Assembly (NCBI RefSeq): GCF_900475275.1
Contig: NZ_LS483364.1
Span: forward strand, 2,108,001-2,172,000
DNA from: Streptococcus sanguinis
Lineage (GTDB): Bacteria; Bacillota; Bacilli; Lactobacillales; Streptococcaceae
DNA length: 64,000 nucleotides
Direction of reading: 5' to 3'
Shown: positions 1 to 64,000 of the stretch, one piece after another
Numbering within the stretch: position 1 is the stretch's first letter
Layout of the letters: the number at the start of each line of letters is the position of its first letter
Notes under the pieces: generated by a model
Database searches by the model: none
Told to the model about the DNA's origin: nothing
Seen by the model: only the letters and a program-made list of their open reading frames with translations
Made by a program: the position numbers and the translations under genes

Positions 1-813
1 TAACACCGTATTGAAGCAATTTACGACCTACCGATTTCCTAATTAAGGAATTTACCATTGCTCCAGCCTTAGTTGAAGCTGCTTTAAAGCCTTCTATTCC
101 TAAAGATTGCGCAATAGATTTTAGTTCTTCTACAATATAGTCTAACACCTTTATAGGTGTCGAATTTAAAACAGAATTGGTAACTTCCTCAACTCCATCC
201 ATAAAGGCAGTGCCTTTATAAAATGCCTGTGCTTCTTTTGAAGTAAAGGAACTCTTACCTGCTCCTTCCAGTCCCTTCAGAGCAGTCGCCTGAACTTGTA
301 ACAGCTTGCTATACTCATCTCCCCGCTTCCAACCGTTGAAGCTGGCCATATTGGTTTTAGTATCAGTCAAAATGGTCTTTCCTTCTGACAAAGGAGTGGT
401 AATTGCGCTGGCATCTGGATTCGTCAGACTGATAATATCAGAGATGGAGCTATAAATATTTGCCGTTGCTTGATTCACCGTACTAATATTGGTTTCTATG
501 CTCGAAAAGCCATCCAAAAGTCCCTGCAAATAATCCGTATCAATAATCGCATCTGCTGCTGTCTCTGAAACTGTTGATTTAAATTGTTCGATGGTCTTAT
601 CGTATTGAGCAGAAAGAACGGCTAAAGCATTAGAAAAATTCGTCAATAAGGGAACCTGATGATTGCTAATCTTGGAATCAATTGCTCCCTTAACATCTCC
701 TTTGAGACTTTCCGAACTTACCAAATTCACAAAAGAGGTCTTAGCTGTCTCAAGCTGAGTTGTAATCGAGGTTTGTGAGTTAGACAATGCTGTCTTCTGG
801 TTATGAACCTCTT
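1..813 (-). pseudogene. Second LXG toxin module, no in-frame start, runs off left edge
   Basis: Reading the minus strand from about 813 to the window edge gives one open frame whose first ~165 codons are nearly identical to the LXG domain of the toxin at 2178-3695, followed by a different C-terminal part (for example SFTSKEAQAFYKGTAFMDG). The frame begins KEVHNQKTAL with no ATG, GTG or TTG in front; the next in-frame codon group upstream contains TAG. An ATG at 822 is one base out of frame, so a single-base deletion in the A-run before GAG would explain the loss. An extended -10 (TGGTATAAT, 865-873 complement) lies upstream. It is either a decayed toxin or a reservoir module that can recombine with the intact gene. 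The 3' end is outside the window. Confidence 0.7.
310..812. repeat. Direct repeat copy A of LXG-domain coding DNA (copy B at 3176-3678)
   Basis: About 503 bp match 3176-3678 with a constant offset of 2866 and no indels that I can see, with scattered substitutions only. It encodes the LXG N-terminal domain. Similarity falls off sharply just after the codons for KRGDEYSK, where the two toxins diverge. Confidence 0.85.
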
Positions 814-890
814 TAATATATCCATTATAATGGTCCAGACACTATCGGGAATCATTCTCTTTCCATTATACCACAGTTTCAATAGCCGAG

Positions 891-932
891 AACTAGAAAA
901 TCGCTTCAATACAATGAAGCGATTTTCTAGTT
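891..932. terminator. Long perfect hairpin downstream of the DUF4176 gene
   Basis: An 18-bp perfect inverted repeat (891-908 with 915-932, loop ATACAA) separates the effector cassette from the second LXG module. No clear U-run follows, so it may act as a processing or weak bidirectional stop signal rather than a classic intrinsic terminator. Confidence 0.55.
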
Positions 933-989
933 CTATTAAGAATCATAAAACTGATTCTATGCGATAGAATACCCACCTACACTACCTTT

Positions 990-1301
990 TTATTTGACAA
1001 TTTCCTTTCTTGGAATAGTCAATTCTGATTCCCAGCCATGATAAATTTCCAAAAAGCGAGATTCTTCCTCATCTCTATATCCCTCAAAAATTATTTTATC
1101 TATATTTTCATGCTGGAAAAAAATTGTTGAATCTGGTTGTAAGCCTTGGGGATAAAGAACTCCCATATAATCCGTAAATACTTGTTTTCCAGTATCAGGA
1201 TCATCAAAAATAACTCCACGACCAACAATAACTAATTTCTGGGTTCCTTCTTCCAAATAAACAATACTACCTAACGGTAATAATTCTTTTGATTTACTCA
1301 T
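990..1301 (-). CDS. DUF4176 domain protein of T7SS cassette
   Basis: A 103-residue soluble protein with the DUF4176 signature: LPLGSIVYLEEG, a VIVGRG strand, then DYMGVLYPQG and a closing IDKIIFEGY segment. DUF4176 proteins are commonly encoded beside LXG effectors in streptococci; their exact role is not settled (chaperone/adaptor or immunity-related). It overlaps the membrane-protein gene upstream by 8 bases, so it is translated with the toxin operon, and the 18-bp hairpin follows it. The same domain appears in the 219-residue protein at 3692-4351, so the cassette carries two. Confidence 0.75.
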   Translation of the reverse strand: MSKSKELLPLGSIVYLEEGTQKLVIVGRGVIFDDPDTGKQVFTDYMGVLYPQGLQPDSTIFFQHENIDKIIFEGYRDEEESRFLEIYHGWESELTIPRKEIVK

Positions 1302-2181
1302 TTTCTAATAACTCCTTATGTTTTTTTAAATATTTTTTCCCATACCATTCCTCTACAGTCTTACCTTCCCACTGACGATATTCTTCTGGGTATTTCCATT
1401 TGTAATAGGCTTGGAGAAAATATGGTAAACCTATAAAAACAATTATTGCAATCACCATAATATTAGCAAAGACCCATAGAAGTAAAAAACCAAATGCTTT
1501 CATGGAATTTGAAATATCTACAGTAAAGCTTCCGAAAATATATTTTATAACAATACCAATCCCTAAAATCCCCATGCCGTAAATAGAAATCATTTTAGCA
1601 ATCTTATCACGAAAAGTCACTTGTCTATCCTCATCATACATAAGCTTTCTTAATCCTGTTAACTCCATACTAAACATCATGTAAGTGAAGATCATTATTA
1701 CTCCATATATAACAATAATTTCCCAAAATGCCAAATTTGCTAATAGAATGTCAATAACTATCAGATCTATTTCTAATAAAAACCAAAGCATAAATGTAAA
1801 AGCATGAAACTGATAGCGATAAGGCAAAAGATAAGTTCGTTTAATAAATTTCCCAATCACTACGAATAGTAGCCAAAGTATAAGAAAAATCAAAAAAACA
1901 TTTACCGTCAACGACACGTGCTCCGCTATCGGAAGAGTCAAAGTCTCACTATCATGAAATTCCATAGATACAACAAGCAACATAAAGTTAAATCCAACAG
2001 GAAAAATTAGACCTAAAATAAAACTTCGAATTCGAAACCAAAGCGATGCCTGGCCTTTCTTAAAATATTTACCAATTTTATCATGTTGATCCTGTTGTAA
2101 CTTTCGGAATCCATCATCTTCTAGATTAAGACTTTCTTCAAAACTTGCGTTAAAAATAGATCTTTTCTTCATACTTTTCAC
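1294..2181 (-). CDS. Polytopic membrane protein, candidate immunity to LXG toxin
   Basis: A 295-residue protein with about six hydrophobic segments (starting near residues 48, 88, 125, 152, 200 and 230) and a charged N-terminal tail. I recognise no enzymatic motif. The GTG at 2181 overlaps the toxin stop codon as GTGA; an ATG three codons in (2172) is an alternative start. Immunity genes lie directly after their toxins in LXG cassettes, and a toxin with a glycine-zipper, membrane-active tail would need a membrane-located antagonist, so an immunity role is the best inference. It is not proven by sequence alone. Confidence 0.6.
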   Translation of the reverse strand: MKSMKKRSIFNASFEESLNLEDDGFRKLQQDQHDKIGKYFKKGQASLWFRIRSFILGLIFPVGFNFMLLVVSMEFHDSETLTLPIAEHVSLTVNVFLIFLILWLLFVVIGKFIKRTYLLPYRYQFHAFTFMLWFLLEIDLIVIDILLANLAFWEIIVIYGVIMIFTYMMFSMELTGLRKLMYDEDRQVTFRDKIAKMISIYGMGILGIGIVIKYIFGSFTVDISNSMKAFGFLLLWVFANIMVIAIIVFIGLPYFLQAYYKWKYPEEYRQWEGKTVEEWYGKKYLKKHKELLENE

Positions 2182-3695
2182 CCAAATCCTAGTGCCTTAC
2201 CTATTCCACCTATTCCGTTGGAAACTGCATTCGCAACTCCTTTGATTCCATTTCCAACCTTGTTAACAATATTTTTGGTTCCTTTTACTGGGTCATCAAA
2301 GAATTTAGGTTCAAGCCACTTAATTCCTTGAATAGCTGCTCCAGCAAGGAATCCGACCCCTGCTCCAACGGGACCACCTATCGCACCTCCAATAGTAGCA
2401 CCCTCCAACGGACCAACACTGGCAACAGCATCAAGAGCACCTCGGCCAACTGCTTTACCCAAATCACCCGATTTAGAATACTCATTAATACCACTAGAAA
2501 TAGCAGTGAAGCCCAGATCTGCGAATGTTGCAACAGTTCCTAATTTCCCTATAAACTTTATACCTTTGCCCAAAAACTTAGCATCACCAACAAAATTTCT
2601 ACCAGTTTTAATTGCTTCTTCTAAAGATTTGAAGTTAGAAACTTTCTGCAAGCCCCATTTAGCAAATGATTTTAAAGGACTAGCTGCCTTTTGCAACCAA
2701 TCATATCCTGTACCCATCGCTTTTCCCAATTTGCCACCAAATTTACCCAACGACTCGTACTTTGCCATTCCATCCAGAATCTTTGAGACAAACTTATAGG
2801 CTTTAGGACCTTTCTTTTCTAGCGCGTCTAAAATCTCCCAAATACCATCCGACTTAAGGAGTGCCTTAGTTAATCTTGCAGGAGTAAGCCCTAGAATTTG
2901 TGTAATGCGCTTCACTTCATCCCTACCCATAAAGGCTACAAAGCGGTCATATTCATTCCACCTCTTCCATTTCCCCAAATCTTTATTAATCGTCTTAGAA
3001 ACCAATCCTAACAGTTCTACTGGTGTTGAGCCATTTGCTTTGGAGGAAATTTTCTTAACTGCCTTTAAGAAATCTTGGCTAGTATAGAACGCCTTGGCTT
3101 CTGCATCAGTAAATGAAAGACCCGCCATAGTAGAAAGACTTGCTAAAGTTTGAGTTTGCGACTGCAGTACCTTACTATATTCATCTCCCCGCTTCCAACC
3201 ATTGAAGCTGGCCATATTGGTTTTAGTATCAGTCAAAATGGTCTTTCCTTCTGACAAAGGAGTGGTAATTGCGCTGGCATCTGGATTCGTCAGACTGAGA
3301 ATATCAGAGATGGAACTATAAATATTTGCCGTTGCTTGATTTACCGTACTAATATTGGTCTCTATACTCGAAAAGCCATCTAAAAGCCCTTGTAAATAAT
3401 CCGTATCAATAATTGCATCTGCCGCTGTCTCTGAAACTGTTGATTTAAACTGGTCAATAGTCTTATCATATTGAGCAGAGAGCACCGCTAAAGCATTAGA
3501 AAAATTCGTCAATAAGGGAACCTGATGATTACTAATCTTGGCATCAATAGCTTCCTTGACATCTCCTTTGAGGCTTTCCGAACTTACCAAATTCACAAAA
3601 GAGGTCTTAGCTGTCTCAAGCTGAGTTGTAATCGAGGTTTGTGAGTTAGACAATGCCGTCTTCTGGTTATGAACCTCTGTCATATCTATTTTCAT
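2178..3695 (-). CDS. LXG-domain type VII effector with glycine-zipper C-terminus
   Basis: A 505-residue protein. Residues 1-200 are a helical LXG domain (LKGDVKEAI resembles the LXG core), the part that binds small helical partners and targets the protein to the T7SS. The middle is Lys/Gly-rich. Near residues 420-465 lies a Gly/Ala-rich stretch with repeated GxxxG spacing (GATIGGAIGGPVGAGVGF), typical of membrane-inserting glycine zippers such as in TelE of S. gallolyticus. No nuclease, NADase or lipid II phosphatase motif is seen. The likely activity is membrane permeabilisation of competitors; this is inferred from composition. It is preceded by partner genes and followed by a polytopic protein overlapping by 4 bases. 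Confidence 0.75.
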   Translation of the reverse strand: MKIDMTEVHNQKTALSNSQTSITTQLETAKTSFVNLVSSESLKGDVKEAIDAKISNHQVPLLTNFSNALAVLSAQYDKTIDQFKSTVSETAADAIIDTDYLQGLLDGFSSIETNISTVNQATANIYSSISDILSLTNPDASAITTPLSEGKTILTDTKTNMASFNGWKRGDEYSKVLQSQTQTLASLSTMAGLSFTDAEAKAFYTSQDFLKAVKKISSKANGSTPVELLGLVSKTINKDLGKWKRWNEYDRFVAFMGRDEVKRITQILGLTPARLTKALLKSDGIWEILDALEKKGPKAYKFVSKILDGMAKYESLGKFGGKLGKAMGTGYDWLQKAASPLKSFAKWGLQKVSNFKSLEEAIKTGRNFVGDAKFLGKGIKFIGKLGTVATFADLGFTAISSGINEYSKSGDLGKAVGRGALDAVASVGPLEGATIGGAIGGPVGAGVGFLAGAAIQGIKWLEPKFFDDPVKGTKNIVNKVGNGIKGVANAVSNGIGGIGKALGFG

Positions 3696-4351
3696 CTATC
3701 TTCTCCTTCAATACTATGTGTCATGGAAAAAATCCTCTGTCGAAAATAATCCCTACGATACTGCTGATCTACATAAGATTGATCCAAATTATCACTGTAA
3801 CCTTCTTGGATAACCTGAGAAATCAAATAGCTTGGGATAAACAAAGGTTCAATATCTGGCCTCATACCATAGGGATAGATGCTAGCTAGATAATCTATGT
3901 ATTCCCGATCATCTGGTTCAGAGATTAACCTACGCCCCGTAACCATCGCCATAAGGGGAACTTTAGCTTTCTCCATCTCGGATACCAATTCCTCTGGAAG
4001 CAACTCACGATCTAACTCTACCAAACTGCCCAAGGGGAGGATTGGAGCCAACAGTAAATCAGTGCAAGATAACCAAATTCTAAAGTCTTTCATAGACAAA
4101 ACGAGCTCCGAGCCTAAATAAGCCAGAGTTGCTTTTTCTCTTTCCCAATCAAACTCCATCGTAACAGATGTGCCAAGCAAGCTACTGTAGCTATAAAAGG
4201 ACTCTTTCTTGACAATTGCTAACTGAAGCCTACGAAATGCATCTCCTTGACTAATTAAGGATTGACCCACTTGCTCCAAAATGGCTCTCTCACCCTCATC
4301 AATTCCTAATTGAAGTAAGGAATTTTGATAAAGGTCACTTATCTCATTCAT
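3692..4351 (-). CDS. DUF4176 protein with N-terminal extension
   Basis: A 219-residue protein. The C-terminal half has the DUF4176 pattern (ILPLGSLVELDRELL, VTGRRLI, YPYGMRP, ending with VIQEGY). The N-terminal ~100 residues form an extra acidic/helical domain absent from the 103-residue paralogue at 990-1301. The gene overlaps the LXG toxin start by 4 bases (ATGA-type coupling) and follows the 87-residue partner. Co-translation suggests it assists folding or delivery of the LXG toxin. Function is inferred from position only. Confidence 0.7.
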   Translation of the reverse strand: MNEISDLYQNSLLQLGIDEGERAILEQVGQSLISQGDAFRRLQLAIVKKESFYSYSSLLGTSVTMEFDWEREKATLAYLGSELVLSMKDFRIWLSCTDLLLAPILPLGSLVELDRELLPEELVSEMEKAKVPLMAMVTGRRLISEPDDREYIDYLASIYPYGMRPDIEPLFIPSYLISQVIQEGYSDNLDQSYVDQQYRRDYFRQRIFSMTHSIEGEDR

Positions 4352-4378
4352 CTATCTCGTTCCTTTCTGCTAACTTAC

Positions 4379-4642
4379 CTATTTAGCATTTGCTTGATTT
4401 TGGTCATCAGTCACTTTATTTTCAGCTGCTTGATTCATACGAGTTACATCCGTTGTCGTGAAAGTCTTGAGACTGCTAATCGCTGTATTAAATGACTTAA
4501 TCTCGTCATTAAAAGATGTAAAAGGAGTCATTGTTGTTGCTGAAAAAGTTAACTCTGCCATATCTGAAATGCCAGAGATGCTTGTACTAACTGAATTGGT
4601 CAGTCCGGTCCAAACACCATAATCCGTTCCTGTATTTGCCAT
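4379..4642 (-). CDS. Small LXG-partner protein (TIGR04197/DUF5344-like)
   Basis: An 87-residue Ser/Thr-rich helical protein without Cys or Trp-Xaa-Gly turn in the usual place (a YGVWTGLTN segment is near the N-terminus). Length, composition and position between a DUF5082-like protein and the toxin match the small alpha-helical partners that form a tripartite complex with LXG domains and supply the export signal. It is 15 bases downstream of the 141-residue gene. Confidence 0.65.
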   Translation of the reverse strand: MANTGTDYGVWTGLTNSVSTSISGISDMAELTFSATTMTPFTSFNDEIKSFNTAISSLKTFTTTDVTRMNQAAENKVTDDQNQANAK

Positions 4643-4657
4643 TTATCTTTCCATCCT

Positions 4658-5083
4658 CTATTCTGAACTAGCTGAATTTGCCAAAGACTGATAATTAAGC
4701 ATGTTATTATAGGCCGTATCTGCTGCTGTCTGTAAGCTGGCCGACTCTGCTTGAAGCTCCCCAATCTTAGCATCTATACTACTCAAATTTGTGTCGTGAC
4801 TCGTTTTATTAGTTGTAGCAGCAGTATTAGCAGAATCGTACTTCTCTGCATATTTATTCTTCCGATCCCCTTTAAAACTGGATTCATCTTCCCCTTTTAT
4901 TTTCGTTAAGGCATCTATAATACCTGTCTGAAAATTATTTATCTGAGTGGATAAGTCCGATTTGGCAGTTTCTAAGCGAGAAATCTTTGCATCTACGGCA
5001 GCTTTTTGAGAAATTGCATCATCATGATTTTGAGATTCTTGATTAGCTAATCCTTGGTAATAAGATGCATCTGACATTTCCAT
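4658..5083 (-). CDS. DUF5082-like LXG partner protein
   Basis: A 141-residue, almost wholly helical coiled-coil protein with alternating Lys/Asp heptads (AAVDAKISRLETAKSDLS). Such DUF5082-type proteins are WXG100-like partners encoded in front of class 2 LXG toxins. It starts 74 bases after esxA, beyond a hairpin that probably lowers read-through from the esxA promoter. Confidence 0.65.
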   Translation of the reverse strand: MEMSDASYYQGLANQESQNHDDAISQKAAVDAKISRLETAKSDLSTQINNFQTGIIDALTKIKGEDESSFKGDRKNKYAEKYDSANTAATTNKTSHDTNLSSIDAKIGELQAESASLQTAADTAYNNMLNYQSLANSASSE

Positions 5084-5115
5084 TCTCCTATTTCTAAATT
5101 CTGACTAAAATAAAG

Positions 5116-5140
5116 AGAGATAGGAAGCAATCCCATCCCT
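5116..5140 (-). terminator. Partial terminator between esxA and effector genes
   Basis: On the minus strand a 10-bp stem with two G-U pairs (AGGGATGGGA / TCCTATCTCT, loop TTGCT) is followed by TTTATTTTAG. It lies within the esxA transcript, so it could make EsxA more abundant than the effector proteins. Confidence 0.5.
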
Positions 5141-5156
5141 CCATTCCAGAGTTTTT

Positions 5157-5453
5157 TTATCCTTTGAAACCAAAGCTATTTGCATCCGCTGTATCACGTT
5201 CTGATACAGTATTAGCATAACTAACCAATTGTTGATTGATAGAGCTCAACAATTCTTGGAATTTAACCACATCACCATGCAATTGTTGATATTGTTCAAG
5301 ATAAGATTGGAAGGCACTACCTTTCCAGTGAGCTTGCATTTCACCGTTAGCAGTATTTACTGTCTGAATAGCTGCTTCGATTTGATCGCGAGCATTAGAA
5401 TAAACTGCAGCTTGTGAGGTGAGCTGTTCTGGGGATAATGAAATTTCTGCCAT
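5157..5453 (-). CDS. esxA: WXG100 protein EsxA-like
   Basis: A 98-residue helix-hairpin protein with the WXG turn (HWKGSAF, residues 42-48) between two amphipathic helices and the C-terminal export signal region YANTVSERD (Y-x3-D/E type). This is the secreted dimeric WXG100 substrate and partner of type VII secretion systems. It leads the effector cassette. The membrane machinery (EssC and others) is not in this window. RBS AAGGAG precedes the ATG at 5453. Confidence 0.85.
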
Positions 5454-5480
5454 AATTGGACTCCTTATTTATAATTTAAT

Positions 5481-5496
5481 TGTTCTTAATAGAACA
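5481..5496. promoter_or_regulatory. Palindrome in esxA 5' region
   Basis: TGTTCT-TAAT-AGAACA is a perfect 6-bp palindrome 14 bases downstream of the esxA -10, overlapping the likely start region. It fits a repressor operator or a short mRNA hairpin; no known binding consensus is recognised. Confidence 0.5.
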
Positions 5497-5509
5497 TCTT
5501 ATGTTAACG

Positions 5510-5538
5510 ATTTTAACTTTTTTGTTAATGATTGTCAA
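5510..5538 (-). promoter_or_regulatory. esxA promoter
   Basis: Minus strand -35 TTGACA (5533-5538) and -10 TAAAAT (5510-5515) are separated by 17 bases, a near-consensus sigma-A promoter firing toward esxA. Confidence 0.7.
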
Positions 5539-5633
5539 GTATTTTACAATAGATTTTTATTATGTGCTTATATAAATAAAGGCTATATTCTATTTTTGAA
5601 CACTTCTTATTACTTATATAGTTTTCTAAAAAC

Positions 5634-5692
5634 TTGATGATAGCGTTTTAATATAGTATAATAAAAGTCTGAAATTCATTTTAACAAAGGAG
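5634..5692 (+). promoter_or_regulatory. nt5e promoter and RBS
   Basis: -35 TTGATG (5634-5639), 17-base spacer, -10 TATAAT (5657-5662), then AAAGGAG (5686-5692) five bases before the ATG at 5698. Confidence 0.75.
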
Positions 5693-5697
5693 ATATT

Positions 5698-8109
5698 ATG
5701 TCTAAATCATCCCTTCAAAAAACGGTTGTACTTTTGAGCGCAGCGGCTCTTGCAGCAGCTGTAAATGCTGTTCAAGCTGATGAGAATACTCCAGCAGTCA
5801 CTACTAATCCTGCTCCAGTAGAAAGCAACGCAGCGGAAGCAAAACCAACGACTGCTGCAAGTCCTACTGAAGCTACTGCGACACCAGAGAGCACGGAGCC
5901 TAGCTCTGCTATTTCTCCAGAAAATGCCAGTGGGAACGCTGATGCTCTGATAGCTATGGCTCGCAATGTCGCAGCTACTGAGGATACTAAACCCGTGGAG
6001 GGACAGACTGTCGATATTCGTATCTTGGCAACGACCGACCTCCATACCAACTTGGTCAACTACGACTACTATCAGGACAAGCCAGTAGAGACCTTGGGAC
6101 TGGCTAAAACAGCCGTTCTGATCGAGAAGGCCAAGAAAGAAAATCCAAACGTCCTCTTGGTCGACAATGGCGATACCATTCAAGGAACGCCGCTTGGAAC
6201 CTATAAGGCCATTGTGGATCCTGTGGAGAAGGGCGAGCAGCATCCTATGTACGCTGCTCTGCAAGCTCTGGGCTTTGAAGCTGGTACGCTAGGGAACCAT
6301 GAGTTCAACTACGGTTTGGACTATCTGAACCGTGTGATTGAGACAGCAGGCATGCCTCTTGTCAATGCCAATGTGCTGGATCCAGCGACTGGTAAATTCA
6401 TCTATCAGCCTTACAAAATCATCGAAAAGACCTTTACGGATACTCAGGGCCGCTTGACGACTGTCAAGATTGGTGTGACCGGAATTGTACCGCCGCAGAT
6501 TCTCAACTGGGATAAGGCAAACCTAGAAGGAAAAGTGGTCGTTCGCGATTCTGTTGAAGCTATTCGAGATATTATTCCTGAGATGCGCAAGGCCGGTGCA
6601 GACATCACTTTGGTACTTTCTCACTCTGGTATCGGAGACGACAAGTATGAAAAAGGCGAGGAAAATGAAGGTTATCAAATCGCCAGCCTGCCAGGTGTGG
6701 ATGCTGTCGTAACGGGCCACTCCCACGCAGAATTTCCAAGCGGAAACGGAACTGGTTTCTACGAAAAATATCCTGGCGTAGACGGTGTCAACGGTAAAAT
6801 CAATGGCACTCCAGTAACCATGGCTGGTAAATACGGCGACCATCTGGGCGTCATCGACCTCAAGCTCAACTATACCGACGGCAAATGGAAAGTCACTGAC
6901 AGCAAAGGCTCCATCCGCAAGGTAGATACCAAGTCTAATGTAGCAGATCAGCGCGTCGTTGACATTGCCAAAGAATCCCACCAAGGAACTATCAACTATG
7001 TCCGCCAGCAAGTCGGCACCACGACTGCACCGATTACCAGCTACTTCGCTCTGGTCAAAGACGATTCATCTGTGCAAATCGTCAACAATGCCCAGCTTTG
7101 GTATGCTAAGCAAGAGCTGGCTGGCACGCCTGAAGCTAACCTTCCTATTCTGTCTGCAGCAGCGCCTTTCAAGGCAGGAACTCGTGGGGATGCAACGGCT
7201 TACACAGACATTCCAGCTGGTCCTATTGCCATCAAGAACGTAGCAGACCTCTATCTCTACGACAATGTAACTGCTATCCTCAAGGTCAACGGTGCCCAGC
7301 TCAAAGAATGGTTGGAAATGTCAGCTGGCCAATTCAACACCATTGACCCAAATAATAGCCAACCGCAAAATCTGGTCAATACTGACTACCGGACTTATAA
7401 CTTTGATGTTATTGACGGTGTTACCTATGAGTTTGATATTACCCAGCCTAACAAATACGACCGCGAAGGCAAACTGGCCAACCCAAATGCCAGCCGGGTC
7501 CGTAACCTGAAATACCAAGGCAAAGAGATTGACCCCAATCAGGAATTTATCGTCGTGACCAACAACTACCGGTCTAACGGCAACTTCCCTGGTGTTCGAG
7601 AAGCCAGCCTCAACCGTCTGCTCAATCTGGAAAACCGCCAAGCTATCATTAACTATATCTTGGCTGTCAAAAATATCAATCCAAGTGCAGATCAGAACTG
7701 GCATTTCGCTGATACCATCAAGGGACTGGACCTGCGCTTCCTGACAGCTGATAAGGCCAAGAACTTGATTGGTACTGACGGAGACATCGTCTATCTAGCG
7801 GCATCTGCCCAAGAAGGATTCGGCGAATACAAATTCGTCTACGTCGCGCCGAAAACAGAAGCGGTGCCTATCGAGCAGCCAAGCCGTCCAACTATCGCAG
7901 TCGAAGCAGCCAACCTGCAGCATAGTAAAGTAGACTTCCCTGTCTTGACTGCTGTTGACCCTAGCACAAACAAGCAAACGTCTCACAGACAGGCAGGAGC
8001 AGAAAGCCTCCCAGCAACCGGAGAAAAAACATCCTCACTTGGACTCTTGGGACTTGCCATGACCGGACTTGCAGGAATCTTCACCTTCAAAAAACGGAAA
8101 AGACAATAA
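5698..8109 (+). CDS. nt5e: Cell-wall anchored 5'-nucleotidase (ecto-nucleotidase)
   Basis: An 803-residue secreted protein of the UshA/5'-nucleotidase family, which hydrolyses extracellular AMP and related nucleotides to adenosine. Residues 1-27 are a signal peptide; 28-100 a Pro/Ala/Thr-rich linker. The metallophosphatase domain shows D114 and H116 (TTDLHTN), DNGDT (156-160), GNHE (199-202) and VTGHSHAEF; the C-terminal nucleotidase domain follows from ~430. LPATGE near residue 771, a hydrophobic stretch and KKRKRQ form a sortase A signal. In S. sanguinis, Nt5e is described as an immune-evasion factor. It is monocistronic, with its own promoter and terminator. Confidence 0.93.
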   Translation: MSKSSLQKTVVLLSAAALAAAVNAVQADENTPAVTTNPAPVESNAAEAKPTTAASPTEATATPESTEPSSAISPENASGNADALIAMARNVAATEDTKPVEGQTVDIRILATTDLHTNLVNYDYYQDKPVETLGLAKTAVLIEKAKKENPNVLLVDNGDTIQGTPLGTYKAIVDPVEKGEQHPMYAALQALGFEAGTLGNHEFNYGLDYLNRVIETAGMPLVNANVLDPATGKFIYQPYKIIEKTFTDTQGRLTTVKIGVTGIVPPQILNWDKANLEGKVVVRDSVEAIRDIIPEMRKAGADITLVLSHSGIGDDKYEKGEENEGYQIASLPGVDAVVTGHSHAEFPSGNGTGFYEKYPGVDGVNGKINGTPVTMAGKYGDHLGVIDLKLNYTDGKWKVTDSKGSIRKVDTKSNVADQRVVDIAKESHQGTINYVRQQVGTTTAPITSYFALVKDDSSVQIVNNAQLWYAKQELAGTPEANLPILSAAAPFKAGTRGDATAYTDIPAGPIAIKNVADLYLYDNVTAILKVNGAQLKEWLEMSAGQFNTIDPNNSQPQNLVNTDYRTYNFDVIDGVTYEFDITQPNKYDREGKLANPNASRVRNLKYQGKEIDPNQEFIVVTNNYRSNGNFPGVREASLNRLLNLENRQAIINYILAVKNINPSADQNWHFADTIKGLDLRFLTADKAKNLIGTDGDIVYLAASAQEGFGEYKFVYVAPKTEAVPIEQPSRPTIAVEAANLQHSKVDFPVLTAVDPSTNKQTSHRQAGAESLPATGEKTSSLGLLGLAMTGLAGIFTFKKRKRQ

Positions 8110-8116
8110 TGATTAA

Positions 8117-8147
8117 AAAATCAGCAGCCAAAATAGCTGCTGATTTT
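8117..8147. terminator. Bidirectional terminator nt5e / rsmE
   Basis: AAAATCAGCAGC (8117-8128) pairs with GCTGCTGATTTT (8136-8147); A- and T-runs flank both sides, so it can end both the plus-strand nt5e and the minus-strand rsmE transcripts. Confidence 0.8.
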
Positions 8148-8152
8148 ACTTT

Positions 8153-8905
8153 TTAAAGACTGTCATTGCTCAATTCCAGCAAAACACTGATTGCAGTCAA
8201 GGTATAAAGCGGAGCGGTTTCAGCCCGCAGGATACGTGGACCTAGACCAGCGGAGATAGCCCCTGCTTGGCCAAAGGCATCTATTTCATCTGGCGATAGA
8301 CCTCCCTCTGGTCCGAAGATAAAGAGAACTTTTGCTCCAGTTGCCAAGCCCGACAGAGCTCGGACTAGAGCTGCAGATTCTCCCTCTTTGGCCGATTCTT
8401 CATAGGCCACAATGATGCGATCAAAATCTGCTAAGGCCGCTAGAAAATCTGCCTTTTTATCAAAGAGCCGAATCTCAGGAATCAGATTGCGCTTGCTCTG
8501 CTCAGCTGCTCCCTGAGCAATTTTCTCTAGCTTTTCACTCTTTTTAGCCAGTTTTTTGCCATCCCACTTGGCCACCGACCAGTCCGCTGGGAAAGCCCAA
8601 ATAGCAAACGCCCCCAGCTCTGTTGCCTTCTGAGTGATAAACTCTAACTTATCACCCTTTGGAAAGCCTGAAGCAATGGTCACTTGGATCGGCAGCTCGG
8701 TATTGTCTGCCAGCTCCTCCAAGATTTCCAAGCTCTGCTGACTGGGATCCAATACCTGAGCCAGCCATTTCACACCGTCATCAAAAACCAGCGTGATTTG
8801 GTCGCCCTCTTTGAGTCGCATGACCGAAAACATGTGTTTGGCTGTGTCCTTATCCGTGACCACCAAAGGAGACTGAGGGTTTCCTTTTATAAAATACTGC
8901 TGCAT
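8153..8905 (-). CDS. rsmE: 16S rRNA m3U1498 methyltransferase
   Basis: A 250-residue SPOUT-class methyltransferase that N3-methylates U1498 of 16S rRNA. The N-terminal PUA-like part (HMFSVMRLKEGD) is followed by the trefoil-knot domain with GPEGGLSPDEID and the LGPRILRAETAP loop that binds SAM. Length is normal. The ATG directly abuts the prmA stop codon, an arrangement typical of Firmicutes. Confidence 0.93.
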   Translation of the reverse strand: MQQYFIKGNPQSPLVVTDKDTAKHMFSVMRLKEGDQITLVFDDGVKWLAQVLDPSQQSLEILEELADNTELPIQVTIASGFPKGDKLEFITQKATELGAFAIWAFPADWSVAKWDGKKLAKKSEKLEKIAQGAAEQSKRNLIPEIRLFDKKADFLAALADFDRIIVAYEESAKEGESAALVRALSGLATGAKVLFIFGPEGGLSPDEIDAFGQAGAISAGLGPRILRAETAPLYTLTAISVLLELSNDSL

Positions 8906-9859
8906 CTAACCACCTATCACGCCTGAAATGTCCTGCGTTTTCTTGAAGACACAGGCATTCCATTCGCCCTGAATCATATGCGTTTCTAGGAAAAATCCTG
9001 CTGCTTCTGCTGACTCGCGCACCATTTCCCATTTTTCAGAAATAATCCCACTCATAATCAGATAACCCTCATCTTTGACCAGACGATAAGCATCCTCAGT
9101 CAAATGGATGAGAATATCAGCTAGGATATTGGCAACGATAACATCTGCTTCGATTTCTACACCTCGGAGAAGATCACCTGGCGCCACATGAATGTTCTCC
9201 ATACCTGGATTGAGCTCAATATTTTCCTGTGCCACGCGCACCGCCACCTCGTCTAAGTCATAAGCGTAGATGTCCTTAGCGCCTAAGAGAGAGCTGGAAA
9301 TGGAGAGGACGCCACTGCCTGTGCCTACATCCAGCACCGTTTCTCCGCCCCGCAAGACCTGCTCCAGCGCAAAAAGGCTCATCTTGGTCGTCGGATGAGT
9401 GCCTGTACCAAAGGCCATACCAGGATCCAGCTTGATAATCTTCTCACTAGCTGTCGCCTCATAGTCCGTCCATGACGGCACAATGGTCAAGTCATGCGTG
9501 ATACGAGCCGGCTCAAAGTATTTCTTCCAGTTGTCCGCCCAGTCTTCCTCAGCCAGTTCCTGCCGAGTCAGCTGAATATCTCCCGTCTCCAATCCAAAGC
9601 CATCCAGCTCAGCCAGACGCTCATTGGCCTGGGCCGCAATGGCCTCTATATCCACCGAATCCGGATAATAACCAGTAATCCGGACCCGATCGCTCTGCTC
9701 AACTTCTGGAAAAAGCTCACCGTACTGGTCAACCTGCCCCAGATAATCTGCGCTATCATCGATAGCCACACCCTGACTGCCCAGCTCAATCAGAATATTA
9801 GAGGCTGCTTCCTCCGCCTCACGCTTCACTTCAATCGTTAATTCCTGCCAAGTGTCCAT
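8906..9859 (-). CDS. prmA: Ribosomal protein L11 methyltransferase
   Basis: A class I SAM-dependent enzyme that trimethylates ribosomal protein L11. I chose the ATG at 9859 ([12 protein letters not shown]), giving 317 residues as usual for streptococcal PrmA; an upstream GTG at 9886 would add nine residues without a better RBS. The N-terminal L11-binding domain precedes [14 protein letters not shown] and the SAM motif [22 protein letters not shown] is the motif around the catalytic region. It is co-transcribed with rsmE. Confidence 0.93.
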
Positions 9860-10002
9860 CATTAAAATACCAAGCCCGTAAAACACAAAGCCAAAATAGG
9901 AAATTCTCTGACAAGTCTTATGTCTAAGATAACCTTATCTTTTTGCCACTGTGTTTAGGGCGGGTTCAGTTTAGAAATTTAACTGAACAATCCTTTCTTT
10001 GT

Positions 10003-10473
10003 TTAATTCATTGTCTTCGTCATATAGACCATATCCATGCCCTCTTTTTCGGGCTCCGTATGGGTCTGACGGTATCCATTTTTCTCATAAAAAGCGACCA
10101 TACCTTTATCCTGGAAAACCGTACACAAATCCCATTGCGTAATGGTGGAGAATGCCTCCTCAATCAGACCAAGCCCCTCAGAACCATATCCTTTATTCTG
10201 GTGCTCTGGCAAAATCGCTACTGTCCCAATCCAGCCTGCTGTCTGTTCGTCATTTGTATTCAATCGAATAAAGCCCAGAATCTTCTCGTCGTCTTTGACA
10301 AAATAATAAAAACTATTGGGTCGCTCAACCAGCTTCCAGCGAATCCGCTCTCGCTCCTCCAGATAGGGGTCGTATTGATCCTGATATTTCTCATAAACGG
10401 CCTTAAAACTCGCTCGCTGAATGGCAATAATGGTCTCTAAATCCTCAGCTCCCGCCCGCTCAATATGAATCAT
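10003..10473 (-). CDS. GNAT family N-acetyltransferase
   Basis: A 156-residue acetyltransferase; the acetyl-CoA loop appears as VAILPEHQNKGYGSEGL (Q/R-x-x-G-x-G/A type) and a C-terminal FYEKNGYRQ motif is typical. The substrate is unknown. The start overlaps the NUDIX gene stop (ATGA), so the two are translationally coupled. Confidence 0.85.
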   Translation of the reverse strand: MIHIERAGAEDLETIIAIQRASFKAVYEKYQDQYDPYLEERERIRWKLVERPNSFYYFVKDDEKILGFIRLNTNDEQTAGWIGTVAILPEHQNKGYGSEGLGLIEEAFSTITQWDLCTVFQDKGMVAFYEKNGYRQTHTEPEKEGMDMVYMTKTMN

Positions 10474-10922
10474 GCTTGCACCTCCAAATAATCTCTCAAC
10501 CTGCTCTGCAGCTGCGGAATAACCTTGGCAGCTGCTAAAAACTGGCTCACATCCATCATCTGATAAGCCTGGCCCTCATCACCAAAGACGATACTGGCAA
10601 AATCTTCCTGAGTGATGGTTCCCACCATAAAAATAGAAGTTTCGTCTGGATCAAGCATTCCTTGATATTCCTTGGCCCAGACAATAGCCGTTTCTTCAAG
10701 CTTCAAACCAAGTTCTTCAAAAACCTCTCTTTGGACGCATTCAAAAGGTGTCTCCTCGCCCTCGCGGCCACCGCCCGGCAGCTCCCACATATTGGGCCAA
10801 GGAATGGTTGAAATATCATCTCGTAAGATAGTCAGTAGCTTATCATCACGGAGCAAGGCAATCTTGCAGCCAGAAAACTCCATCTGTTTGTGCAGCAAAT
10901 CTAGTCCTTCTTCATCTGTCAT
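10470..10922 (-). CDS. NUDIX hydrolase
   Basis: A protein of 150 residues with a complete Nudix box: GGREGEETPFECVQREVFEE followed by LGL, matching G-x5-E-x7-REUxEExGU. Such enzymes cleave nucleoside diphosphate derivatives. I chose ATG 10922, five bases after AGGAGG; the GTG at 10928 lies inside that Shine-Dalgarno sequence. The gene follows a DUF3013 gene and is coupled to the GNAT gene. Confidence 0.85.
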   Translation of the reverse strand: MTDEEGLDLLHKQMEFSGCKIALLRDDKLLTILRDDISTIPWPNMWELPGGGREGEETPFECVQREVFEELGLKLEETAIVWAKEYQGMLDPDETSIFMVGTITQEDFASIVFGDEGQAYQMMDVSQFLAAAKVIPQLQSRLRDYLEVQA

Positions 10923-10931
10923 CAGCACCTC

Positions 10932-11402
10932 CTAATACCTCGGATAGGGATAAAAGTTCGTCTCAGTCAACTCAGCTCTGCCATTTTCAAAAGCCTCAGC
11001 ATTCCAAGCCATCTCAAACTCTGCCGCCTCTGGATCTGCTAAGAAGTCCATGAGTGCATCGAGACCAGACTCAGCCGTTTGGGTTAGGAAATCCACGAAA
11101 TAAGCCAGAAACTCCAGTGACAGCCCCTTCTTCGGCTCATAGGGCAGGGCAGCCAGATAGTTCTCTGCCTCAAAACGAGACTTGGTCGGATTGTAGAAAA
11201 GTACGGCTTCCTCAAAGTAAATATCCTCAGCCGAGACATTGCCCTCAGCATCAACCGTCTCAATACCGCCTGGATTTTGAACCTCAAGGAGAAAGGCAAG
11301 CTCGACTGCGTGATTCTTCTTGTCCCAGTTTATCTCATAGTCAAAAGGAAAGCTCTTCCCCATTTCCTCGTCCAATATCTCCAAAAAACCGTACTTAGCC
11401 AT
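10932..11402 (-). CDS. DUF3013 family protein
   Basis: A 156-residue acidic soluble protein (MAKYGFLEILDEEMGKSF) matching a lactic-acid-bacterial family of unknown function often found beside prmA. Many Glu/Phe/Tyr residues, no catalytic motif, no membrane segment. First gene of the minus-strand run that continues to rsmE; RBS AGAGGAAA. It diverges from rarA across an 87-bp gap. Confidence 0.75.
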   Translation of the reverse strand: MAKYGFLEILDEEMGKSFPFDYEINWDKKNHAVELAFLLEVQNPGGIETVDAEGNVSAEDIYFEEAVLFYNPTKSRFEAENYLAALPYEPKKGLSLEFLAYFVDFLTQTAESGLDALMDFLADPEAAEFEMAWNAEAFENGRAELTETNFYPYPRY

Positions 11403-11489
11403 GATTTCCTCTTTTCATTGTGATAAAATATTACTATCTACAATAGTAACACAAAAAGCCAAGAAAAACACCTGCAGAAAGGAAATCTT

Positions 11490-12758
11490 ATGCCAGAAAA
11501 CCTCGCCCTGCGCTTGCGGCCGACCGATATTGATCAGATTATCGGCCAGCAACATCTGGTCGGATCCGGGAAAATCATCCGTCGCATGGTTGAAGCCAAC
11601 CGCCTGTCCTCGATGATTCTCTACGGGCCACCCGGCATTGGCAAAACCTCTATCGCCTCGGCTATCGCCGGCACAACTAAATATGCTTTCCGGACCTTTA
11701 ATGCCACCGTAGATAGCAAGAAGCGCCTGCAAGAAATCGCCGAGGAAGCTAAATTTTCCGGCGGACTGGTGCTCCTACTTGACGAGATTCACCGTTTGGA
11801 CAAGACCAAGCAAGACTTTCTTCTACCGCTATTAGAAAGCGGTCTAGTCATCATGATTGGAGCGACGACAGAAAATCCTTTCTTTTCTGTCACTCCTGCT
11901 ATCCGAAGTCGGGTTCAGATATTTGAGCTAGAGCCCCTCAGCAACGACGACATCCGGACAGCCATTCAGCTAGCCTTGACGGATAAGGAGCGAGGATTTG
12001 ATTTTCCAGTGGAGCTAGACAAAGAAGCTCTGGATTTCATTGCCATCTCTACCAACGGAGACCTGCGCTCTGCTTATAATTCACTGGATTTAGCCGTACT
12101 CTCTACCCCAGAAGATGACAAGGGCATCCGCCATATCACACTTGATGTCATGGAAAACAGCCTGCAAAAGAGCTATATCACCATGGATAAGGACGGGGAC
12201 GGCCATTACGATGTCCTCTCTGCCCTACAGAAGTCCATCCGTGGCTCTGATGTCAATGCCAGCCTCCACTACGCAGCTCGCCTCGTTGAGGCAGGAGATC
12301 TCCCTAGCCTAGCTAGACGCTTGACCGTTATCGCTTACGAGGATATCGGCCTGGCAAATCCAGACGCCCAAGTCCATACCGTTACAGCTCTGGAAGCGGC
12401 GCAACGGATCGGTTTTCCTGAAGCCCGCATCCTTATTGCCAATATTGTCATCGATCTAGCTCTATCGCCCAAGTCCAACTCAGCCTATCTGGCCATGGAC
12501 AAGGCCCTATCAGACCTAAGAAAGAATGGAAACCTGCCTATTCCCCGCCACTTACGAGACGGCCACTATACTGGCAGCAAGGAACTGGGCAACGCACAGG
12601 ACTATCTCTACCCTCACTCCTATCCTGGCAATTGGGTCAAGCAGGACTATCTGCCCGACAAGATAAAAGATGCCAATTACTTCACGCCTAATGAGAATGG
12701 CAAATACGAGCGAGCCCTTGGGATGACTAAGGATAAGATTGACGACTTAAAAAAATGA
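11490..12758 (+). CDS. rarA: Replication-associated recombination protein A
   Basis: A 422-residue AAA+ ATPase of the RarA/MgsA family that acts at stalled replication forks. Walker A is GPPGIGKTS (residues ~49-57), Walker [11 protein letters not shown], sensor 1 GATTENPFF; the C-terminal MgsA tetramerisation domain contains [11 protein letters not shown] and [10 protein letters not shown]. Full length, good RBS (AAAGGAA). Confidence 0.93.
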
Positions 12759-12790
12759 TGACATCGTTTGCAAAAAATCACATTTTTCTC

Positions 12791-12821
12791 TTGAATTTTT
12801 CAAAATTTATGGTATTATAAT
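12791..12821 (+). promoter_or_regulatory. Promoter of 6S RNA
   Basis: TTGAAT (12791-12796) and TATAAT (12816-12821) with a 19-base spacer; transcription would start near 12828. Confidence 0.6.
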
Positions 12822-12827
12822 TATAGA

Positions 12828-13018
12828 AACGCTGTGGTGTACGACTTCACACTTAAGTGTTGACCGACTATTTTTTGTATTATTAGGGAAACAAAAGACT
12901 TCTAACAGCATGCAAGCCGTGTCACGCGGAAGCAGCTTCAGTTAGAGCGAGTTGCCCACCTGCTTAATTGCGCGGGTTCAATACAAATCGTGAAGGTCCG
13001 GCACCAATACAGCTTTTT
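12828..13018 (+). ncRNA. ssrS: 6S RNA
   Basis: About 190 bases with the rod-like 6S layout. GCTGTGGTG (12831-12839) pairs with CACCAATACAGC at 13002-13013 to close the molecule. CTTCAC pairs with GTGAAG, TTGTATT with AATACAA, and CTTCTAAC with GTTAGAG, leaving asymmetrical loops that mimic an open promoter. A U-run follows at 13014-13018. 6S RNA binds sigma-A RNA polymerase and tunes transcription in slow growth. The call rests on hand folding. Confidence 0.8.
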
Positions 13019-13023
13019 CTATT

Positions 13024-13096
13024 GCCTCCTTAGCTCAGCTGGCAGAGCAGCGGACTCTTAATCCGTGGGTCGCAGGTTCGATCCCTGCAGGGGGCA
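13024..13096 (+). tRNA. tRNA-Lys (anticodon CTT)
   Basis: A 73-base cloverleaf: acceptor GCCTCCT/AGGGGGC, D stem GCTC/GAGC, anticodon stem GCGGA/TCCGT with loop CTCTTAA (anticodon CTT), T arm GCAGG-TTCGATC-CCTGC, discriminator A. CCA is not encoded. Its 3' end is the integration site of the downstream element, which restores it fully. Confidence 0.95.
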
Positions 13097-13097
13097 T
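13085..13097 (+). repeat. Left attachment site (attL core)
   Basis: CTGCAGGGGGCAT at the end of tRNA-Lys, identical to 20748-20760. Confidence 0.85.
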
Positions 13098-13104
13098 TTT
13101 TTAG

Positions 13105-13136
13105 TGCCGAAAAAGCCTTATTTATAGGGCTTTTTT
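13105..13136. terminator. Terminator between tRNA-Lys and integrase
   Basis: AAAAAGCC and GGCTTTTTT flank a short loop, with a T-run on the plus strand; it would stop both the tRNA and the opposing integrase transcript. Confidence 0.65.
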
Positions 13137-13141
13137 CATTT

Positions 13142-13161
13142 TTGTTCAAAATTTGTTCAAA
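13142..13161. repeat. Candidate integrase arm site, left copy
   Basis: TTGTTCAAAATTTGTTCAAA, itself a tandem pair of TTGTTCAAA, recurs exactly at 20636-20655 near the right end. Position 45-65 bases inside the attL core suits integrase or excisionase arm binding. It overlaps the region just 3' of the integrase gene. Confidence 0.65.
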
Positions 13162-13166
13162 GAATA

Positions 13167-14300
13167 CTATGATACTTGTAGAAGACTTCTAATCAGGTTG
13201 TATTCCTTATCTTTCTTTTCTTTAAGTAGGTGTCCATAAGTTTCGGTTACCTGCTTGATGTCCTTATGTCCCAGAACAGTAGCTACTACCCAAATGTCAA
13301 CACCTTTAGCTAATAGAATACTTGCGTAAGTGTGGCGAAGACCTGTAGCCGTCAGATTGTACGGCTTTATTTGCTGCTTCTTTAACACCAACCGCAAATA
13401 CTTATTTACACCTGTATTGGTTGGAACACCATAAACCACATCATAGAACAGAAAGTTTTTCTCATTCTTTATTCCATGGTGAAATAGCGTCCTAGCTTGC
13501 TCATACTGAAGTTTTTTCAATACAGTAATAGTTTCATCATCAATCGGAACATGGCGGACAGAGGTTTCTGTTTTGGGTGGTTTCCATTGATAAGTGACAC
13601 TGTCATAACGTCTGTAGGTATGAATAGTCTTGTCTTCCCAGTCAATGCAATCCCAAGTCAGACCAACGGCTTCACCAAAGCGCAAGCCTGTTTTTGCCTC
13701 TATAAAGAGCAAGTACGGTGTCACGGATCTCTGATAGTCCATGCGTCCTTTCAATTCAGACAGAAGTTTGTAATAATCAGCTATATTACTGATATACTTT
13801 TCATGTGCTGCTTTACTAGCACGCTTACCAGTGATAATAGCCCCCTCTGTAAAGTCCGTTATATCCAAATGATCCCGTTGGGCAAATTGGATAACTTTCC
13901 GCACTTCAGCATTCAGTCTTCTTACGGTGTCTTTGGTCACTCGTTCAGCGTATTTATTGAGTTCACGCTGATACTGGCTGAACTTTATCTGAGTGGCAGG
14001 TAAATCCCCAAACATCTGTAATAGCAAATCCCCGCGCCTCTGGTGTTTGGATAAGGTCGCTTCACTCTTATCTAAAGGACGAACACTAACATCAAGCCAT
14101 TCTTGCCACAGCTCATAGAGTGAAGCAGATGAATTAACGGTTAGATGATTAGAAGCCTTTAGCTCTATTTGCATAGCCTCAAGTTCAGCTTCTTTTTTAG
14201 TAGAAAAGCCACTTGCGGTTGCAAGTAACTTCCCTTTGGTGTCAAAGACACGGTATGACCAAGTTTTATTTTTTCCACGTTGTGAACAGGAAATTGACAT
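13167..14300 (-). CDS. int: Tyrosine recombinase integrase
   Basis: A 377-residue site-specific integrase. The N-terminal AP2-like arm-binding domain (NKTWSYRVFDTKGK) is followed by a SAM-like core-binding domain and the catalytic domain. The first catalytic Arg is in TGLRFGEAVGL, the second in GLRHTYAS, then LGHKDIKQVTETYGHL with the Tyr nucleophile. At the usual H of HxxR there is Thr (TATGLR), worth noting. It catalyses integration at tRNA-Lys. The stop lies 70 bases from attL, the usual arrangement. Confidence 0.92.
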   Translation of the reverse strand: MSISCSQRGKNKTWSYRVFDTKGKLLATASGFSTKKEAELEAMQIELKASNHLTVNSSASLYELWQEWLDVSVRPLDKSEATLSKHQRRGDLLLQMFGDLPATQIKFSQYQRELNKYAERVTKDTVRRLNAEVRKVIQFAQRDHLDITDFTEGAIITGKRASKAAHEKYISNIADYYKLLSELKGRMDYQRSVTPYLLFIEAKTGLRFGEAVGLTWDCIDWEDKTIHTYRRYDSVTYQWKPPKTETSVRHVPIDDETITVLKKLQYEQARTLFHHGIKNEKNFLFYDVVYGVPTNTGVNKYLRLVLKKQQIKPYNLTATGLRHTYASILLAKGVDIWVVATVLGHKDIKQVTETYGHLLKEKKDKEYNLIRSLLQVS

Positions 14301-14327
14301 AATTGATTACCTCTTTCTAAAAGCGAT

Positions 14328-14342
14328 AATCAAGGTTTTACC
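14328..14342. repeat. Inverted repeat partner of 20685-20699
   Basis: AATCAAGGTTTTACC in the int/xis gap is the exact reverse complement of GGTAAAACCTTGATT 50 bp from attR. It may be a shared binding site for the excisionase-like protein or integrase. Confidence 0.5.
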
Positions 14343-14346
14343 AAGA

Positions 14347-14688
14347 TTATTGTACCATAATTTCATAAAAATTTTTCTCAAAGAAATCTTTTGTCTTACT
14401 AGCTAAGAAGAGGTAGCGCTCCCCTTGATTGGACGGATATTTGACAAATCCACCATTTGGATTCTGCTCAATATCAATCTTAGAGCGTATAGCAGGTTTA
14501 TAGAGGACATTTTCAAGTAACCAAGGTCGAGATACTGAAAGCAGCTCTAAAACATCTGAAAGACTTAAATAGCGACCTTTACTACTTTGTTTGATAAGCT
14601 CATCATACTCATGCTGGGAGACGATACAGTAGGTATCGGGGAGTTTAATAGTAATATCTGAAATATCAACTTTAATTTCTTCCATCAT
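14347..14688 (-). CDS. Excisionase-like DNA-binding protein
   Basis: A 113-residue protein placed directly before the integrase gene. The middle carries a helix-turn-helix-like stretch (LSLSDVLELLSVSRPWL) resembling DUF771/excisionase-type winged helices. It probably directs excision or regulates int. RBS AAAGGA. Function inferred from position and the short motif. Confidence 0.65.
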   Translation of the reverse strand: MMEEIKVDISDITIKLPDTYCIVSQHEYDELIKQSSKGRYLSLSDVLELLSVSRPWLLENVLYKPAIRSKIDIEQNPNGGFVKYPSNQGERYLFLASKTKDFFEKNFYEIMVQ

Positions 14689-14735
14689 AACTGGATTTTC
14701 CTTTCTCGTTATGAGATAATAGGCAGCAGGATAGG

Positions 14736-16001
14736 CTACCGCTTATCTCCATCTGCAACATCGCTCTCTTGCTTCTTGGCGGAATCTTTCGGAGTGATGT
14801 TGTTTTTTTGATAAAAAATTTGGAAAGCGTCTTCAAGGAAGTCTTTGAAATTGAGCTTGGATAGTTCGCTGCCAAATTTCGTTAACCACAACCGAACATC
14901 TGGATTGGGCGTGTAATTGATTTCATATTCTTGGACTAGCCTAATAATGAAATGATTTCGAGCCTGAGTCCCCCAAATCTCTTCTATTTTCTTAAGGAGA
15001 GGGAAGAGTCCGCTCCCTTTCATTAAGTAAGAAATAGTTGCTACAAGGTCATTGTTGCGAGAGTTTAGAGAATCTAGAGCTGGGAATCTACCGAGACCTC
15101 TGAGTAGATCACTGGTAAATGGAAGATCAGCTCCAGTATCGGTATCGTAAAAACAATACTTATCAATCATCTTATTGGCAATGAGCTTACTTAAATCTTG
15201 AGGAGTATCAATCGTCAACAATAAAGCAAGAATCTGATTGCTATATGTCCCTTTATAAGAAACTTCCATACGAAGCCAAGAATCACAATATCTGGTCAAG
15301 TGCTTATAGCGGGCTTGGTGGTTATCTAATTGCTCCTGATATTTGTTGTAAATACGCAATAAAGCATTAACGTTCTTTTTCTTACTACCGATATAAATGG
15401 TTTGCGCTTGACCATTTACTTCTTGAGCGCTAACCTTTGACAGATTCTTATGCGCCTTATGATTAGTAATAATGTACCGTTTATCTTTCAGACCTTGGTA
15501 AAGATCATTCACAGACATCGAGTAGTTAAAGTAATCAACAGCGAGGTCAATGCGCGAAAGGCGTAACTCATAATAATCATCGTCCAGCAGCTGTGCAATA
15601 TTATGAACATCAACAGCCTCACTATAGTGATCTTGATAGGTAGCTTTATAGTGAGACAAGGCTGAAGCAGAAAATTTTATGACAATCCCCATAGTAAAGT
15701 TGATTTTATGCCACGCAATCGCAAAGTAATAAGGAAAGCGCTGAAAGGTAAAACCGTCTGTATATCCTGCCGGTGGTCTTTCCAGTGGGAGATAATCTCC
15801 AAATAAAACGGGTAAAGATAGTTTTTCCGCTACCGCTTCAGCGAGTGATAACGCAATTTGATACCAATTATCTGGGTACTCTCCTACAGTATCTTCTGTA
15901 GGTTTGATAACAAACGTTACCTCATCTACACTTGTCATAATGACTGGGTTGTGTTCGCTGTTATTATCAAGATAAGTTTCAATTTCGTTTTTACATGCCA
16001 T
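14736..16001 (-). CDS. Rep_trans relaxase / replication initiator (MobT-like)
   Basis: A 421-residue protein with the rolling-circle initiator pattern of the Rep_trans family: LRLSRIDLAVDYF, then TIYIGSKKKNVNALLRIYNK and SWLRMEVSYKG. Orf20 of Tn916 and NicK of ICEBs1 belong here; they nick oriT for transfer and for autonomous replication. The catalytic Tyr is not assigned with certainty. The N-terminal HTH found in some MobT proteins is absent. It lies between the ATPase and integrase genes. Confidence 0.85.
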   Translation of the reverse strand: MACKNEIETYLDNNSEHNPVIMTSVDEVTFVIKPTEDTVGEYPDNWYQIALSLAEAVAEKLSLPVLFGDYLPLERPPAGYTDGFTFQRFPYYFAIAWHKINFTMGIVIKFSASALSHYKATYQDHYSEAVDVHNIAQLLDDDYYELRLSRIDLAVDYFNYSMSVNDLYQGLKDKRYIITNHKAHKNLSKVSAQEVNGQAQTIYIGSKKKNVNALLRIYNKYQEQLDNHQARYKHLTRYCDSWLRMEVSYKGTYSNQILALLLTIDTPQDLSKLIANKMIDKYCFYDTDTGADLPFTSDLLRGLGRFPALDSLNSRNNDLVATISYLMKGSGLFPLLKKIEEIWGTQARNHFIIRLVQEYEINYTPNPDVRLWLTKFGSELSKLNFKDFLEDAFQIFYQKNNITPKDSAKKQESDVADGDKR

Positions 16002-16198
16002 GTTTTAATCCTTTCTATCCGCCTAAAAGAAGTTAATGCGGCGGGCTTCTTATGCTTCTATTCTCCTACAGTAGCAAGGGAAAAGCACCCTAAATTAAAT
16101 GTTGTCAGAAAAACTTGATTTAACAGTATTTTAACTGTAGAATAAGTTTTTCCCTAAAGTGGAATATGTAAAATTTAAAATATAACAGGGAGTGGAAC

Positions 16199-16219
16199 GG
16201 GGGTCTTTACAGTACCCCC
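16199..16219. other. Candidate oriT / double-strand origin hairpin
   Basis: GGGGGT-CTTTACAGT-ACCCCC is a perfect 6-bp stem with a 9-base loop in the 250-bp gap between the ATPase and relaxase genes, the place where Tn916 has its oriT. ICEBs1 oriT also uses a C-run/G-run hairpin. Nicking is not shown. Confidence 0.55.
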
Positions 16220-16251
16220 ATCTAGGCTACTTGGTCGAGGTTCGACGTTCG

Positions 16252-17046
16252 CTAGGCTTCGCCCGCTCCGTCTTCCTCGCCAAGCAGCGCCTGCAAAGAG
16301 TAGTACTTTGCCGTTCGTCGGACAGCCTGTAATATAGCTTGTTCAGCTTTAGCTACGTTATACTTAGGACAGACAATCTGCTCTGTGCCTCGCCCGTCGA
16401 TGGTCACATATCCTATACCTCGTGGATTTTGGACTGTAACCTCTTCCTTATCATCAGGAAAGACCATATTTAAGACTTCTTTGCTTATTTTCCCAAGTAC
16501 AATCTTGCTACCAATATTGTCCCGAGATTTACCAAAATATTCTGTATCAGGTCTTTGCTGAGATATCCAAACAAAAATATTAAATGAGCGTCCTAGCATT
16601 AGTAACTGAGAAAGTTGATGAATCCGTTCATCACGCTCTTTTTTGGTTAAGCTAGTAAAGTAAGCAGCCATTTCGTCCTGAAAGAGCACAATCGGGATAC
16701 GCAACTGATCAACTCCTAATTGCCTATTAGAAAGTAGCTGCATACCTAAATCAAACCATCTCCCTACCTCTCGGTATCGAAAACAAAAGTCTTCATCTTT
16801 CAAAAATTCAAAGTCAATGTCGCTTTTATAGTCAGAGATGACGCAGCATGTGTTAAAATGCTTTGAAATTTTAGCCAACAACAACTTACTTGCATAAGTC
16901 TTTCCCGACCCAGACGTACCGAAGCAAGCCAAGTGTGGTGGAGAAATCAACGGCAAAGGGACAGGGGAATGAATCCCCAAATCCAAAGCCTTTTTGCTGA
17001 GAAATGCCTCAATCCCGTCGGAGTGCCGTCTTTTCCTAGAAATCAT
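16252..17046 (-). CDS. FtsK/TcpA-like coupling ATPase
   Basis: A 264-residue protein with Walker A GTSGSGKTY and a Walker B-like VLFQDEMAAYF, then WISQQRPDTEYFG and MVFPDDKEEV, as in the small FtsK-like coupling proteins of ICEs/IMEs. I chose ATG 17046, eight bases after AAGGAGG and overlapping the upstream gene by 11 bases; the longer frame back to 17154 has no RBS. No membrane helix is present; the preceding 208-residue protein may supply anchoring. Confidence 0.85.
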   Translation of the reverse strand: MISRKRRHSDGIEAFLSKKALDLGIHSPVPLPLISPPHLACFGTSGSGKTYASKLLLAKISKHFNTCCVISDYKSDIDFEFLKDEDFCFRYREVGRWFDLGMQLLSNRQLGVDQLRIPIVLFQDEMAAYFTSLTKKERDERIHQLSQLLMLGRSFNIFVWISQQRPDTEYFGKSRDNIGSKIVLGKISKEVLNMVFPDDKEEVTVQNPRGIGYVTIDGRGTEQIVCPKYNVAKAEQAILQAVRRTAKYYSLQALLGEEDGAGEA

Positions 17047-17662
17047 CGTCAACAGCCTCCTTCTCAACAGGAAGTGTGACAGGCTGAAATTGTAGCTGAT
17101 TTTCCAATGAAAGCACGCTCTCATTATCAAATCCAAAGATAACCCGAATGACAAGGAACTCTACACCTAATGCGTCAGGCATTTCAGTTACGGAATGCAC
17201 CTTAAAAGTATACCCACTTGGAAAGATACTCAACCCGTTACGAGACAACTGTTCGTTTAAATGCAGTGCGACCAATCTCTCCATATACTCTTTACGAATA
17301 GGGTTGTCGTTAGATTCTATGAGAGCATAAAGTTCAATAGCAACTGCACGCTTATCTCTCGTAATTGTAATTTGGCGATATCCCCAATAGTTGAGGTCTG
17401 GTAAAGTTGTGTGCTGTCCGAGCTCGCGAACTAAACTGCTAAAGCAAGCTCCGAGTGCTCCTCCATCATAGATGAAAGGTTGAGCACGAGGAAATAGCTT
17501 TGAGAAGTCCCCTTCAGCAGCTATTGCGGCAAGTATTACCGCTACAGCTACAAATGGGAATAAGTAGTTGGCGATAATTGCCAGTAATACAAGCCCAGTA
17601 ATACCCAAGGCACTAAGAATTACTTTTGCTTTTAAGGAAAGCTGTAAAAATTTTTTAACCAT
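17036..17662 (-). CDS. Membrane protein of mobilization module
   Basis: A 208-residue protein with two adjacent N-terminal membrane segments (residues ~13-46, rich in Ile/Leu/Val/Ala) and a soluble C-terminal domain with no motif I recognise. It overlaps the ATPase start, so it may anchor that protein, which itself lacks membrane helices. Similar gene order is seen upstream of orf21/tcpA in Tn916-type modules. Confidence 0.65.
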   Translation of the reverse strand: MVKKFLQLSLKAKVILSALGITGLVLLAIIANYLFPFVAVAVILAAIAAEGDFSKLFPRAQPFIYDGGALGACFSSLVRELGQHTTLPDLNYWGYRQITITRDKRAVAIELYALIESNDNPIRKEYMERLVALHLNEQLSRNGLSIFPSGYTFKVHSVTEMPDALGVEFLVIRVIFGFDNESVLSLENQLQFQPVTLPVEKEAVDDDF

Positions 17663-17726
17663 TTTATTCTCCTTTTTGTTAAAAAGTACAGAGGGGGGAT
17701 CGAAGAGACTCCCCTCTGTAGAACCA

Positions 17727-18017
17727 TTAAGCGGTGATGACTGCAGCGCCTGCTTTTACAGACAAGGCGGCACGATTTCCGCTCATGTATGAAGTGATTG
17801 TGACATTGGTCAGGGTCAATTCCACTTGCTCATCAATCGATGATAGGTAATCCTCAACACTTGCACCAAGCACCTTCACACGTACTAACTGAAATTTACC
17901 GTCGGAACGGTAACCGATGTCTAAGGCAACTCCCTCGATACTATTGTTGTCATAGTTCTTCAAGGTGCTTGCTCCTAGTAATAGGACGCCTCTCAAGATT
18001 AGTTCAGCAACTTTCAC
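17727..18017 (-). CDS. Small accessory protein of mobilization module
   Basis: A 96-residue protein. Translation probably starts at GTG 18017, seven bases after AGGAGG; the ATG at 18080 has no RBS. Beta-rich sequence (FQLVRVKVLGAS, VELTLTNVTITSYM) suggests an OB- or DUF961/YdcP-like fold, as in small first genes of Tn916/ICEBs1 modules, but the match is not certain. Probably the first gene of the minus-strand transfer operon. Confidence 0.6.
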   Translation of the reverse strand: MKVAELILRGVLLLGASTLKNYDNNSIEGVALDIGYRSDGKFQLVRVKVLGASVEDYLSSIDEQVELTLTNVTITSYMSGNRAALSVKAGAAVITA

Positions 18018-18208
18018 GGCTCTTACCTCCTTTCTAGGACTTCTCTCTATCGTGTCATTGATAGAGGGGTATGAGGACATTTATTGAGCTCAACCTCATG
18101 CTTCTATTGTAGCTTTTAGCAAGAACTTAATCACCCTATTCTGTGACAAGGCGTGTTTATGGGGTTCTTTTGCCTTATTTTGTTTTACCCTAAATATTTT
18201 TTAGAGTA

Positions 18209-18237
18209 TTGATTTCTTCAAAGAAATCTAGTAAGAT
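18209..18237 (+). promoter_or_regulatory. Promoter with palindromic operator for 18265 gene
   Basis: -35 TTGATT (18209-18214), 17 bases, -10 TAAGAT (18232-18237). The spacer holds the palindrome GATTTCTT-CA-AAGAAATC (18211-18228), so a dimeric repressor bound here would block the promoter. Confidence 0.6.
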
Positions 18238-18264
18238 GATTAGCAAAAACAGGAGGCAACTTGT

Positions 18265-18960
18265 ATGAAATTAGATATTTCTGATAAGACGTTTTTAGCA
18301 ATGATTACTGCCAATATGGTGGGACGACTAGAAGACTACCAGACCCAGTATGAAAAGGATACTTGGGATAATCGTAAAAAAATTTTAAGTGGACTATCGT
18401 ATATAGGTGTAGATACTATAGATAATCTATTGATGGGAAAAAAGGTTTCAAATGATACCTACGAGGCGATATTCCAGAACAAGCAGCTAGAGGAATTGGC
18501 TAGGACACTTTCTGAAGAAATTACTGCTGAAAATCCTCACACATTGAAAGAAGTTACAGACTTAATTGAAAATTTAGAAAAACGAGCGTTATTAGATAAT
18601 GTTAGAGAGATTGAAGTGGATTTCTTAGAAGTAGCGTTAACAAAGCTAAGAAAAGGAGATAAGCGCCGCCTCACAAGAAATGAATTACTCCTAATCTATT
18701 TATCACAGGAAGCTAATAAACTATCTGAAGATGAAAATATTGATTTCTTTAGACTGCTTTCCAATCAAGATATGCTGAAAAACATTATGACTTATTTACC
18801 GCTACTAGAAACAATATTCCAGTCAGAAGAAGCATTAGAAATTTTTTGCAACGTAGCAGATAGATTGGAACAATTTAGACTTATTCATGAAGCAGAAAAA
18901 TGGGAAACAATCGACGAAGAGGCGCATAAGATTTCCCAACAATTTGGTATAAATCTATAA
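18265..18960 (+). CDS. Unknown IME cargo protein
   Basis: A 231-residue acidic, mostly helical protein; I recognise no family. The N-terminal 75 residues (ILSGLSYIGVDTIDNLLMG) could form a small helical DNA- or protein-binding domain; the rest is Glu/Leu-rich helix. AGGAGG lies seven bases before the start. It is divergent from the transfer operon and has a regulated-looking promoter, so it may be a regulator or a defence/maintenance factor. The gene is AT-rich like the rest of the element. Confidence 0.6.
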   Translation: MKLDISDKTFLAMITANMVGRLEDYQTQYEKDTWDNRKKILSGLSYIGVDTIDNLLMGKKVSNDTYEAIFQNKQLEELARTLSEEITAENPHTLKEVTDLIENLEKRALLDNVREIEVDFLEVALTKLRKGDKRRLTRNELLLIYLSQEANKLSEDENIDFFRLLSNQDMLKNIMTYLPLLETIFQSEEALEIFCNVADRLEQFRLIHEAEKWETIDEEAHKISQQFGINL

Positions 18961-18964
18961 AACA

Positions 18965-18998
18965 AAAAGACAAGCTATTTTATTTTAGCTTGTCTTTT
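18965..18998. terminator. Terminator after 231-residue gene
   Basis: AAAAGACAAGCTA (18965-18977) pairs with TAGCTTGTCTTTT (18986-18998); perfect 13-bp stem. Confidence 0.85.
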
Positions 18999-19240
18999 CT
19001 ATTTTAGGGATTGCAGCAGTATCCTCACGCCTTTTATGAACAATTCCTTTTGCGCCGCTGGTAATTCTTCGATTTCTTCCATCAACTCATAAAGCTCAGG
19101 ATTTCTGGAATCCGAGGGTGGGAAATTAAAAAATGCGGCAGGGCTGGCATCTAGCGCCTCTATCAATTTATCGATAGTATCTAAGCGAGCATTGAGACGC
19201 TTGTTCTCTAGCTTATAAAGGTGGCTGAGGCTGACCGTTT
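18999..19240 (-). pseudogene. C-terminal fragment of XRE-type regulator
   Basis: The minus strand encodes SQTVSLSHLYKLENKRLN followed by a 50-residue helical tail ending ILLQSLK-stop. This is the second half of a Cro/CI helix-turn-helix (recognition helix plus the LENK motif) without its N-terminus; in frame upstream there is only EF then TAA. The break coincides with the start of the plus-strand surface-protein fragment, so a rearrangement removed the rest. Confidence 0.7.
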
Positions 19241-19727
19241 GGCTAAACTCTTAGTAGAGAAGGCTGTAGAGCTTCCTAAGTTGCAGACGGCTATCAAGGG
19301 GTATTCTGCTAAGCTTGCGGAGTTGAAAGAAACCCTAGCTCAACAGCTAGCTGACCTTAAACCACTAAAAGCCACCTCTGCTAAAGCTACAGCTCGTTAC
19401 AACAAGGTTAAGGCTGAGTACGACGAGGTTGTTCGTAAGGAAACCTTGGCTCGTCAGAAGGCTGAGATTGAGCGCCGTGGGGGTACTGCCGTTGAGGTAC
19501 GTGACGAGTCTGGTAAGGTAGTTGAGTATAAGGGGATTTTTCCTCAATCAGCACCTAAGAAACTCTCTACACCTGTTGTCTACCGAGGCTTATCCGTTTA
19601 CAAGTCAGCTGAAAGCCAACTCCCATCTACAGGAACAGCAGAAAACGCCATGCTTCCTATGATCTGTCTAGCCCTCGCAGGGGTCGGCATGATGGGACTG
19701 AAAAAGAAAGAGGAAGAGGAAGAATAA
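19221..19727 (+). pseudogene. C-terminal fragment of LPXTG surface protein
   Basis: 168 codons: a Lys/Ala/Glu coiled coil (EADRLAKLLVEKAVELPK), a short spacer, then LPSTG, a hydrophobic stretch and KKKEEEEE, i.e. the sorting end of a wall-anchored protein. There is no signal peptide, and the first codons overlap the broken regulator on the other strand, so this is a 5'-truncated gene. The acidic tail after the lysines is unusual for a sortase signal. Confidence 0.7.
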
Positions 19728-20180
19728 ATGAGCGATGAGAAAATTGTAGTTTATCGATTGATTCCGCAAGATGCAGACGGGGGGATCAACATCTCCGCTG
19801 AACAAGTTCTAAAAGCACATTATGAACATGCTCTTACCCATGATGGTAGGGTAGTTTTTACAGCAACTTCTTCAAAATTATACGATAAAGCGAAGCAAAT
19901 TATACTATTACTGCCTCACTCAGATGTCGCTCTAAAAACCGATATTCATAGCTCAGGCAAGTTTTCAAATGATACATTTGATAGTCAATTTTCTGTTCCT
20001 GAAAAATTTCAACAAGAAACATTGGAAGACGAAATAGCTAAGGGAGTTGCTTGGTATCAACTTGAAAATACCCAACTTTTAATTAGAAAAGAGTTAAAAA
20101 ACCAATATATAGTTGAGAATAACGGCAACGATATTAGTGATTATAAGGGAAATTCTCCGTTCTATGCGATACACCGTTAA
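19728..20180 (+). CDS. Hypothetical IME protein
   Basis: A 150-residue protein of unknown family, starting directly after the stop codon of the surface-protein fragment (taaATG), so it was probably co-expressed with that gene. Soluble, mixed composition, no motif recognised (NISAEQVLKAHYEHALTHDG near the start). RBS-like GAGGAAGAGGAAG is provided by the upstream coding end. A strong terminator follows. Confidence 0.6.
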   Translation: MSDEKIVVYRLIPQDADGGINISAEQVLKAHYEHALTHDGRVVFTATSSKLYDKAKQIILLLPHSDVALKTDIHSSGKFSNDTFDSQFSVPEKFQQETLEDEIAKGVAWYQLENTQLLIRKELKNQYIVENNGNDISDYKGNSPFYAIHR

Positions 20181-20186
20181 TAGCGT

Positions 20187-20214
20187 AAAACTCCGCCCAT
20201 AATGGCGGAGTTTT
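20187..20214 (+). terminator. Intrinsic terminator
   Basis: AAAACTCCGCC (20187-20197), loop CATAAT, GGCGGAGTTTT (20204-20214), then more T. Confidence 0.9.
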
Positions 20215-20228
20215 TATACATGAACTGT

Positions 20229-20256
20229 TTTACAATCCAAAAATAGATATTATAAT
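20229..20256 (+). promoter_or_regulatory. Promoter of type I toxin mRNA
   Basis: TTTACA (20229-20234), 16 bases, TATAAT (20251-20256). Confidence 0.6.
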
Positions 20257-20273
20257 AGATTCACAGACAAGTA

Positions 20274-20285
20274 AAGACGGTGGCT
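20274..20285. repeat. Inverted repeat, 5' arm, in toxin locus
   Basis: AAGACGGTGGCT pairs exactly with AGCCACCGTCTT at 20500-20511. In a toxin mRNA this would let the 5' leader base-pair with the 3' end and hide the RBS; in a convergent antisense RNA it would provide a shared pairing site. Confidence 0.65.
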
Positions 20286-20369
20286 CTTACTTTATGACTG
20301 GAGGTGGTGCGATGGACACAAGAACGTCCATACTGTGCTCAAATCTAGTGGAAAGGAGGAGCAAGACTT

Positions 20370-20450
20370 TTGACAGTTTATGAAGCATTATCTTTGATGA
20401 TCGGCTTTGCCACTCTCATTGTAATGCTCATGAACAACAAAAAGAAATAG
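20370..20450 (+). CDS. Holin-like type I toxin peptide (26 aa)
   Basis: TTG start at 20370, preceded by AAAGGAGGAG (20353-20362). The peptide begins MTVYEALSLMIGFATL, continues as one hydrophobic helix and ends NNKKK. This matches the putative holin-like toxin family of Lactobacillales (VYEAL...MIxFGxF pattern), related to TxpA/BsrG-type membrane toxins. Long 5' leader (~110 bases) and inverted repeats fit antisense-RNA control. It is likely an addiction module stabilising the IME. Confidence 0.75.
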   Translation: MTVYEALSLMIGFATLIVMLMNNKKK

Positions 20451-20487
20451 CCGTCCTCACTTTGGTTAGGTCGACGACTATTTCTTA
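20443..20487. terminator. Imperfect hairpin after toxin ORF
   Basis: AAGAAATAGCCGTC (20443-20456) can pair with GACGACTATTTCTT (20473-20486) with one mismatch; it spans the toxin stop codon and may be the shared terminator of sense and antisense RNAs. Confidence 0.5.
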
Positions 20488-20525
20488 GTTGTTTTCACCA
20501 GCCACCGTCTTAAACGGGTCTGTAG

Positions 20526-20550
20526 GGAGTTGTTGACGCAACTCCTTTTT
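20526..20550 (+). terminator. Intrinsic terminator downstream of toxin locus
   Basis: GGAGTTG (20526-20532), loop TTGACG, CAACTCC (20539-20545), then TTTTT. Confidence 0.8.
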
Positions 20551-20635
20551 CCATTTCTATTGTATCATTTTAAAGAATAAATGCAAGCTCCCAACTTATT
20601 ATTCCTTAATGACCAATTCGGACTTTGCAGTATGC

Positions 20636-20655
20636 TTGTTCAAAATTTGTTCAAA
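20636..20655. repeat. Candidate integrase arm site, right copy
   Basis: Exact copy of 13142-13161 (TTGTTCAAA tandem). Confidence 0.65.
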
Positions 20656-20684
20656 AATTTAAAATCCCTTCCTACTCAGTAAAT

Positions 20685-20699
20685 GGTAAAACCTTGATT
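20685..20699. repeat. Inverted repeat partner of 14328-14342
   Basis: GGTAAAACCTTGATT, reverse complement of the copy in the int/xis gap. Confidence 0.5.
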
Positions 20700-20747
20700 T
20701 ATCAGCGTTTTTGTTACTTATTTCTACTTATTTTAACGTCTGAGCGA

Positions 20748-20760
20748 CTGCAGGGGGCAT
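20748..20760 (+). repeat. Right attachment site (attR core)
   Basis: CTGCAGGGGGCAT, identical to the tRNA-Lys 3' end. The bases before it do not continue the tRNA. Confidence 0.85.
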
Positions 20761-21271
20761 AGAAATATAGAGAAAAAGCCTTGATTTAAAAGGCTTTTTT
20801 GCTTATTTAATCCCGCTTTTTTTCAGCTCAATCATCTCCTTAAATTCAAAGTAGATTTTCAACAAAAAATCCCCTTCCTTTAGACACAAGAAAGGAGGGG
20901 CATCGCATAGAAAAAACTACGAGAGAAGACTGAAGCAAAATATGTTTGACGAAAACCTGATAAAGATGGTTACACACCGAGCATATTCCTAAGGATGTCT
21001 TATAATTTTTTTGTTTTAGGAATTAAGAAAGATTATATATATCAAGTTTTGATGTACCTCACGCTTGCACATCAAAGCGGTCTTCCCCGTAGTTCTGAGC
21101 AACTAATTTGTTCTAGGAAACATCTTAGTTGCTTTTTATTTTAAAACAACTATATTACGGAACATCACAGTCTTGATTAACAAAAGGATACAAGATAGTG
21201 ACTGATTGTAAAAAACATTCTTAATTCTGCTTTCTAAAAAGCGACCACTGCTAATTCGGAGTTGGAGTAAA
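20761..21271. other. Intergenic stretch between IME and adhesin gene
   Basis: No protein gene seen. It contains a terminator (AAAAAGCCTT/AAAGGCTTTTT, 20774-20803) that was probably the original stop of tRNA-Lys before insertion, a hairpin with CCCC and AAAGGAGGGG arms (~20872-20899), and a candidate small RNA (listed separately). Confidence 0.6.
21046..21140 (+). ncRNA. Candidate small RNA
   Basis: A possible promoter TTGTTT-17-TATATA (21011-21039) precedes a 5' hairpin TTTGATGT/ACATCAAA (21048-21055 with 21069-21076) whose loop holds ACCTCACGC, then a C-rich linker, then a terminator AGCAACTAA/TTAGTTGCT (21098-21133) with a T-run. Layout is like the streptococcal csRNAs, but I see no clear CiaR site. 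Not matched to a known family. Confidence 0.45.
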
Positions 21272-21300
21272 AAATCTCTGTCCCTTAAGGGAACAGAGAT
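21272..21300 (-). terminator. Terminator of adhesin gene
   Basis: Minus strand ATCTCTGTTCCC-TTAA-GGGACAGAGAT followed by TTTTTT. Confidence 0.85.
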
Positions 21301-21305
21301 GAAAT

Positions 21306-23165
21306 TTATTTCTTCTTCGCACGGAAGACAATGAAGCCTACCAAGCCTACTAGAGCTACCCCAGCAGCAATCATGATCCAGCTAGCATTCTCACCCGCTT
21401 TAGGGAGAACTTTCTTGGTTCCAACATTAGAGGCATTTTCTCCGCCAGTACCATTGTCTGATTCGATAATCACAACAGTGCTTCCTGTAGTGCTGCTTGA
21501 GCTAGAAGTCGTGCTACTGCTACTTGAGCTAGAGCTAGAGCTAGAACTACTACTGCTGCTCTTAGAGCTATTGTCCGAGCTAGGTTTCGGCGGTTGCGGA
21601 ACTCCTGGAACTGGTGTATTGGTAATGTTCATACCATCAACAGTAGCTGTATAACCATAAACACGGTCTTCAGTAACTGAGTAGACAATATCTTTTCCAT
21701 CTTCACCAGTCGCTGGCAAGTCAGTGAACTCATACTTCCACTCACCCTTATCATTCGGACCAACTTCTTTATGAGCAACTTCAGTGCCATTTGCATAGAG
21801 ACGAACGGTAATCTTGTCTGGACGTTTGCCATCTTTATCGTTGTCATCATTCCAAGTCTTGGTACCTGAAGCGGTAATCAATGCCTTACGGTTGGTAAAG
21901 TCTTTGTAAATAATACCAGAACCATAATTTTTGAGCTGAGCGGCATTAACCTGAATCTCTTCATCTGACAGTTGGTAACCTTCTGGTGCCTTGGTTTCCT
22001 TAATCAGATAATGCTCCTTAATCAAGTTGCTGAAAGAAGCAATCCCGTTAGCATCACTGGTTGCTTTTTGAACAATTGTCACACCATCTTCATCGTATAA
22101 TGTGAATTCAGCACCTGCTAGGGCTTTACCAGCTTCGTCTTTTTTAGTCACCTGCACACCGTAGACATCCCCATGTGCATAGCCGTTTGCACGTTGGTAG
22201 CGGACAGCAACTGAAGATTTTTGCTCTTCGATATTATCTGCTCGCATGATTGCTTCGTTCGGGAAGACTGTTCCATCAGTCGGAACTGTAGGGAAGTTGA
22301 CACGATAGCGAACATAGAAGCCTTCATTGGCACCAATATGCCCCATGTTAATGGTAAAGGAACGCTTGTCAGCAGCAAGATTAATCGTATAATTTGCTGT
22401 CACATCCTCGCGTTGCTGGCTTAGTCGGTAAGAGTTATCAGCCGGGTCAACAACCCATGAGCCTTTAAGAATTTGGAAGCTGTTGAGATCAATTTCTCCG
22501 GTATTAAAGCCCAGAGTATCTGAAATAACAACATTATCCAATTCTTGATTTTGTTGGTTGATATTCAGGCTGTAAGTAATGCTCTTGATATTATCCGCAT
22601 TATTCCAGCCATATTTTATGAAAGTATAAGGAGTTGCTTGGCCAGGAAGACCTTTGTAGTCAATTTTCCCATACTCAACAATCTTCTTGCCAACGATAAG
22701 TTTCAGAGGAATAGAGCCTTTATCTCTGGCTACTGTATGATCAACGCGAGCTAAGAGATGGACTTTCCCTTCAATATGAGAGCGAGTCAGGACATAGTCT
22801 GTATAGGTCAGTGTAAGCTGTTTAGAGCTTGCATCAACCACAGCTGTCGCTACGAGATTGCCGTCATCATCTTTGACTTCAAAATCAGCTCCCTCCAAGG
22901 CAAATTCAGCAGGAAGTCCAATGGTCGTAGTATCTCCTGGCTGAACCTTGCCATAATTAAAGGCAAAGTTTGCGTCAATTTGGAATTTTTCCCAAGGGGA
23001 AAGGTCGTCAGTCAGTTCTTCACCCTTTTGATTGTAAACATTTACTGACGTGATAACATCGTCTACCGTGTTAGCTCTGGCAGATTGACTGCTAGAGAAC
23101 AGGCTAAAGAGGAGCACAAAGGCTACTGAGAAAAAGCGCGCAATAGTCTGAGATATTCTTTTCAT
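21306..23165 (-). CDS. CnaB-type wall-anchored adhesin with Ser-rich stalk
   Basis: A 619-residue surface protein when started at ATG 23165, nine bases after GGAGGG; the frame extends back to 23210 without an RBS. Signal peptide ~1-31 (ending ARA). Residues ~35-330 form paired Ig-like adhesin domains of the collagen-binding type; a SpaA/prealbumin-like repeat (GAEFTLYDEDG, KETKAPEGYQLSDEE) and a CnaB domain (TKTWNDDNDKDGKRPDK) follow, then a Pro linker and a near-pure Ser/Thr tract. The sorting motif is LPKAGE, not LPxTG, before a membrane segment and RAKKK. It likely binds a host matrix protein; the ligand is unknown. Confidence 0.85.
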   Translation of the reverse strand: MKRISQTIARFFSVAFVLLFSLFSSSQSARANTVDDVITSVNVYNQKGEELTDDLSPWEKFQIDANFAFNYGKVQPGDTTTIGLPAEFALEGADFEVKDDDGNLVATAVVDASSKQLTLTYTDYVLTRSHIEGKVHLLARVDHTVARDKGSIPLKLIVGKKIVEYGKIDYKGLPGQATPYTFIKYGWNNADNIKSITYSLNINQQNQELDNVVISDTLGFNTGEIDLNSFQILKGSWVVDPADNSYRLSQQREDVTANYTINLAADKRSFTINMGHIGANEGFYVRYRVNFPTVPTDGTVFPNEAIMRADNIEEQKSSVAVRYQRANGYAHGDVYGVQVTKKDEAGKALAGAEFTLYDEDGVTIVQKATSDANGIASFSNLIKEHYLIKETKAPEGYQLSDEEIQVNAAQLKNYGSGIIYKDFTNRKALITASGTKTWNDDNDKDGKRPDKITVRLYANGTEVAHKEVGPNDKGEWKYEFTDLPATGEDGKDIVYSVTEDRVYGYTATVDGMNITNTPVPGVPQPPKPSSDNSSKSSSSSSSSSSSSSSSSTTSSSSSTTGSTVVIIESDNGTGGENASNVGTKKVLPKAGENASWIMIAAGVALVGLVGFIVFRAKKK

Positions 23166-23210
23166 AAATAATCCCTCCGTTTTTTTCCTTTTTTCCTTTT
23201 TATCGAACAT

Positions 23211-23632
23211 GTAAAAATATTAAAATTCCTTTACATTTCCAATATACTACATATATTAGACTAGCATACGATTGACTATAAGTCAACTATTTACCTTTAC
23301 CAGTTCAGCTTTTGTCGACAATGTGTAAACCAGTTTATTTCTCCCAAAACCTTGTCATATAAGAATTGAAAACCGTTTCCTCCGTCATCTTCTTGTATTT
23401 TCTTGAAACAAAAATGTAATATTTAGCCACATAATAAATGAACAAATATGAATTATATGATCATAAATATTCATATATATATAAATTTGTTTTTAAAAAT
23501 AAGCATAATTATTAAGGCTTGCTACATAACTAGTCACAATAAAAAACTGAACAAATCTGCTCAGTTTTCTAATTGATTAATATAAGACAAAGATTATACC
23601 TAATTTATAGAAATATATAATCCCGTTATTTC
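23211..23632. other. AT-rich intergenic region, adhesin/groEL
   Basis: Very AT-rich, no ORF supported. It contains a perfect palindrome TTGACT-ATA-AGTCAA (23272-23286), a candidate operator upstream of the adhesin, and the groEL terminator. Confidence 0.6.
23543..23568 (-). terminator. groESL terminator
   Basis: AAAACTGA (23543-23550) and TCAGTTTT (23561-23568) flank a 10-base loop, with a T-run on the minus strand. Confidence 0.75.
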
Positions 23633-25560
<1,928 letters not shown>

Positions 25561-25584
25561 AGTTTTCCTCCAAAGATTGAATTT

Positions 25585-25611
25585 TTAGCACTCTAAACTA
25601 TCGAGTGCTAA
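25585..25611 (-). promoter_or_regulatory. CIRCE operator (HrcA site)
   Basis: TTAGCACTC-N9-GAGTGCTAA is a perfect 9-9-9 CIRCE element between the promoter and groES, so HrcA represses the operon and heat shock relieves it. Confidence 0.95.
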
Positions 25612-25623
25612 TCTATAGTTATT

Positions 25624-25651
25624 ATTTTATCACTTGGTCAGAAATAGTCAA
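25624..25651 (-). promoter_or_regulatory. groESL promoter
   Basis: Minus strand TTGACT (25646-25651), 16 bases, TAAAAT (25624-25629), CIRCE immediately downstream. No CtsR heptad pair is clearly seen. Confidence 0.75.
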
Positions 25652-25724
25652 GAAAAAAACCGGCCAGATGAAAGAAAAATTTTATTTTTTCTTCACTTGC
25701 TCCTAAAGTCAAAAAAAATTAAAA

Positions 25725-25756
25725 ACAAGTCCGAGCTAAAATCCTCTCAGACTTGT
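25725..25756 (-). terminator. Terminator of PTS operon
   Basis: ACAAGTCCGAG (25725-25735) pairs with CTCAGACTTGT (25746-25756) with one mismatch; minus-strand T-run follows. Confidence 0.75.
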
Positions 25757-25772
25757 CTTTAGGGGGGAATGT

Positions 25773-26063
25773 CTATCTTGCAAGTTTTAGTTTTGCTTCA
25801 AAATCATCAATCACTTTTTGCAGATTTAGGCGTCCTCTATAGATACCATAGCCAAACAAAAGCATGGCTAAGATACCAAGTAGAGCTAGGACGATTCCCG
25901 CAATCAGCGCTAGGAGATTGGTCTCATGAAAGAGATAAATCAGAACAAGACCGATGCTGGCAATGGCAAAGAAGAGACTGAACCAGCGTCCTAGATTTTC
26001 AATCATATGCTTCTGGTAGTGAATTTCTGTTTCATAGCCTTGAATCAATTCTTGTTCTGTCAT
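25773..26063 (-). CDS. Small two-TM membrane protein
   Basis: A 96-residue protein with two hydrophobic segments (~30-46 and 50-75) flanked by charged helices (ELIQGYETEIHYQKHM at the start). No family recognised. It begins 12 bases after the IID gene and shares its terminator, so it is the last gene of the PTS operon. Confidence 0.65.
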   Translation of the reverse strand: MTEQELIQGYETEIHYQKHMIENLGRWFSLFFAIASIGLVLIYLFHETNLLALIAGIVLALLGILAMLLFGYGIYRGRLNLQKVIDDFEAKLKLAR

Positions 26064-26075
26064 GATCTTCTCCTT

Positions 26076-26906
26076 TTAATATTTCAATCCTGGGTTGAAG
26101 AAACCAACTAATACACCAACAAAAGCAACTACAACGAGGATGAGCATAACTTTGATTGGAGAAAAGTTTTTCTTCGCCATCAGCCACCAACAGAAGACGA
26201 TAAAGAGTGCTGTCAAGAGACCAGGGTATACACCATCTAACTGATCTTGCATGACCAAAAATGCTTTACCAGATGAATCTTTCAATTGGAAAGCCGTTTT
26301 TACTGGAACCCAAGTAGCAGCAACTGCTCCGATAACCATACCACCAACGATAGATACTGATTTACGGATAGCCTGTCCTTGAGGTCCTACCAAAAATTCA
26401 ACAGCCTTATCACCTAATTCATAACCTTTGAAATAGGCAAATTTCATACCTGCATAGGCAAGTAAATTCCATACTACAATGTAGAAGATTGCACCTAGAG
26501 GTGAACCGCCATTAGAGAGTCCTAGGGCAATCCCTAGAATAATCGGAATCAAGGTACCAACAATAAGGGAATCCCCAATACCTGCAACCGGTCCCATAAG
26601 ACCAGCCCGCAGTCCATTTATAGTTTCATCATCAACTCCATCAGCACCATTGGCACGTGCTTCTTCAAGACCAGCTGTAATCCCAACAATCAAAGCTCCC
26701 AGCTGAGGTTCTGTATTAAAGAAAGCAGTATATGTTTGCATAGCCTTTGCCTGCTCTTCTTTATCCTTATAAAGCTCCTCCACCACTGGCAACATAGAAG
26801 CTAAATAACCAAAGGTCTGCATGTGTTCTTGTGAAAAACAGGTTAGATTCCCATAGTACCAATGATGGAAAGATTTGCCTAAAGTTTTTCTCGTTAATTT
26901 CACCAT
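26076..26906 (-). CDS. PTS mannose-family IID component
   Basis: A 276-residue membrane subunit of a mannose-type PTS permease. Start chosen at ATG 26906, eight bases after AGGAGG and overlapping the IIC stop; the frame reaches back to 26948. Typical features: NLTCFSQEHMQTFGYLASM near the N-terminus, LRAGLMGPVAGIGDSL in the middle, and a C-terminal membrane segment. It forms the sugar channel with IIC. Confidence 0.9.
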   Translation of the reverse strand: MVKLTRKTLGKSFHHWYYGNLTCFSQEHMQTFGYLASMLPVVEELYKDKEEQAKAMQTYTAFFNTEPQLGALIVGITAGLEEARANGADGVDDETINGLRAGLMGPVAGIGDSLIVGTLIPIILGIALGLSNGGSPLGAIFYIVVWNLLAYAGMKFAYFKGYELGDKAVEFLVGPQGQAIRKSVSIVGGMVIGAVAATWVPVKTAFQLKDSSGKAFLVMQDQLDGVYPGLLTALFIVFCWWLMAKKNFSPIKVMLILVVVAFVGVLVGFFNPGLKY

Positions 26907-26907
26907 C

Positions 26908-27765
26908 TTAAATATCCTCCTCATCATCGTCTTCAATAAAATCTGCATTTGTTCCCGCAGTAGCTTGCGCTCTTATATTTTTAGCCATTTGAATTTCATA
27001 AAACAGAACAGCGAAAATCAGAGAAACAACAGCACAAGAAACAAGATTTAGACCCAGAGAAGCTGCCAATGTAAAACCGACAAAGAAAGGAATGAAATCA
27101 ACAGCTTTTTCAACAATTTGTTTTAAAAGGATAGCGATTCCGACACATGGAAGCAGTGAACCAACTGTAAAGAGAGTTTTCATAGGAATTCCATCCAACG
27201 GTAGAGCTGATTTCAAAGTTGTTACAGCCTCAGCACCTAGTTTACACATGATGAGTGTAGGCAGGAATGAAAAAACCAAGTGTGAAATCCAAGGGAAACC
27301 CCAATCGACTACATATAGCTTTTTAAAATCCTTTTTTTCTACTGCTTTCCAACCAATATGCTGCCAAAGCAGATTCATAGTTGCTGTACCATAGAAGAGT
27401 ACTGTACCAACTGTTCCTACTAGAGTTCCCATTGATTTTGCAAGGTTTGCCGCATCAGCAGAATCTAAAGTTAAACCTTGTGTCTTAATGGCAACCATAG
27501 CAAGTGGAATCCCGATGTAAGAAACAGCTCGCACATCAGCAGAGACAGTACCACCAGGAGTGACCAAAGCGATGTAAACCAATTGCATAGCAACTCCACA
27601 AACAATACCGAGCTTAATATCTCCTAAGATAAGACCAGATATTAAACCTCCTACTAAGGGACGTCCTAATGTATAGTTACCAATAGATGTACCACCCAAA
27701 CCAGGCATAGATGACAGACATGCAAATAATCCCAGTAAAGCGGCTTGCAGCCAAGAAATTGTCAT
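26908..27765 (-). CDS. PTS mannose-family IIC component
   Basis: A 285-residue polytopic protein (GLGGTSIGNYTLGRPLVGG near the N-terminus, typical of IIC-Man). Several TM segments; acidic C-terminal tail (DDDEEDI). It binds and transports the hexose that IIB phosphorylates. It overlaps IID and is 27 bases after IIB. Confidence 0.9.
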   Translation of the reverse strand: MTISWLQAALLGLFACLSSMPGLGGTSIGNYTLGRPLVGGLISGLILGDIKLGIVCGVAMQLVYIALVTPGGTVSADVRAVSYIGIPLAMVAIKTQGLTLDSADAANLAKSMGTLVGTVGTVLFYGTATMNLLWQHIGWKAVEKKDFKKLYVVDWGFPWISHLVFSFLPTLIMCKLGAEAVTTLKSALPLDGIPMKTLFTVGSLLPCVGIAILLKQIVEKAVDFIPFFVGFTLAASLGLNLVSCAVVSLIFAVLFYEIQMAKNIRAQATAGTNADFIEDDDEEDI

Positions 27766-27792
27766 AATAGACTCTCCTTTTCATTATTGTAA

Positions 27793-28287
27793 TTAAAAAC
27801 CAAATTTAGACTTGAAATCGCTCCAGTAACCGATGGAAACATCAGGCAAGAGCTGGAATTTGACTTTGTAACCAGCTTTTTCAATCGCTTCAATCGCTTC
27901 TGCCTCTTCCTGAGTGATAGACTGGTTGTTGCCCAGCTTAACAGCTCCCGGACGGTCATTAGCCGGACCAACGATGATTTCCTTAACATCCCCAGGTACA
28001 AAACCTTGGTCCACTAGGATTTCCTTCATATCCACGGGATTTTTCGTAATGAGGAAATAGCGGCTGTCTGACTCGGTGACCTTGCCTGATTTTTCCTTGA
28101 AGGCTTCCTTGGTCCAAACAAAAGTCTTCTTGTCAGAAGCTCCCTTGTAGGCCTGAATCAAAACCTTGTTTCCTGCCGCAGCATTATTAACTGCAATCAA
28201 GCCATCACAAGGGTATTCCTTAGCCCAGCGAGTGACTGTTTGACCGTGGATCATGCGGTCGTCAATCCGTACAAATGATACTGTCAT
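27793..28287 (-). CDS. PTS mannose-family IIB component
   Basis: A 164-residue IIB-Man enzyme. The phospho-accepting histidine is H14 in RIDDRMIHGQ; LGNNQSITQEEAEAI fits the family. It receives phosphate from the separate IIA and passes it to the sugar. Substrate cannot be told from sequence; mannose-family systems take mannose, glucosamine, fructose or N-acetylated hexosamines. Confidence 0.92.
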   Translation of the reverse strand: MTVSFVRIDDRMIHGQTVTRWAKEYPCDGLIAVNNAAAGNKVLIQAYKGASDKKTFVWTKEAFKEKSGKVTESDSRYFLITKNPVDMKEILVDQGFVPGDVKEIIVGPANDRPGAVKLGNNQSITQEEAEAIEAIEKAGYKVKFQLLPDVSIGYWSDFKSKFGF

Positions 28288-28330
28288 CTTTAAAATCTCC
28301 TTTTATCTTTTATAATGTATAGCGGAAGCA

Positions 28331-28768
28331 CTAAATGTCGTCTTCATCTTCGTCAGCTACATCGCTTACGACTTCAAATTCCTGCAAAGCAGCTGTGGCC
28401 TCGGAAAGGATAGCCTGAGCCAGCTCTTTTCCGTCTAAGATGTCTTTCATAACCAAGCCAGTCAGTCCCATAGTCAGGTTCAAACCTCCCAAGATAACTG
28501 CTGAGTCGAGCTTACCCATGTCAGCTAAGACGCTAGCTGCTGTCGTCAGAGGACTGCCTCCTACAATATCGGCCAGCACTAAGACACTGTCATCAGCGCT
28601 TAAGCCAGCCAAGGCCTGAGTAAAATCAACTGCAAAATCATCAACTGACTCGCCTTCCTGAAGACCGACCGCAATCACCTGATCCGTCTTATCTCCGGCA
28701 AACATCTTCAAGGAACTCTGCACGCCTGCAGCCAGTCCCCCATGGCTGACCAGTACAAGGTATTTCAT
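28331..28768 (-). CDS. PTS mannose-family IIA component
   Basis: A 145-residue IIA-Man protein. H9 in LVLVSHGGLA is the phosphorylation site; LADIVGGSPLTTAA is the conserved core. C-terminal acidic tail. First gene of the PTS operon, directly downstream of the cre/ATGACA regulatory region. Confidence 0.92.
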   Translation of the reverse strand: MKYLVLVSHGGLAAGVQSSLKMFAGDKTDQVIAVGLQEGESVDDFAVDFTQALAGLSADDSVLVLADIVGGSPLTTAASVLADMGKLDSAVILGGLNLTMGLTGLVMKDILDGKELAQAILSEATAALQEFEVVSDVADEDEDDI

Positions 28769-28843
28769 CTTTACTGCCTCCTTTATCCTTCAACTTCTTA
28801 GCCAAGTCAGGCTTTAGATGACGAAGGATTTATTGATGATTTT

Positions 28844-28870
28844 ATTGTACAAGATTTGTAATCGGTTTCA
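28844..28870 (-). promoter_or_regulatory. PTS promoter -10 and perfect cre site
   Basis: 28857-28870 (TGTAATCGGTTTCA) matches the CcpA cre consensus TGWAANCGNTNWCA at every position. The minus-strand -10 TACAAT lies at 28844-28849, so cre covers the -35 zone and CcpA would repress. No good -35 is present, consistent with an activator-dependent promoter. Confidence 0.8.
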
Positions 28871-28876
28871 TATTGT

Positions 28877-28930
28877 CAAATGTCATTTTGCCCAGATGAC
28901 ATTTGTTAGGAAAAATATGACATTTGTCAT
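28877..28930. promoter_or_regulatory. Three ATGACA-type operator repeats
   Basis: CAAATGTCAT-N9-ATGACATTTG (28877-28905) is a perfect inverted repeat; 12 bases on, ATGACA-TT-TGTCAT (28917-28930) is a second perfect palindrome. They sit just upstream of the PTS promoter and downstream of the sensory operon, so the adjacent NarL-type response regulator is the likely binder. Confidence 0.65.
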
Positions 28931-28978
28931 ATTGGTCTAGTCAGCTGTGCTTTTTTCTGGCTTAATTAGAAATAAAAA

Positions 28979-29005
28979 AGAAAGCAGATTATTTTCCGCT
29001 TTCTA
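28979..29005 (-). terminator. Terminator overlapping end of sugar-binding gene
   Basis: GAAAGC and GCTTTC arms around ATTATTTTCC with A/T-runs; it includes the stop region of the 28989 gene. Confidence 0.6.
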
Positions 29006-30272
29006 TTTCTCTTTGAATGCTCGGTAGGGCGCTGTCAATCTCTTGATTCTGCATAGCATTTTGAATCAGATAGTCCATCCGGTCCATCGTATGACGGTCT
29101 ACTTCTAGACTGATGTCAATGATAGAGCGATTCATCATGTGGTCTAGCCTCTCAGAAGTCAAGGAATCCAAGCCAAAATCATCGGCCTGTAAGATTTCTC
29201 TACCCTGTTGACTTTTCACTACAGATGGTAAAACTGAGGTCCCCTGCGATTTTTCAAACAAGGCCTGCTGACTTTCTTTATCCTGTGACAGCAAGAGCAT
29301 AAATTCCCAAGCCAACTTTTCTTGCTTGGTATTGGAAGACATGGCAAAGAGCGAGGTCTTAACTTGTGTTCCCATCACCTGGCTATTAGCTGTTGGCATC
29401 GGGATACAGGTCCAAGAAAAGCTAGAATACTTGGCAACATGGTAAGGGTAGGGCTTGTAGGTCCGATACTGGGCCAGACTCATGGGGTAGAAGGCCACCC
29501 GCCCCTCATCAAAATCATTAGAAGTCACCTTATAATGCTGGCTGAGCATGTCTAGCTTGCTCATAAAGGCCAAGGCTTGGTGCATCTCTGAGCTGTCTAC
29601 ATTGATACCGGATTTATCGGTAAGATGACCGCCGTAAGCTACCAGAGCCTGCTGCCAAGTGTAATCCGTAATACCGTACTGATCCACCACACCATCGTCA
29701 TTGGTATCCTTGGTTACTTTCTTGCAAATCTCATAGAAATCCGCCAGGGTCCAACCTGACTCAGGAATGCTAATTCCTTCTTTTTCAAGCAGGTCTTTAT
29801 TGACACACATCATGATGGGATTGCTCTCAACTGGAAGAGCATAGCTGACTCCCTGATATTGCCCGGCTTCATAAGCCACCGGATAAAAAGCCTTTCGTTC
29901 ATCATCCGTTAGGAGGGTATCCAAGGATTTAAGCGCGCCAGTCGAAGCCAACATGCTAAAGTCGTTTTCCGGTACCATAAAGAGATCCGGCTGCTCGCCT
30001 TTCAAGACTTGCTCTGCCAGCCAGTCAGCGTAATCATCCTTGGGAATACCGCTTTCATAGACGACCTTGACATGAGGATGCGTCTTTTCAAATTTTTTAA
30101 TCAGGCTGTCCAAGACCTTGTTTTCCCGGCTGTTAGGCACATCCCAGCTAGAGCCAGCATAGACCCCGATACGCAGGACTTTTTCCTGAGCTGAAGCCCA
30201 AAAGACAAAAGCTAGGGCAACAGATATGATCAGGACAACCAGTAGGGCCAAATGTCTCAGTCTCCACTTCAT
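28989..30272 (-). CDS. Membrane-anchored extracellular sugar-binding protein
   Basis: A 427-residue family 1 solute-binding protein (VLRIGVYAGSSWDVPN, KFEKTHPHVKVVYESG, later FSMLASTGALK and WEFMLLLSQD). The N-terminus is a long hydrophobic helix without a lipobox Cys, so it may stay membrane-tethered. No ABC permease or ATPase is nearby; it overlaps the response regulator by 4 bases. It likely serves as a co-sensor for the two-component system rather than as a transporter part. Confidence 0.8.
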   Translation of the reverse strand: MKWRLRHLALLVVLIISVALAFVFWASAQEKVLRIGVYAGSSWDVPNSRENKVLDSLIKKFEKTHPHVKVVYESGIPKDDYADWLAEQVLKGEQPDLFMVPENDFSMLASTGALKSLDTLLTDDERKAFYPVAYEAGQYQGVSYALPVESNPIMMCVNKDLLEKEGISIPESGWTLADFYEICKKVTKDTNDDGVVDQYGITDYTWQQALVAYGGHLTDKSGINVDSSEMHQALAFMSKLDMLSQHYKVTSNDFDEGRVAFYPMSLAQYRTYKPYPYHVAKYSSFSWTCIPMPTANSQVMGTQVKTSLFAMSSNTKQEKLAWEFMLLLSQDKESQQALFEKSQGTSVLPSVVKSQQGREILQADDFGLDSLTSERLDHMMNRSIIDISLEVDRHTMDRMDYLIQNAMQNQEIDSALPSIQREIESGK

Positions 30273-30952
30273 TTGTCGCTTTCCTTACTAAAATCTCTCT
30301 GAGTGACTCCGGTCTGCACAGCCCATATAGCCAGCTGGGTTCGGTCGCGCAAGTTGAGCTTGGCTAGGATGCCTGACAGGTAATTTCGGACTGTCCCTTC
30401 TGATAGAAAGAGCTTGGCAGCAATTTCTTTATTCGAAATTCCAAAGCCAATCTGCTGAATAATCTTCCACTCCGTCCGGCTCATGTCCTCTATATTTTCC
30501 TCCGTCACTGTGATAGCAAAATTGGACTGGGCCATCTGTGAAAAGATTTTGAAGACCTTGGTGGCAATATTAGGATTGATCATAGCTCCGCCCCGATAGA
30601 CTGTCTGAATGGCTTCGTGAAGTTCTTCTGTCGAAACCCCTTTGAGAATGTAACCAGACGCACCGTATTTGAGAGCGGAGAAGATAAATTCATCGTCATC
30701 AAAGGTCGTCAGAATGATAATCTTAACATCCGGATACTGCTCTTTGACAGCCTTAGTACAGAGAACACCGTCCATGACTGGCATGCGAATATCCATCAGA
30801 ATCACATCTGGGCGTACCCGATGAAGCTTTTCCAGCACTTCCTTGCCGTCTCCGACCGTCCCGACCACCTCAATATCTGCGTGGGCTGACAGGATGATTT
30901 GCAGAGACTCGCGAATCAAGGCCTGATCGTCTGCTATTAAAACCTTAATCAT
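30269..30952 (-). CDS. NarL/LuxR-type response regulator
   Basis: A 227-residue regulator: receiver domain 1-120 with phospho-Asp in VILMDIRMPVMDG (D54 region), Thr in ILTTFDDDEFI and Lys in GYILKGVS; C-terminal LuxR helix-turn-helix with ISNKEIAAKLFLSEGTVRNYLS. It overlaps its kinase gene by 8 bases. Likely target: the ATGACA repeats before the PTS operon. Confidence 0.9.
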   Translation of the reverse strand: MIKVLIADDQALIRESLQIILSAHADIEVVGTVGDGKEVLEKLHRVRPDVILMDIRMPVMDGVLCTKAVKEQYPDVKIIILTTFDDDEFIFSALKYGASGYILKGVSTEELHEAIQTVYRGGAMINPNIATKVFKIFSQMAQSNFAITVTEENIEDMSRTEWKIIQQIGFGISNKEIAAKLFLSEGTVRNYLSGILAKLNLRDRTQLAIWAVQTGVTQRDFSKESDK

Positions 30953-32267
30953 GTCTTCCTCCTATTTTTGGGATTTCGATATGCGTGTAGAAACCGTCCC
31001 GATTTTCAAATCGGACGCTTCCGCCAATAATCATTAGACGCTCCTGCATCTGCTTGAGGCCATAGCCATAGTGGAGTTCATCAAAGCCAACACCATCATC
31101 CTGAATGGTCATTACATAGGACTCTTCCTCTAGCAGATCAATCCAGATAGTCTTGGCATGCCCATGGCGGACAGAGTTGGTAATAGACTCCTGAATCACC
31201 CGGAAGACAATGTCTTCCTTGGCAATATCCAAGTCAATATTATCCCATTCGTAACGAAGATGAATCTCTAAGTTGGAGATGGCTTCATACTCACGGATAA
31301 TCTTAATCAGAGCTTCCTTCAAAGTATTATTTTCCAGAGCTCCCGGTCGCATCTTATTGAGCGAGCCGCGGACATCACGGATACCATCTCGAACGACGAC
31401 TGAGACATTATTGAGCTGCTCCTTAGCCCGATTGGTATCAATATCAACCAAGACCTTGACCGCATCAATACCCGCTGAAATTCCCGTCAGGGCATGGCCC
31501 AATGTATCGTGAATCTCTCTGGCAATCCGCTTCCGCTCTCGATCTTCTGCTATTTTTTCGGACAAGGCCAGATAAGAGTTCAACTCGCGATTGGCCTGAG
31601 AAGCCATGCGCAGCTCTTCCTCAATCCGATGACGCTCTGTAATAGCCGACAAGATATAGAAGAGCAAAGAAATCATAAAGACGACGATATTGAGGGAGTA
31701 GAGAAAGTTCTTGCCAAAAAGCAGCAACAGCCGGACGGACTCTGGGTAAAAACGAATATAGGTATCTAGAGAAGGCAGCTTGATAAAGAGCGACATGAGG
31801 TCATAGTTGGACAAGAGCAGCATGCCAAAGCTCAAAATAATGAAAGAAAACCAATACTTCTTGTCCTTAGAAGAATTGAACTCCTTAGAGCCATAGAAAA
31901 TATCCGCAAACACCAAGAGAATCAAGCCATTGTAGGACGAGTGCAAGACGGAAAAGATGACCAGCATGAGCAAGATTTCAATAATGGTCGCTTTGTCATA
32001 GACGGACAGCTGATTGGGGTGGCGCTCGCGATAGTACATGACCAAAAGCAGACTGCCATAGAGGCTAATTGATACCCAGAAAATCAAGCTGGGAGAGCCC
32101 GGAATAGCATCCAAACGCTCCAAAAGCGAGTGACTGAAGCCCTTAGCTGCTACATAGTTGGTCGCAAAGAGATAGATGGACGCATTATAGACAATGGCAA
32201 CTAGATTGATGACCATCAGGGCTATTTTGCTATAAAATATACTTTTTTGAGGTCTCATTATTGCCAC
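30945..32267 (-). CDS. NarL-family sensor histidine kinase
   Basis: A 440-residue kinase with an N-terminal multi-helix membrane domain (~6 segments, residues 15-210), the HisKA_3 H-box EIHDTLGHALTGIS, and a HATPase domain with ITNSVRHGHA and GYGLKQMQERL. Large extracellular sensor domain is absent, which fits sensing through the two anchored binding proteins. It overlaps the upstream gene by 10 bases. Confidence 0.9.
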   Translation of the reverse strand: MAIMRPQKSIFYSKIALMVINLVAIVYNASIYLFATNYVAAKGFSHSLLERLDAIPGSPSLIFWVSISLYGSLLLVMYYRERHPNQLSVYDKATIIEILLMLVIFSVLHSSYNGLILLVFADIFYGSKEFNSSKDKKYWFSFIILSFGMLLLSNYDLMSLFIKLPSLDTYIRFYPESVRLLLLFGKNFLYSLNIVVFMISLLFYILSAITERHRIEEELRMASQANRELNSYLALSEKIAEDRERKRIAREIHDTLGHALTGISAGIDAVKVLVDIDTNRAKEQLNNVSVVVRDGIRDVRGSLNKMRPGALENNTLKEALIKIIREYEAISNLEIHLRYEWDNIDLDIAKEDIVFRVIQESITNSVRHGHAKTIWIDLLEEESYVMTIQDDGVGFDELHYGYGLKQMQERLMIIGGSVRFENRDGFYTHIEIPKIGGRHD

Positions 32268-33244
32268 CCTGTAACTGTGTATTGACTGATATTATCTCTA
32301 TTAACCAGATGAACGGGAATCAGGTATTGGCTGTCGTAGGATTTCCCCTCCTGCATCAGCTCAATTACCTGCGCCACCTTGCGCCCCATCTGAATGGGCG
32401 ATTGGGCCACGGTTCCCTCTATATCGCTAGTCGTAGCCAGAAAGTTTTTGATATCTGGTGAACCATCCACGCCATAGATTGAGATTTTCTTATCAAGACC
32501 TTGATTTTTAATAGCAGCCAAGGCCCCGATAGCTGCTCGATCATTGAGCGCCATAACTACATTAAAGTCTAAACCTTCGTCTAGAGCCACTTTGACCTGC
32601 GGCATGGTTTCCTCAGTCTGGCCCAGTGTTTCTTTCTGGGAAATAATCCTGTAGCTAGGCTGTTTTTCAATCGTATCAATAAATCCCTGAATCCGGTCCA
32701 TGGCAGAGACGGCATTGCGGTGCTCTAAAAGGAGAATGTTGGCAGAAGGCAAGCGCTTCATCATGTCCTGGGCAATCAGGACGCCTGCTTGGTAGTTATC
32801 AGACACAATGGTCGTATCCACTTTTACATCCTGACTGATAGGCGCATCCACTACGATGATTTTAATACCAGCTTTCTTGGCCTTTTGAAGAGAGGAAATA
32901 ATGCTTGGACTATTGCTTTTCACCGGATTGATAACAATGACATCAACCTTTTCACGGACAAAAAAGTCAATCTGCTGGCTCTGCTTGCCCTCATCCAGCT
33001 CAGGATCCCGAACGTAGAGCCTGCTGCCCTGCTGGTTGGTTTTCTTCTCCAGCTCCGCATTTAAGGTCTTGTAAAAGTCATTATTCATGGTCATGTAGGT
33101 CACCCCAATCTTGACCTGCTTCTCATCTGGCAGAACACCCTTGAAATAAACAAAAAGCAAACCCAAGATAAGCAGAATAAAAAGCGGCCAGAGAGCCTTC
33201 TTCTGATAATGCTGTATCCGTTTTTTGACCTTAGCTGATACCAT
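32258..33244 (-). CDS. Anchored RbsB-like periplasmic-binding protein
   Basis: A 328-residue protein with one N-terminal membrane anchor (~18-35) and a Peripla_BP_4 domain (VKIGVTYMTMNNDFYKTLNA, VDVIVINPVKSNS, VVDAPIS, YGVDGSPDIKNF). Related to ribose/xylose-binding proteins. First gene of the sensory operon. Without a cognate ABC transporter it probably presents the ligand state to the kinase. Confidence 0.85.
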   Translation of the reverse strand: MVSAKVKKRIQHYQKKALWPLFILLILGLLFVYFKGVLPDEKQVKIGVTYMTMNNDFYKTLNAELEKKTNQQGSRLYVRDPELDEGKQSQQIDFFVREKVDVIVINPVKSNSPSIISSLQKAKKAGIKIIVVDAPISQDVKVDTTIVSDNYQAGVLIAQDMMKRLPSANILLLEHRNAVSAMDRIQGFIDTIEKQPSYRIISQKETLGQTEETMPQVKVALDEGLDFNVVMALNDRAAIGALAAIKNQGLDKKISIYGVDGSPDIKNFLATTSDIEGTVAQSPIQMGRKVAQVIELMQEGKSYDSQYLIPVHLVNRDNISQYTVTGWQ

Positions 33245-33346
33245 TTTTCACCCCCTATGCCGTAAGCGCCTTTATGAAACATATAGGATTATTATATTAC
33301 AAAGCCTCCAAAAAGCAAAATCTTTCCAGAAACGGCTATAATAAAA

Positions 33347-33399
33347 GAGGTGAGACAGAATCTAAAAAATCCATGATTTTTGATTCTTGGTCCCACCTC
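33347..33399. repeat. Short hairpin repeat (GAGGTGRGAC family)
   Basis: GAGGTGAGAC...GGTCCCACCTC, with GAATC/GATTC inside. Related to 40176-40350 and 56787-56816. It sits between ssbB and the sensory operon and may serve as a terminator. Confidence 0.65.
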
Positions 33400-33524
33400 G
33401 ACAATCATCATTAAACTTTTAAAAGCTGGATAGAAATAGACTTTCAGTCAAACAGATCTTGCATCCTGCAAAACTGAATGATGATTTTTTAGAGCAAGGT
33501 CATTTCCCAGTCTTTGCTCCTTGC

Positions 33525-33920
33525 TTAAAAGGGAAGTTCCTCTTCTTCCAACACCAAATCTGCTAAATCAGCTCCGCTATTATTTTCACGCAGAGCGCGC
33601 TGGGCCCGACTTTCCAGGAGCTGGAAGCTATGACAGAGCACTTCTGTCACATAATGAGTCGCCCCCTCCTTCTCATAGCGACGAGTCCGTAGCTCACCAT
33701 CCAGAGAAATCAAGCTGCCCTTACTTGCATAACTGGCTAAAGTCTCAGCTAGACGCCCCCAGACAACCACATTTACAAAATCCGCCTCACGCTCACCGCT
33801 CTGAGATTTATAACGACGATTAACTGCGACCGTTGCACGAGCCACAGATTTTTCATTCGCAGTCTTGTGCAGTTCAGGCATAGCCGTCAGCCGGCCGATT
33901 ACAATTACTTTATTATACAT
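33525..33920 (-). CDS. ssbB: Competence-induced single-stranded DNA-binding protein
   Basis: A 131-residue OB-fold SSB (start ATG 33920, MYNKVIVIGRLTAMPELHKT; RBS AGGAGGATAT). C-terminal EEEELPF is the acidic protein-interaction tip, shortened relative to SsbA. The short spacer and cin box upstream identify the competence paralogue that protects incoming DNA. The frame extends upstream to 34064 but without RBS. Confidence 0.88.
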   Translation of the reverse strand: MYNKVIVIGRLTAMPELHKTANEKSVARATVAVNRRYKSQSGEREADFVNVVVWGRLAETLASYASKGSLISLDGELRTRRYEKEGATHYVTEVLCHSFQLLESRAQRALRENNSGADLADLVLEEEELPF

Positions 33921-33940
33921 TTTATATCCTCCTAACTTAT

Positions 33941-33948
33941 CATTCGTA
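33941..33948 (-). promoter_or_regulatory. cin box of ssbB
   Basis: Minus strand TACGAATG, one mismatch from the SigX consensus TACGAATA, 20 bases before the ATG region of ssbB, within TTTTACGAATGATAAG. Confidence 0.8.
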
Positions 33949-34049
33949 AAAGGAGGCAAAAAGTGAAAAAAATGTGGTATAGTATAGATAAAAAGGAAAG
34001 TTGCAGCTTTTTGTCCCCTTCCTATTAGATTTGTATAATGGAGGCTCCG

Positions 34050-34637
34050 ATGGCCATTAAACATTCCCCTGTGAAAAATCTTATTTTTATCCTGATTTCT
34101 CTGTGGTTCGGAGGTTTTTCTGCCTGGGCTGCCGTAGACTACCTAACTAGCTCCAACCCCTACAAAGACACTAGTTTCTTTGTCCTTAGTCTGCTGGTTG
34201 CTGCTTTCTTCTTACTGCTCCTTATCTTTGCTATTCGCAGGCTAACCATTCATGCGACTATCCTCTCCTTTGACCACGAAAATGTAACCTACTATTATAG
34301 CGGACTCTTATCAGCTGCCACCTACTGCATTCCTATGCAGCAGATTAGTCATGCTCGCTACAGCCGAGACAGTGAAGAATCCGAGATTAGTCTTTGGATG
34401 GAGGACGGTTTCCATGACTTTGCAGCCTTTAACCATCCCCACCACAAAATTTATGCCTATCCTGACAGCCAGCTCATCGGCATTGTTTTCAAGAGAAAGC
34501 GCCTCAAAGCATTGGAAGACCACAGCCTAAACAGCCTTATCTACCAATACAAATACAGCACTCCGAGCCAGATTCCCACAGCCACTCCTCAATCATCAAC
34601 CGACTCGCAAAGTAATAGCGACTGCGTCTTCTTTTGA
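34050..34637 (+). CDS. Two-TM membrane protein with cytoplasmic domain
   Basis: A 195-residue protein from ATG 34050, five bases after GGAGG; the ATG at 34038 contains that SD. Two membrane segments (~10-28 and ~42-62) precede a ~90-residue beta-rich domain (TYYYSGLLSAATYCIPMQQI) and a Ser/Thr/Gln-rich tail. Perhaps a PH-like domain; function unknown. Divergent from ssbB. Confidence 0.65.
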   Translation: MAIKHSPVKNLIFILISLWFGGFSAWAAVDYLTSSNPYKDTSFFVLSLLVAAFFLLLLIFAIRRLTIHATILSFDHENVTYYYSGLLSAATYCIPMQQISHARYSRDSEESEISLWMEDGFHDFAAFNHPHHKIYAYPDSQLIGIVFKRKRLKALEDHSLNSLIYQYKYSTPSQIPTATPQSSTDSQSNSDCVFF

Positions 34638-34689
34638 GACAGTGTTGTGATTGTTAAGACAAATCACTTTAGATTACGGAGGATATCTA

Positions 34690-34983
34690 ATGAACTATAT
34701 AGCTTTTGTTTACTCCATTCTCTTATTATTTTCAACCTATTTTGCTTATAAAAAGAAGATTGGCAGCTCCAAAATCTCATTAATCGTAAGTTTATTTTTA
34801 TTTTTCCCTAACCCTTCTGAATTTATTTTTTTCAATTTTTTACTGAAAACTTTAATATCCATACTTTTAATTTTGATCTCAGTAAGTTTTTTCTATGACA
34901 GAAAAATGAGTAAGAAGCAAATTCATTATACTCATCATTGTGTTAGATTGATTTTTCATCTGTTAATCATTTATTTTCTCTAG
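34690..34983 (+). CDS. Small membrane protein
   Basis: A 97-residue, very hydrophobic protein (three membrane segments), start ATG 34690 after ACGGAGG. Rich in Phe/Ile/Leu, basic at the loops, no recognised family. Strong AT bias compared with neighbours. Confidence 0.6.
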   Translation: MNYIAFVYSILLLFSTYFAYKKKIGSSKISLIVSLFLFFPNPSEFIFFNFLLKTLISILLILISVSFFYDRKMSKKQIHYTHHCVRLIFHLLIIYFL

Positions 34984-35034
34984 CATTAGCATGAGATAGA
35001 TTTATAACGCTAAATTTATTACTATAAAAAAAGA

Positions 35035-35061
35035 GCGAAACGACTACACAAATCGTTTCGC
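35035..35061. terminator. Convergent terminator
   Basis: GCGAAACGA (35035-35043) pairs with TCGTTTCGC (35053-35061), A-run before and T-rich after; serves both strands. Confidence 0.8.
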
Positions 35062-35135
35062 CCTATTTTATATTTCGGATGTTATTAGGATACCCCGCCC
35101 ATTTCTGAGCTTTTTATGATGTTGAATCCTCTCCC

Positions 35136-35762
35136 TTATCCCTGCCAATGTTTGGCTGGATCAAAGGCGGTTCCAACTAGTTCACTATCGGCTAATTCAA
35201 TGATGCCGCGTTTTTGAGGCGCATTAGGTAACTGAAGTTCCCGTGGGCTGCACATCATCCCAAAACTCTTTTCGCCTCGAAGTTCTCCCGGGAAAATCAA
35301 ATTCCCTTTCGGCATCATAGCACCCGGCAGAGCCACAATCGTTTTGAGGCCGACTTTGGCATTAGGAGCACCGGCCACGATTTGAACGGTCTTATCAGCA
35401 GCTACCTGCACTTGGCAAATATTCAGGTGATCACTATCTGGATGAGCTACCATATCAACGATTTCTCCAACCACAAACTTCGGCTGGCTGTCATTGACCA
35501 AGTCCGCTGGGAATCCTTCCTTGCTTAGCTCCTGATTGAGAATGACCACTTGCTCATCTGTCAAAAAGACCTGTCCGCGCTCTGCAATTTCAAAAAGGTC
35601 TGACTGCTCAAAAATATTCCAAGCAACAGTCTGGCCATTGTCTTCACGGTAAACACGCGCTACCCGTCCCTTGCGCTCAGCTGCCAGTTTAGCTCCTTGA
35701 TTGTCCGCAGCAATAATCATCAACACGTCGCCGACATATTCTTTATTATAGGTAAAAATCAT
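35136..35762 (-). CDS. ytpR: YtpR-like tRNA-binding domain protein
   Basis: A 208-residue protein with a C-terminal EMAP/Trbp111-type OB fold (VDMVAHPDSDHLNICQVQV, GAPNAKVGLKTIVALPGAMM, SFGMMCSPRELQL) as in free-standing YtpR. Likely binds tRNA or related nucleic acid. It overlaps the thioredoxin-like gene by 4 bases. Confidence 0.85.
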   Translation of the reverse strand: MIFTYNKEYVGDVLMIIAADNQGAKLAAERKGRVARVYREDNGQTVAWNIFEQSDLFEIAERGQVFLTDEQVVILNQELSKEGFPADLVNDSQPKFVVGEIVDMVAHPDSDHLNICQVQVAADKTVQIVAGAPNAKVGLKTIVALPGAMMPKGNLIFPGELRGEKSFGMMCSPRELQLPNAPQKRGIIELADSELVGTAFDPAKHWQG

Positions 35763-36094
35763 TTTACGCTCCCTTTTTCTCTTATACTAGCTAAAAATTC
35801 ATTGATTTGGCTCTTGGTCTTGCGGTCACGATTGACCAGACGGCCAATCTCCTGTCCCTTTTCCAACACTACTAAGCTGGGAATCCCGTAAATGTCCCAC
35901 TCTTTGGCCAGATCCAAATAGGCATCACGGTCCACTTGGATAAAGCGATAGTCAGGATTTTCCCCTTCTATCTCTGGCAAAAAAGGTTGGATAAATCGGC
36001 AATCTCCGCACCATTCAGCCGTGAAAAAGAAGACAGTCTTCTCCCCATCATTGACATAAGAAGCCAATCCCTCTAAATTTGTAGGGATAATCAT
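35759..36094 (-). CDS. Thioredoxin-like protein
   Basis: A 111-residue thioredoxin fold without signal peptide. Active site WCGDC (FTAEWCGDCRFI) rather than WCGPC, and cis-Pro in YGIPSLVVL. Probably a cytoplasmic thiol reductase with altered redox potential. Coupled to both neighbours by 4-base overlaps. Confidence 0.85.
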   Translation of the reverse strand: MIIPTNLEGLASYVNDGEKTVFFFTAEWCGDCRFIQPFLPEIEGENPDYRFIQVDRDAYLDLAKEWDIYGIPSLVVLEKGQEIGRLVNRDRKTKSQINEFLASIREKGSVK

Positions 36095-36378
36095 GCTTCT
36101 TCCTCGTAGCTTAGCTGACCATTTTCATAGACAAAGGCAAAATGACGGTCATCCTCTAGGACCAGACCACCAACCAAGCGGTCATCTGTGGACTCGTATA
36201 GCTTGACATAAAGGCAGGAAATAGTACCCTGACTGGAAAAGAAATCTCGCACAAGCTCGACGATTTCCTCACGATTACGCAGTCGTTTCTGCTCCTGTAC
36301 GACTTTGGCTGCCCCAAAAGCCAGCGCTCCAGCCCCCAAAAGGGCGGTTGTGGTTAAAATGATTTTTTTAGCTTTCAT
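36091..36378 (-). CDS. DUF4651 family protein
   Basis: A 95-residue protein (start ATG 36378) with an N-terminal membrane segment (KKIILTTTALLGAGALAFGA) and a small soluble domain. Member of a streptococcal family of unknown function that regularly precedes the thioredoxin-like and ytpR genes. First gene of a three-gene operon. Confidence 0.7.
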   Translation of the reverse strand: MKAKKIILTTTALLGAGALAFGAAKVVQEQKRLRNREEIVELVRDFFSSQGTISCLYVKLYESTDDRLVGGLVLEDDRHFAFVYENGQLSYEEEA

Positions 36379-36548
36379 GTAGAATATTTTAACACAAAAG
36401 AGCAGAGGCGACAAACAATATTCCAGATTTTCCTGGGAGAAGCTGGATTCCTAAGCGGGCAGTCCTCTTGATTCAGGCAAGCTATAAGATTTTCCTACTC
36501 ATTTACCGCAAAAAGTGATAAAATAGGGAGCAGAAAGAAGGTAAGTTT

Positions 36549-37613
36549 ATGACAACATTATTTTCAAAAATCAAGGAAGTAACAGAGCTTTCTGCTATTT
36601 CAGGTCACGAGGCACCTGTTCGCAGCTACCTGCGGGAAAAAATCACTCCGCATGTCGATGAGGTCGTCACCGACGGTCTGGGCGGTATCTTTGGGGTTCG
36701 CCATGCAGAAGCTGAAAATGCTCCCCGTGTATTGGTAGCGGCCCACATGGACGAGGTTGGCTTCATGGTCAGCGAGATCAAAGCTGACGGAACCTTCCGC
36801 GTAGTGGAAATCGGCGGCTGGAACCCACTGGTCGTTAGCAGCCAACGCTTCAAACTCTTTACCCGTGAAGGTCGGGAAATCCCTCTTATCTCAGGCTCTG
36901 TCCCTCCTCATCTGACGCGCGGATCTGGCGGACCAGTTATGCCACAGATTGCAGATATTGTCTTTGACGGTGGCTTTGTGGATAAGGCGGAAGCTGAAAG
37001 CTACGGCATCCGTCCAGGAGACACGATCGTGCCAGACAGCTCTGCTATTCTAACAGCTAACGGTAAAAATATCATCTCCAAAGCCTGGGACAATCGCTAC
37101 GGCGTCCTAATGGTCAGCGAATTGGCTCAAGCCTTGTCTGGTCAACCACTAGGCAGCCAACTCTATGTCGGCGCCAATGTTCAAGAAGAGGTTGGCCTGC
37201 GTGGAGCCCATGCTTCAACGACAAAATTTGCCCCTGAAGTCTTTCTGGCTGTGGATTGCTCCCCAGCGGGTGACATCTACGGTGGTCAAGGGGCCATCGG
37301 CGACGGAACGCTAATTCGCTTCTTTGACCCTGGTCATCTCATGCTGCCAGCTATGAAGGACTTCCTCTTGACAACTGCTGAGGAAGCAGGTATCAAGTAT
37401 CAATACTACTGCGGTAAGGGCGGAACGGATGCTGGTGCTGCCCATCTCCAAAGCGGCGGCGTACCATCTACTACCATTGGTGTCTGCGCCCGCTACATCC
37501 ATTCCCACCAAACCCTCTATGCCATGGACGATTTCCTGCAAGCCCAAGCTTTCCTGCAAGCTCTGGTCAAAAAGCTAGATCGCTCAACGGTGGACACGAT
37601 TACCAACTATTAA
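36549..37613 (+). CDS. pepA: Glutamyl aminopeptidase (M42 family)
   Basis: A 354-residue metallo-aminopeptidase that removes N-terminal Glu/Asp; cytoplasmic dodecamer in relatives. Zinc ligands visible: H in VAAHMDEVGFM, D in AWDNRYG, E in QEEVGLRGA, D in AVDCSPAGD, H in RYIHSHQTL. Full length; RBS AGAAGG; short terminator-like repeat follows at 37622-37645 (AGCCCG/CGGGCT). Confidence 0.93.
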   Translation: MTTLFSKIKEVTELSAISGHEAPVRSYLREKITPHVDEVVTDGLGGIFGVRHAEAENAPRVLVAAHMDEVGFMVSEIKADGTFRVVEIGGWNPLVVSSQRFKLFTREGREIPLISGSVPPHLTRGSGGPVMPQIADIVFDGGFVDKAEAESYGIRPGDTIVPDSSAILTANGKNIISKAWDNRYGVLMVSELAQALSGQPLGSQLYVGANVQEEVGLRGAHASTTKFAPEVFLAVDCSPAGDIYGGQGAIGDGTLIRFFDPGHLMLPAMKDFLLTTAEEAGIKYQYYCGKGGTDAGAAHLQSGGVPSTTIGVCARYIHSHQTLYAMDDFLQAQAFLQALVKKLDRSTVDTITNY

Positions 37614-37732
37614 TTTCAAAAGGCAGCCCGTTCTTCATTCGGGCTGCTATCTCTTTTGTCTGATACTTCCTCTTTCAACTTTCCAATTTGAAGAAAATTT
37701 TGTTATAATGCTTAGCAGAGGTGAAAATATAC

Positions 37733-39217
37733 ATGAAAAAAATTGCTTTTGATTCTGAGAAATACTTAAACCTGCAGCGCGACCATATCTTGGAGCGCAT
37801 TAATCAATTTGAGGGCAAATTGTACATGGAATTCGGCGGTAAAATGCTGGAAGACTTCCATGCTGCCCGTGTCCTGCCAGGCTATGAGCCGGACAATAAA
37901 ATCAGACTGCTTAAAGAGCTCAAGGAACAAGTAGAGATTGTCATTGCCATCAATGCCAACAACATTGAGCACTCTAAGGCGCGTGGGGATTTGGGCATTT
38001 CCTATGATCAGGAAGTGCTGCGACTAATCGATACCTTTAACGAGCTGGATATTTATGTAGGCTCAGTGGTCATCACCCAGTATTCCGGTCAGCCGGCAGC
38101 TGATTTCTTCCGCAGCCAGCTGGAAAAGAATGGCATCGCCTCCTACATCCACTACCCGATCAAGGGCTACCCGACCGATATGGACCATATCATCTCGCCT
38201 GAAGGTATGGGGAAAAACGACTACATCAAAACCAGCCGTAATCTAGTCGTTGTTACCGCACCTGGTCCTGGTTCTGGTAAATTAGCTACTTGCCTATCCA
38301 ATATGTACCACGACCAAATCAATGGCATCAAATCAGGCTACGCCAAGTTTGAAACCTTCCCAGTTTGGAATCTGCCCCTGCACCATCCTGTCAATTTAGC
38401 TTATGAGGCAGCGACAGCAGACCTGGACGATGTCAACATGATTGACCCTTTCCACTTGCAAACCTACGGAAAAACCACAGTCAACTACAACCGTGATATT
38501 GAAATTTTCCCAGTCCTCAAGCGCATGCTAGAGCGTATCCTTGGAAAATCACCTTATGCTTCTCCAACGGATATGGGCGTCAACATGGTCGGCTTTGCCA
38601 TTGTAGACAATGATGCAGCTATCGAGGCATCCCAACAGGAAATCATCCGTCGCTACTACCAGACGATTCTGGACTTCAAGGCAGAGCGCGTTCCTGAATC
38701 TGCTGTCAAGAAAATCGAACTTTTGATGAACGACTTGGGCATCACACCGCTGGACCGTAAAGTAACAGTTGTTGCGCGCGATAAAGCTGAAAGCACTGGC
38801 GAGCCAGCTCTGGCCTTGGAATTGCCAAACGGTGAAATCGTAACTGGTAAAACCTCTGAACTCTTTGGCCCTACGGCTGCTGTCTTGATTAATGCCATTA
38901 AGAAATTAGCCAATATTGCCAAAGAGACCAAGCTGATCGAGCCTGAGTATGTCAAGCCAATCCAAGGTCTGAAAATCAATCATCTGGGCAGCCGCAATCC
39001 GCGCCTCCACTCAAACGAAATCTTGATGGCCTTGGCAATCACAGCCATGGAAAATCAAGATGCGGCAAATGCCATGCAACAACTCGGCAATCTCAAGGGC
39101 AGCGAGGCCCACTCCACTGTCACTCTGACAGATGAAGACAAAAACGTCCTGCGTAAGCTGGGCATCCACGTTACCATGGACCCTGTTTACCAGTATGATC
39201 GACTTTATAGAAAATAA
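37733..39217 (+). CDS. DUF1846 family protein
   Basis: A 494-residue protein from ATG 37733 (RBS GAGGTG; a GTG at 37721 is inside the SD region). Sequence such as [21 protein letters not shown] contains a P-loop-like glycine-rich turn, and [19 protein letters not shown] is conserved in the family. The family's enzymatic role is unclear to me. A -10 TATAAT lies at 37704-37709. Confidence 0.85.
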
Positions 39218-39246
39218 AAACAAGCTCTGTTAAAAGCTTGTTGAGG

Positions 39247-39270
39247 AAGCTGGCTCTGCCAGCTTTTTTT
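39247..39270 (+). terminator. Terminator after DUF1846 gene
   Basis: AAGCTGGC (39247-39254), loop TCT, GCCAGCTT (39258-39265), then T-run. Confidence 0.9.
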
Positions 39271-39271
39271 A

Positions 39272-39706
39272 TTAATAACGCTTGGACAGGAGAAAACGCA
39301 AGAGATAGTAAAGTCCCAAAACCAGGATAATGGTCAAGGTCAGAAACTGATTGAGACTTAGGATGATTGGGAAAACCATAGACAGGACACTCAAGCATGC
39401 TGCCAGAAGCAAAAGAATATTAAAAAGCAGTGTGCGAGTCTTTTCGTCAATCATGCGATTGCGCTCATCAGTCACCTGAATGTAGAGCTTCTCAAAATTT
39501 TCCTCCCGTCTTAGGACCAGATTATACCGAATGGTCATCAAAGAAAGCCCCAGCAGGATGCCGACCATGACTCCTTCCTGCTGATCATTCAGAGAATGAA
39601 AGTGGCTCCAGGCCAGTCCTACCAAGATGATTAAGATTAAGATACGCCCCACGATAACTTTTCTTTGAAGTTTTTTTCGAAATTCTTGTTTAGTTAATGT
39701 TTCCAT
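39272..39706 (-). CDS. Membrane protein of XRE operon
   Basis: A 144-residue protein with four hydrophobic segments in two pairs, separated by a charged helix (NLVLRREENFEKLYIQVTDE), resembling DUF2178/DUF3278-type membrane proteins that travel with small XRE regulators. RBS AGGAGG. Third gene of the operon starting at 40080. Confidence 0.65.
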   Translation of the reverse strand: METLTKQEFRKKLQRKVIVGRILILIILVGLAWSHFHSLNDQQEGVMVGILLGLSLMTIRYNLVLRREENFEKLYIQVTDERNRMIDEKTRTLLFNILLLLAACLSVLSMVFPIILSLNQFLTLTIILVLGLYYLLRFLLSKRY

Positions 39707-39715
39707 GTCAGCCTC

Positions 39716-39880
39716 CTATTTTTCATACGCTTGAAAAATTTTCAACATCACCACAATCAGGAACATTCCCACAAAAGGCAGGATTTCCTTAGGGATAAAA
39801 TTGGATTGCAAATGGAGATAAGCTAAGCCAACCACCACCAAAATAGCCAATATCCATTTACACAAATAAATCCATTTCAT
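39716..39880 (-). CDS. 54-residue membrane protein
   Basis: Begins MKWIYLCKWILAILVVVGLA and has two hydrophobic helices separated by a short polar turn (QSNFIPKE). The ATG overlaps the regulator stop codon by 4 bases (ATGA), and the stop is 9 bases before the next gene's start, so translation coupling supports reality. Function unknown. Confidence 0.7.
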   Translation of the reverse strand: MKWIYLCKWILAILVVVGLAYLHLQSNFIPKEILPFVGMFLIVVMLKIFQAYEK

Positions 39881-40080
39881 GATTCATCCTCCTCAAAGAG
39901 AAACACTTCTTCAATCCTTAAATTGAAAAAGGATGCAATTTTATGAGCCAAAAGCAACGAGGCATTGTAGCGGCCTTTTTCCAAAGAAATAATCGTTTGT
40001 CTCGTGACCTCTAGCTTCTCAGCCAGTTCTTCTTGGCTGAGCTTTTTTCTTTTCCGTAATTCTTGAATTCGATTTTCCAA
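39877..40080 (-). CDS. Small XRE-family regulator
   Basis: A 67-residue single-domain helix-turn-helix protein (IQELRKRKKLSQEELAEKL, VTRQTIISLEKGRYN). Of the type that autoregulates an operon with membrane proteins. RBS AAAGGAGG. Confidence 0.9.
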   Translation of the reverse strand: MENRIQELRKRKKLSQEELAEKLEVTRQTIISLEKGRYNASLLLAHKIASFFNLRIEEVFLFEEDES

Positions 40081-40100
40081 GGCTGCCTCCTTTTCACAAT

Positions 40101-40156
40101 GTAAAACAAACTTTACTTTTCAAATATAGTATAGCTCACTTTACATATTTTGTCAA
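40101..40156 (-). promoter_or_regulatory. Promoter and operator of XRE operon
   Basis: Minus strand TTGACA (40151-40156), 17 bases, TATACT (40128-40133). Downstream, GTAAA-ACAAAC-TTTAC (40101-40116) is a perfect palindrome, and TGTAAAGTG recurs in the spacer; both fit autoregulation. Confidence 0.7.
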
Positions 40157-40175
40157 GAAGAAAGCGGCAAAAAAA

Positions 40176-40350
40176 GAGGCTGGGACAAAAGTCCTAGCCT
40201 CTCAATTGTCTTTGGATTGTCGAGCAAGACGCAGTGGTTGAGTGGGCTCTACTACGCTGATTTCATCAGCTTTTACAGCCCTACTCAACTGTGCGGAGGT
40301 GGGACGACGAAATCGAATTCTAACGAATTACCGATTTCTGTCCCACTCTC
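40176..40350. repeat. Structured intergenic repeat element (~175 bp)
   Basis: Three consecutive hairpins: GAGGCTGGGAC/GTCCTAGCCTC (40176-40201), a stem GTTGAGTGGGCT/AGCCCTACTCAAC with nested CTGAT/ATCAG (about 40235-40290), and GAGGTGGGAC/GTCCCACTCTC (40296-40350) enclosing GAAATCG/CGATTTC. No coding capacity. I recall similar sequences in several intergenic regions of oral streptococci but give no name. Shorter relatives are at 33347 and 56787. Confidence 0.75.
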
Positions 40351-40377
40351 TTTTATCATCTTTATTGATTTCCTTTG

Positions 40378-41415
40378 TTATTTGCTTTCCAAAGCTACAG
40401 TCAACTCGACACAGGCTCCTCCTTGGTCTGGATTGAGCAGGGTCAGACGACCACCATGCAAGAGAGCTACCTGCTTAGAAAAGGCTAAGCCGATACCATG
40501 ATGGGGATTAGCTGAATTGCGGCTTTGGTCACTCTGGTAAAAGAGCTGTTCCGCTCCCAGCAGCATCTCCTCTGAAAATGCAGGGCCATTGTTCCAGATA
40601 TCAAAAACTAACTGGTCCTGTTGTATTGATACCGTCAACTTCACTTCCTTTTGGCCCTGGTCAGCATGTTCAAGCGCATTCAGTAAGATATTGAGCAAAG
40701 CCCGCTTGAGATAGTCCAAATGAATGGACAATCTCAAGCTAAGATCACAATCTTCTTGGAGATAAAAATGATAGCTTTCCTGTTTGCTGAACAGTGCCCA
40801 GTCGTCCTGTAAATCAGCCAAAAAGTCCTCCAAGGAAAGCTGACTGAACTGATTAGAATCAATCTGAAAAGTCTTAGCGTAATCAATCAAAGATCCACAA
40901 TACTCTTCCATCTTGTGACTAGCCTGCAAAATCTCAGCAGCATAGTCTGCCTGTGGCTGGCCCAACTGCGCCAACTCCAAGAGCTCAGCATTCCCCTTAA
41001 TCACAGTTAGGGGCGTCTTCAAATCGTGCGATGTCGCTGATAGCTGTAAAATCAACTCCTGATTATGCTGCTGCTCTTTTTCTAGAAGACGAGCATTTTC
41101 TTGATGGCTACTCCGTAAATCGCTATAAACTTCGAGCATTTCCTCGATCCGAAAAAGCTGACTTTGATTTTCTTCTAAAAGCTTCTCGCTCGTTAGCATT
41201 TTTATTTCCCTGTCGATTTTTCGGAGCAATTTCAAAATATGATAAAAAGTAATCAGCAGCAAGCTCCCTGCCCAAAAGAACAAGGTGAAAAGAACGTGAT
41301 TACTTCCTTGCGTAAATTCATAGCCTATAAGCACAAAAATCAAAACATGGAAAAAGACGATTTTTAAACTGGTTGTCCAGACTAGGCTTTTGAAATTTCG
41401 GGTTCTAATTGCCAT
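40378..41415 (-). CDS. Sensor histidine kinase
   Basis: A 345-residue kinase: two N-terminal membrane segments close together (no sizeable extracellular loop), a coiled linker, the H-box SATSHDLKTPLTVIKG, N-box LLNILLNALEHAD and G-box HGIGLAFSKQVA. An intramembrane-sensing layout as in BceS/antibiotic-detoxification kinases. It overlaps its regulator gene by 34 bases. Confidence 0.9.
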   Translation of the reverse strand: MAIRTRNFKSLVWTTSLKIVFFHVLIFVLIGYEFTQGSNHVLFTLFFWAGSLLLITFYHILKLLRKIDREIKMLTSEKLLEENQSQLFRIEEMLEVYSDLRSSHQENARLLEKEQQHNQELILQLSATSHDLKTPLTVIKGNAELLELAQLGQPQADYAAEILQASHKMEEYCGSLIDYAKTFQIDSNQFSQLSLEDFLADLQDDWALFSKQESYHFYLQEDCDLSLRLSIHLDYLKRALLNILLNALEHADQGQKEVKLTVSIQQDQLVFDIWNNGPAFSEEMLLGAEQLFYQSDQSRNSANPHHGIGLAFSKQVALLHGGRLTLLNPDQGGACVELTVALESK

Positions 41416-42080
41416 CTATAGCCTACTCCTCTCACTGTTGCGATTGCTTGCAGCCCTTCTTGTTTGCATTTTTGACGAATCTGATACACGTATTCTGAGA
41501 TGGAGCGAAGCTGTGTTTCTGAGCTTTCTGGGTAAAGCAAGGTATGCAGGCGTTCAGCTGAAAAGGTCTGCTTGGGATTACTAGCTAGTAAATGCAGCAA
41601 CTTAAACTCTCGCTCTGAAAATTTCAAGACTTTACCAAAACAGGCAACTTCATAGCGCTCTGGATAAAATTGACAAGAAGCAATCTCAGAATAGCGCTCC
41701 TCGCGTCTTTCCTCTCGCCGAAAATGAGCCCTGACACGCGCCAGCAATTCTTTGGTCCCAAAAGGCTTGACAATATAGTCATCTGCTCCACGAAAGAGCC
41801 CTTCCACTTTGTCCGCCTCCAACTCCTTGGCCGTCAGAAAGATGATTGGACACGAAAGATGAGGACGAATGTAGGAACACAGCTCAAAACCATTAACAGG
41901 CTCCATCATCACATCCAGCAGAATCAAGTCATATCCGACAAAATGCGTCAGCTCTAGCTCTTCTATCCGATCAAGCGTCGTCACATCATAAACATCGAGC
42001 TCTAGGACATTTTTCACTAGCTTCAAAATGCTCCGGTCGTCATCAACCACCAAAATACGATACTGTCTCATAATTTCCAT
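41382..42080 (-). CDS. OmpR-family response regulator
   Basis: A 232-residue regulator with receiver (DDDRSILKL, phospho-Asp in LILLDVMMEPVNG, Lys in YIVKPFGT) and winged-helix output domain (FSEREFKLLHLLAS, RSISEYVYQIRQKC, TVRGVGYRW). Lies 12 bases after the permease genes it probably controls. Confidence 0.93.
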   Translation of the reverse strand: MEIMRQYRILVVDDDRSILKLVKNVLELDVYDVTTLDRIEELELTHFVGYDLILLDVMMEPVNGFELCSYIRPHLSCPIIFLTAKELEADKVEGLFRGADDYIVKPFGTKELLARVRAHFRREERREERYSEIASCQFYPERYEVACFGKVLKFSEREFKLLHLLASNPKQTFSAERLHTLLYPESSETQLRSISEYVYQIRQKCKQEGLQAIATVRGVGYRWQLEPEISKA

Positions 42081-42092
42081 TATAGCATACCT

Positions 42093-42815
42093 CTAGCGAA
42101 CATCTCGTTTCAAGCTTAAGAATATAGCAGAGCTCCAAACCAAAGCTAGCCAGAACAGCTGTATTCCCAGACCTGATAAATCTATTGAATGCTGAAGCCC
42201 TTCATACTCAAAAAGATTTAGGGTAGCCAGATCGGGCAGGTATTTTGCTTCCTTGATGAAAGTTGCCAACAAACGACTGAGACCAATCAAGAGAGGAAAG
42301 AGCACTGACACCGACACAACCCAAGATTGAAATAGCAAAGCGAGGCCGGCAGTTAAAAAAGCCAGAAAAAGATTGCTGAGAAGACCAAAAAAGCTGTAAT
42401 AAAGGAATTTCCCCAGTAAGGACCAGCTAAAGTCTAGGTCAAATCGAGCCAACATAACAAAGAAACAGCTACTTATAATGACACTATAGAGAACCAAGAG
42501 TAGCAAGAACAGAAAAAGGATTTTCCCAGCCAACCAAGCCCTTCTATTTGATACGGTTAGAAAATTCGTTCGCATCCCAGACTTGACAAACTCCTGGGCA
42601 AAATAGAGGGAAGTAAAGATGACGATGACAGGCTGCGCCAGATAAAGGGCATGCAAAACCTCGCTCAGAGCCTTCGTCTGGCCAACTGCTGTCTGACTGT
42701 AGTCAAGATTCATTAGAAAAAATGGAACAGCTACCAGAGCCACCAAGGCTGCACCAAGAGCGAGATAGTAAGAACGGAACTTAATCCATTCACTTTTAAG
42801 CAAAGCTATTATCAT
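42093..42815 (-). CDS. ABC transporter permease, lantibiotic-immunity type
   Basis: A 240-residue protein with six membrane segments; start ATG 42815 overlaps the upstream stop by one base (TGATG), with GGAGGG eleven bases before. The frame continues upstream to 42986 without RBS. Architecture and gene order resemble SpaE/SpaG or bacitracin-type exporters. Confidence 0.8.
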   Translation of the reverse strand: MIIALLKSEWIKFRSYYLALGAALVALVAVPFFLMNLDYSQTAVGQTKALSEVLHALYLAQPVIVIFTSLYFAQEFVKSGMRTNFLTVSNRRAWLAGKILFLFLLLLVLYSVIISSCFFVMLARFDLDFSWSLLGKFLYYSFFGLLSNLFLAFLTAGLALLFQSWVVSVSVLFPLLIGLSRLLATFIKEAKYLPDLATLNLFEYEGLQHSIDLSGLGIQLFWLALVWSSAIFLSLKRDVR

Positions 42816-43603
42816 CAGTATCGCCCTCCTAAATCCGTCTTCAAAAAGCGCAGAGAAGTCATGACGCCGATGACTAGTAACCATGCACCAAGTATCAACA
42901 GTCCTTGCAAGGGATTGTTGGCATATTGGGAAGTTGGCGTTGCAGCAAACAACTCTCCTGCTGGCTGTGGCAAATAAGCCCCCCAACTCGTGTGATCTGC
43001 CAGGTAGTTTCCCAGATTATAGATCTGGGGTACGAGAAATAGCAGAGGAACTAGCATGGTCCGAGCCAATAAACCTAACAAAAATGAAAGGATTCCCAAG
43101 AGGGTTAGAGATAAGGTTTTCCACAAAATCAGACTCCAAGCTGCCTGATTGAGCAGAATCGGATCAAGCCCTTCCTTTCCTAAAGCCAGGTGCATGACCA
43201 TATAACTAAAGTAGATTGATAAAAAGCTACTGGCAAGAGAAAAGCAAGCAAAGGTCATGAGTTTCCCCACAAGCAACTTCAGGCGGTTATTACAGGTCAA
43301 AAGACTGGTTCTCAAGCTATGAGACTGAAATTCCATAGCTCCCAAAATTCCAGCTAAGATGACTAAAACCATGCCTGCCATAGAAGCCCCATTGAGGCCT
43401 AGATATTCCAGCGGGTCAATGGCTTCTGCCAGGCCGGGAACCGTCTCAGGCGTGGCATCCAAGCCGACAGATAAATACTGTCGACCCTCCAGCCAAGATA
43501 CGGCAGGCACCAATAGCAGCATGAAGGCCATACTCACTTTGAAAGCCTTGGTTGAGCAAATTTTCAACCATTCTGAATGCAATAAAGACATCGTTTCTTT
43601 CAT
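42815..43603 (-). CDS. ABC transporter permease, lantibiotic-immunity type
   Basis: A 262-residue, six-segment permease (LLHSEWLKICSTKAFKVSM at the start, LLVIGVMTSLRFLKTDLGG at the end). Paired with the 240-residue permease; both lack a large extracellular loop, unlike BceB. One base separates it from the ATPase gene. Confidence 0.8.
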   Translation of the reverse strand: MKETMSLLHSEWLKICSTKAFKVSMAFMLLLVPAVSWLEGRQYLSVGLDATPETVPGLAEAIDPLEYLGLNGASMAGMVLVILAGILGAMEFQSHSLRTSLLTCNNRLKLLVGKLMTFACFSLASSFLSIYFSYMVMHLALGKEGLDPILLNQAAWSLILWKTLSLTLLGILSFLLGLLARTMLVPLLFLVPQIYNLGNYLADHTSWGAYLPQPAGELFAATPTSQYANNPLQGLLILGAWLLVIGVMTSLRFLKTDLGGRY

Positions 43604-43604
43604 T

Positions 43605-44312
43605 TTAAACCTCCTCTGTCAAATCAAAGAAGAGATCTTCTAGGCTGTCTGAATCTTGCAACACCTCTTCCAATTGTCCCTGCTCAATAATTCGCCCATG
43701 ATGAATCAAGACTACATCATCTGTCACCATTTGCACCTCTGATAGGATATGAGAAGATAGAAGTACCGTTTTCCCTAAATCAGCCTGCTGACGGATGAAC
43801 TTTCTAAACCACTTAATCCCACTTGGATCTAGTCCATTAGTCGGCTCATCTAATATAAGAAACTGAGGATCACCCAGCAAAGCTGCTGCCAAACCCAGCC
43901 GCTGACTTTCCCCTAGAGACAGGCTTGACAAGAGGTCCTTCCTCTTATGAGCGATTCCAGTCATCTCCAAAACCTCATCGATCCGAGACTTGGGAATAGC
44001 ATTACTCGCTGCAATAATCCTCAAGTGGTCATAGACCTTTCGATTTGGCAGACCGCCAATGCCGTCAAAGGCTGCACCTACCGTTCTGAGCGGATAGGTC
44101 ATTGACTGATAGGCTTGCCCATTAAAAGTCGCCGTCCCTGCTGTCGCCCGATCTAACCCCAAGAGAATCCTCAAGGTCGAGCTTTTACCAGCACCATTCG
44201 GGCCTAGAAAAGCTGTAATCCGACCGCTTCTAGCTGTAAAAGAAATATCTTCTAAAATCTGCTTGCTGCCATGCTTTTTGCAGACTCCTTCTATTTTCAC
44301 TATATGTTCCAT
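43605..44312 (-). CDS. ABC transporter ATP-binding protein
   Basis: A 235-residue ATPase: Walker A LGPNGAGKSST, signature LSLGESQRLGLAAALL (LSLGE variant of LSGGQ), Walker B FLILDEPTNGLD, switch His in LLSSHILSE. BcrA/SpaF-like. With the two permeases it likely exports or expels a peptide antibiotic; a two-component system follows in the same operon. Confidence 0.88.
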   Translation of the reverse strand: MEHIVKIEGVCKKHGSKQILEDISFTARSGRITAFLGPNGAGKSSTLRILLGLDRATAGTATFNGQAYQSMTYPLRTVGAAFDGIGGLPNRKVYDHLRIIAASNAIPKSRIDEVLEMTGIAHKRKDLLSSLSLGESQRLGLAAALLGDPQFLILDEPTNGLDPSGIKWFRKFIRQQADLGKTVLLSSHILSEVQMVTDDVVLIHHGRIIEQGQLEEVLQDSDSLEDLFFDLTEEV

Positions 44313-44337
44313 ACTGAACTCCTTTTGATTTTTCTTC

Positions 44338-44370
44338 AGTATATAGGGGCAAGTTCAGAGAAAGTTCAGA
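44338..44370 (-). promoter_or_regulatory. ABC/TCS operon promoter with direct repeats
   Basis: Minus strand -10 TATACT (44338-44343). AAGTTCAGA occurs twice (44351-44359, 44362-44370) with an 11-bp period, i.e. one helical turn, overlapping the -35 zone: the pattern of an OmpR-family activator site, probably that of the regulator at 41382. Confidence 0.65.
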
Positions 44371-44377
44371 CAATAAA

Positions 44378-44399
44378 AAACTTGCCTTGCGACAAGTTT
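44378..44399 (-). terminator. Terminator of folate operon
   Basis: AAACTTG (44378-44384) and CAAGTTT (44393-44399) with T-run on the minus strand. Confidence 0.75.
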
Positions 44400-44405
44400 C
44401 TTTTC

Positions 44406-45218
44406 TCATTTTTCAACCGCATCCCAGAGCTGGCGGATGCTTTTTTTCTGCACGGGATCGACAAAGTGTGGGGCGATTTCCACCAGAGATTGCAAGACAA
44501 AAGCCCGCTCAGCCACATAAGGATGAGGAACAATCAAGCCTGGACTATATATCTCCTCCTGCCCTATGTAAAGGATATCCAGATCAATCACACGAGGTCC
44601 CCATTTGATCTCCCGCACGCGCCCTAGATCCGCTTCGATAGCCAAGAGCGTCTGCATTAACTCCTCAGGATTGAGCCAAGTTTCAACTTCAACAACTTGA
44701 TTGAGAAACGGATCCTGCTCAACCCCACCCCAAGGCTCCGTCTCGATACGACTTGATGCCTGCAACATTCTTATATTTTGCTCGGCCATTTTTTCCAAAG
44801 CCGCATCCAGATTGGCAGCTGGGCTGCCTTGATTGCTTCCCAGAGCGATAAAGGCTTTCCGCTTTTGACGCACTAGCTTGACTGAGCAGGTCTCTAAAGG
44901 CAGCGGCACCGGTGCCCAAGGCTTCTTGACCTCCAAGCTGACCTTTTGCACCAAAGGATGAGTCAGAAAAATCCGATCAATCAGCTTGTAAACCAGCGTC
45001 TCAATCAAGTCTTCCTTGCTTTCCTGACACCAGCGGGTTAAATCTTGAGCCAATTCTCCATAGTGGATAGAAGCTGTCAAGTCGCCTGTTTTGGCAGCCC
45101 AAGTCATATCATAGTCTAAAATCAGATCCAGCACAAAACGCTGGCCCAATTCCTTCTCCGCTCCAAACAGACCGTGATAGGCATACACTTCCAAATCCTT
45201 AATGCGTAGCTGATCCAT
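44406..45218 (-). CDS. folBK: Dihydroneopterin aldolase / HPPK fusion
   Basis: A 270-residue bifunctional folate enzyme. Residues 1-118 are dihydroneopterin aldolase ([24 protein letters not shown]), residues 121-270 the pyrophosphokinase ([46 protein letters not shown]). Equivalent to pneumococcal SulD. Last gene of the folate operon; 87 bases after folE. Confidence 0.92.
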
Positions 45219-45305
45219 TCTCTTATCCTTTCTGATTCAAGTTTCTGCATTTCATCCTTAATAAAACTATTTGGCCTTTCCTAACATGCTCCACCACTGA
45301 TAATA

Positions 45306-45860
45306 TCAATGTCCCATCAGTTTGTAAGCTTCATTTTTTAGGTCCTTGTCCGTCGCTAAAATGCCACGCGCCGCTGTAGTAACCGTTGCAGTGCCAGGCT
45401 TTCTGACTCCGCGCATATTCATACACATATGCTCAGCTTCCACCCAGACCAGGGCCCCTTGAGCACCCAGATAGTCCATCAAGGCCTCAGCAATCTCTAC
45501 GGTCAATCGCTCTTGAATCTGCGGTTTCTTGGCATAGACCTCTACTGTTCGGGCCAGCTTGGACAGGCCTGCTACCCGACCATTAGGCACATAGGCGATA
45601 TGAACCTTCCCGTAAAATGGCAGGAAGTGATGCTCACACATGGAATGAAAAAAAATATCCTTCTCCACTACCATATTATTGTCAATGATTTCAAAAGACT
45701 TGGCCAGATGCTCCTCAGCAGTCTCGCCCAGCCCAGCAAAGATTTCCTGGTACATTTTAGCAATGCGCTGTGGCGTCTCCTGCAAGCCTTCGCGGCTTCC
45801 GTCTTCTCCAACCGCCTCAATAATCTGGGCTACAGCTGCTTCAATTTTCTTCGTGTCCAT
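45306..45860 (-). CDS. folE: GTP cyclohydrolase I
   Basis: A 184-residue enzyme that makes dihydroneopterin triphosphate from GTP. Start ATG 45860 ([12 protein letters not shown]) with AGGAG; an ATG six codons upstream is less well placed. Zinc and active-site motif [19 protein letters not shown]-terminal [14 protein letters not shown]. Overlaps folC by 20 bases. Confidence 0.93.
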
Positions 45861-47235
45861 ATACGCTCCTATGTTCATTTTTATTTTTTAATAACTGACT
45901 TGACTGAGAAGGACGCTCAGTAAAGTCTAACTTGCGATTCTCAAGGATTGATTTTCTAACCTGAGCCAGAAAATAAAGAGAACCCGTAATCAGCAAAAGC
46001 TCATCCGGCTCATGCTCTACTGCTAAATAATCTGCTACATAATCCGGCCATTCTTTGTAAGACAGGCCTTGCTGCTCAGCCAAGGATTGCATGCTCTCTT
46101 TAGAAAAACTCCGCGGATCAGCAAAGGCTGTCAAGCTTATAGCTGCTTTGGGAATCTTTTGCAGCAGCTCCACCATATCATCCAAGGCCTTGGTTTGGAT
46201 ACAAGCAAATAAAATGTGCTTCTTATAAGTCGGATAATGCTGGTCCAGTGTCGCTGCTAACGACCGCAGGGCATGGGGATTATGGGCTCCATCCAGAAGA
46301 ATAAGCGGCTGATCCGATATCCTTTCCAAACGCCCTGGCCATACAGCAGCAAGCAAAGCCCTCTCAACCTCTGCTTTTGTCAATAAGGGCAGCGACTGCA
46401 ACTGACAGTATAGGTCACACAAGTGCAGAGCTAATCCAGCATTGTCCGCCTGATGCAGTCCCATCAGAGCTGTTTGATACGATTCTTTGGCCCGATAGGC
46501 ATTCGAAAAGGAAAAGCACTCCCCCTCCTCTGACTCTTGATGTTCCACTTGATAAGCTTGAGACCAAGAAAAGAGCGGAGCATCTTTTTCAGCAGCCTTT
46601 TGCTCGACTACTGCCAGAGCCTCTGACTCCAACCTACCGGTCACAATGGGAACTCCATGCTTGATAATGCCAGCTTTCTGCTGGGCAATAGCCTCTAGAC
46701 TGTCACCTAGCAAGGCCACATGATCCAGACCGACTGTTGTGATTGCAGTCAGTAAGGGCTGGCAGACATTGGTACTATCCAAAAGCCCACCCATGCCGAC
46801 CTCGATAATAGCCACATCCACCTGCTGCTGGACAAAATAATCATAAGCTAGAGCAGTCACAATCTCAAACTCAGTCACCCCCTGCAAGCTAGAGTCTGCC
46901 GCATACTGGGCCAAAAGCTCTTGGTAAAGAGACAGTAATCGCTGAAGATCTTGGTCGGAAATCGCATTGCCATTAATGGCAATCTGCTCATTGTAGCTGA
47001 CTAGGTAGGGAGAGGTGAAAGTGCCAACGCGCAGGGCTCGCACCTCCAAAAGTTGGCGCAGATGGGCAATGGTCGAGCCCTTGCCATTAGTCCCTGCAAT
47101 ATGGATGACTGGCAGCCGCAAATGCGGATTCCCCCGCAGCTCCAGCAAACGCTCCATCCGCTCCAAGCCAAAATTGGGACTGGCTGTCCGATAGGCTTCC
47201 AGCCAACTTAAATCAGGTAATTCTTGTTTTTTCAT
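45841..47235 (-). CDS. folC: Folylpolyglutamate / dihydrofolate synthase
   Basis: A 464-residue Mur-ligase-like enzyme adding Glu to folates. P-loop [32 protein letters not shown] block ([12 protein letters not shown]), and [11 protein letters not shown]. The C-terminal ~25 residues are charged and overlap folE, somewhat longer than in pneumococcal SulB. One base after folP. Confidence 0.92.
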
Positions 47236-47236
47236 C

Positions 47237-48202
<966 letters not shown>

Positions 48203-48232
48203 TCATTTCTATCGGCTGCCCTGCTCTTCAAC

Positions 48233-48259
48233 AAAAAAGGCACACTCATCTAGTGTACC
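48233..48259 (-). terminator. Attenuator-type terminator in folP leader
   Basis: Minus strand GGTACACT-AGATG-AGTGTGCC followed directly by TTTTTT, between the folP promoter and folP. It would end most transcripts about 105 bases after the start, so an antitermination switch is implied. Confidence 0.75.
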
Positions 48260-48348
48260 GCAAAGCTCTCAGCAGATGCAGCATCCAGTCCTATGAACTG
48301 CACTCGACTTCACAAGAAAACCTTATCTAGTCCCTTGTTTCATTTACC

Positions 48349-48376
48349 ATTTTACCATAATTCTTCTATTTGACAA
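48349..48376 (-). promoter_or_regulatory. Folate operon promoter
   Basis: Minus strand TTGTCA (48371-48376), 16 bases, TAAAAT (48349-48354). The leader to folP is about 150 bases. Confidence 0.65.
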
Positions 48377-48384
48377 AACACTTT

Positions 48385-49023
48385 CTAAAAGCAAAAGGGT
48401 AAAAGGCTGAGAATAATCATATTTCTGAGAATATGGGCCAGCATAGACAGCTCCAAACGCTGAAAATAAGGCCTGAGTAGATGAGCAAAGACCAGTCCCA
48501 AAACCAGATAGGACAGAAAACACATAGTTTCCTGAGGATTTTTCGCAAGGGAAAAGCAGAGCAAACCTAGTGCAATCCCCCAGCTCTTCCGATAGCGAAG
48601 AGAGGCATCACTGTCAACAAATTTCGGTGCCGCAGGGGATAAAACGGCGATGTCAATCCCCAGAAGCAAAAGAGAAGATGACAGAAAACTCTCCGTCAGC
48701 ATCTGCTCCACCGCCTGTCCTGACTGCACCTCCTTGCCACACAGCAGAAGAACCCCCGCAGCATTGACCAAAATCATCAAAAAATACAAGAAAAGCAAGT
48801 GTCGATAGTTGCTTGACTGACGCAGAGAACCTTTGATTTCCTGAAGTTCTCTGGAAAAATAAAAGGCGCAACAAAAAAGCAATCCCAGCAAGCCCACCAT
48901 AAAAAGCAGATTGGCCTGACTAAAGACCAAGCGATGAGGCATTGGATGAAGCATGAGCAGCAGTCCCGTCTGAGTCAACATAGCCAGTAGTAACAATTGA
49001 ATGATTTTTTCTAATTTCAGCAT
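48385..49023 (-). CDS. CPBP-like membrane protein, degenerate
   Basis: A 212-residue polytopic protein whose end (RLELSMLAHILRNMII) closely resembles the end of the neighbouring CPBP protease (RLEMSILAHMLRN), so it is a paralogue. It lacks the EExxxR and FxxxH motifs of active CAAX-type intramembrane proteases. It could be a pseudoenzyme. No Shine-Dalgarno is obvious beyond GGAGA. Confidence 0.65.
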   Translation of the reverse strand: MLKLEKIIQLLLLAMLTQTGLLLMLHPMPHRLVFSQANLLFMVGLLGLLFCCAFYFSRELQEIKGSLRQSSNYRHLLFLYFLMILVNAAGVLLLCGKEVQSGQAVEQMLTESFLSSSLLLLGIDIAVLSPAAPKFVDSDASLRYRKSWGIALGLLCFSLAKNPQETMCFLSYLVLGLVFAHLLRPYFQRLELSMLAHILRNMIILSLLPFCF

Positions 49024-49140
49024 ATTCTCTCCATTCTTCTCTTATCATTATAGAAGAAGTAAGAGCAAGCTGGTAGAAATCCCCTCAAATGTCCTAATTT
49101 GTGCCTCAAATGACAAAAAAAGCAGATATTCTCTGCTTTC

Positions 49141-49818
49141 TTACTTGTTCACCAAACCTGTCAGTATCATAATGAGTACTGCAACTCCATTTCTCAGCAT
49201 GTGCGCCAAAATAGACATTTCCAAACGCTTAAATATGTAAGCAACCGCGGCTAAAACAGCACCCATACCTGCATATATAACAAAACTGCCGATGTTGGTC
49301 GGACCATGAAAAAGACCGAAAAGAATGACTCCTACAACCAAGCCCCAAACATAATGCTTGGTAAAAATTTTCTGAGGAATCAGGCCGCGAAAGACTACTT
49401 CCTCCAAGATAGGAGCCTGAATCACAGCACCTACCACTAATAAAATCTTGGGTACATGCTGAAATAATGCATTCAAGGCATCCTGATTAGCAGTAGAAAT
49501 GGCCTGACCTTCTAGCAGCATAATAATTGCTCCTAACATGTTGACACCAATCATGACAACATTAGAAACGGCTAACCAGCCAAACGAAGACCATTTGAAG
49601 AAGCTAAAGTCAAGGCTCAGCAGTTCTTCTTGCTTAGCCATTCTCAGAACAAAAAAGATAATCAAAAGATATACCACCAGCACAAAGATAGTCTGTCCAG
49701 CTGAAAAATTCTTTTCAGAAGCAGTCATCTGTCGGATAAATATAAATGGTATCTGGCTGAGAAATAAGACAAACAAAGTCAGTAGAATGTACTCTAATTT
49801 TTTTAGAATTGCTTTCAT
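49141..49818 (-). CDS. CPBP family intramembrane metalloprotease
   Basis: A 225-residue protein from ATG 49818 (GGAGGAAGAT before it). Motif 1 EEVVFRG (EExxxR) and motif 2 FGLFHG are intact, followed by a final His-Asn segment HMLRNGV. This family includes bacteriocin self-immunity and processing proteases (Abi/CAAX). No bacteriocin gene is seen adjacent. The frame extends upstream to 49971 without RBS. Confidence 0.85.
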   Translation of the reverse strand: MKAILKKLEYILLTLFVLFLSQIPFIFIRQMTASEKNFSAGQTIFVLVVYLLIIFFVLRMAKQEELLSLDFSFFKWSSFGWLAVSNVVMIGVNMLGAIIMLLEGQAISTANQDALNALFQHVPKILLVVGAVIQAPILEEVVFRGLIPQKIFTKHYVWGLVVGVILFGLFHGPTNIGSFVIYAGMGAVLAAVAYIFKRLEMSILAHMLRNGVAVLIMILTGLVNK

Positions 49819-49995
49819 ATCTTCCTCCTTTTCCTTCCTAGTATAGCTCAATTTTCTTATTTTGTATAGACAATTCTTAACTGCAAGCATCTTGTATATC
49901 ACGGGTTGGGAACTAATACTGATAGTGATTATGAGAACGAATCGCTCAGTTTTTCCAAGGTCAGCAACCAAGAAAATCCTTTCTTAAAACATACA

Positions 49996-50020
49996 AAAAG
50001 CCCAGTCAAACTGAGCTTTT
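49996..50020 (-). terminator. ackA terminator
   Basis: AAAAGCCCAGT-CAA-ACTGAGCTTTT with T/A-runs. Confidence 0.8.
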
Positions 50021-50032
50021 GGATTTTTTGTT

Positions 50033-51226
50033 TTATTGATTTTTGAAACGTTCAACATCACGGGCAATGACCAATTCTTCGTCAGTTGGGATAACCAAGA
50101 CTTTGACCTTGGCATCAGGACTGGAAATCACGCCTTCTGCACCATGCACATTCTTTTCTGGATCCACATTACAGCCAAACCAAGAAATACCATTAATAAC
50201 CAGTTCACGAATGGTCACAGAATTTTCACCAATTCCTGCGGTAAAGATAATAGCATCAGCTCCATTCAAGACAGCAAGATACTGACCAATGTATTTTTGA
50301 ATCCGGTCCACAAAAATGTCATTAGCTAATTGAGCCTTGGCATCACCTGCCCGCATTGCTTCATGAATATCACGCATATCACTTGACTTCTCAGAAACTC
50401 CAAGCAAGCCAGATTCACGATTCAAAACGCGGCTAATATCTTCCGGAGTATTAAAGTCATCTGTGTATTGCATCAGGTAAGGAATGATGGCTGGGTCGAT
50501 ATCCCCAGTCCGCGTTCCCATCATGACACCGCCAAGTGGTGTGAATCCCATAGAGGTATCTACAGAAACGCCCTTGTCTACTGCTGTGATAGAAGCTCCG
50601 TTACCAATGTGGCAAGTGATAAGTTTGAGTTCTTCAATCGGACGTCCCAAAATTTTAGCAGCTTCCTTGGCTACATACTCATGGCTGGTCCCGTGAGCTC
50701 CGTACTTGCGGACCTTGTTTTCAGTGTAATATTTAGTCGGAATCGGATAGCGATATGCTTTTTCCGGCATAGTTGTATGGAAAGAGGTGTCAAAGACCAC
50801 CACGCTGGTAATGTCTGGCAGAATTTCTCTAAAAGCACGGATGCCTGCAGCGTTGGCTGGATTATGCAATGGAGCCAGAAGAGACAACTCCTCTACCTTT
50901 TGAATCACTTCTTCATCAACGAGGGCTGAATCCTTAAAGTATTCACCACCAGCCACAACACGGTGACCCACACCGGTAATCTCATCATAAGATTCAATGA
51001 TATTAAAGCGTTTCAAATCATCCAGCAAAATTTTTACGGCCTGCGTGTGATCTGCAATATCAAGAACCTGCTTTTCTGAACGACCGTCAAATTTCACTGT
51101 TGAAATAGAATCCTTGAGACCAATCCGTTCCAGCAAGCCCTTAGCCAAGACCTTTTCTTCCGGCATCAAGTAGAGTTGCCATTTTAAGCTTGAGCTTCCT
51201 GCATTAATAGAAATTGTTTTCGACAT
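50033..51226 (-). CDS. ackA: Acetate kinase
   Basis: A 397-residue ASKHA enzyme making ATP and acetate from acetyl phosphate. [49 protein letters not shown] and FTAGIGENS are all typical. In S. mutans the corresponding gene is the last member (comYI) of the comY operon; here the gap to comYH is 36 bases. Confidence 0.97.
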
Positions 51227-51262
51227 TTCTTCACCTCTTTAAGCGTTTTCAAAATTATTATA

Positions 51263-52228
51263 TCAAAATTTTGTTTGAATTTCACTATCTTTGTACCAGT
51301 TTTGAAAACTTTGACGGAATTTAAACATTTCATCATGATCCTGCAAATCCCGCAGAGGATAGATAAAAGGCTGAATGTTATTCGCTTCCTGTTTCCTCAA
51401 GACAAAAAGAGTTTTGGCATGCTTGCTGCTTGAGAAAATAGACTCTGGCAAGGTTATCATCGCGATAAACTGAGCCTTGGCTAGGAGCCATTTTTTCAGC
51501 AGAGGAGCTTGAGCGCTGGTCAAGAGATCATTTGGCGCCAGAAATATAGCATAACCACCTGGCTTCAGATATTTGAGCGATTGCTCCATCAGGAGATGAT
51601 GGGCATAAGTGTGCTCATCCGGACTAGCCACTTCATAGCGGGAGGCGATACTGTCGTCTGGATAATAACCAACCGGTAAATCACTGATAATGATATCACT
51701 CTCTTTCAGAACCTGAGGGCGAACTGCATCCCCCTGAGCAAAGTGAGCCTTAGAATTCATAACCTCTGCAATGCTGGCAGAAAGGTCAATTAATAAATCA
51801 TCTAGCTCCAGACCTAAGTAGTCAATCTTCTTTTGGGTATGATTGAGAACAGTCTCAGCCAAATTTCCTGTTCCGCTGCCGATTTCTAATACATCAGCTT
51901 CCTCTCCGTGAGCTAGCTGGTCCAATAAGAAAGTAATCAGAAAACCAATTGTGTCAGGTGTGAATTGATGATTGACCTGCATGGGCTCCGTCTGGGCAGC
52001 CTTCATCAGGATAAACTGATAGACTCTCCGCCACTCTTCCTTGGTCAAATGCAGAGCGCGGATTTTTTCATCGTTGGTCAGAACCTCTTGTAAATCAGTA
52101 TCTCCATCTAGGTAAATGCCATTCTGCTCAATCAGAGCATCGTAAAAATTGGTCGCCAGAGTGTTTTGGATATTCTGGACGTTTTCGAGAATCAGAGTAT
52201 AAGCTTGTTCTATCTTTTCAAAATTCAT
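51263..52228 (-). CDS. comYH: Class I methyltransferase of comY operon
   Basis: A 321-residue N6-adenine-type methyltransferase: SAM motif VLEIGSGTGNLAETV, catalytic NPPY-like motif as SDLPVGYYP. Homologues follow the competence pilus genes in streptococci and are needed for transformation in S. mutans, though the target is not known. An 81-bp gap with no gene separates it from comYG. Confidence 0.88.
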   Translation of the reverse strand: MNFEKIEQAYTLILENVQNIQNTLATNFYDALIEQNGIYLDGDTDLQEVLTNDEKIRALHLTKEEWRRVYQFILMKAAQTEPMQVNHQFTPDTIGFLITFLLDQLAHGEEADVLEIGSGTGNLAETVLNHTQKKIDYLGLELDDLLIDLSASIAEVMNSKAHFAQGDAVRPQVLKESDIIISDLPVGYYPDDSIASRYEVASPDEHTYAHHLLMEQSLKYLKPGGYAIFLAPNDLLTSAQAPLLKKWLLAKAQFIAMITLPESIFSSSKHAKTLFVLRKQEANNIQPFIYPLRDLQDHDEMFKFRQSFQNWYKDSEIQTKF

Positions 52229-52309
52229 GGAATCCTCCGTTCATCCTATCATACCAAAAATAAGGCCCCATTCCAAGATATATAAAATTACAAAGATTTT
52301 ACAGTTATA

Positions 52310-52702
52310 TTAGCCCGACTTACCAGCTTCGTCCGAAATTGCTTTCTCTTTTTTGTCAGTTGGTTTCTTGTCTTCCTTAGCTTTCTCCTCCTCCTTCTTA
52401 GAAATGGTAAAAGTAAAGGAATAGGAATGCCCGCTGCTGAGCTGACTGCCGATTTCCAGTTCCTTCCCTTTCTTACGGTAGACCGCCTTGCCCTGCTCAA
52501 ACTCCATCTCACCGCTATCATCCTTGGCTGTAGCTTTTGTCAGAACTGCCATTGCATAGGCTTCTGTCCTTTCCCTGTTGAAAAGCTGCAAACGCTGACT
52601 GCTGACTTGACGGTTGAGATAAAACTGCAGGAGCAGGCTAAAGACTGCGGCCATCAGCAGCGCATACAGTAAAATACCTGCCTCAACTTTCTTCTTCCAC
52701 AC
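52310..52702 (-). CDS. comYG: Competence minor pseudopilin ComYG/ComGG
   Basis: A 130-residue protein with an N-terminal hydrophobic helix ([17 protein letters not shown]) without a canonical prepilin peptidase site, as for ComGG, and a highly charged Lys/Glu C-terminus. Overlaps comYF by 20 bases. Confidence 0.82.
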
Positions 52703-53120
52703 GATAGACGAACTCCCTCTCTAAGCCTTTTTCAAAGCGAAAATGAAGATGGACAAGCTTACCTTCCTGACGCACATCAGCTGCTTCCAAACCATAAATC
52801 ATCGGCTGGTAGCCGCGACCGCTCTTATCTGTTTTACGGAAATCATCTCCCTTGGATTTACCCAAGGCCAAGTCCCTGCCATCCTGTCTGATGTAGATTT
52901 TATTGTCTTCAACCTTGTCAAATTGACTTCGCGAAAGCTCCGTCTCCAGTTGGTCGGCAAACAAAAGCCACTCTTGCTGCTGATTATTCTCCTGCTGATG
53001 CAGTTCTGAAGATAAGAGCTGGGTCATAGCCTGAAAGACCAGTATTCCACCACTGAGAACCAGCAAGGCTACTAAAGCCTCCAAGAGAGTAAAGGCCTTG
53101 ACTTTAAGGTTTTTGGACAC
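52683..53120 (-). CDS. comYF: Competence minor pseudopilin ComYF/ComGF
   Basis: A 145-residue prepilin; [20 protein letters not shown] is the type IV processing site and helix (Ala at -1). Overlaps comYE by 17 bases. Confidence 0.85.
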
Positions 53121-53397
53121 GGATGACTACCTCCCCTTCGTGATAGACCAGCAGCTGCTTATCTGTCTTAAGCTGACTTATAGCAATTCCATTGATATGA
53201 AGCTCTTCTTGTCCTGTTTGCAGAGCCATACGGGCTACCCGAAGCACCTCTTCCTGCTGCAGAAGGAGCTGCTGCTCTTTACGAGACCGGCTAATCTGTC
53301 CCAGAAGCAGACTGGCAATAGCCGCAAAAACTGCCATGGCCATCAGAGCTTCCAGCAGAATGCTAGCCTGAAGCTGTCGTCTTTTTAAACTTGCCAT
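53104..53397 (-). CDS. comYE: Competence minor pseudopilin ComYE/ComGE
   Basis: A 97-residue protein, start ATG 53397 ([20 protein letters not shown]). The open frame continues upstream to 53595 but overlaps comYD there and has no RBS. Processing site is QASILLEA. Overlaps comYD by 35 bases. Confidence 0.82.
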
Positions 53398-53797
53398 TGC
53401 CCATATAAAGCTGGTAAACAACTGTCCTGTCCTCCGTCTGAAAAATAATCTTGCTGAGTGATGAATTTCCCCCAGCCCGGTCAAACTTAATGACCTGCTG
53501 CTCATGCTCCTGCAAAGTTTGTGGAAAATCCAGCTCTTGATAACCGTTGGAAATCTGCCGTCCTGAAATCTTGAGAGAAAGCTTATCATGCCCAACTAAG
53601 CTCAGCCTCTGCGTCTCCTGATAGAGCCTCTCAAACTCTAAAAAGAAGAGTTGCTCTTGAACCTGATTGAAGCCAGCCCTGACCGAGCCAGATAATACTA
53701 GTAGTAGAAAACTAACAACAAAAAGAACTAAGAGACTTTCCAGCAATGTAAAAGCCTTAATTGGCAACCGCTTGAGTTTCGCCACTGTGTTTTCCAT
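53363..53797 (-). CDS. comYD: Competence minor pseudopilin ComYD/ComGD
   Basis: A 144-residue prepilin with PIKAFTLLESLLVLFVVSFL. Overlaps comYC by 41 bases. Part of the transformation pilus tip complex. Confidence 0.87.
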   Translation of the reverse strand: MENTVAKLKRLPIKAFTLLESLLVLFVVSFLLLVLSGSVRAGFNQVQEQLFFLEFERLYQETQRLSLVGHDKLSLKISGRQISNGYQELDFPQTLQEHEQQVIKFDRAGGNSSLSKIIFQTEDRTVVYQLYMGNGKFKKTTASG

Positions 53798-54074
53798 AGT
53801 AAGCCTTATATGAATCTGCCTGCTTCTGGCTGATATTTCCTGCGCTGACTAGCTTGCTCAGGCTAGCCTTTTCATTGGTGTTCTTAAGCTCATACAGCTC
53901 CGCCTGGCTTTCTACTACCTTGACCACCGCTGCCGTTCCTGTATCTGAAACAGCATCTTTTTGCTTGGTCAGATTAGGCACAAAGAGCAGCAAGAGTACG
54001 CTGATAACCAGCAAGACAATCAGCATTTCCACAAGGGTGAATGCTTGAACTTTTAAGGTATTAAGTTTTTTCAT
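53757..54074 (-). CDS. comYC: Major competence pilin ComYC/ComGC
   Basis: A 105-residue prepilin, start ATG 54074 (RBS GGAGG), overlapping the comYB stop by one base. KVQAFTLVEMLIVLLV is the processing site and N-terminal helix; the C-terminal part is polar. Forms the transformation pilus fibre. Confidence 0.92.
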   Translation of the reverse strand: MKKLNTLKVQAFTLVEMLIVLLVISVLLLLFVPNLTKQKDAVSDTGTAAVVKVVESQAELYELKNTNEKASLSKLVSAGNISQKQADSYKAYYGKHSGETQAVAN

Positions 54075-55078
54075 TACAAATGAACCTCCATATTCTGATA
54101 AATGGGCAAGAGCATTGCCGCATAAAGTAAAACAATCACTAAGGCAACAAAAATAAATACTAGGGGCTGAATGAAATTCATGGCTCGGTTGATACGTAGG
54201 AAAAATTCCTCCCAAGTCTTTTCAGCATAGACTTCCAGCTCACTATCTAGCTTGGATTTGACCTCACCATACTCGATCATCAGGGACAATTCTTTCTTAA
54301 AGAAAGGATAGCTCGCCACCTTGTCCGCATAGCCTTGACCGCCTTGCAAAGCAGCAGCCATATCTTCTCCGATTTCCTGAAAGAGCTGGGAAGGCTGCTC
54401 CTGCATAATCGCAAAAATCTGACTCAATTCCAGGCCCTGACCAATCATATTTCCCCATTCACGAGCATAATAAGCGGTCAAGTAAGCCTGCACCAAACGC
54501 CCAATAAAAGGCAGAGCTGCTAGTTTGCTGAAAAAACGAATCTTGGATGACTTTCGATAATAAAAGAGAGCCACTGAAACCAAGGCGGCCCAAGCAAGGC
54601 TGCTCCACAAAAAAATCTGAGGCAGGTGATTAATCAGCTGAGTAGCTAGATTCTGGCTGTCTAATTGAGGCAGAAGATAGTTGCGCAATCCCAGCATGAT
54701 AAGGACCAAAAAGCCCAGCAGCATGAGAGGATAGGTTCCTACCTCTATCAATTTTTTCTTAACCTTGGACAGATTTTCCAGATAGGCCTCAATTTTGCCC
54801 AGACTAAGTGTCAGATTGCCATGCAGCTCAGATAAGGACAGCTGGGTTACAACGCTGTCGGAAAATCCCAGTCGACTGACAATCTCTGAAAAGGACTGAC
54901 CAGCTGACAAACCTGCCCGCATTTCTGCCACATAAGCCTCCTCCAGCAAGGCACTTCGCCTCAGAAAGTCTACAATCTCTGCTAAGTGAAAACCGCTGCT
55001 AAAGAGATTATGAAAGAGCTCAATAATCTTTTTCTGCTTAGGCGTAGACAATTTTTTCGGTCTGCCTTTGCTCAGCAC
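54074..55078 (-). CDS. comYB: Competence pilus platform protein ComYB/ComGB
   Basis: A GspF/PilC-like inner-membrane protein. I place the start at GTG 55078 (VLSKGRPKKLSTPKQ), seven bases after AGAAGGA and inside comYA; this gives 334 residues as usual. Two T2SSF domains with three TM segments (GTYPLMLLGFLVLIMLG and the C-terminal LVFIFVALVIVLLYA). Confidence 0.9.
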   Translation of the reverse strand: MLSKGRPKKLSTPKQKKIIELFHNLFSSGFHLAEIVDFLRRSALLEEAYVAEMRAGLSAGQSFSEIVSRLGFSDSVVTQLSLSELHGNLTLSLGKIEAYLENLSKVKKKLIEVGTYPLMLLGFLVLIMLGLRNYLLPQLDSQNLATQLINHLPQIFLWSSLAWAALVSVALFYYRKSSKIRFFSKLAALPFIGRLVQAYLTAYYAREWGNMIGQGLELSQIFAIMQEQPSQLFQEIGEDMAAALQGGQGYADKVASYPFFKKELSLMIEYGEVKSKLDSELEVYAEKTWEEFFLRINRAMNFIQPLVFIFVALVIVLLYAAMLLPIYQNMEVHL

Positions 55079-55979
55079 TGATATGTCCTTCTGCAAAAAG
55101 CTGATCAATCTGCTGATTCCAGACTGCGGCTTCGTGCTCTTGATAGTTTTGACTGACAAAATCAACGACACCTCCTCCCCCAATTAAACGCTGGTAACAA
55201 ACACCTTGAAGCACCATTCTTAGCTCATCCTCGCTAACGCCCAATTCCAAAAGTCGCTCATAGACACCGCGAACACTCTTGGCATGAATCGTTGAAAAGA
55301 CCGTAGCTCCGGTCAAACTTGCCCGAACCACTGCCCTAGCTGTCTCTCGATCACGGATTTCCCCGATAATCAAGAGATCCGGACGATGTCGCAGAGACAG
55401 CTTAATCAGACTGTCATAAGTCATGCCAATGGTTTCGTTCAGTTGCAGCTGCAGCATAGCCTCTTGCTTAATCTCAACCGGATCTTCAATCGACATAACC
55501 TGCTGATCAGAAAATTTAAGCTGAGCCAAATGGTACATCAAGGTCGTCTTGCCACTGCCGACTGGTCCTGAGAAAAGATAGAGACCGCGAGCCTGAATTT
55601 TCTTTCGCAGCTCCGGCAATTGCTCAAACCAAAAGCGCAGCTCCCTGTCTTCGTCATGAAGGAGCCGGATAACCAGACTTTCAAAACCACGGTAATCCCC
55701 AACTGACGACAGCCGAATTGAAACCTTGGCTTCCCCACAGTCATAATCGCAAGACCCCAGCTGACTGCGGCGCTTCTCTCCAACATTCATACCTGCGACA
55801 AACTTAAAGTGGCTGATAACAGCTGACAGAAGTTCAAAATCATAAGTCTTAATAAAGCGACGTTCATCACCGATTCTCATATAAAGCTCATAGCAAGTAG
55901 TCTTAGGAATGAGGTAAATATCCTGCGCCCCTTCTTGCCGAGCCTGCCTAATCATTTCTTTTGCAATTTCTTGAACCAT
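55038..55979 (-). CDS. comYA: Competence pilus assembly ATPase ComYA/ComGA
   Basis: A 313-residue GspE/PilB-type ATPase. Walker A FSGPVGSGKTTLM, Asp box IEDPVEI, Walker B LLIIGEIRDRETA, His box STIHAKS. It powers pilus extension for DNA uptake. First gene of comYA-H; overlaps comYB by 41 bases. Confidence 0.94.
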   Translation of the reverse strand: MVQEIAKEMIRQARQEGAQDIYLIPKTTCYELYMRIGDERRFIKTYDFELLSAVISHFKFVAGMNVGEKRRSQLGSCDYDCGEAKVSIRLSSVGDYRGFESLVIRLLHDEDRELRFWFEQLPELRKKIQARGLYLFSGPVGSGKTTLMYHLAQLKFSDQQVMSIEDPVEIKQEAMLQLQLNETIGMTYDSLIKLSLRHRPDLLIIGEIRDRETARAVVRASLTGATVFSTIHAKSVRGVYERLLELGVSEDELRMVLQGVCYQRLIGGGGVVDFVSQNYQEHEAAVWNQQIDQLFAEGHISAEQRQTEKIVYA

Positions 55980-55997
55980 AAATCCTCCTCACCTTAC

Positions 55998-56005
55998 TAT
56001 TCGCA
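55998..56005 (-). promoter_or_regulatory. cin box of comY operon
   Basis: Minus strand TGCGAATA, one mismatch from the SigX consensus TACGAATA, followed by GTAAGGTGAGGAGG, with T-run in front. Places comYA-H under competence sigma factor. Confidence 0.85.
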
Positions 56006-56108
56006 AAAAATCCAGAAAAAGAAAAAACAGCGGAAGAAACTTAACTTCTAACAAGTTAGGTCTCTTCTGCTGCTCTATTATCAGATTTGCAAAATATATT
56101 CTGTCGAT

Positions 56109-56489
56109 TTAAAGAGGCTTAGCGTTTTTTAGTTTGACTGAGCAAGCTCGGTGCTTTTCAAGGCCGTTCTGCTTAGTATAGCCTGGCCGGTACTTGCTCT
56201 TAGGGATCTGGCAGTCATTCTCCAGCAAAAACAGAGAGTGGTACTGCTGAACATTCTCATCGCACTCCTCGCACCAGCGCTGATCCTCCGGATCCCAAAA
56301 AATTGTCATTAAATCACTACGGCTCTTATACAAAGGTGACTGCTCTTCCATCTGCAGCCAACGGCTTTTATAATACTTAAGGGCTTCATAATAATCATCG
56401 AACTGCTTCTTTGCAACGATATCCTCTTCCCAGCCATCCAGGAACCACCACGGTTCATAGTCCCCGTACATCTCAATTACACAATACAT
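56109..56489 (-). CDS. DUF1033 family protein
   Basis: A 126-residue protein from ATG 56489 (RBS AGAGGA). Rich in Trp/Tyr/Asp (EMYGDYEPWWFLDGWEED), and with two Cys in WCEECDE. Members sit directly upstream of comGA/comYA in streptococci; function unknown. The basic C-terminal end (KHRACSVKLKNAKPL) is distinct. Confidence 0.75.
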   Translation of the reverse strand: MYCVIEMYGDYEPWWFLDGWEEDIVAKKQFDDYYEALKYYKSRWLQMEEQSPLYKSRSDLMTIFWDPEDQRWCEECDENVQQYHSLFLLENDCQIPKSKYRPGYTKQNGLEKHRACSVKLKNAKPL

Positions 56490-56555
56490 ACTCGTCCTCT
56501 CTTTGTACCGTATATTATATATGAATTCTTTGACGAACAAAACTATTTTGCTCAA

Positions 56556-56865
56556 AATCAGAAAACAAGAACTTTATTGGAACAGAGACAAGCACATCAC
56601 TCTTCATAACATGAAGATTAACATCACGGATAGTATTCTTAACCATGCGAACAAATAGTGTTGGTCCATTTACACATACGACAGGTTTCTCAACATCTAG
56701 AAACTGGATAAGTCCTGATTTAGCATAAATACAAGCTTTCTATTTTGACAATTTCTGAAATAAATCTCAATCTTTTTCTTCAAAAAAGGTGAGACAAATA
56801 TCATTTTGTCCCACCCTATTGTCTGCATGATCTTAAGCAAAATTTTCATCTTGCTTGTTTCTGCA
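56556..56865. other. Intergenic region DUF1033 / GH8
   Basis: No gene supported. Holds the hairpin GGTGAGACAAA-TATCAT-TTTGTCCCACC (56787-56816), followed by a T-run on the minus strand: the terminator of the polysaccharide operon and a short member of the GAGGTGGGAC repeat family. Confidence 0.7.
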
Positions 56866-57972
56866 TTATAAAGTTTCTAAAGCAATCATCGTTGTCACAG
56901 CTGCGTCATAGTAATTATCTGACGGCAAACCTTGCATGAAGAGATATTTATTCTGCTGCACCAATTTGCGGAATTCCATATTGTTGTTAGCCGCGTAGAA
57001 TACCGGAGCGGTAAAGCTGCCAGCCTGATTACTATTGAGAGCTTTCCCTTTCAGAGTGTAGCCCGCATAGATCTTTTCTTGACTGAGGAAGAAGTTTAAC
57101 ATCTTCTTCAGCATTTTTTGACTTTTTTCATCCTTGCTTTGAGCCAGATTGTAAGGAAGTCGGCAGGCATTATAAGAATAATAGCCATCATTTGCAGATT
57201 CAACCGTATCAGCATCAGCTGCCCAAACTTTGTCGCCTTCAACCCAGATAAAGTCTGGTATCAAACCAGTCTTATTATCAGCGCTGATTGCTTCAAGTTT
57301 GCTGAGCATGTTATCCCGAATTGTCAGCCACTGCTTATCCTTTGTCAACTCATAGAAAGCTTGGAACTGCTGCGGCAATGTATCAGAAGTCCGCATGAGA
57401 TTATAAAATTTCGATTCTGCATTTGCCCAGTTCCCAACCGTCAAAACGCCGTTACTTTCATTATAGTTATATGCCAAGACATCTTTCAGAATGGCCTGAG
57501 CCTGATCTTGGTATTCTTTAGCCTTGTCCGGCCACTGCTTAGCAGCCTGAATCAAAGCATAGGCAATGTAGAGATCGCCGTCTGTAGCATTGTTTTCGTC
57601 TTCATGATTGCTCTTTCCATCCTTAATCGTCTGTTTCCAAGACATGAGCTGGGTATCTTTCAGACGATGAGCTAGATAATATTGGTAGAGCTTCTCAAAA
57701 TCAGCAGGACTGGCATCGCCTTGCTTAGCTGCATCCACAGCAATCACCATGCCATAACCTTGTGCCTCAGACAGCACAACATCTTCAGTCTTACTGTTTG
57801 TCGTCCTGATATAAGACAATTTGTCCTTGGTTACGACATATTCTTTAGACCATTGGCTGTATATCTTCTTTTTGATATTAGGAGTACTGCCCATGCGGGT
57901 GTACAACAGGATACCAGCCAAAACAGCCAGAATTGTCACAAACCAAATAAATCTTAATCTTGTTCTTTTCAC
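56866..57972 (-). CDS. Glycoside hydrolase family 8, membrane-anchored
   Basis: A 368-residue protein with an N-terminal membrane anchor (~8-24) and a GH8 catalytic domain: acid Glu in LSEAQGYGM (residue ~69), Asp in ATDGDLYIAYAL, later NGYYSYNACRLPYNLA-like block (DGYYSYNACRLPYN). Comparable proteins (BcsZ, YdaJ, PssZ) trim the polymer made by their operon's synthase. Eight bases after the GT2 gene. Confidence 0.88.
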   Translation of the reverse strand: MKRTRLRFIWFVTILAVLAGILLYTRMGSTPNIKKKIYSQWSKEYVVTKDKLSYIRTTNSKTEDVVLSEAQGYGMVIAVDAAKQGDASPADFEKLYQYYLAHRLKDTQLMSWKQTIKDGKSNHEDENNATDGDLYIAYALIQAAKQWPDKAKEYQDQAQAILKDVLAYNYNESNGVLTVGNWANAESKFYNLMRTSDTLPQQFQAFYELTKDKQWLTIRDNMLSKLEAISADNKTGLIPDFIWVEGDKVWAADADTVESANDGYYSYNACRLPYNLAQSKDEKSQKMLKKMLNFFLSQEKIYAGYTLKGKALNSNQAGSFTAPVFYAANNNMEFRKLVQQNKYLFMQGLPSDNYYDAAVTTMIALETL

Positions 57973-57980
57973 ACTTTCTC

Positions 57981-59291
57981 CTAACCTGCAAATCGTTTTG
58001 TTTTAACCCACTTGGTTTCTTTCCTCTTCAAAATCTTGTCCAAGATAACAGATCCTACTGCATCTAAAGAAACAACGATAAAGAGCTGAGAGTAAGTCAA
58101 ATAGGACACAAGAGCCAGCCAAATCTGTTTGGTGGTCGCCTGTCCAAACTGAGAAGCCAGGGCGATATTGATCTGCAAAAGATAAAGCAAAATCATCAGA
58201 AGCCAGTTAAAGAGCATCAGCTGGACGATATAGATATTCTGAGCATCAAAAGCGAAAGGAATCCGCACATCCGGTACAAAGAGCTGGGTAATCATCGCCG
58301 CTACATTGGCAAAGAAAACCAAGTCAGATAAGACAATCGCCAAATTAAACCAGAAGAAGATACAAGAATAATTGAACACTTCCAGTTTCACGCGCCAGTT
58401 ACCGCCACTAAAAAGATGTTTGAAGTTGGCAAGAACTACCTCATAATTCCCCTTAGCCCAGCGCTTACGCTGCATGTAGTAGGACTTGAGGGTTTCTGGC
58501 TCTTGTTGGAAGGCCTCTGAGTTATAAGCCAAGGCAATCAGCTTGCCGCTCTGCATAATCTTAAAGGAAATTTCCGTGTCCTCTGTCAAGGCACCATTTT
58601 TCCAACCACCAATACTCTTAACAAACTCAGTGTTAATCAAGAAGTTCGTACCTGGAATCCGTCCAATCTTAAAGAGATGCCACATACCTACGTGGTAAAC
58701 ACGCTGAGTTACAACGATTTCTTGGTTGATACAACGTGTCAGGAAGTTCTGGTTGGCATTGCGGGTCTTGTTGCGTCCGAAAGAAGCAACGTGGCGTTCT
58801 GGATCTTCCAAAACTTTCTTGACTAGGAAGTAAAGAGCATTCTTTTCTGGCATGGCATCCGCATCATAGACACAGATATATTCACCCTTGGCCATCTTCA
58901 GGGCGTCATTCAGCACCCCTGCCTTACCTCCCGTACCAGTACGGTCTGTAATTGTAATATTGCGTCCAGCATACTCAGGCATAGCCTGTACTTTCAGCAT
59001 TTCCTGATAAGTATCATCCGAGCAGTTGTCCGCAAATAGCAGAACTTCCACTCGGTCATGAGGATAATCCAAATCCAGAATGGCCTTAGTTGTCTGAGCG
59101 ATAACCACATCTTCATTGTGGGCTGGGACAACGACTGTAACCATAGGATAATGTTCCAATGGGCTGGTATCCACGTTGAAGTCACTGCGTTTCATCCAGA
59201 AATGCACGGAAGAGCATAGAATAACCAAAGCCCAAGCCAGAGACATCCAGATGGAGAACAGAGTGACAATCATAATAAGTTGACTAATCAT
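57981..59291 (-). CDS. Processive GT2 polysaccharide synthase
   Basis: A 436-residue membrane glycosyltransferase of the BcsA/PgaC/YdaM type. Motifs: VVPAHNED, DNCSDDT, VYDADAMPE (DxD), TEDTEISFKI (TED), QRKRWAKGN (QxxRW). Two TM segments at the N-terminus and three to four after the catalytic domain. No PilZ domain. Overlaps the small upstream gene by 8 bases. Confidence 0.9.
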   Translation of the reverse strand: MISQLIMIVTLFSIWMSLAWALVILCSSVHFWMKRSDFNVDTSPLEHYPMVTVVVPAHNEDVVIAQTTKAILDLDYPHDRVEVLLFADNCSDDTYQEMLKVQAMPEYAGRNITITDRTGTGGKAGVLNDALKMAKGEYICVYDADAMPEKNALYFLVKKVLEDPERHVASFGRNKTRNANQNFLTRCINQEIVVTQRVYHVGMWHLFKIGRIPGTNFLINTEFVKSIGGWKNGALTEDTEISFKIMQSGKLIALAYNSEAFQQEPETLKSYYMQRKRWAKGNYEVVLANFKHLFSGGNWRVKLEVFNYSCIFFWFNLAIVLSDLVFFANVAAMITQLFVPDVRIPFAFDAQNIYIVQLMLFNWLLMILLYLLQINIALASQFGQATTKQIWLALVSYLTYSQLFIVVSLDAVGSVILDKILKRKETKWVKTKRFAG

Positions 59292-59427
59292 GACGAGTCA
59301 CCGCCCTAAAATTTTTATTGACCCGATTGTAAATAACCAGATAATAAATGAAGAGGACCAAAAAGCTAATAGCAAAAAAGATACTTAGCACCATAGAGAT
59401 GATAAAAAATACTTCTGTTAAAGACAT
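59284..59427 (-). CDS. 47-residue single-TM protein of EPS operon
   Basis: MSLTEVFFIISMVLSIFFAI begins a single long hydrophobic helix ending in a basic tail (NRVNKNFRAVTRHD). AGGAGG is placed nine bases before ATG 59427, and the stop overlaps the GT2 start. The position next to the synthase recalls small membrane partners such as PgaD or YdaL-like proteins; real homology is not claimed. Confidence 0.7.
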   Translation of the reverse strand: MSLTEVFFIISMVLSIFFAISFLVLFIYYLVIYNRVNKNFRAVTRHD

Positions 59428-59438
59428 GTGTTTACCTC

Positions 59439-60227
59439 CTAGTATTCTACGATAATGTCGGTTTCAAGCTGACGCTCCAGATTGCTCAAAGCGTCATCGA
59501 AATTATGGAATTTGTCAATGTTTTGAGCGTTCAATTTTAAACTGCCGGACTGAAACTGAATTTTTTGGTCAGTTTTCTTATTCTCAAAGTGCATCATCGT
59601 TAAATCGTCACGCACTTTCTCTTGGAAATATTCCTTGACTTCCTGATCCAGATCTTCTACCAGAACGAGAAAGTTACCATTGGATACATAGTAAACCGTT
59701 TCTACATTCTGGAAGTCCCAGTTAAGCAGTCGTAAAATTCTCTTGAGCATCCGCTTGTACTCCCGAGAGTGAATTTGATAAAAATGATGATTGTGTGCCC
59801 AATGGACCAGCAAAGCCTGAAAAGCTGGAGCTTGTTTCTGATTTACTTTCTGAACCATTTCTTCATAGGCCTCAGCAGCATCTTCACTGTCATCCTGCAC
59901 CAACCCCAAGCGCTGATGGAGATAGAAATTCACTCGGCTGGTCAGCCAAGCACTGACAGGGAAGACATAAAGCAAGAAGAGAACTTGATTGTCCGGTAGG
60001 TAGGTTACATCAAAGAGCAAGATCAGAGTTGCTATAACCACACCCAGAATCATTGCCCATGTCACCAAAAGATCAGATAGGACAAAGACACTAAAAATAC
60101 CTAATAAAATCAGCGCGATTCCGATATAAAATATGTTAGCTGCAAAATTCCAACTGTAGAAAAGAATTAGTCCAATTGCCAGTACAAAGACGGCTAATGA
60201 TTTTTCTAGTCCTTTTTTCCTAAACAT
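59439..60227 (-). CDS. Membrane protein with degenerate GGDEF domain
   Basis: A 262-residue protein: four TM segments in residues 10-105, then a linker and a ~150-residue domain whose strand-turn (YYVSNGNFLVLVEDLD) matches GGDEF topology with SNGNF at the signature. The RxxD inhibitory site five residues before is absent. Similar to YdaK (B. subtilis) and PssE (Listeria), which are c-di-GMP receptors for a synthase. Overlaps wecB by 8 bases. Confidence 0.6.
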   Translation of the reverse strand: MFRKKGLEKSLAVFVLAIGLILFYSWNFAANIFYIGIALILLGIFSVFVLSDLLVTWAMILGVVIATLILLFDVTYLPDNQVLFLLYVFPVSAWLTSRVNFYLHQRLGLVQDDSEDAAEAYEEMVQKVNQKQAPAFQALLVHWAHNHHFYQIHSREYKRMLKRILRLLNWDFQNVETVYYVSNGNFLVLVEDLDQEVKEYFQEKVRDDLTMMHFENKKTDQKIQFQSGSLKLNAQNIDKFHNFDDALSNLERQLETDIIVEY

Positions 60228-61377
60228 TTTTTACTCCTGTCTTAAATTCTTCCGGCCTAGCCGTCTGCTTAAAATAGTGAGCTATTGCTTGAGCAATCCG
60301 CTCAGAAGCCTTACCGTCACCATACGGATTGCTGGCTTGGGCCATTTCCTGATAGAGTGACTCATCTGTCAGCAGGGCTTCCATTGCCTCTGCTACTGCT
60401 TGAGTTTCTGTACCGACCAGCTTCAAGGTGCCGGCTTCAACTCCTTCTGGTCTCTCTGTTGTATCACGAAGTACCAGTACAGGTTTACCTAAGGAAGGTG
60501 CTTCCTCTTGTACTCCGCCTGAGTCTGACATGATAAAGTAGCTTTTAGCTGCGATATTATGGAAATCCAACACATCCAAAGGCTCAATCAGATGAATCTT
60601 TTCATTATCACTCAGAATTTCTCTGGCCGCCTCCTGAACCGCTGGGCTCAGGTGAACAGGATAGACAATTTCCACATCATCATGGGCATCTACAATCTGC
60701 CGTAGAGTTCGAAAGACCCTTCTCATCGGCTCGCCTTGATTTTCCCGGCGATGCATGGTCACCAAAATCATCTTGCGAGCTGGATCAATACGATCAAGCA
60801 CCTCATGCTGATAATCAGCCTGGACGGTCAGCTTGAGAGCGTCAATAGCTGTATTTCCTGTCACAAAAACTGTTTCTGCCGGATGGTTTTCCTTGAGCAA
60901 GTTAGCCTTACTCTGATCTGTTGGCGCAAAATACAAGTCCGTCAAAGAGTCAGTCATCTGACGATTCATCTCTTCTGGGAAAGGAGAGTATTTATTCCAA
61001 GTCCGCAAGCCAGCTTCTACGTGGCCGATACGAACTTGATTATAAAACGCTGCAAGACTAGCCGCAAAAGTCGTTGTCGTATCACCGTGCACCAGCATAA
61101 TATCTGGCTTGTTTTCCTTTAAGATATCATCCAGCTTATGCAGGATCTTGACAGTAATATCTGTCAGGGTTTGATTCTTCCCCATAATATCCAAATCATA
61201 ATCAGGCTTAATCTTAAAAGTCTCAAGTACCTGATCCAGCATCTGACGATGCTGAGCAGTCACAACTGTTGTCGTTTCAAACAAGTCTGCCTGCTTCTTC
61301 AGTTCAATAACCAGTGGAGCCATCTTAATTGCTTCTGGACGAGTTCCAAAAACAACCATTACCTTAATTTTCTTCAT
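60220..61377 (-). CDS. wecB: UDP-GlcNAc 2-epimerase
   Basis: A 385-residue non-hydrolysing epimerase interconverting UDP-GlcNAc and UDP-ManNAc. FGTRPEAIKMAPLV, HVEAGLRT, TMHRRENQGEPMR, and SDSGGVQEEAPSLGKP are all conserved. First gene of the polysaccharide operon, which suggests the polymer contains ManNAc. Confidence 0.93.
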   Translation of the reverse strand: MKKIKVMVVFGTRPEAIKMAPLVIELKKQADLFETTTVVTAQHRQMLDQVLETFKIKPDYDLDIMGKNQTLTDITVKILHKLDDILKENKPDIMLVHGDTTTTFAASLAAFYNQVRIGHVEAGLRTWNKYSPFPEEMNRQMTDSLTDLYFAPTDQSKANLLKENHPAETVFVTGNTAIDALKLTVQADYQHEVLDRIDPARKMILVTMHRRENQGEPMRRVFRTLRQIVDAHDDVEIVYPVHLSPAVQEAAREILSDNEKIHLIEPLDVLDFHNIAAKSYFIMSDSGGVQEEAPSLGKPVLVLRDTTERPEGVEAGTLKLVGTETQAVAEAMEALLTDESLYQEMAQASNPYGDGKASERIAQAIAHYFKQTARPEEFKTGVKNV

Positions 61378-61450
61378 TTTTCCTCACCAAAAATCAACAT
61401 TCTTATATTAACTTTTTACTAAAAAATGTTTGTTTTAAGTAACCTTAGTT

Positions 61451-61479
61451 ATTTTACCATCAAGCGTTTCAATAATCAA
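61451..61479 (-). promoter_or_regulatory. Promoter of polysaccharide operon
   Basis: Minus strand TTGATT (61474-61479), 17 bases, TAAAAT (61451-61456); about 67 bases of leader to wecB. Confidence 0.65.
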
Positions 61480-62100
61480 AGCATGAACTATTATTTTATA
61501 CTTTCTTAATAGTAATTTACATGTTGGTAACTTATTTAAGATTATTTTAATTTTCTTAACTTAACTGTAACTTAAAATTACTGAAATTTTTTGGTTTTCT
61601 CAAAAAAATAAATAAAAAGGAAAGAACTTATAGGCTTAAAGCCCTGATTTATGCAGAATTTTGTGTTTTTTACCTATATTTTTTAATCTTTATTCATTGT
61701 AATAAAATATTATTCTATTTGTAATCTAATTGTTTTCTACTCTTTATATTTCAAAATCCTCCCTTCATGAATGAGCTAGCTAGATAAACGCCAGCTACTG
61801 TTCTCCACAATCTTCGACTACTACCATTAAAACCAACCTCCTCTTTTTTAAAATTTCAAACCTGCCCCTCCTACTATTTTAGGATTTTTAAAATAGTATA
61901 ACCTAGCGCTATCATACTACAAAAACCAGCTACCTCCCTGATTAAAAATAAATATGGCATCTCGCATCATAGAAAAACTGAAACAGGAAATCTTGAATAT
62001 TTCTTCTATAGTCGTTGATCCATAAAGGAGAACTTAAAAACAACTTTCTAAGTATATTATGGGATAATATTTAGTGGCGGGCAAGAAATTATCGGCTGCA
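61480..62100. other. Non-coding gap between rpoC and wecB
   Basis: About 620 bases without a gene I can support. A second possible minus-strand promoter is TTGCCC-17-CATAAT (62056-62084). Downstream three Shine-Dalgarno-like purine runs occur (GGGAGG, AGGAGGGG, GAGGAGG), the last placed nine bases before an ATG at 61827 that opens only ten codons. Confidence 0.45.
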
Positions 62101-62108
62101 AGAAAAAA

Positions 62109-62131
62109 TCCCTCCCGATTTTCGGGAGGGA
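62109..62131 (-). terminator. rpoC terminator
   Basis: TCCCTCCCGA-TTT-TCGGGAGGGA with a minus-strand T-run. Confidence 0.9.
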
Positions 62132-62138
62132 AAGTTCT

Positions 62139-64000
62139 TTATTTAAGAACAATATTTTCTTCAGTTTCAAATCCATCTGGCAGTTCTGTCACTTCGTTGA
62201 TAATTTCAACTTCATTGACAGCCTGAGGTTCCAGATTGCGGTAGCGGGCCATACCAGTACCAGCTGGGATAATCTTACCGATGATAACATTTTCCTTGAG
62301 TCCGAGCAGATGGTCTTTCTTACCACGGATAGCAGCATCTGTCAGGACACGAGTTGTTTCCTGGAAGGAAGCTGCAGACAGGAAGCTATTTGTCTCAAGG
62401 GAAGCTTTGGTGATTCCCATGAGGACTGGACGAGCTGTCGCAGGCACACCGCCAGAGATAACCACATCACGGTTAGCATCTGTAAAGTCAGTGATATCCA
62501 TAAGAGTTCCCATGAGAAGATCTGTATCTCCTGGATCCATAACGCGCACCTTGCGAATCATTTGACGAACCATTACTTCGATGTGCTTGTCACCGATTTC
62601 TACCCCTTGGCTGCGGTAAACTTTTTGTACTTCAGCAAGCAGGTAAGTTTCAACAGACAAGACATCGCGGACAGCCAGCAAGTGCTTCGGCTGGATAGAA
62701 CCTTCGGTCAAGGCAGCACCGCGAGAAACTTGGTCGCCAACTTCTACCTTCATGCGGGCTGTAAATGGTACCACATATTCACCTTCGCCAGTTTGGCCTT
62801 TAACAAAGACTTTCTTGGTACGAGTAGATGCATCTTCTTCGATAGCAGTAACTTCACCCTTGACTTCAGTGATGACCGCTTCCCCTTTCGGATTGCGGGC
62901 TTCAAAGATTTCTTGGACACGAGGGAGACCTTGCGTGATATCGGTATTAGAGGCAACACCACCCGTATGGAAGGTACGCATGGTCAGCTGTGTACCAGGC
63001 TCCCCGATAGATTGAGCAGCGATGGTTCCGACTGCTTCACCGACTTCAACCGCATCACCCGTTGCCAAGTTGATACCGTAACAGTGACGACAGACACCGT
63101 GGCGGGTGTTACATGTAAAGACGGAGCGGATTGTCACTTCTTCAACACCAGCATTAACGATTTCACGTGCCTTGTCTTCGGTGATCAATTCATTTGGACC
63201 AATAATGACAGCACCAGTTTCTGGATGTTTAACTGTTTTCTTAGTGTAACGACCATTTAGGCGCTCTTCCAGAGACTCGATCATTTCCTTGCCTTCTGTG
63301 ATAGAAGTGATGAGCAAGCCACGATCTGTACCACAGTCATCTTCACGGATAATCACATCTTGGGCAACGTCAACTAGACGACGAGTCAGGTAACCTGAGT
63401 CGGCAGTCTTAAGGGCCGTATCTGTCATACCCTTACGAGCACCGTGGGTAGAGAAGAACATTTCCAGAACGGACAGCCCTTCGCGGAAGTTAGACAAGAT
63501 TGGCAATTCCATGATACGTCCATTTGGCGCAGCCATCAGACCACGCATACCGGCCAACTGGGAGAAGTTAGAGATGTTACCCCGAGCTCCAGAATCCATC
63601 ATCATAACGATAGGGTTCTTCGGATCTTGGTTGGCAACCAAACGTTTTTCCAATTTCTCACGAGCTGCCCGCCACTCAGCAGTCACTGCATTGTAGCGTT
63701 CGTCATCAGTAATCATACCGCGACGGAATTGTTTAGTGATTTGTTCTACACGTTTGTGTGATTCTTCAATAATCTCAGCCTTGTCTTCAACAACTGGAAT
63801 ATCAGCGATACCCACTGTCAGACCAGCCAAGGTAGAATGGTGATACCCCAGATTCTTCAAGCGGTCAAGAAGAGCAGATGTTTCTGTCGTACGGAATCGT
63901 TTGAAGATTTCTGCGATGATATTCCCCAGATTTTTCTTCTTAAACGGAACATTGATCTCAAGCTGTTCAATGACTTCCTTGATGTCTTGTCCTGACTCCA
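62139..64000 (-). CDS. rpoC: RNA polymerase beta' subunit, C-terminal part
   Basis: About 620 C-terminal residues; the frame is open to the window edge, so the true start is outside (a TTG at 63860 is internal). Recognisable are [20 protein letters not shown], the trigger-loop region, [12 protein letters not shown] (zinc-binding Cys), [18 protein letters not shown] and [20 protein letters not shown]. Universal core subunit. Confidence 0.97.

What the first reader, a model, noticed from the sequence alone, without database searches (positions are those of the whole stretch)
56866..61377. Exopolysaccharide operon with degenerate GGDEF protein and a 47-residue membrane peptide
Five linked genes: UDP-GlcNAc 2-epimerase, 4-TM degenerate GGDEF protein, 47-aa single-TM protein, GT2 synthase, GH8 hydrolase. 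The set parallels B. subtilis ydaJKLMN and Listeria pss (poly-ManNAc) systems, where the GGDEF-like protein binds c-di-GMP. Here the I-site RxxD is missing and streptococci are not known to make c-di-GMP, so the switch must use another signal or be constitutive. The epimerase suggests a ManNAc polymer. Chemistry and control are inference.
Basis: partly seen in the sequence, partly recalled or inferred. Interest (0 to 1): 0.8.

Follow-up and report, generated by a model that had tools for sequence, protein, structure and literature searches.

The report
Polysaccharide operon with repurposed GGDEF switch
This oral streptococcus carries a five-gene machine that probably makes and trims a surface sugar polymer, and its switch protein appears to descend from receptors for the messenger c-di-GMP but has lost their known binding site, so the polymer is probably controlled in some other way.

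Summary
DEG is a GGDEF relative only through intermediates (profile chain 99.8, 99.4, 96.9 per cent); the direct comparison fails (0.8) and both AlphaFold models were useless. The system is a sister of yda/pss, not a member: no DUF2334 or BcsB gene in the operon, a separate GT2 clade, a 44-56-aa single-pass protein in 25 of 25 DEG-GT2 gaps examined outside streptococci, and a DEG tail R..E.[DH]...EY in 34 of 34 rows against 0 of 8 yda/pss-type rows. Members in large Bacilli genomes keep the c-di-GMP I-site RxxD (16 of 16 sequences); none of 47 distinct sequences from the streptococcal order has it, best read as one loss. DEG stays under purifying selection (dN/dS 0.07-0.17), so it works without that site. 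'Streptococci make no c-di-GMP' is too broad: 7 of 147 genomes have GGDEF domains (a published module), but none was found in this genome. Most likely DEG is an obligatory, c-di-GMP-independent activator subunit. A ManNAc polymer is plausible, unproven.

The parts
60220..61377 (-). EPI: UDP-GlcNAc 2-epimerase (non-hydrolysing, WecB/MnaA type), first gene
   Evidence: TIGR00236 525 bits over cut-off 210; only PF02350 match in the genome
59439..60227 (-). DEG: 262-aa membrane protein with degenerate GGDEF-derived cytoplasmic domain
   Evidence: profile chain to GGDEF, direct comparison negative; alignments
59793..59801 (-). DEG W143-x-H145 motif, in the loop where GGDEF enzymes have DxD
   Evidence: H in 18 of 18 and W in 17 of 18 rows of streptococci plus Lactobacillaceae-like rows, neither in the other 16 system rows; the H column is also H in 3 of 6 true GGDEF rows and 1 of 8 yda/pss-type rows
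59700..59711 (-). DEG residues 173-176 (QNVE), register of the lost I-site RxxD
59670..59684 (-). DEG residues 182-186 (SNGNF), register of GGDEF
59442..59474 (-). DEG C-terminal tail RQLETDIIVEY (R252-Y262), mark of this system
   Evidence: 34 of 34 system rows, 0 of 8 yda/pss-type rows; 67 of 69 readings, both misses one truncated gene
59284..59427 (-). S47: 47-aa single-pass membrane protein, positive C-terminus
   Evidence: aligned in 35 rows; dN/dS 0.04-0.22
57981..59291 (-). GT2: processive-type family 2 glycosyltransferase, four hydrophobic segments
   Evidence: tree
56866..57972 (-). GH8: family 8 glycoside hydrolase with N-terminal hydrophobic segment
   Evidence: PF01270 108 bits; PDB relatives: glucanase 5xd0, chitosanase 1v5c
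61451..61479 (-). candidate operon promoter (TTGATT-17-TAAAAT with TG)
   Evidence: consensus match only; 28 promoter-like sites found against 13.9 expected in 55900-62200
62109..62131 (-). intrinsic terminator after rpoC (gene name recalled), upstream of the operon
   Evidence: 10-bp stem plus T-run
56786..56817 (-). hairpin followed by T-run after GH8, probable operon terminator
   Evidence: 13-bp stem, -18.4 kcal/mol, z -5.07; not found by the consensus scan

Best explanation
A synthase-dependent exopolysaccharide machine. EPI makes UDP-ManNAc (enzyme family shown; use inferred). GT2 polymerises and extrudes it (family shown; sugar inferred). GH8 trims or releases the chain outside (family shown; role inferred). 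DEG and S47 are obligatory membrane subunits of the synthase (inferred from conservation). DEG descends from an I-site c-di-GMP receptor of the YdaK/PssE type. On the branch leading to the streptococcal order it lost the RxxD site and became a c-di-GMP-independent activator that holds GT2 in a working state through its conserved C-terminal tail and S47 (contacts inferred). Control would then sit at transcription, at precursor supply, or at a still unknown input to DEG.
For: Operon conserved in 24 of 24 streptococcal loci read, 22 distinct. DEG and GT2 travel together: all 25 of 147 genomes with a GT2 relative of 57% identity or more have DEG; the one DEG carrier of that set without such a GT2, G102, has only DEG and GT2 fragments. 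Profile chain: streptococcal to Lactobacillaceae-like 99.8, to a mixed set of ten further rows of the order 99.4, that set to true GGDEF 96.9; streptococcal to Paenibacillus-like 96.6; Paenibacillus-like to yda/pss-type 96.0; yda/pss-type to GGDEF 98.8 per cent; unrelated controls at most 1.3. R and D of the I-site: 16 of 16 Paenibacillus-like sequences and 8 of 8 yda/pss-type rows, but 0 of 28 aligned rows of the order and 0 of 53 readings, 39 distinct, (47 distinct over both sets). GT2 tree: system clade 100/100, order clade 100/100. DEG dN/dS 0.07-0.17. YdaK R202A and D205A abolish polymer (PMC5422440 passages), so the lost residues are the essential ones there; L184's RETD starts at residue 202.
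Against: Streptococcal DEG compared directly with true GGDEF domains gives no signal (0.8 per cent); other weak links are streptococcal to yda/pss-type 18.5 (86.3 in the reverse run), Lactobacillaceae-like to GGDEF 63.3 and to yda/pss-type 2.1. Both structure models failed. No binding, polymer or interaction data exist. DEG has a higher dN than EPI and GT2 in every pair, which also fits changing ligand selection. The order lacks the I-site even where GGDEF enzymes are present (5 of 5 such genomes with an aligned intact row: G421, G459, G248, G143, G449), so 'no messenger, no site' is not the whole story. The PssE/YdaK analogy would predict a ligand. The RxxD-bearing group is itself weakly supported as one clade (87/61).
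Confidence: 0.55

Rival explanations
1. DEG is still a receptor but for another ligand, such as c-di-AMP or a nucleotide, using a new pocket (for example near the conserved W-x-H) in place of the lost I-site.
For: W-x-H fixed in streptococci and a sister clade: H 18 of 18, W 17 of 18, neither in the other 16 system rows. DEG under purifying selection but fast. Domain ancestry is nucleotide binding.
Against: No known ligand motif; W-x-H may be structural, and the H column is also H in 3 of 6 true GGDEF rows and 1 of 8 yda/pss-type rows; registration in this loop is uncertain by a residue; alignment of streptococcal rows to true GGDEF is indirect.
Confidence: 0.25
2. The switch still answers to c-di-GMP through residues other than the I-site, with messenger supplied by the PAS-GGDEF module or from neighbours.
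For: 7 of 147 streptococcal genomes have GGDEF domains over cut-off, one with an internal stop; one of 32 streptococcal DEG carriers searched, G449, has one.
Against: 31 of 32 streptococcal DEG carriers searched have no GGDEF match, this genome among them; the I-site residues proved essential in YdaK are absent in all rows of the order examined.
Confidence: 0.07
3. The polymer is not ManNAc-based: GT2 uses UDP-GlcNAc or UDP-Glc, and the epimerase serves another glycan.
For: GT2's best NCBIfam model is PgaC/IcaA (138 bits, well under its cut-off 422); nearest PDB chains are cellulose synthases; GH8 relatives are named glucanase, cellulase and chitosanase; outside streptococci only L059 and L103 of the loci read have the epimerase beside DEG or GH8.
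Against: EPI leads the operon in 24 of 24 streptococcal loci, 22 distinct, is the only one found in the genome, and the two families tested as other UDP-ManNAc users gave nothing over cut-off.
Confidence: 0.3
4. DEG is a decaying relic on its way out.
For: Fast divergence: 28-53 per cent identity between the window and other streptococcal species against 79-88 per cent for GT2.
Against: Uninterrupted in every streptococcal locus read and dN/dS 0.07-0.17; conserved tail.
Confidence: 0.02

Closest known systems
Bacillus subtilis ydaJKLMN / Listeria pssA-E exopolysaccharide systems
   Same: Membrane-anchored degenerate GGDEF protein and GT2 synthase in one operon; the GGDEF protein is required for polymer in both (PMC4125290 and PMC5422440 passages). 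YdaJ is called a putative glycosyl hydrolase (PMC13274460 passages); here L183's copy scores GH8 under cut-off and L181's not at all
   Different: No DUF2334 or BcsB gene in the operon; separate GT2 clade (31-38 per cent identity; tree); adds S47 and, in streptococci, the epimerase; DEG has its own tail and, in the streptococcal order, no I-site
   Same: Same clade of GT2 (48-52 per cent), same small protein, same DEG tail; a GH8 gene just before DEG in L177, the only one tested (24.8 bits, cut-off 24)
   Different: Keeps RxxD (16 of 16); DEG of L180, the only one tested, is over the Pfam GGDEF cut-off; genomes with 12-21 GGDEF matches each, 16 of 16; no epimerase match in the loci read
PgaC-PgaD / IcaA-IcaD PNAG synthases
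   Same: GT2 plus a small membrane partner protein (PgaD read in PMC8461298 passages; IcaD recalled)
   Different: GT2 far under the PgaC/IcaA cut-off; S47 is 47 aa with one membrane span and matched no PgaD model
Streptococcal Pel operons
   Same: Polysaccharide operon whose regulator was built on a degenerate GGDEF domain
   Different: Streptococcal PelD has lost the GGDEF domain (PMC7112168 passages), whereas DEG keeps a diverged one
Lactobacillus acidophilus gts operon
   Same: GT2 with a membrane partner protein in a lactic acid bacterium (PMC6123363 passages)
   Different: Receptor there is a degenerate EAL protein that binds c-di-GMP
E. coli BcsE-BcsF (BcsE read in PMC8461298 passages; BcsF's size recalled)
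   Same: Degenerate GGDEF protein paired with a small membrane protein in a synthase complex
   Different: No sequence relation tested; BcsE is soluble and keeps an I-site

Membership tests
GGDEF superfamily (DEG) | Pfam PF00990 match over cut-off | tested here: not met
   window DEG: no match; relatives L180, L181 and L183 are over cut-off, as are DEGs of G421, G459 and G346
GGDEF superfamily (DEG) | profile relation to GGDEF domains | tested here: inconclusive
   direct 0.8 per cent; through intermediates 99.8, 99.4, 96.9 per cent
GGDEF superfamily (DEG) | GGDEF fold | tested here: inconclusive
   models at pLDDT 45 and 38, not searched further
c-di-GMP I-site receptor (YdaK/PssE type) | RxxD upstream of the degenerate motif | tested here: not met
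   Q173/E176; 0 of 28 rows and 0 of 53 readings of the order
c-di-GMP I-site receptor (YdaK/PssE type) | c-di-GMP binding | not testable with these tools
   needs a binding assay
yda/pss operon | DUF2334 and BcsB genes in the operon | tested here: not met
   present in L181 and L183, the two tested, absent from the window operon; rest of the genome not searched for them
yda/pss operon | GT2 of the YdaM/PssC clade | tested here: not met
   8 yda/pss-type rows 100/100 on one side, 30 system rows 100/100 on the other
PNAG synthase (PgaC/IcaA) | NCBIfam TIGR03937 over cut-off | tested here: not met
   138 of 422 bits
GH8 hydrolase | PF01270 over cut-off with catalytic motifs | tested here: met
   108 bits, cut-off 24; SEAQGYGM, DGD (motif roles recalled)
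Non-hydrolysing UDP-GlcNAc 2-epimerase | TIGR00236 over cut-off | tested here: met
   525 bits, cut-off 210
ManNAc polymer system | ManNAc in the product | not testable with these tools
   needs sugar analysis

The most novel reading that the evidence does not exclude
A GGDEF-derived receptor that lost c-di-GMP recognition once, at the base of a bacterial order, and was retooled to read a different intracellular signal (possibly at the W-x-H site), switching a ManNAc-polymer synthase through a conserved tail and a 47-residue membrane subunit that no family model searched here covers.
Probability: 0.22. Interest if true: 0.82.

Novelty: new variant of a known kind. Interest (0 to 1): 0.6.

Why it matters
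It outlines a widespread Bacilli exopolysaccharide system distinct from yda/pss, with a tiny subunit that matched no Pfam or NCBIfam model over cut-off, and offers a natural experiment: the same synthase with and without the c-di-GMP site. It makes directly testable how a degenerate GGDEF protein activates a synthase, and whether it can do so with no messenger. S. sanguinis is a common dental-plaque species (recalled); the searches made here listed no paper whose title names such an operon in it.

Tried and rejected
Structure: single-sequence AlphaFold of DEG (pLDDT 45) and a six-row S. sanguinis alignment of its cytoplasmic half (pLDDT 38) were too poor, so no fold search was run. PDB sequence search with DEG gave three matches at E 0.77-1.3, taken as chance. 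No Rfam family in 55500-62500 at gathering threshold. DUF948 and DUF4399 hints for S47 and DEG are under cut-off.

Rejected: plain yda/pss membership; decay; I-site loss simply following loss of GGDEF enzymes (the order lacks the site even in 5 of 5 genomes that have such enzymes and an aligned intact row). The module of GGDEF plus PilZ synthase in other streptococci looked new until a passage in PMC10333796 showed it to be published.

Literature: ten searches of open-access PMC. No title listed names this S. sanguinis operon; the only paper holding GGDEF, Streptococcus sanguinis, exopolysaccharide and glycosyltransferase together (PMC4082707, passages) is about S. mutans transposons. Every paper cited was seen as passages only. 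Most subscription papers were not searchable.

Limits: genomes with G numbers are unnamed; the group names used (Lactobacillaceae-, Paenibacillus-like; Bacillus and Listeria for L181-L184) are inferred from rank labels, genome size and operon content, and the 'mixed set of ten' (labelled entC there) holds rows of families f3, f4, f8 and f9. The names rpoC, comGA and comGB are recalled from the sequences. Rows for motif counts were found with DEG profiles and the sets overlap, so they are not independent samples. DUF2334 and BcsB were tested in two of the eight yda/pss-type loci. L187 and L190, fetched with them, were not used as yda/pss-type DEG rows. G125 and G250, weak partial matches, were left out of the genomes searched. 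In the first script for small ORFs the longest ORF was in the wrong frame in 6 of 25 gaps; these were corrected from the printed frames. In L178 the longest reading is 60 aa, and it was left out of the small-protein alignment. L190 and L192 were dropped from the second tree as very long branches. One of nine pairs gave no dN/dS for EPI, DEG, GT2 and GH8 (saturated) and another none for S47. The six true GGDEF rows aligned do not have R and D in the I-site columns; that loop is gapped there and active enzymes need no I-site (recalled).
Full report
What is there. The window lies in a 2.33-Mb genome, and its DEG is 95-100 per cent identical to that of seven named Streptococcus sanguinis records, from which the species is inferred. 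On the minus strand run EPI, DEG, S47, GT2 and GH8, overlapping or spaced by at most 11 bp. The operon is set off from rpoC (name recalled) by a terminator at 62109-62131 and followed by a 13-bp hairpin with a T-run at 56786-56817. A promoter-like site lies at 61451-61479, but such sites are over-represented in this stretch (28 against 13.9 expected). Downstream are a DUF1033 gene and a gene recalled as comGA.

The genes. EPI is a non-hydrolysing UDP-GlcNAc 2-epimerase (525 bits, cut-off 210) and the only PF02350 gene found in the genome. No WecG/TagA match and no UDP-sugar dehydrogenase over cut-off (two under it) were found; these two families were the only other UDP-ManNAc users tested. GT2 carries DxD, TED and QxxRW motifs (their role in processive synthases is recalled) but is far under the PgaC/IcaA cut-off. 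GH8 is over the Pfam cut-off and is closest among solved structures to a glucanase and chitosanases. DEG has no family match over cut-off.

Is DEG a GGDEF protein? Compared directly with 16 GGDEF domains, the streptococcal profile gives no signal (0.8 per cent). Through intermediates the chain is strong and collinear: streptococcal to Lactobacillaceae-like 99.8, to a mixed set of ten further rows of the order 99.4, that set to true GGDEF 96.9 per cent; streptococcal to Paenibacillus-like 96.6; Paenibacillus-like to yda/pss-type 96.0; yda/pss-type to GGDEF 98.8. Weaker links: streptococcal to yda/pss-type 18.5 (86.3 in reverse), Lactobacillaceae-like to GGDEF 63.3 and to yda/pss-type 2.1, Paenibacillus-like to GGDEF 82.9. 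Unrelated controls reached at most 1.3 (alignments). Less diverged members pass the Pfam cut-off on their own. The GGDEF register reads SNGNF in the window. Structure prediction failed twice, so the fold is not shown.

A system of its own. In 24 of 24 streptococcal loci, 22 distinct, the five genes are together. In the wider order the core DEG - small protein - GT2 - GH8 recurs, with the epimerase beside it only in L059 and L103 of the loci read. Six loci from Bacilli genomes of 5.4-7.6 Mb have DEG, the small protein and a GT2 at 48-52 per cent identity. A gene just over the GH8 cut-off precedes DEG in L177, the only one of these tested. The DEG-GT2 gap holds a single-pass protein in 25 of 25 non-streptococcal gaps examined. 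An alignment of 35 rows (44-56 aa) shows a shared shape: short N-terminus, one hydrophobic segment, C-terminus with basic residues. The tail R..E.[DH]...EY is present in 34 of 34 DEG rows and 67 of 69 readings, the two misses being one truncated gene of G102; none of 8 yda/pss-type proteins has it. The two yda/pss-type operons tested carry DUF2334 and BcsB genes, absent here. A maximum-likelihood tree of 38 GT2 proteins separates the 30 system rows from the 8 yda/pss-type rows at 100/100 and unites the 24 rows of the streptococcal order at 100/100; the six RxxD-bearing rows form one group at 87/61 only.

The lost site. YdaK and PssE act through RxxD; in YdaK either substitution abolishes polymer (PMC5422440, passages), and PssE binds c-di-GMP at 0.79 uM (PMC4125290, passages). 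Both residues are present in 8 of 8 yda/pss-type rows and 16 of 16 Paenibacillus-like sequences, whose genomes hold 12-21 GGDEF matches each (16 of 16). Not one of 28 aligned rows of the order, nor of 53 readings there, has both; 47 distinct sequences in all. On the tree this is best read as one loss. The loss is not just a result of lacking c-di-GMP: six of the 55 DEG-carrying genomes searched have strong GGDEF matches other than DEG (over 100 bits), and in the five of them with an aligned intact row the site is gone too (in the sixth, G285, DEG is split). Among streptococcal carriers searched, 31 of 32 have no GGDEF match.

DEG is not decaying. Pairwise dN/dS is 0.07-0.17, against 0.01-0.04 for GT2 (8 of 9 pairs). 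Its identity between the window and other streptococcal species is 28-53 per cent where GT2 keeps 79-88 per cent. What stays fixed is the tail and a few core positions. A W-x-H motif is fixed in the streptococci and one sister clade (H 18 of 18, W 17 of 18) and absent from the other 16 system rows; the H alone also occurs in 3 of 6 true GGDEF rows and 1 of 8 yda/pss-type rows, so only the pair is distinctive.

Mechanism. Shown: gene content, co-occurrence, homology chain, absence of the I-site, selection. Inferred: DEG and S47 form a complex with GT2; the tail is the output contact; the active state no longer needs c-di-GMP; the polymer contains ManNAc. Listeria Pss is a ManNAc polymer with galactose branches (PMC10620520, passage). 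The yda-dependent polymer was reported to bind a lectin for alpha-Gal/GalNAc (PMC13274460, passages), so chemistry may vary within the wider family and cannot be read from the genes.

Seven of 147 streptococcal genomes have GGDEF domains over cut-off, one with an internal stop. In G449 a PAS-GGDEF protein, a GT2-GtrA protein, a PilZ-bearing synthase-like protein and a fourth protein without a Pfam match stand together. Such a module is published (passage in PMC10333796, citing Liu 2020, which is not held). Contrast: streptococcal PelD lost its GGDEF domain altogether (PMC7112168, passages).

Noticed in passing
L061-L067 and L192: 7 of 147 streptococcal genomes, and G449, have GGDEF domains over cut-off. 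G449 has a PAS-GGDEF, GT2-GtrA, PilZ-synthase and fourth protein in a row; L061's synthase also has PilZ. Such a module is published (PMC10333796 passage).
   Followed up: partly
window 54074-62139 and L026-L032, L043, L044, L046, L047, L050, L053, L055, L116: The operon sits between rpoC and DUF1033 (with comGA in all of these but L055; names recalled) in S. sanguinis and some other streptococci, but these neighbours were not found in L041, L042, L045, L048, L049, L051, L052, L054 and L056, so it has moved or been gained separately.
   Followed up: partly
L026, L031, L032, L050, L053 against L027-L030: The spacing between GH8 and DUF1033 differs by about 1 kb between these loci.
   Followed up: no
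L058 (G102), L097, L106, L107: Broken copies: DEG and GT2 fragments in G102, short GT2 in L097, split GH8 in L106, split DEG in L107.
   Followed up: no
L192 751-912: A fragment like the start of the operon's epimerase lies directly before the GGDEF module in G449 (65 per cent over 37 aa).
   Followed up: no
G592 and G661: GT2 relatives in open frames of 1117 and 1102 aa, suggesting fused synthase proteins.
   Followed up: no
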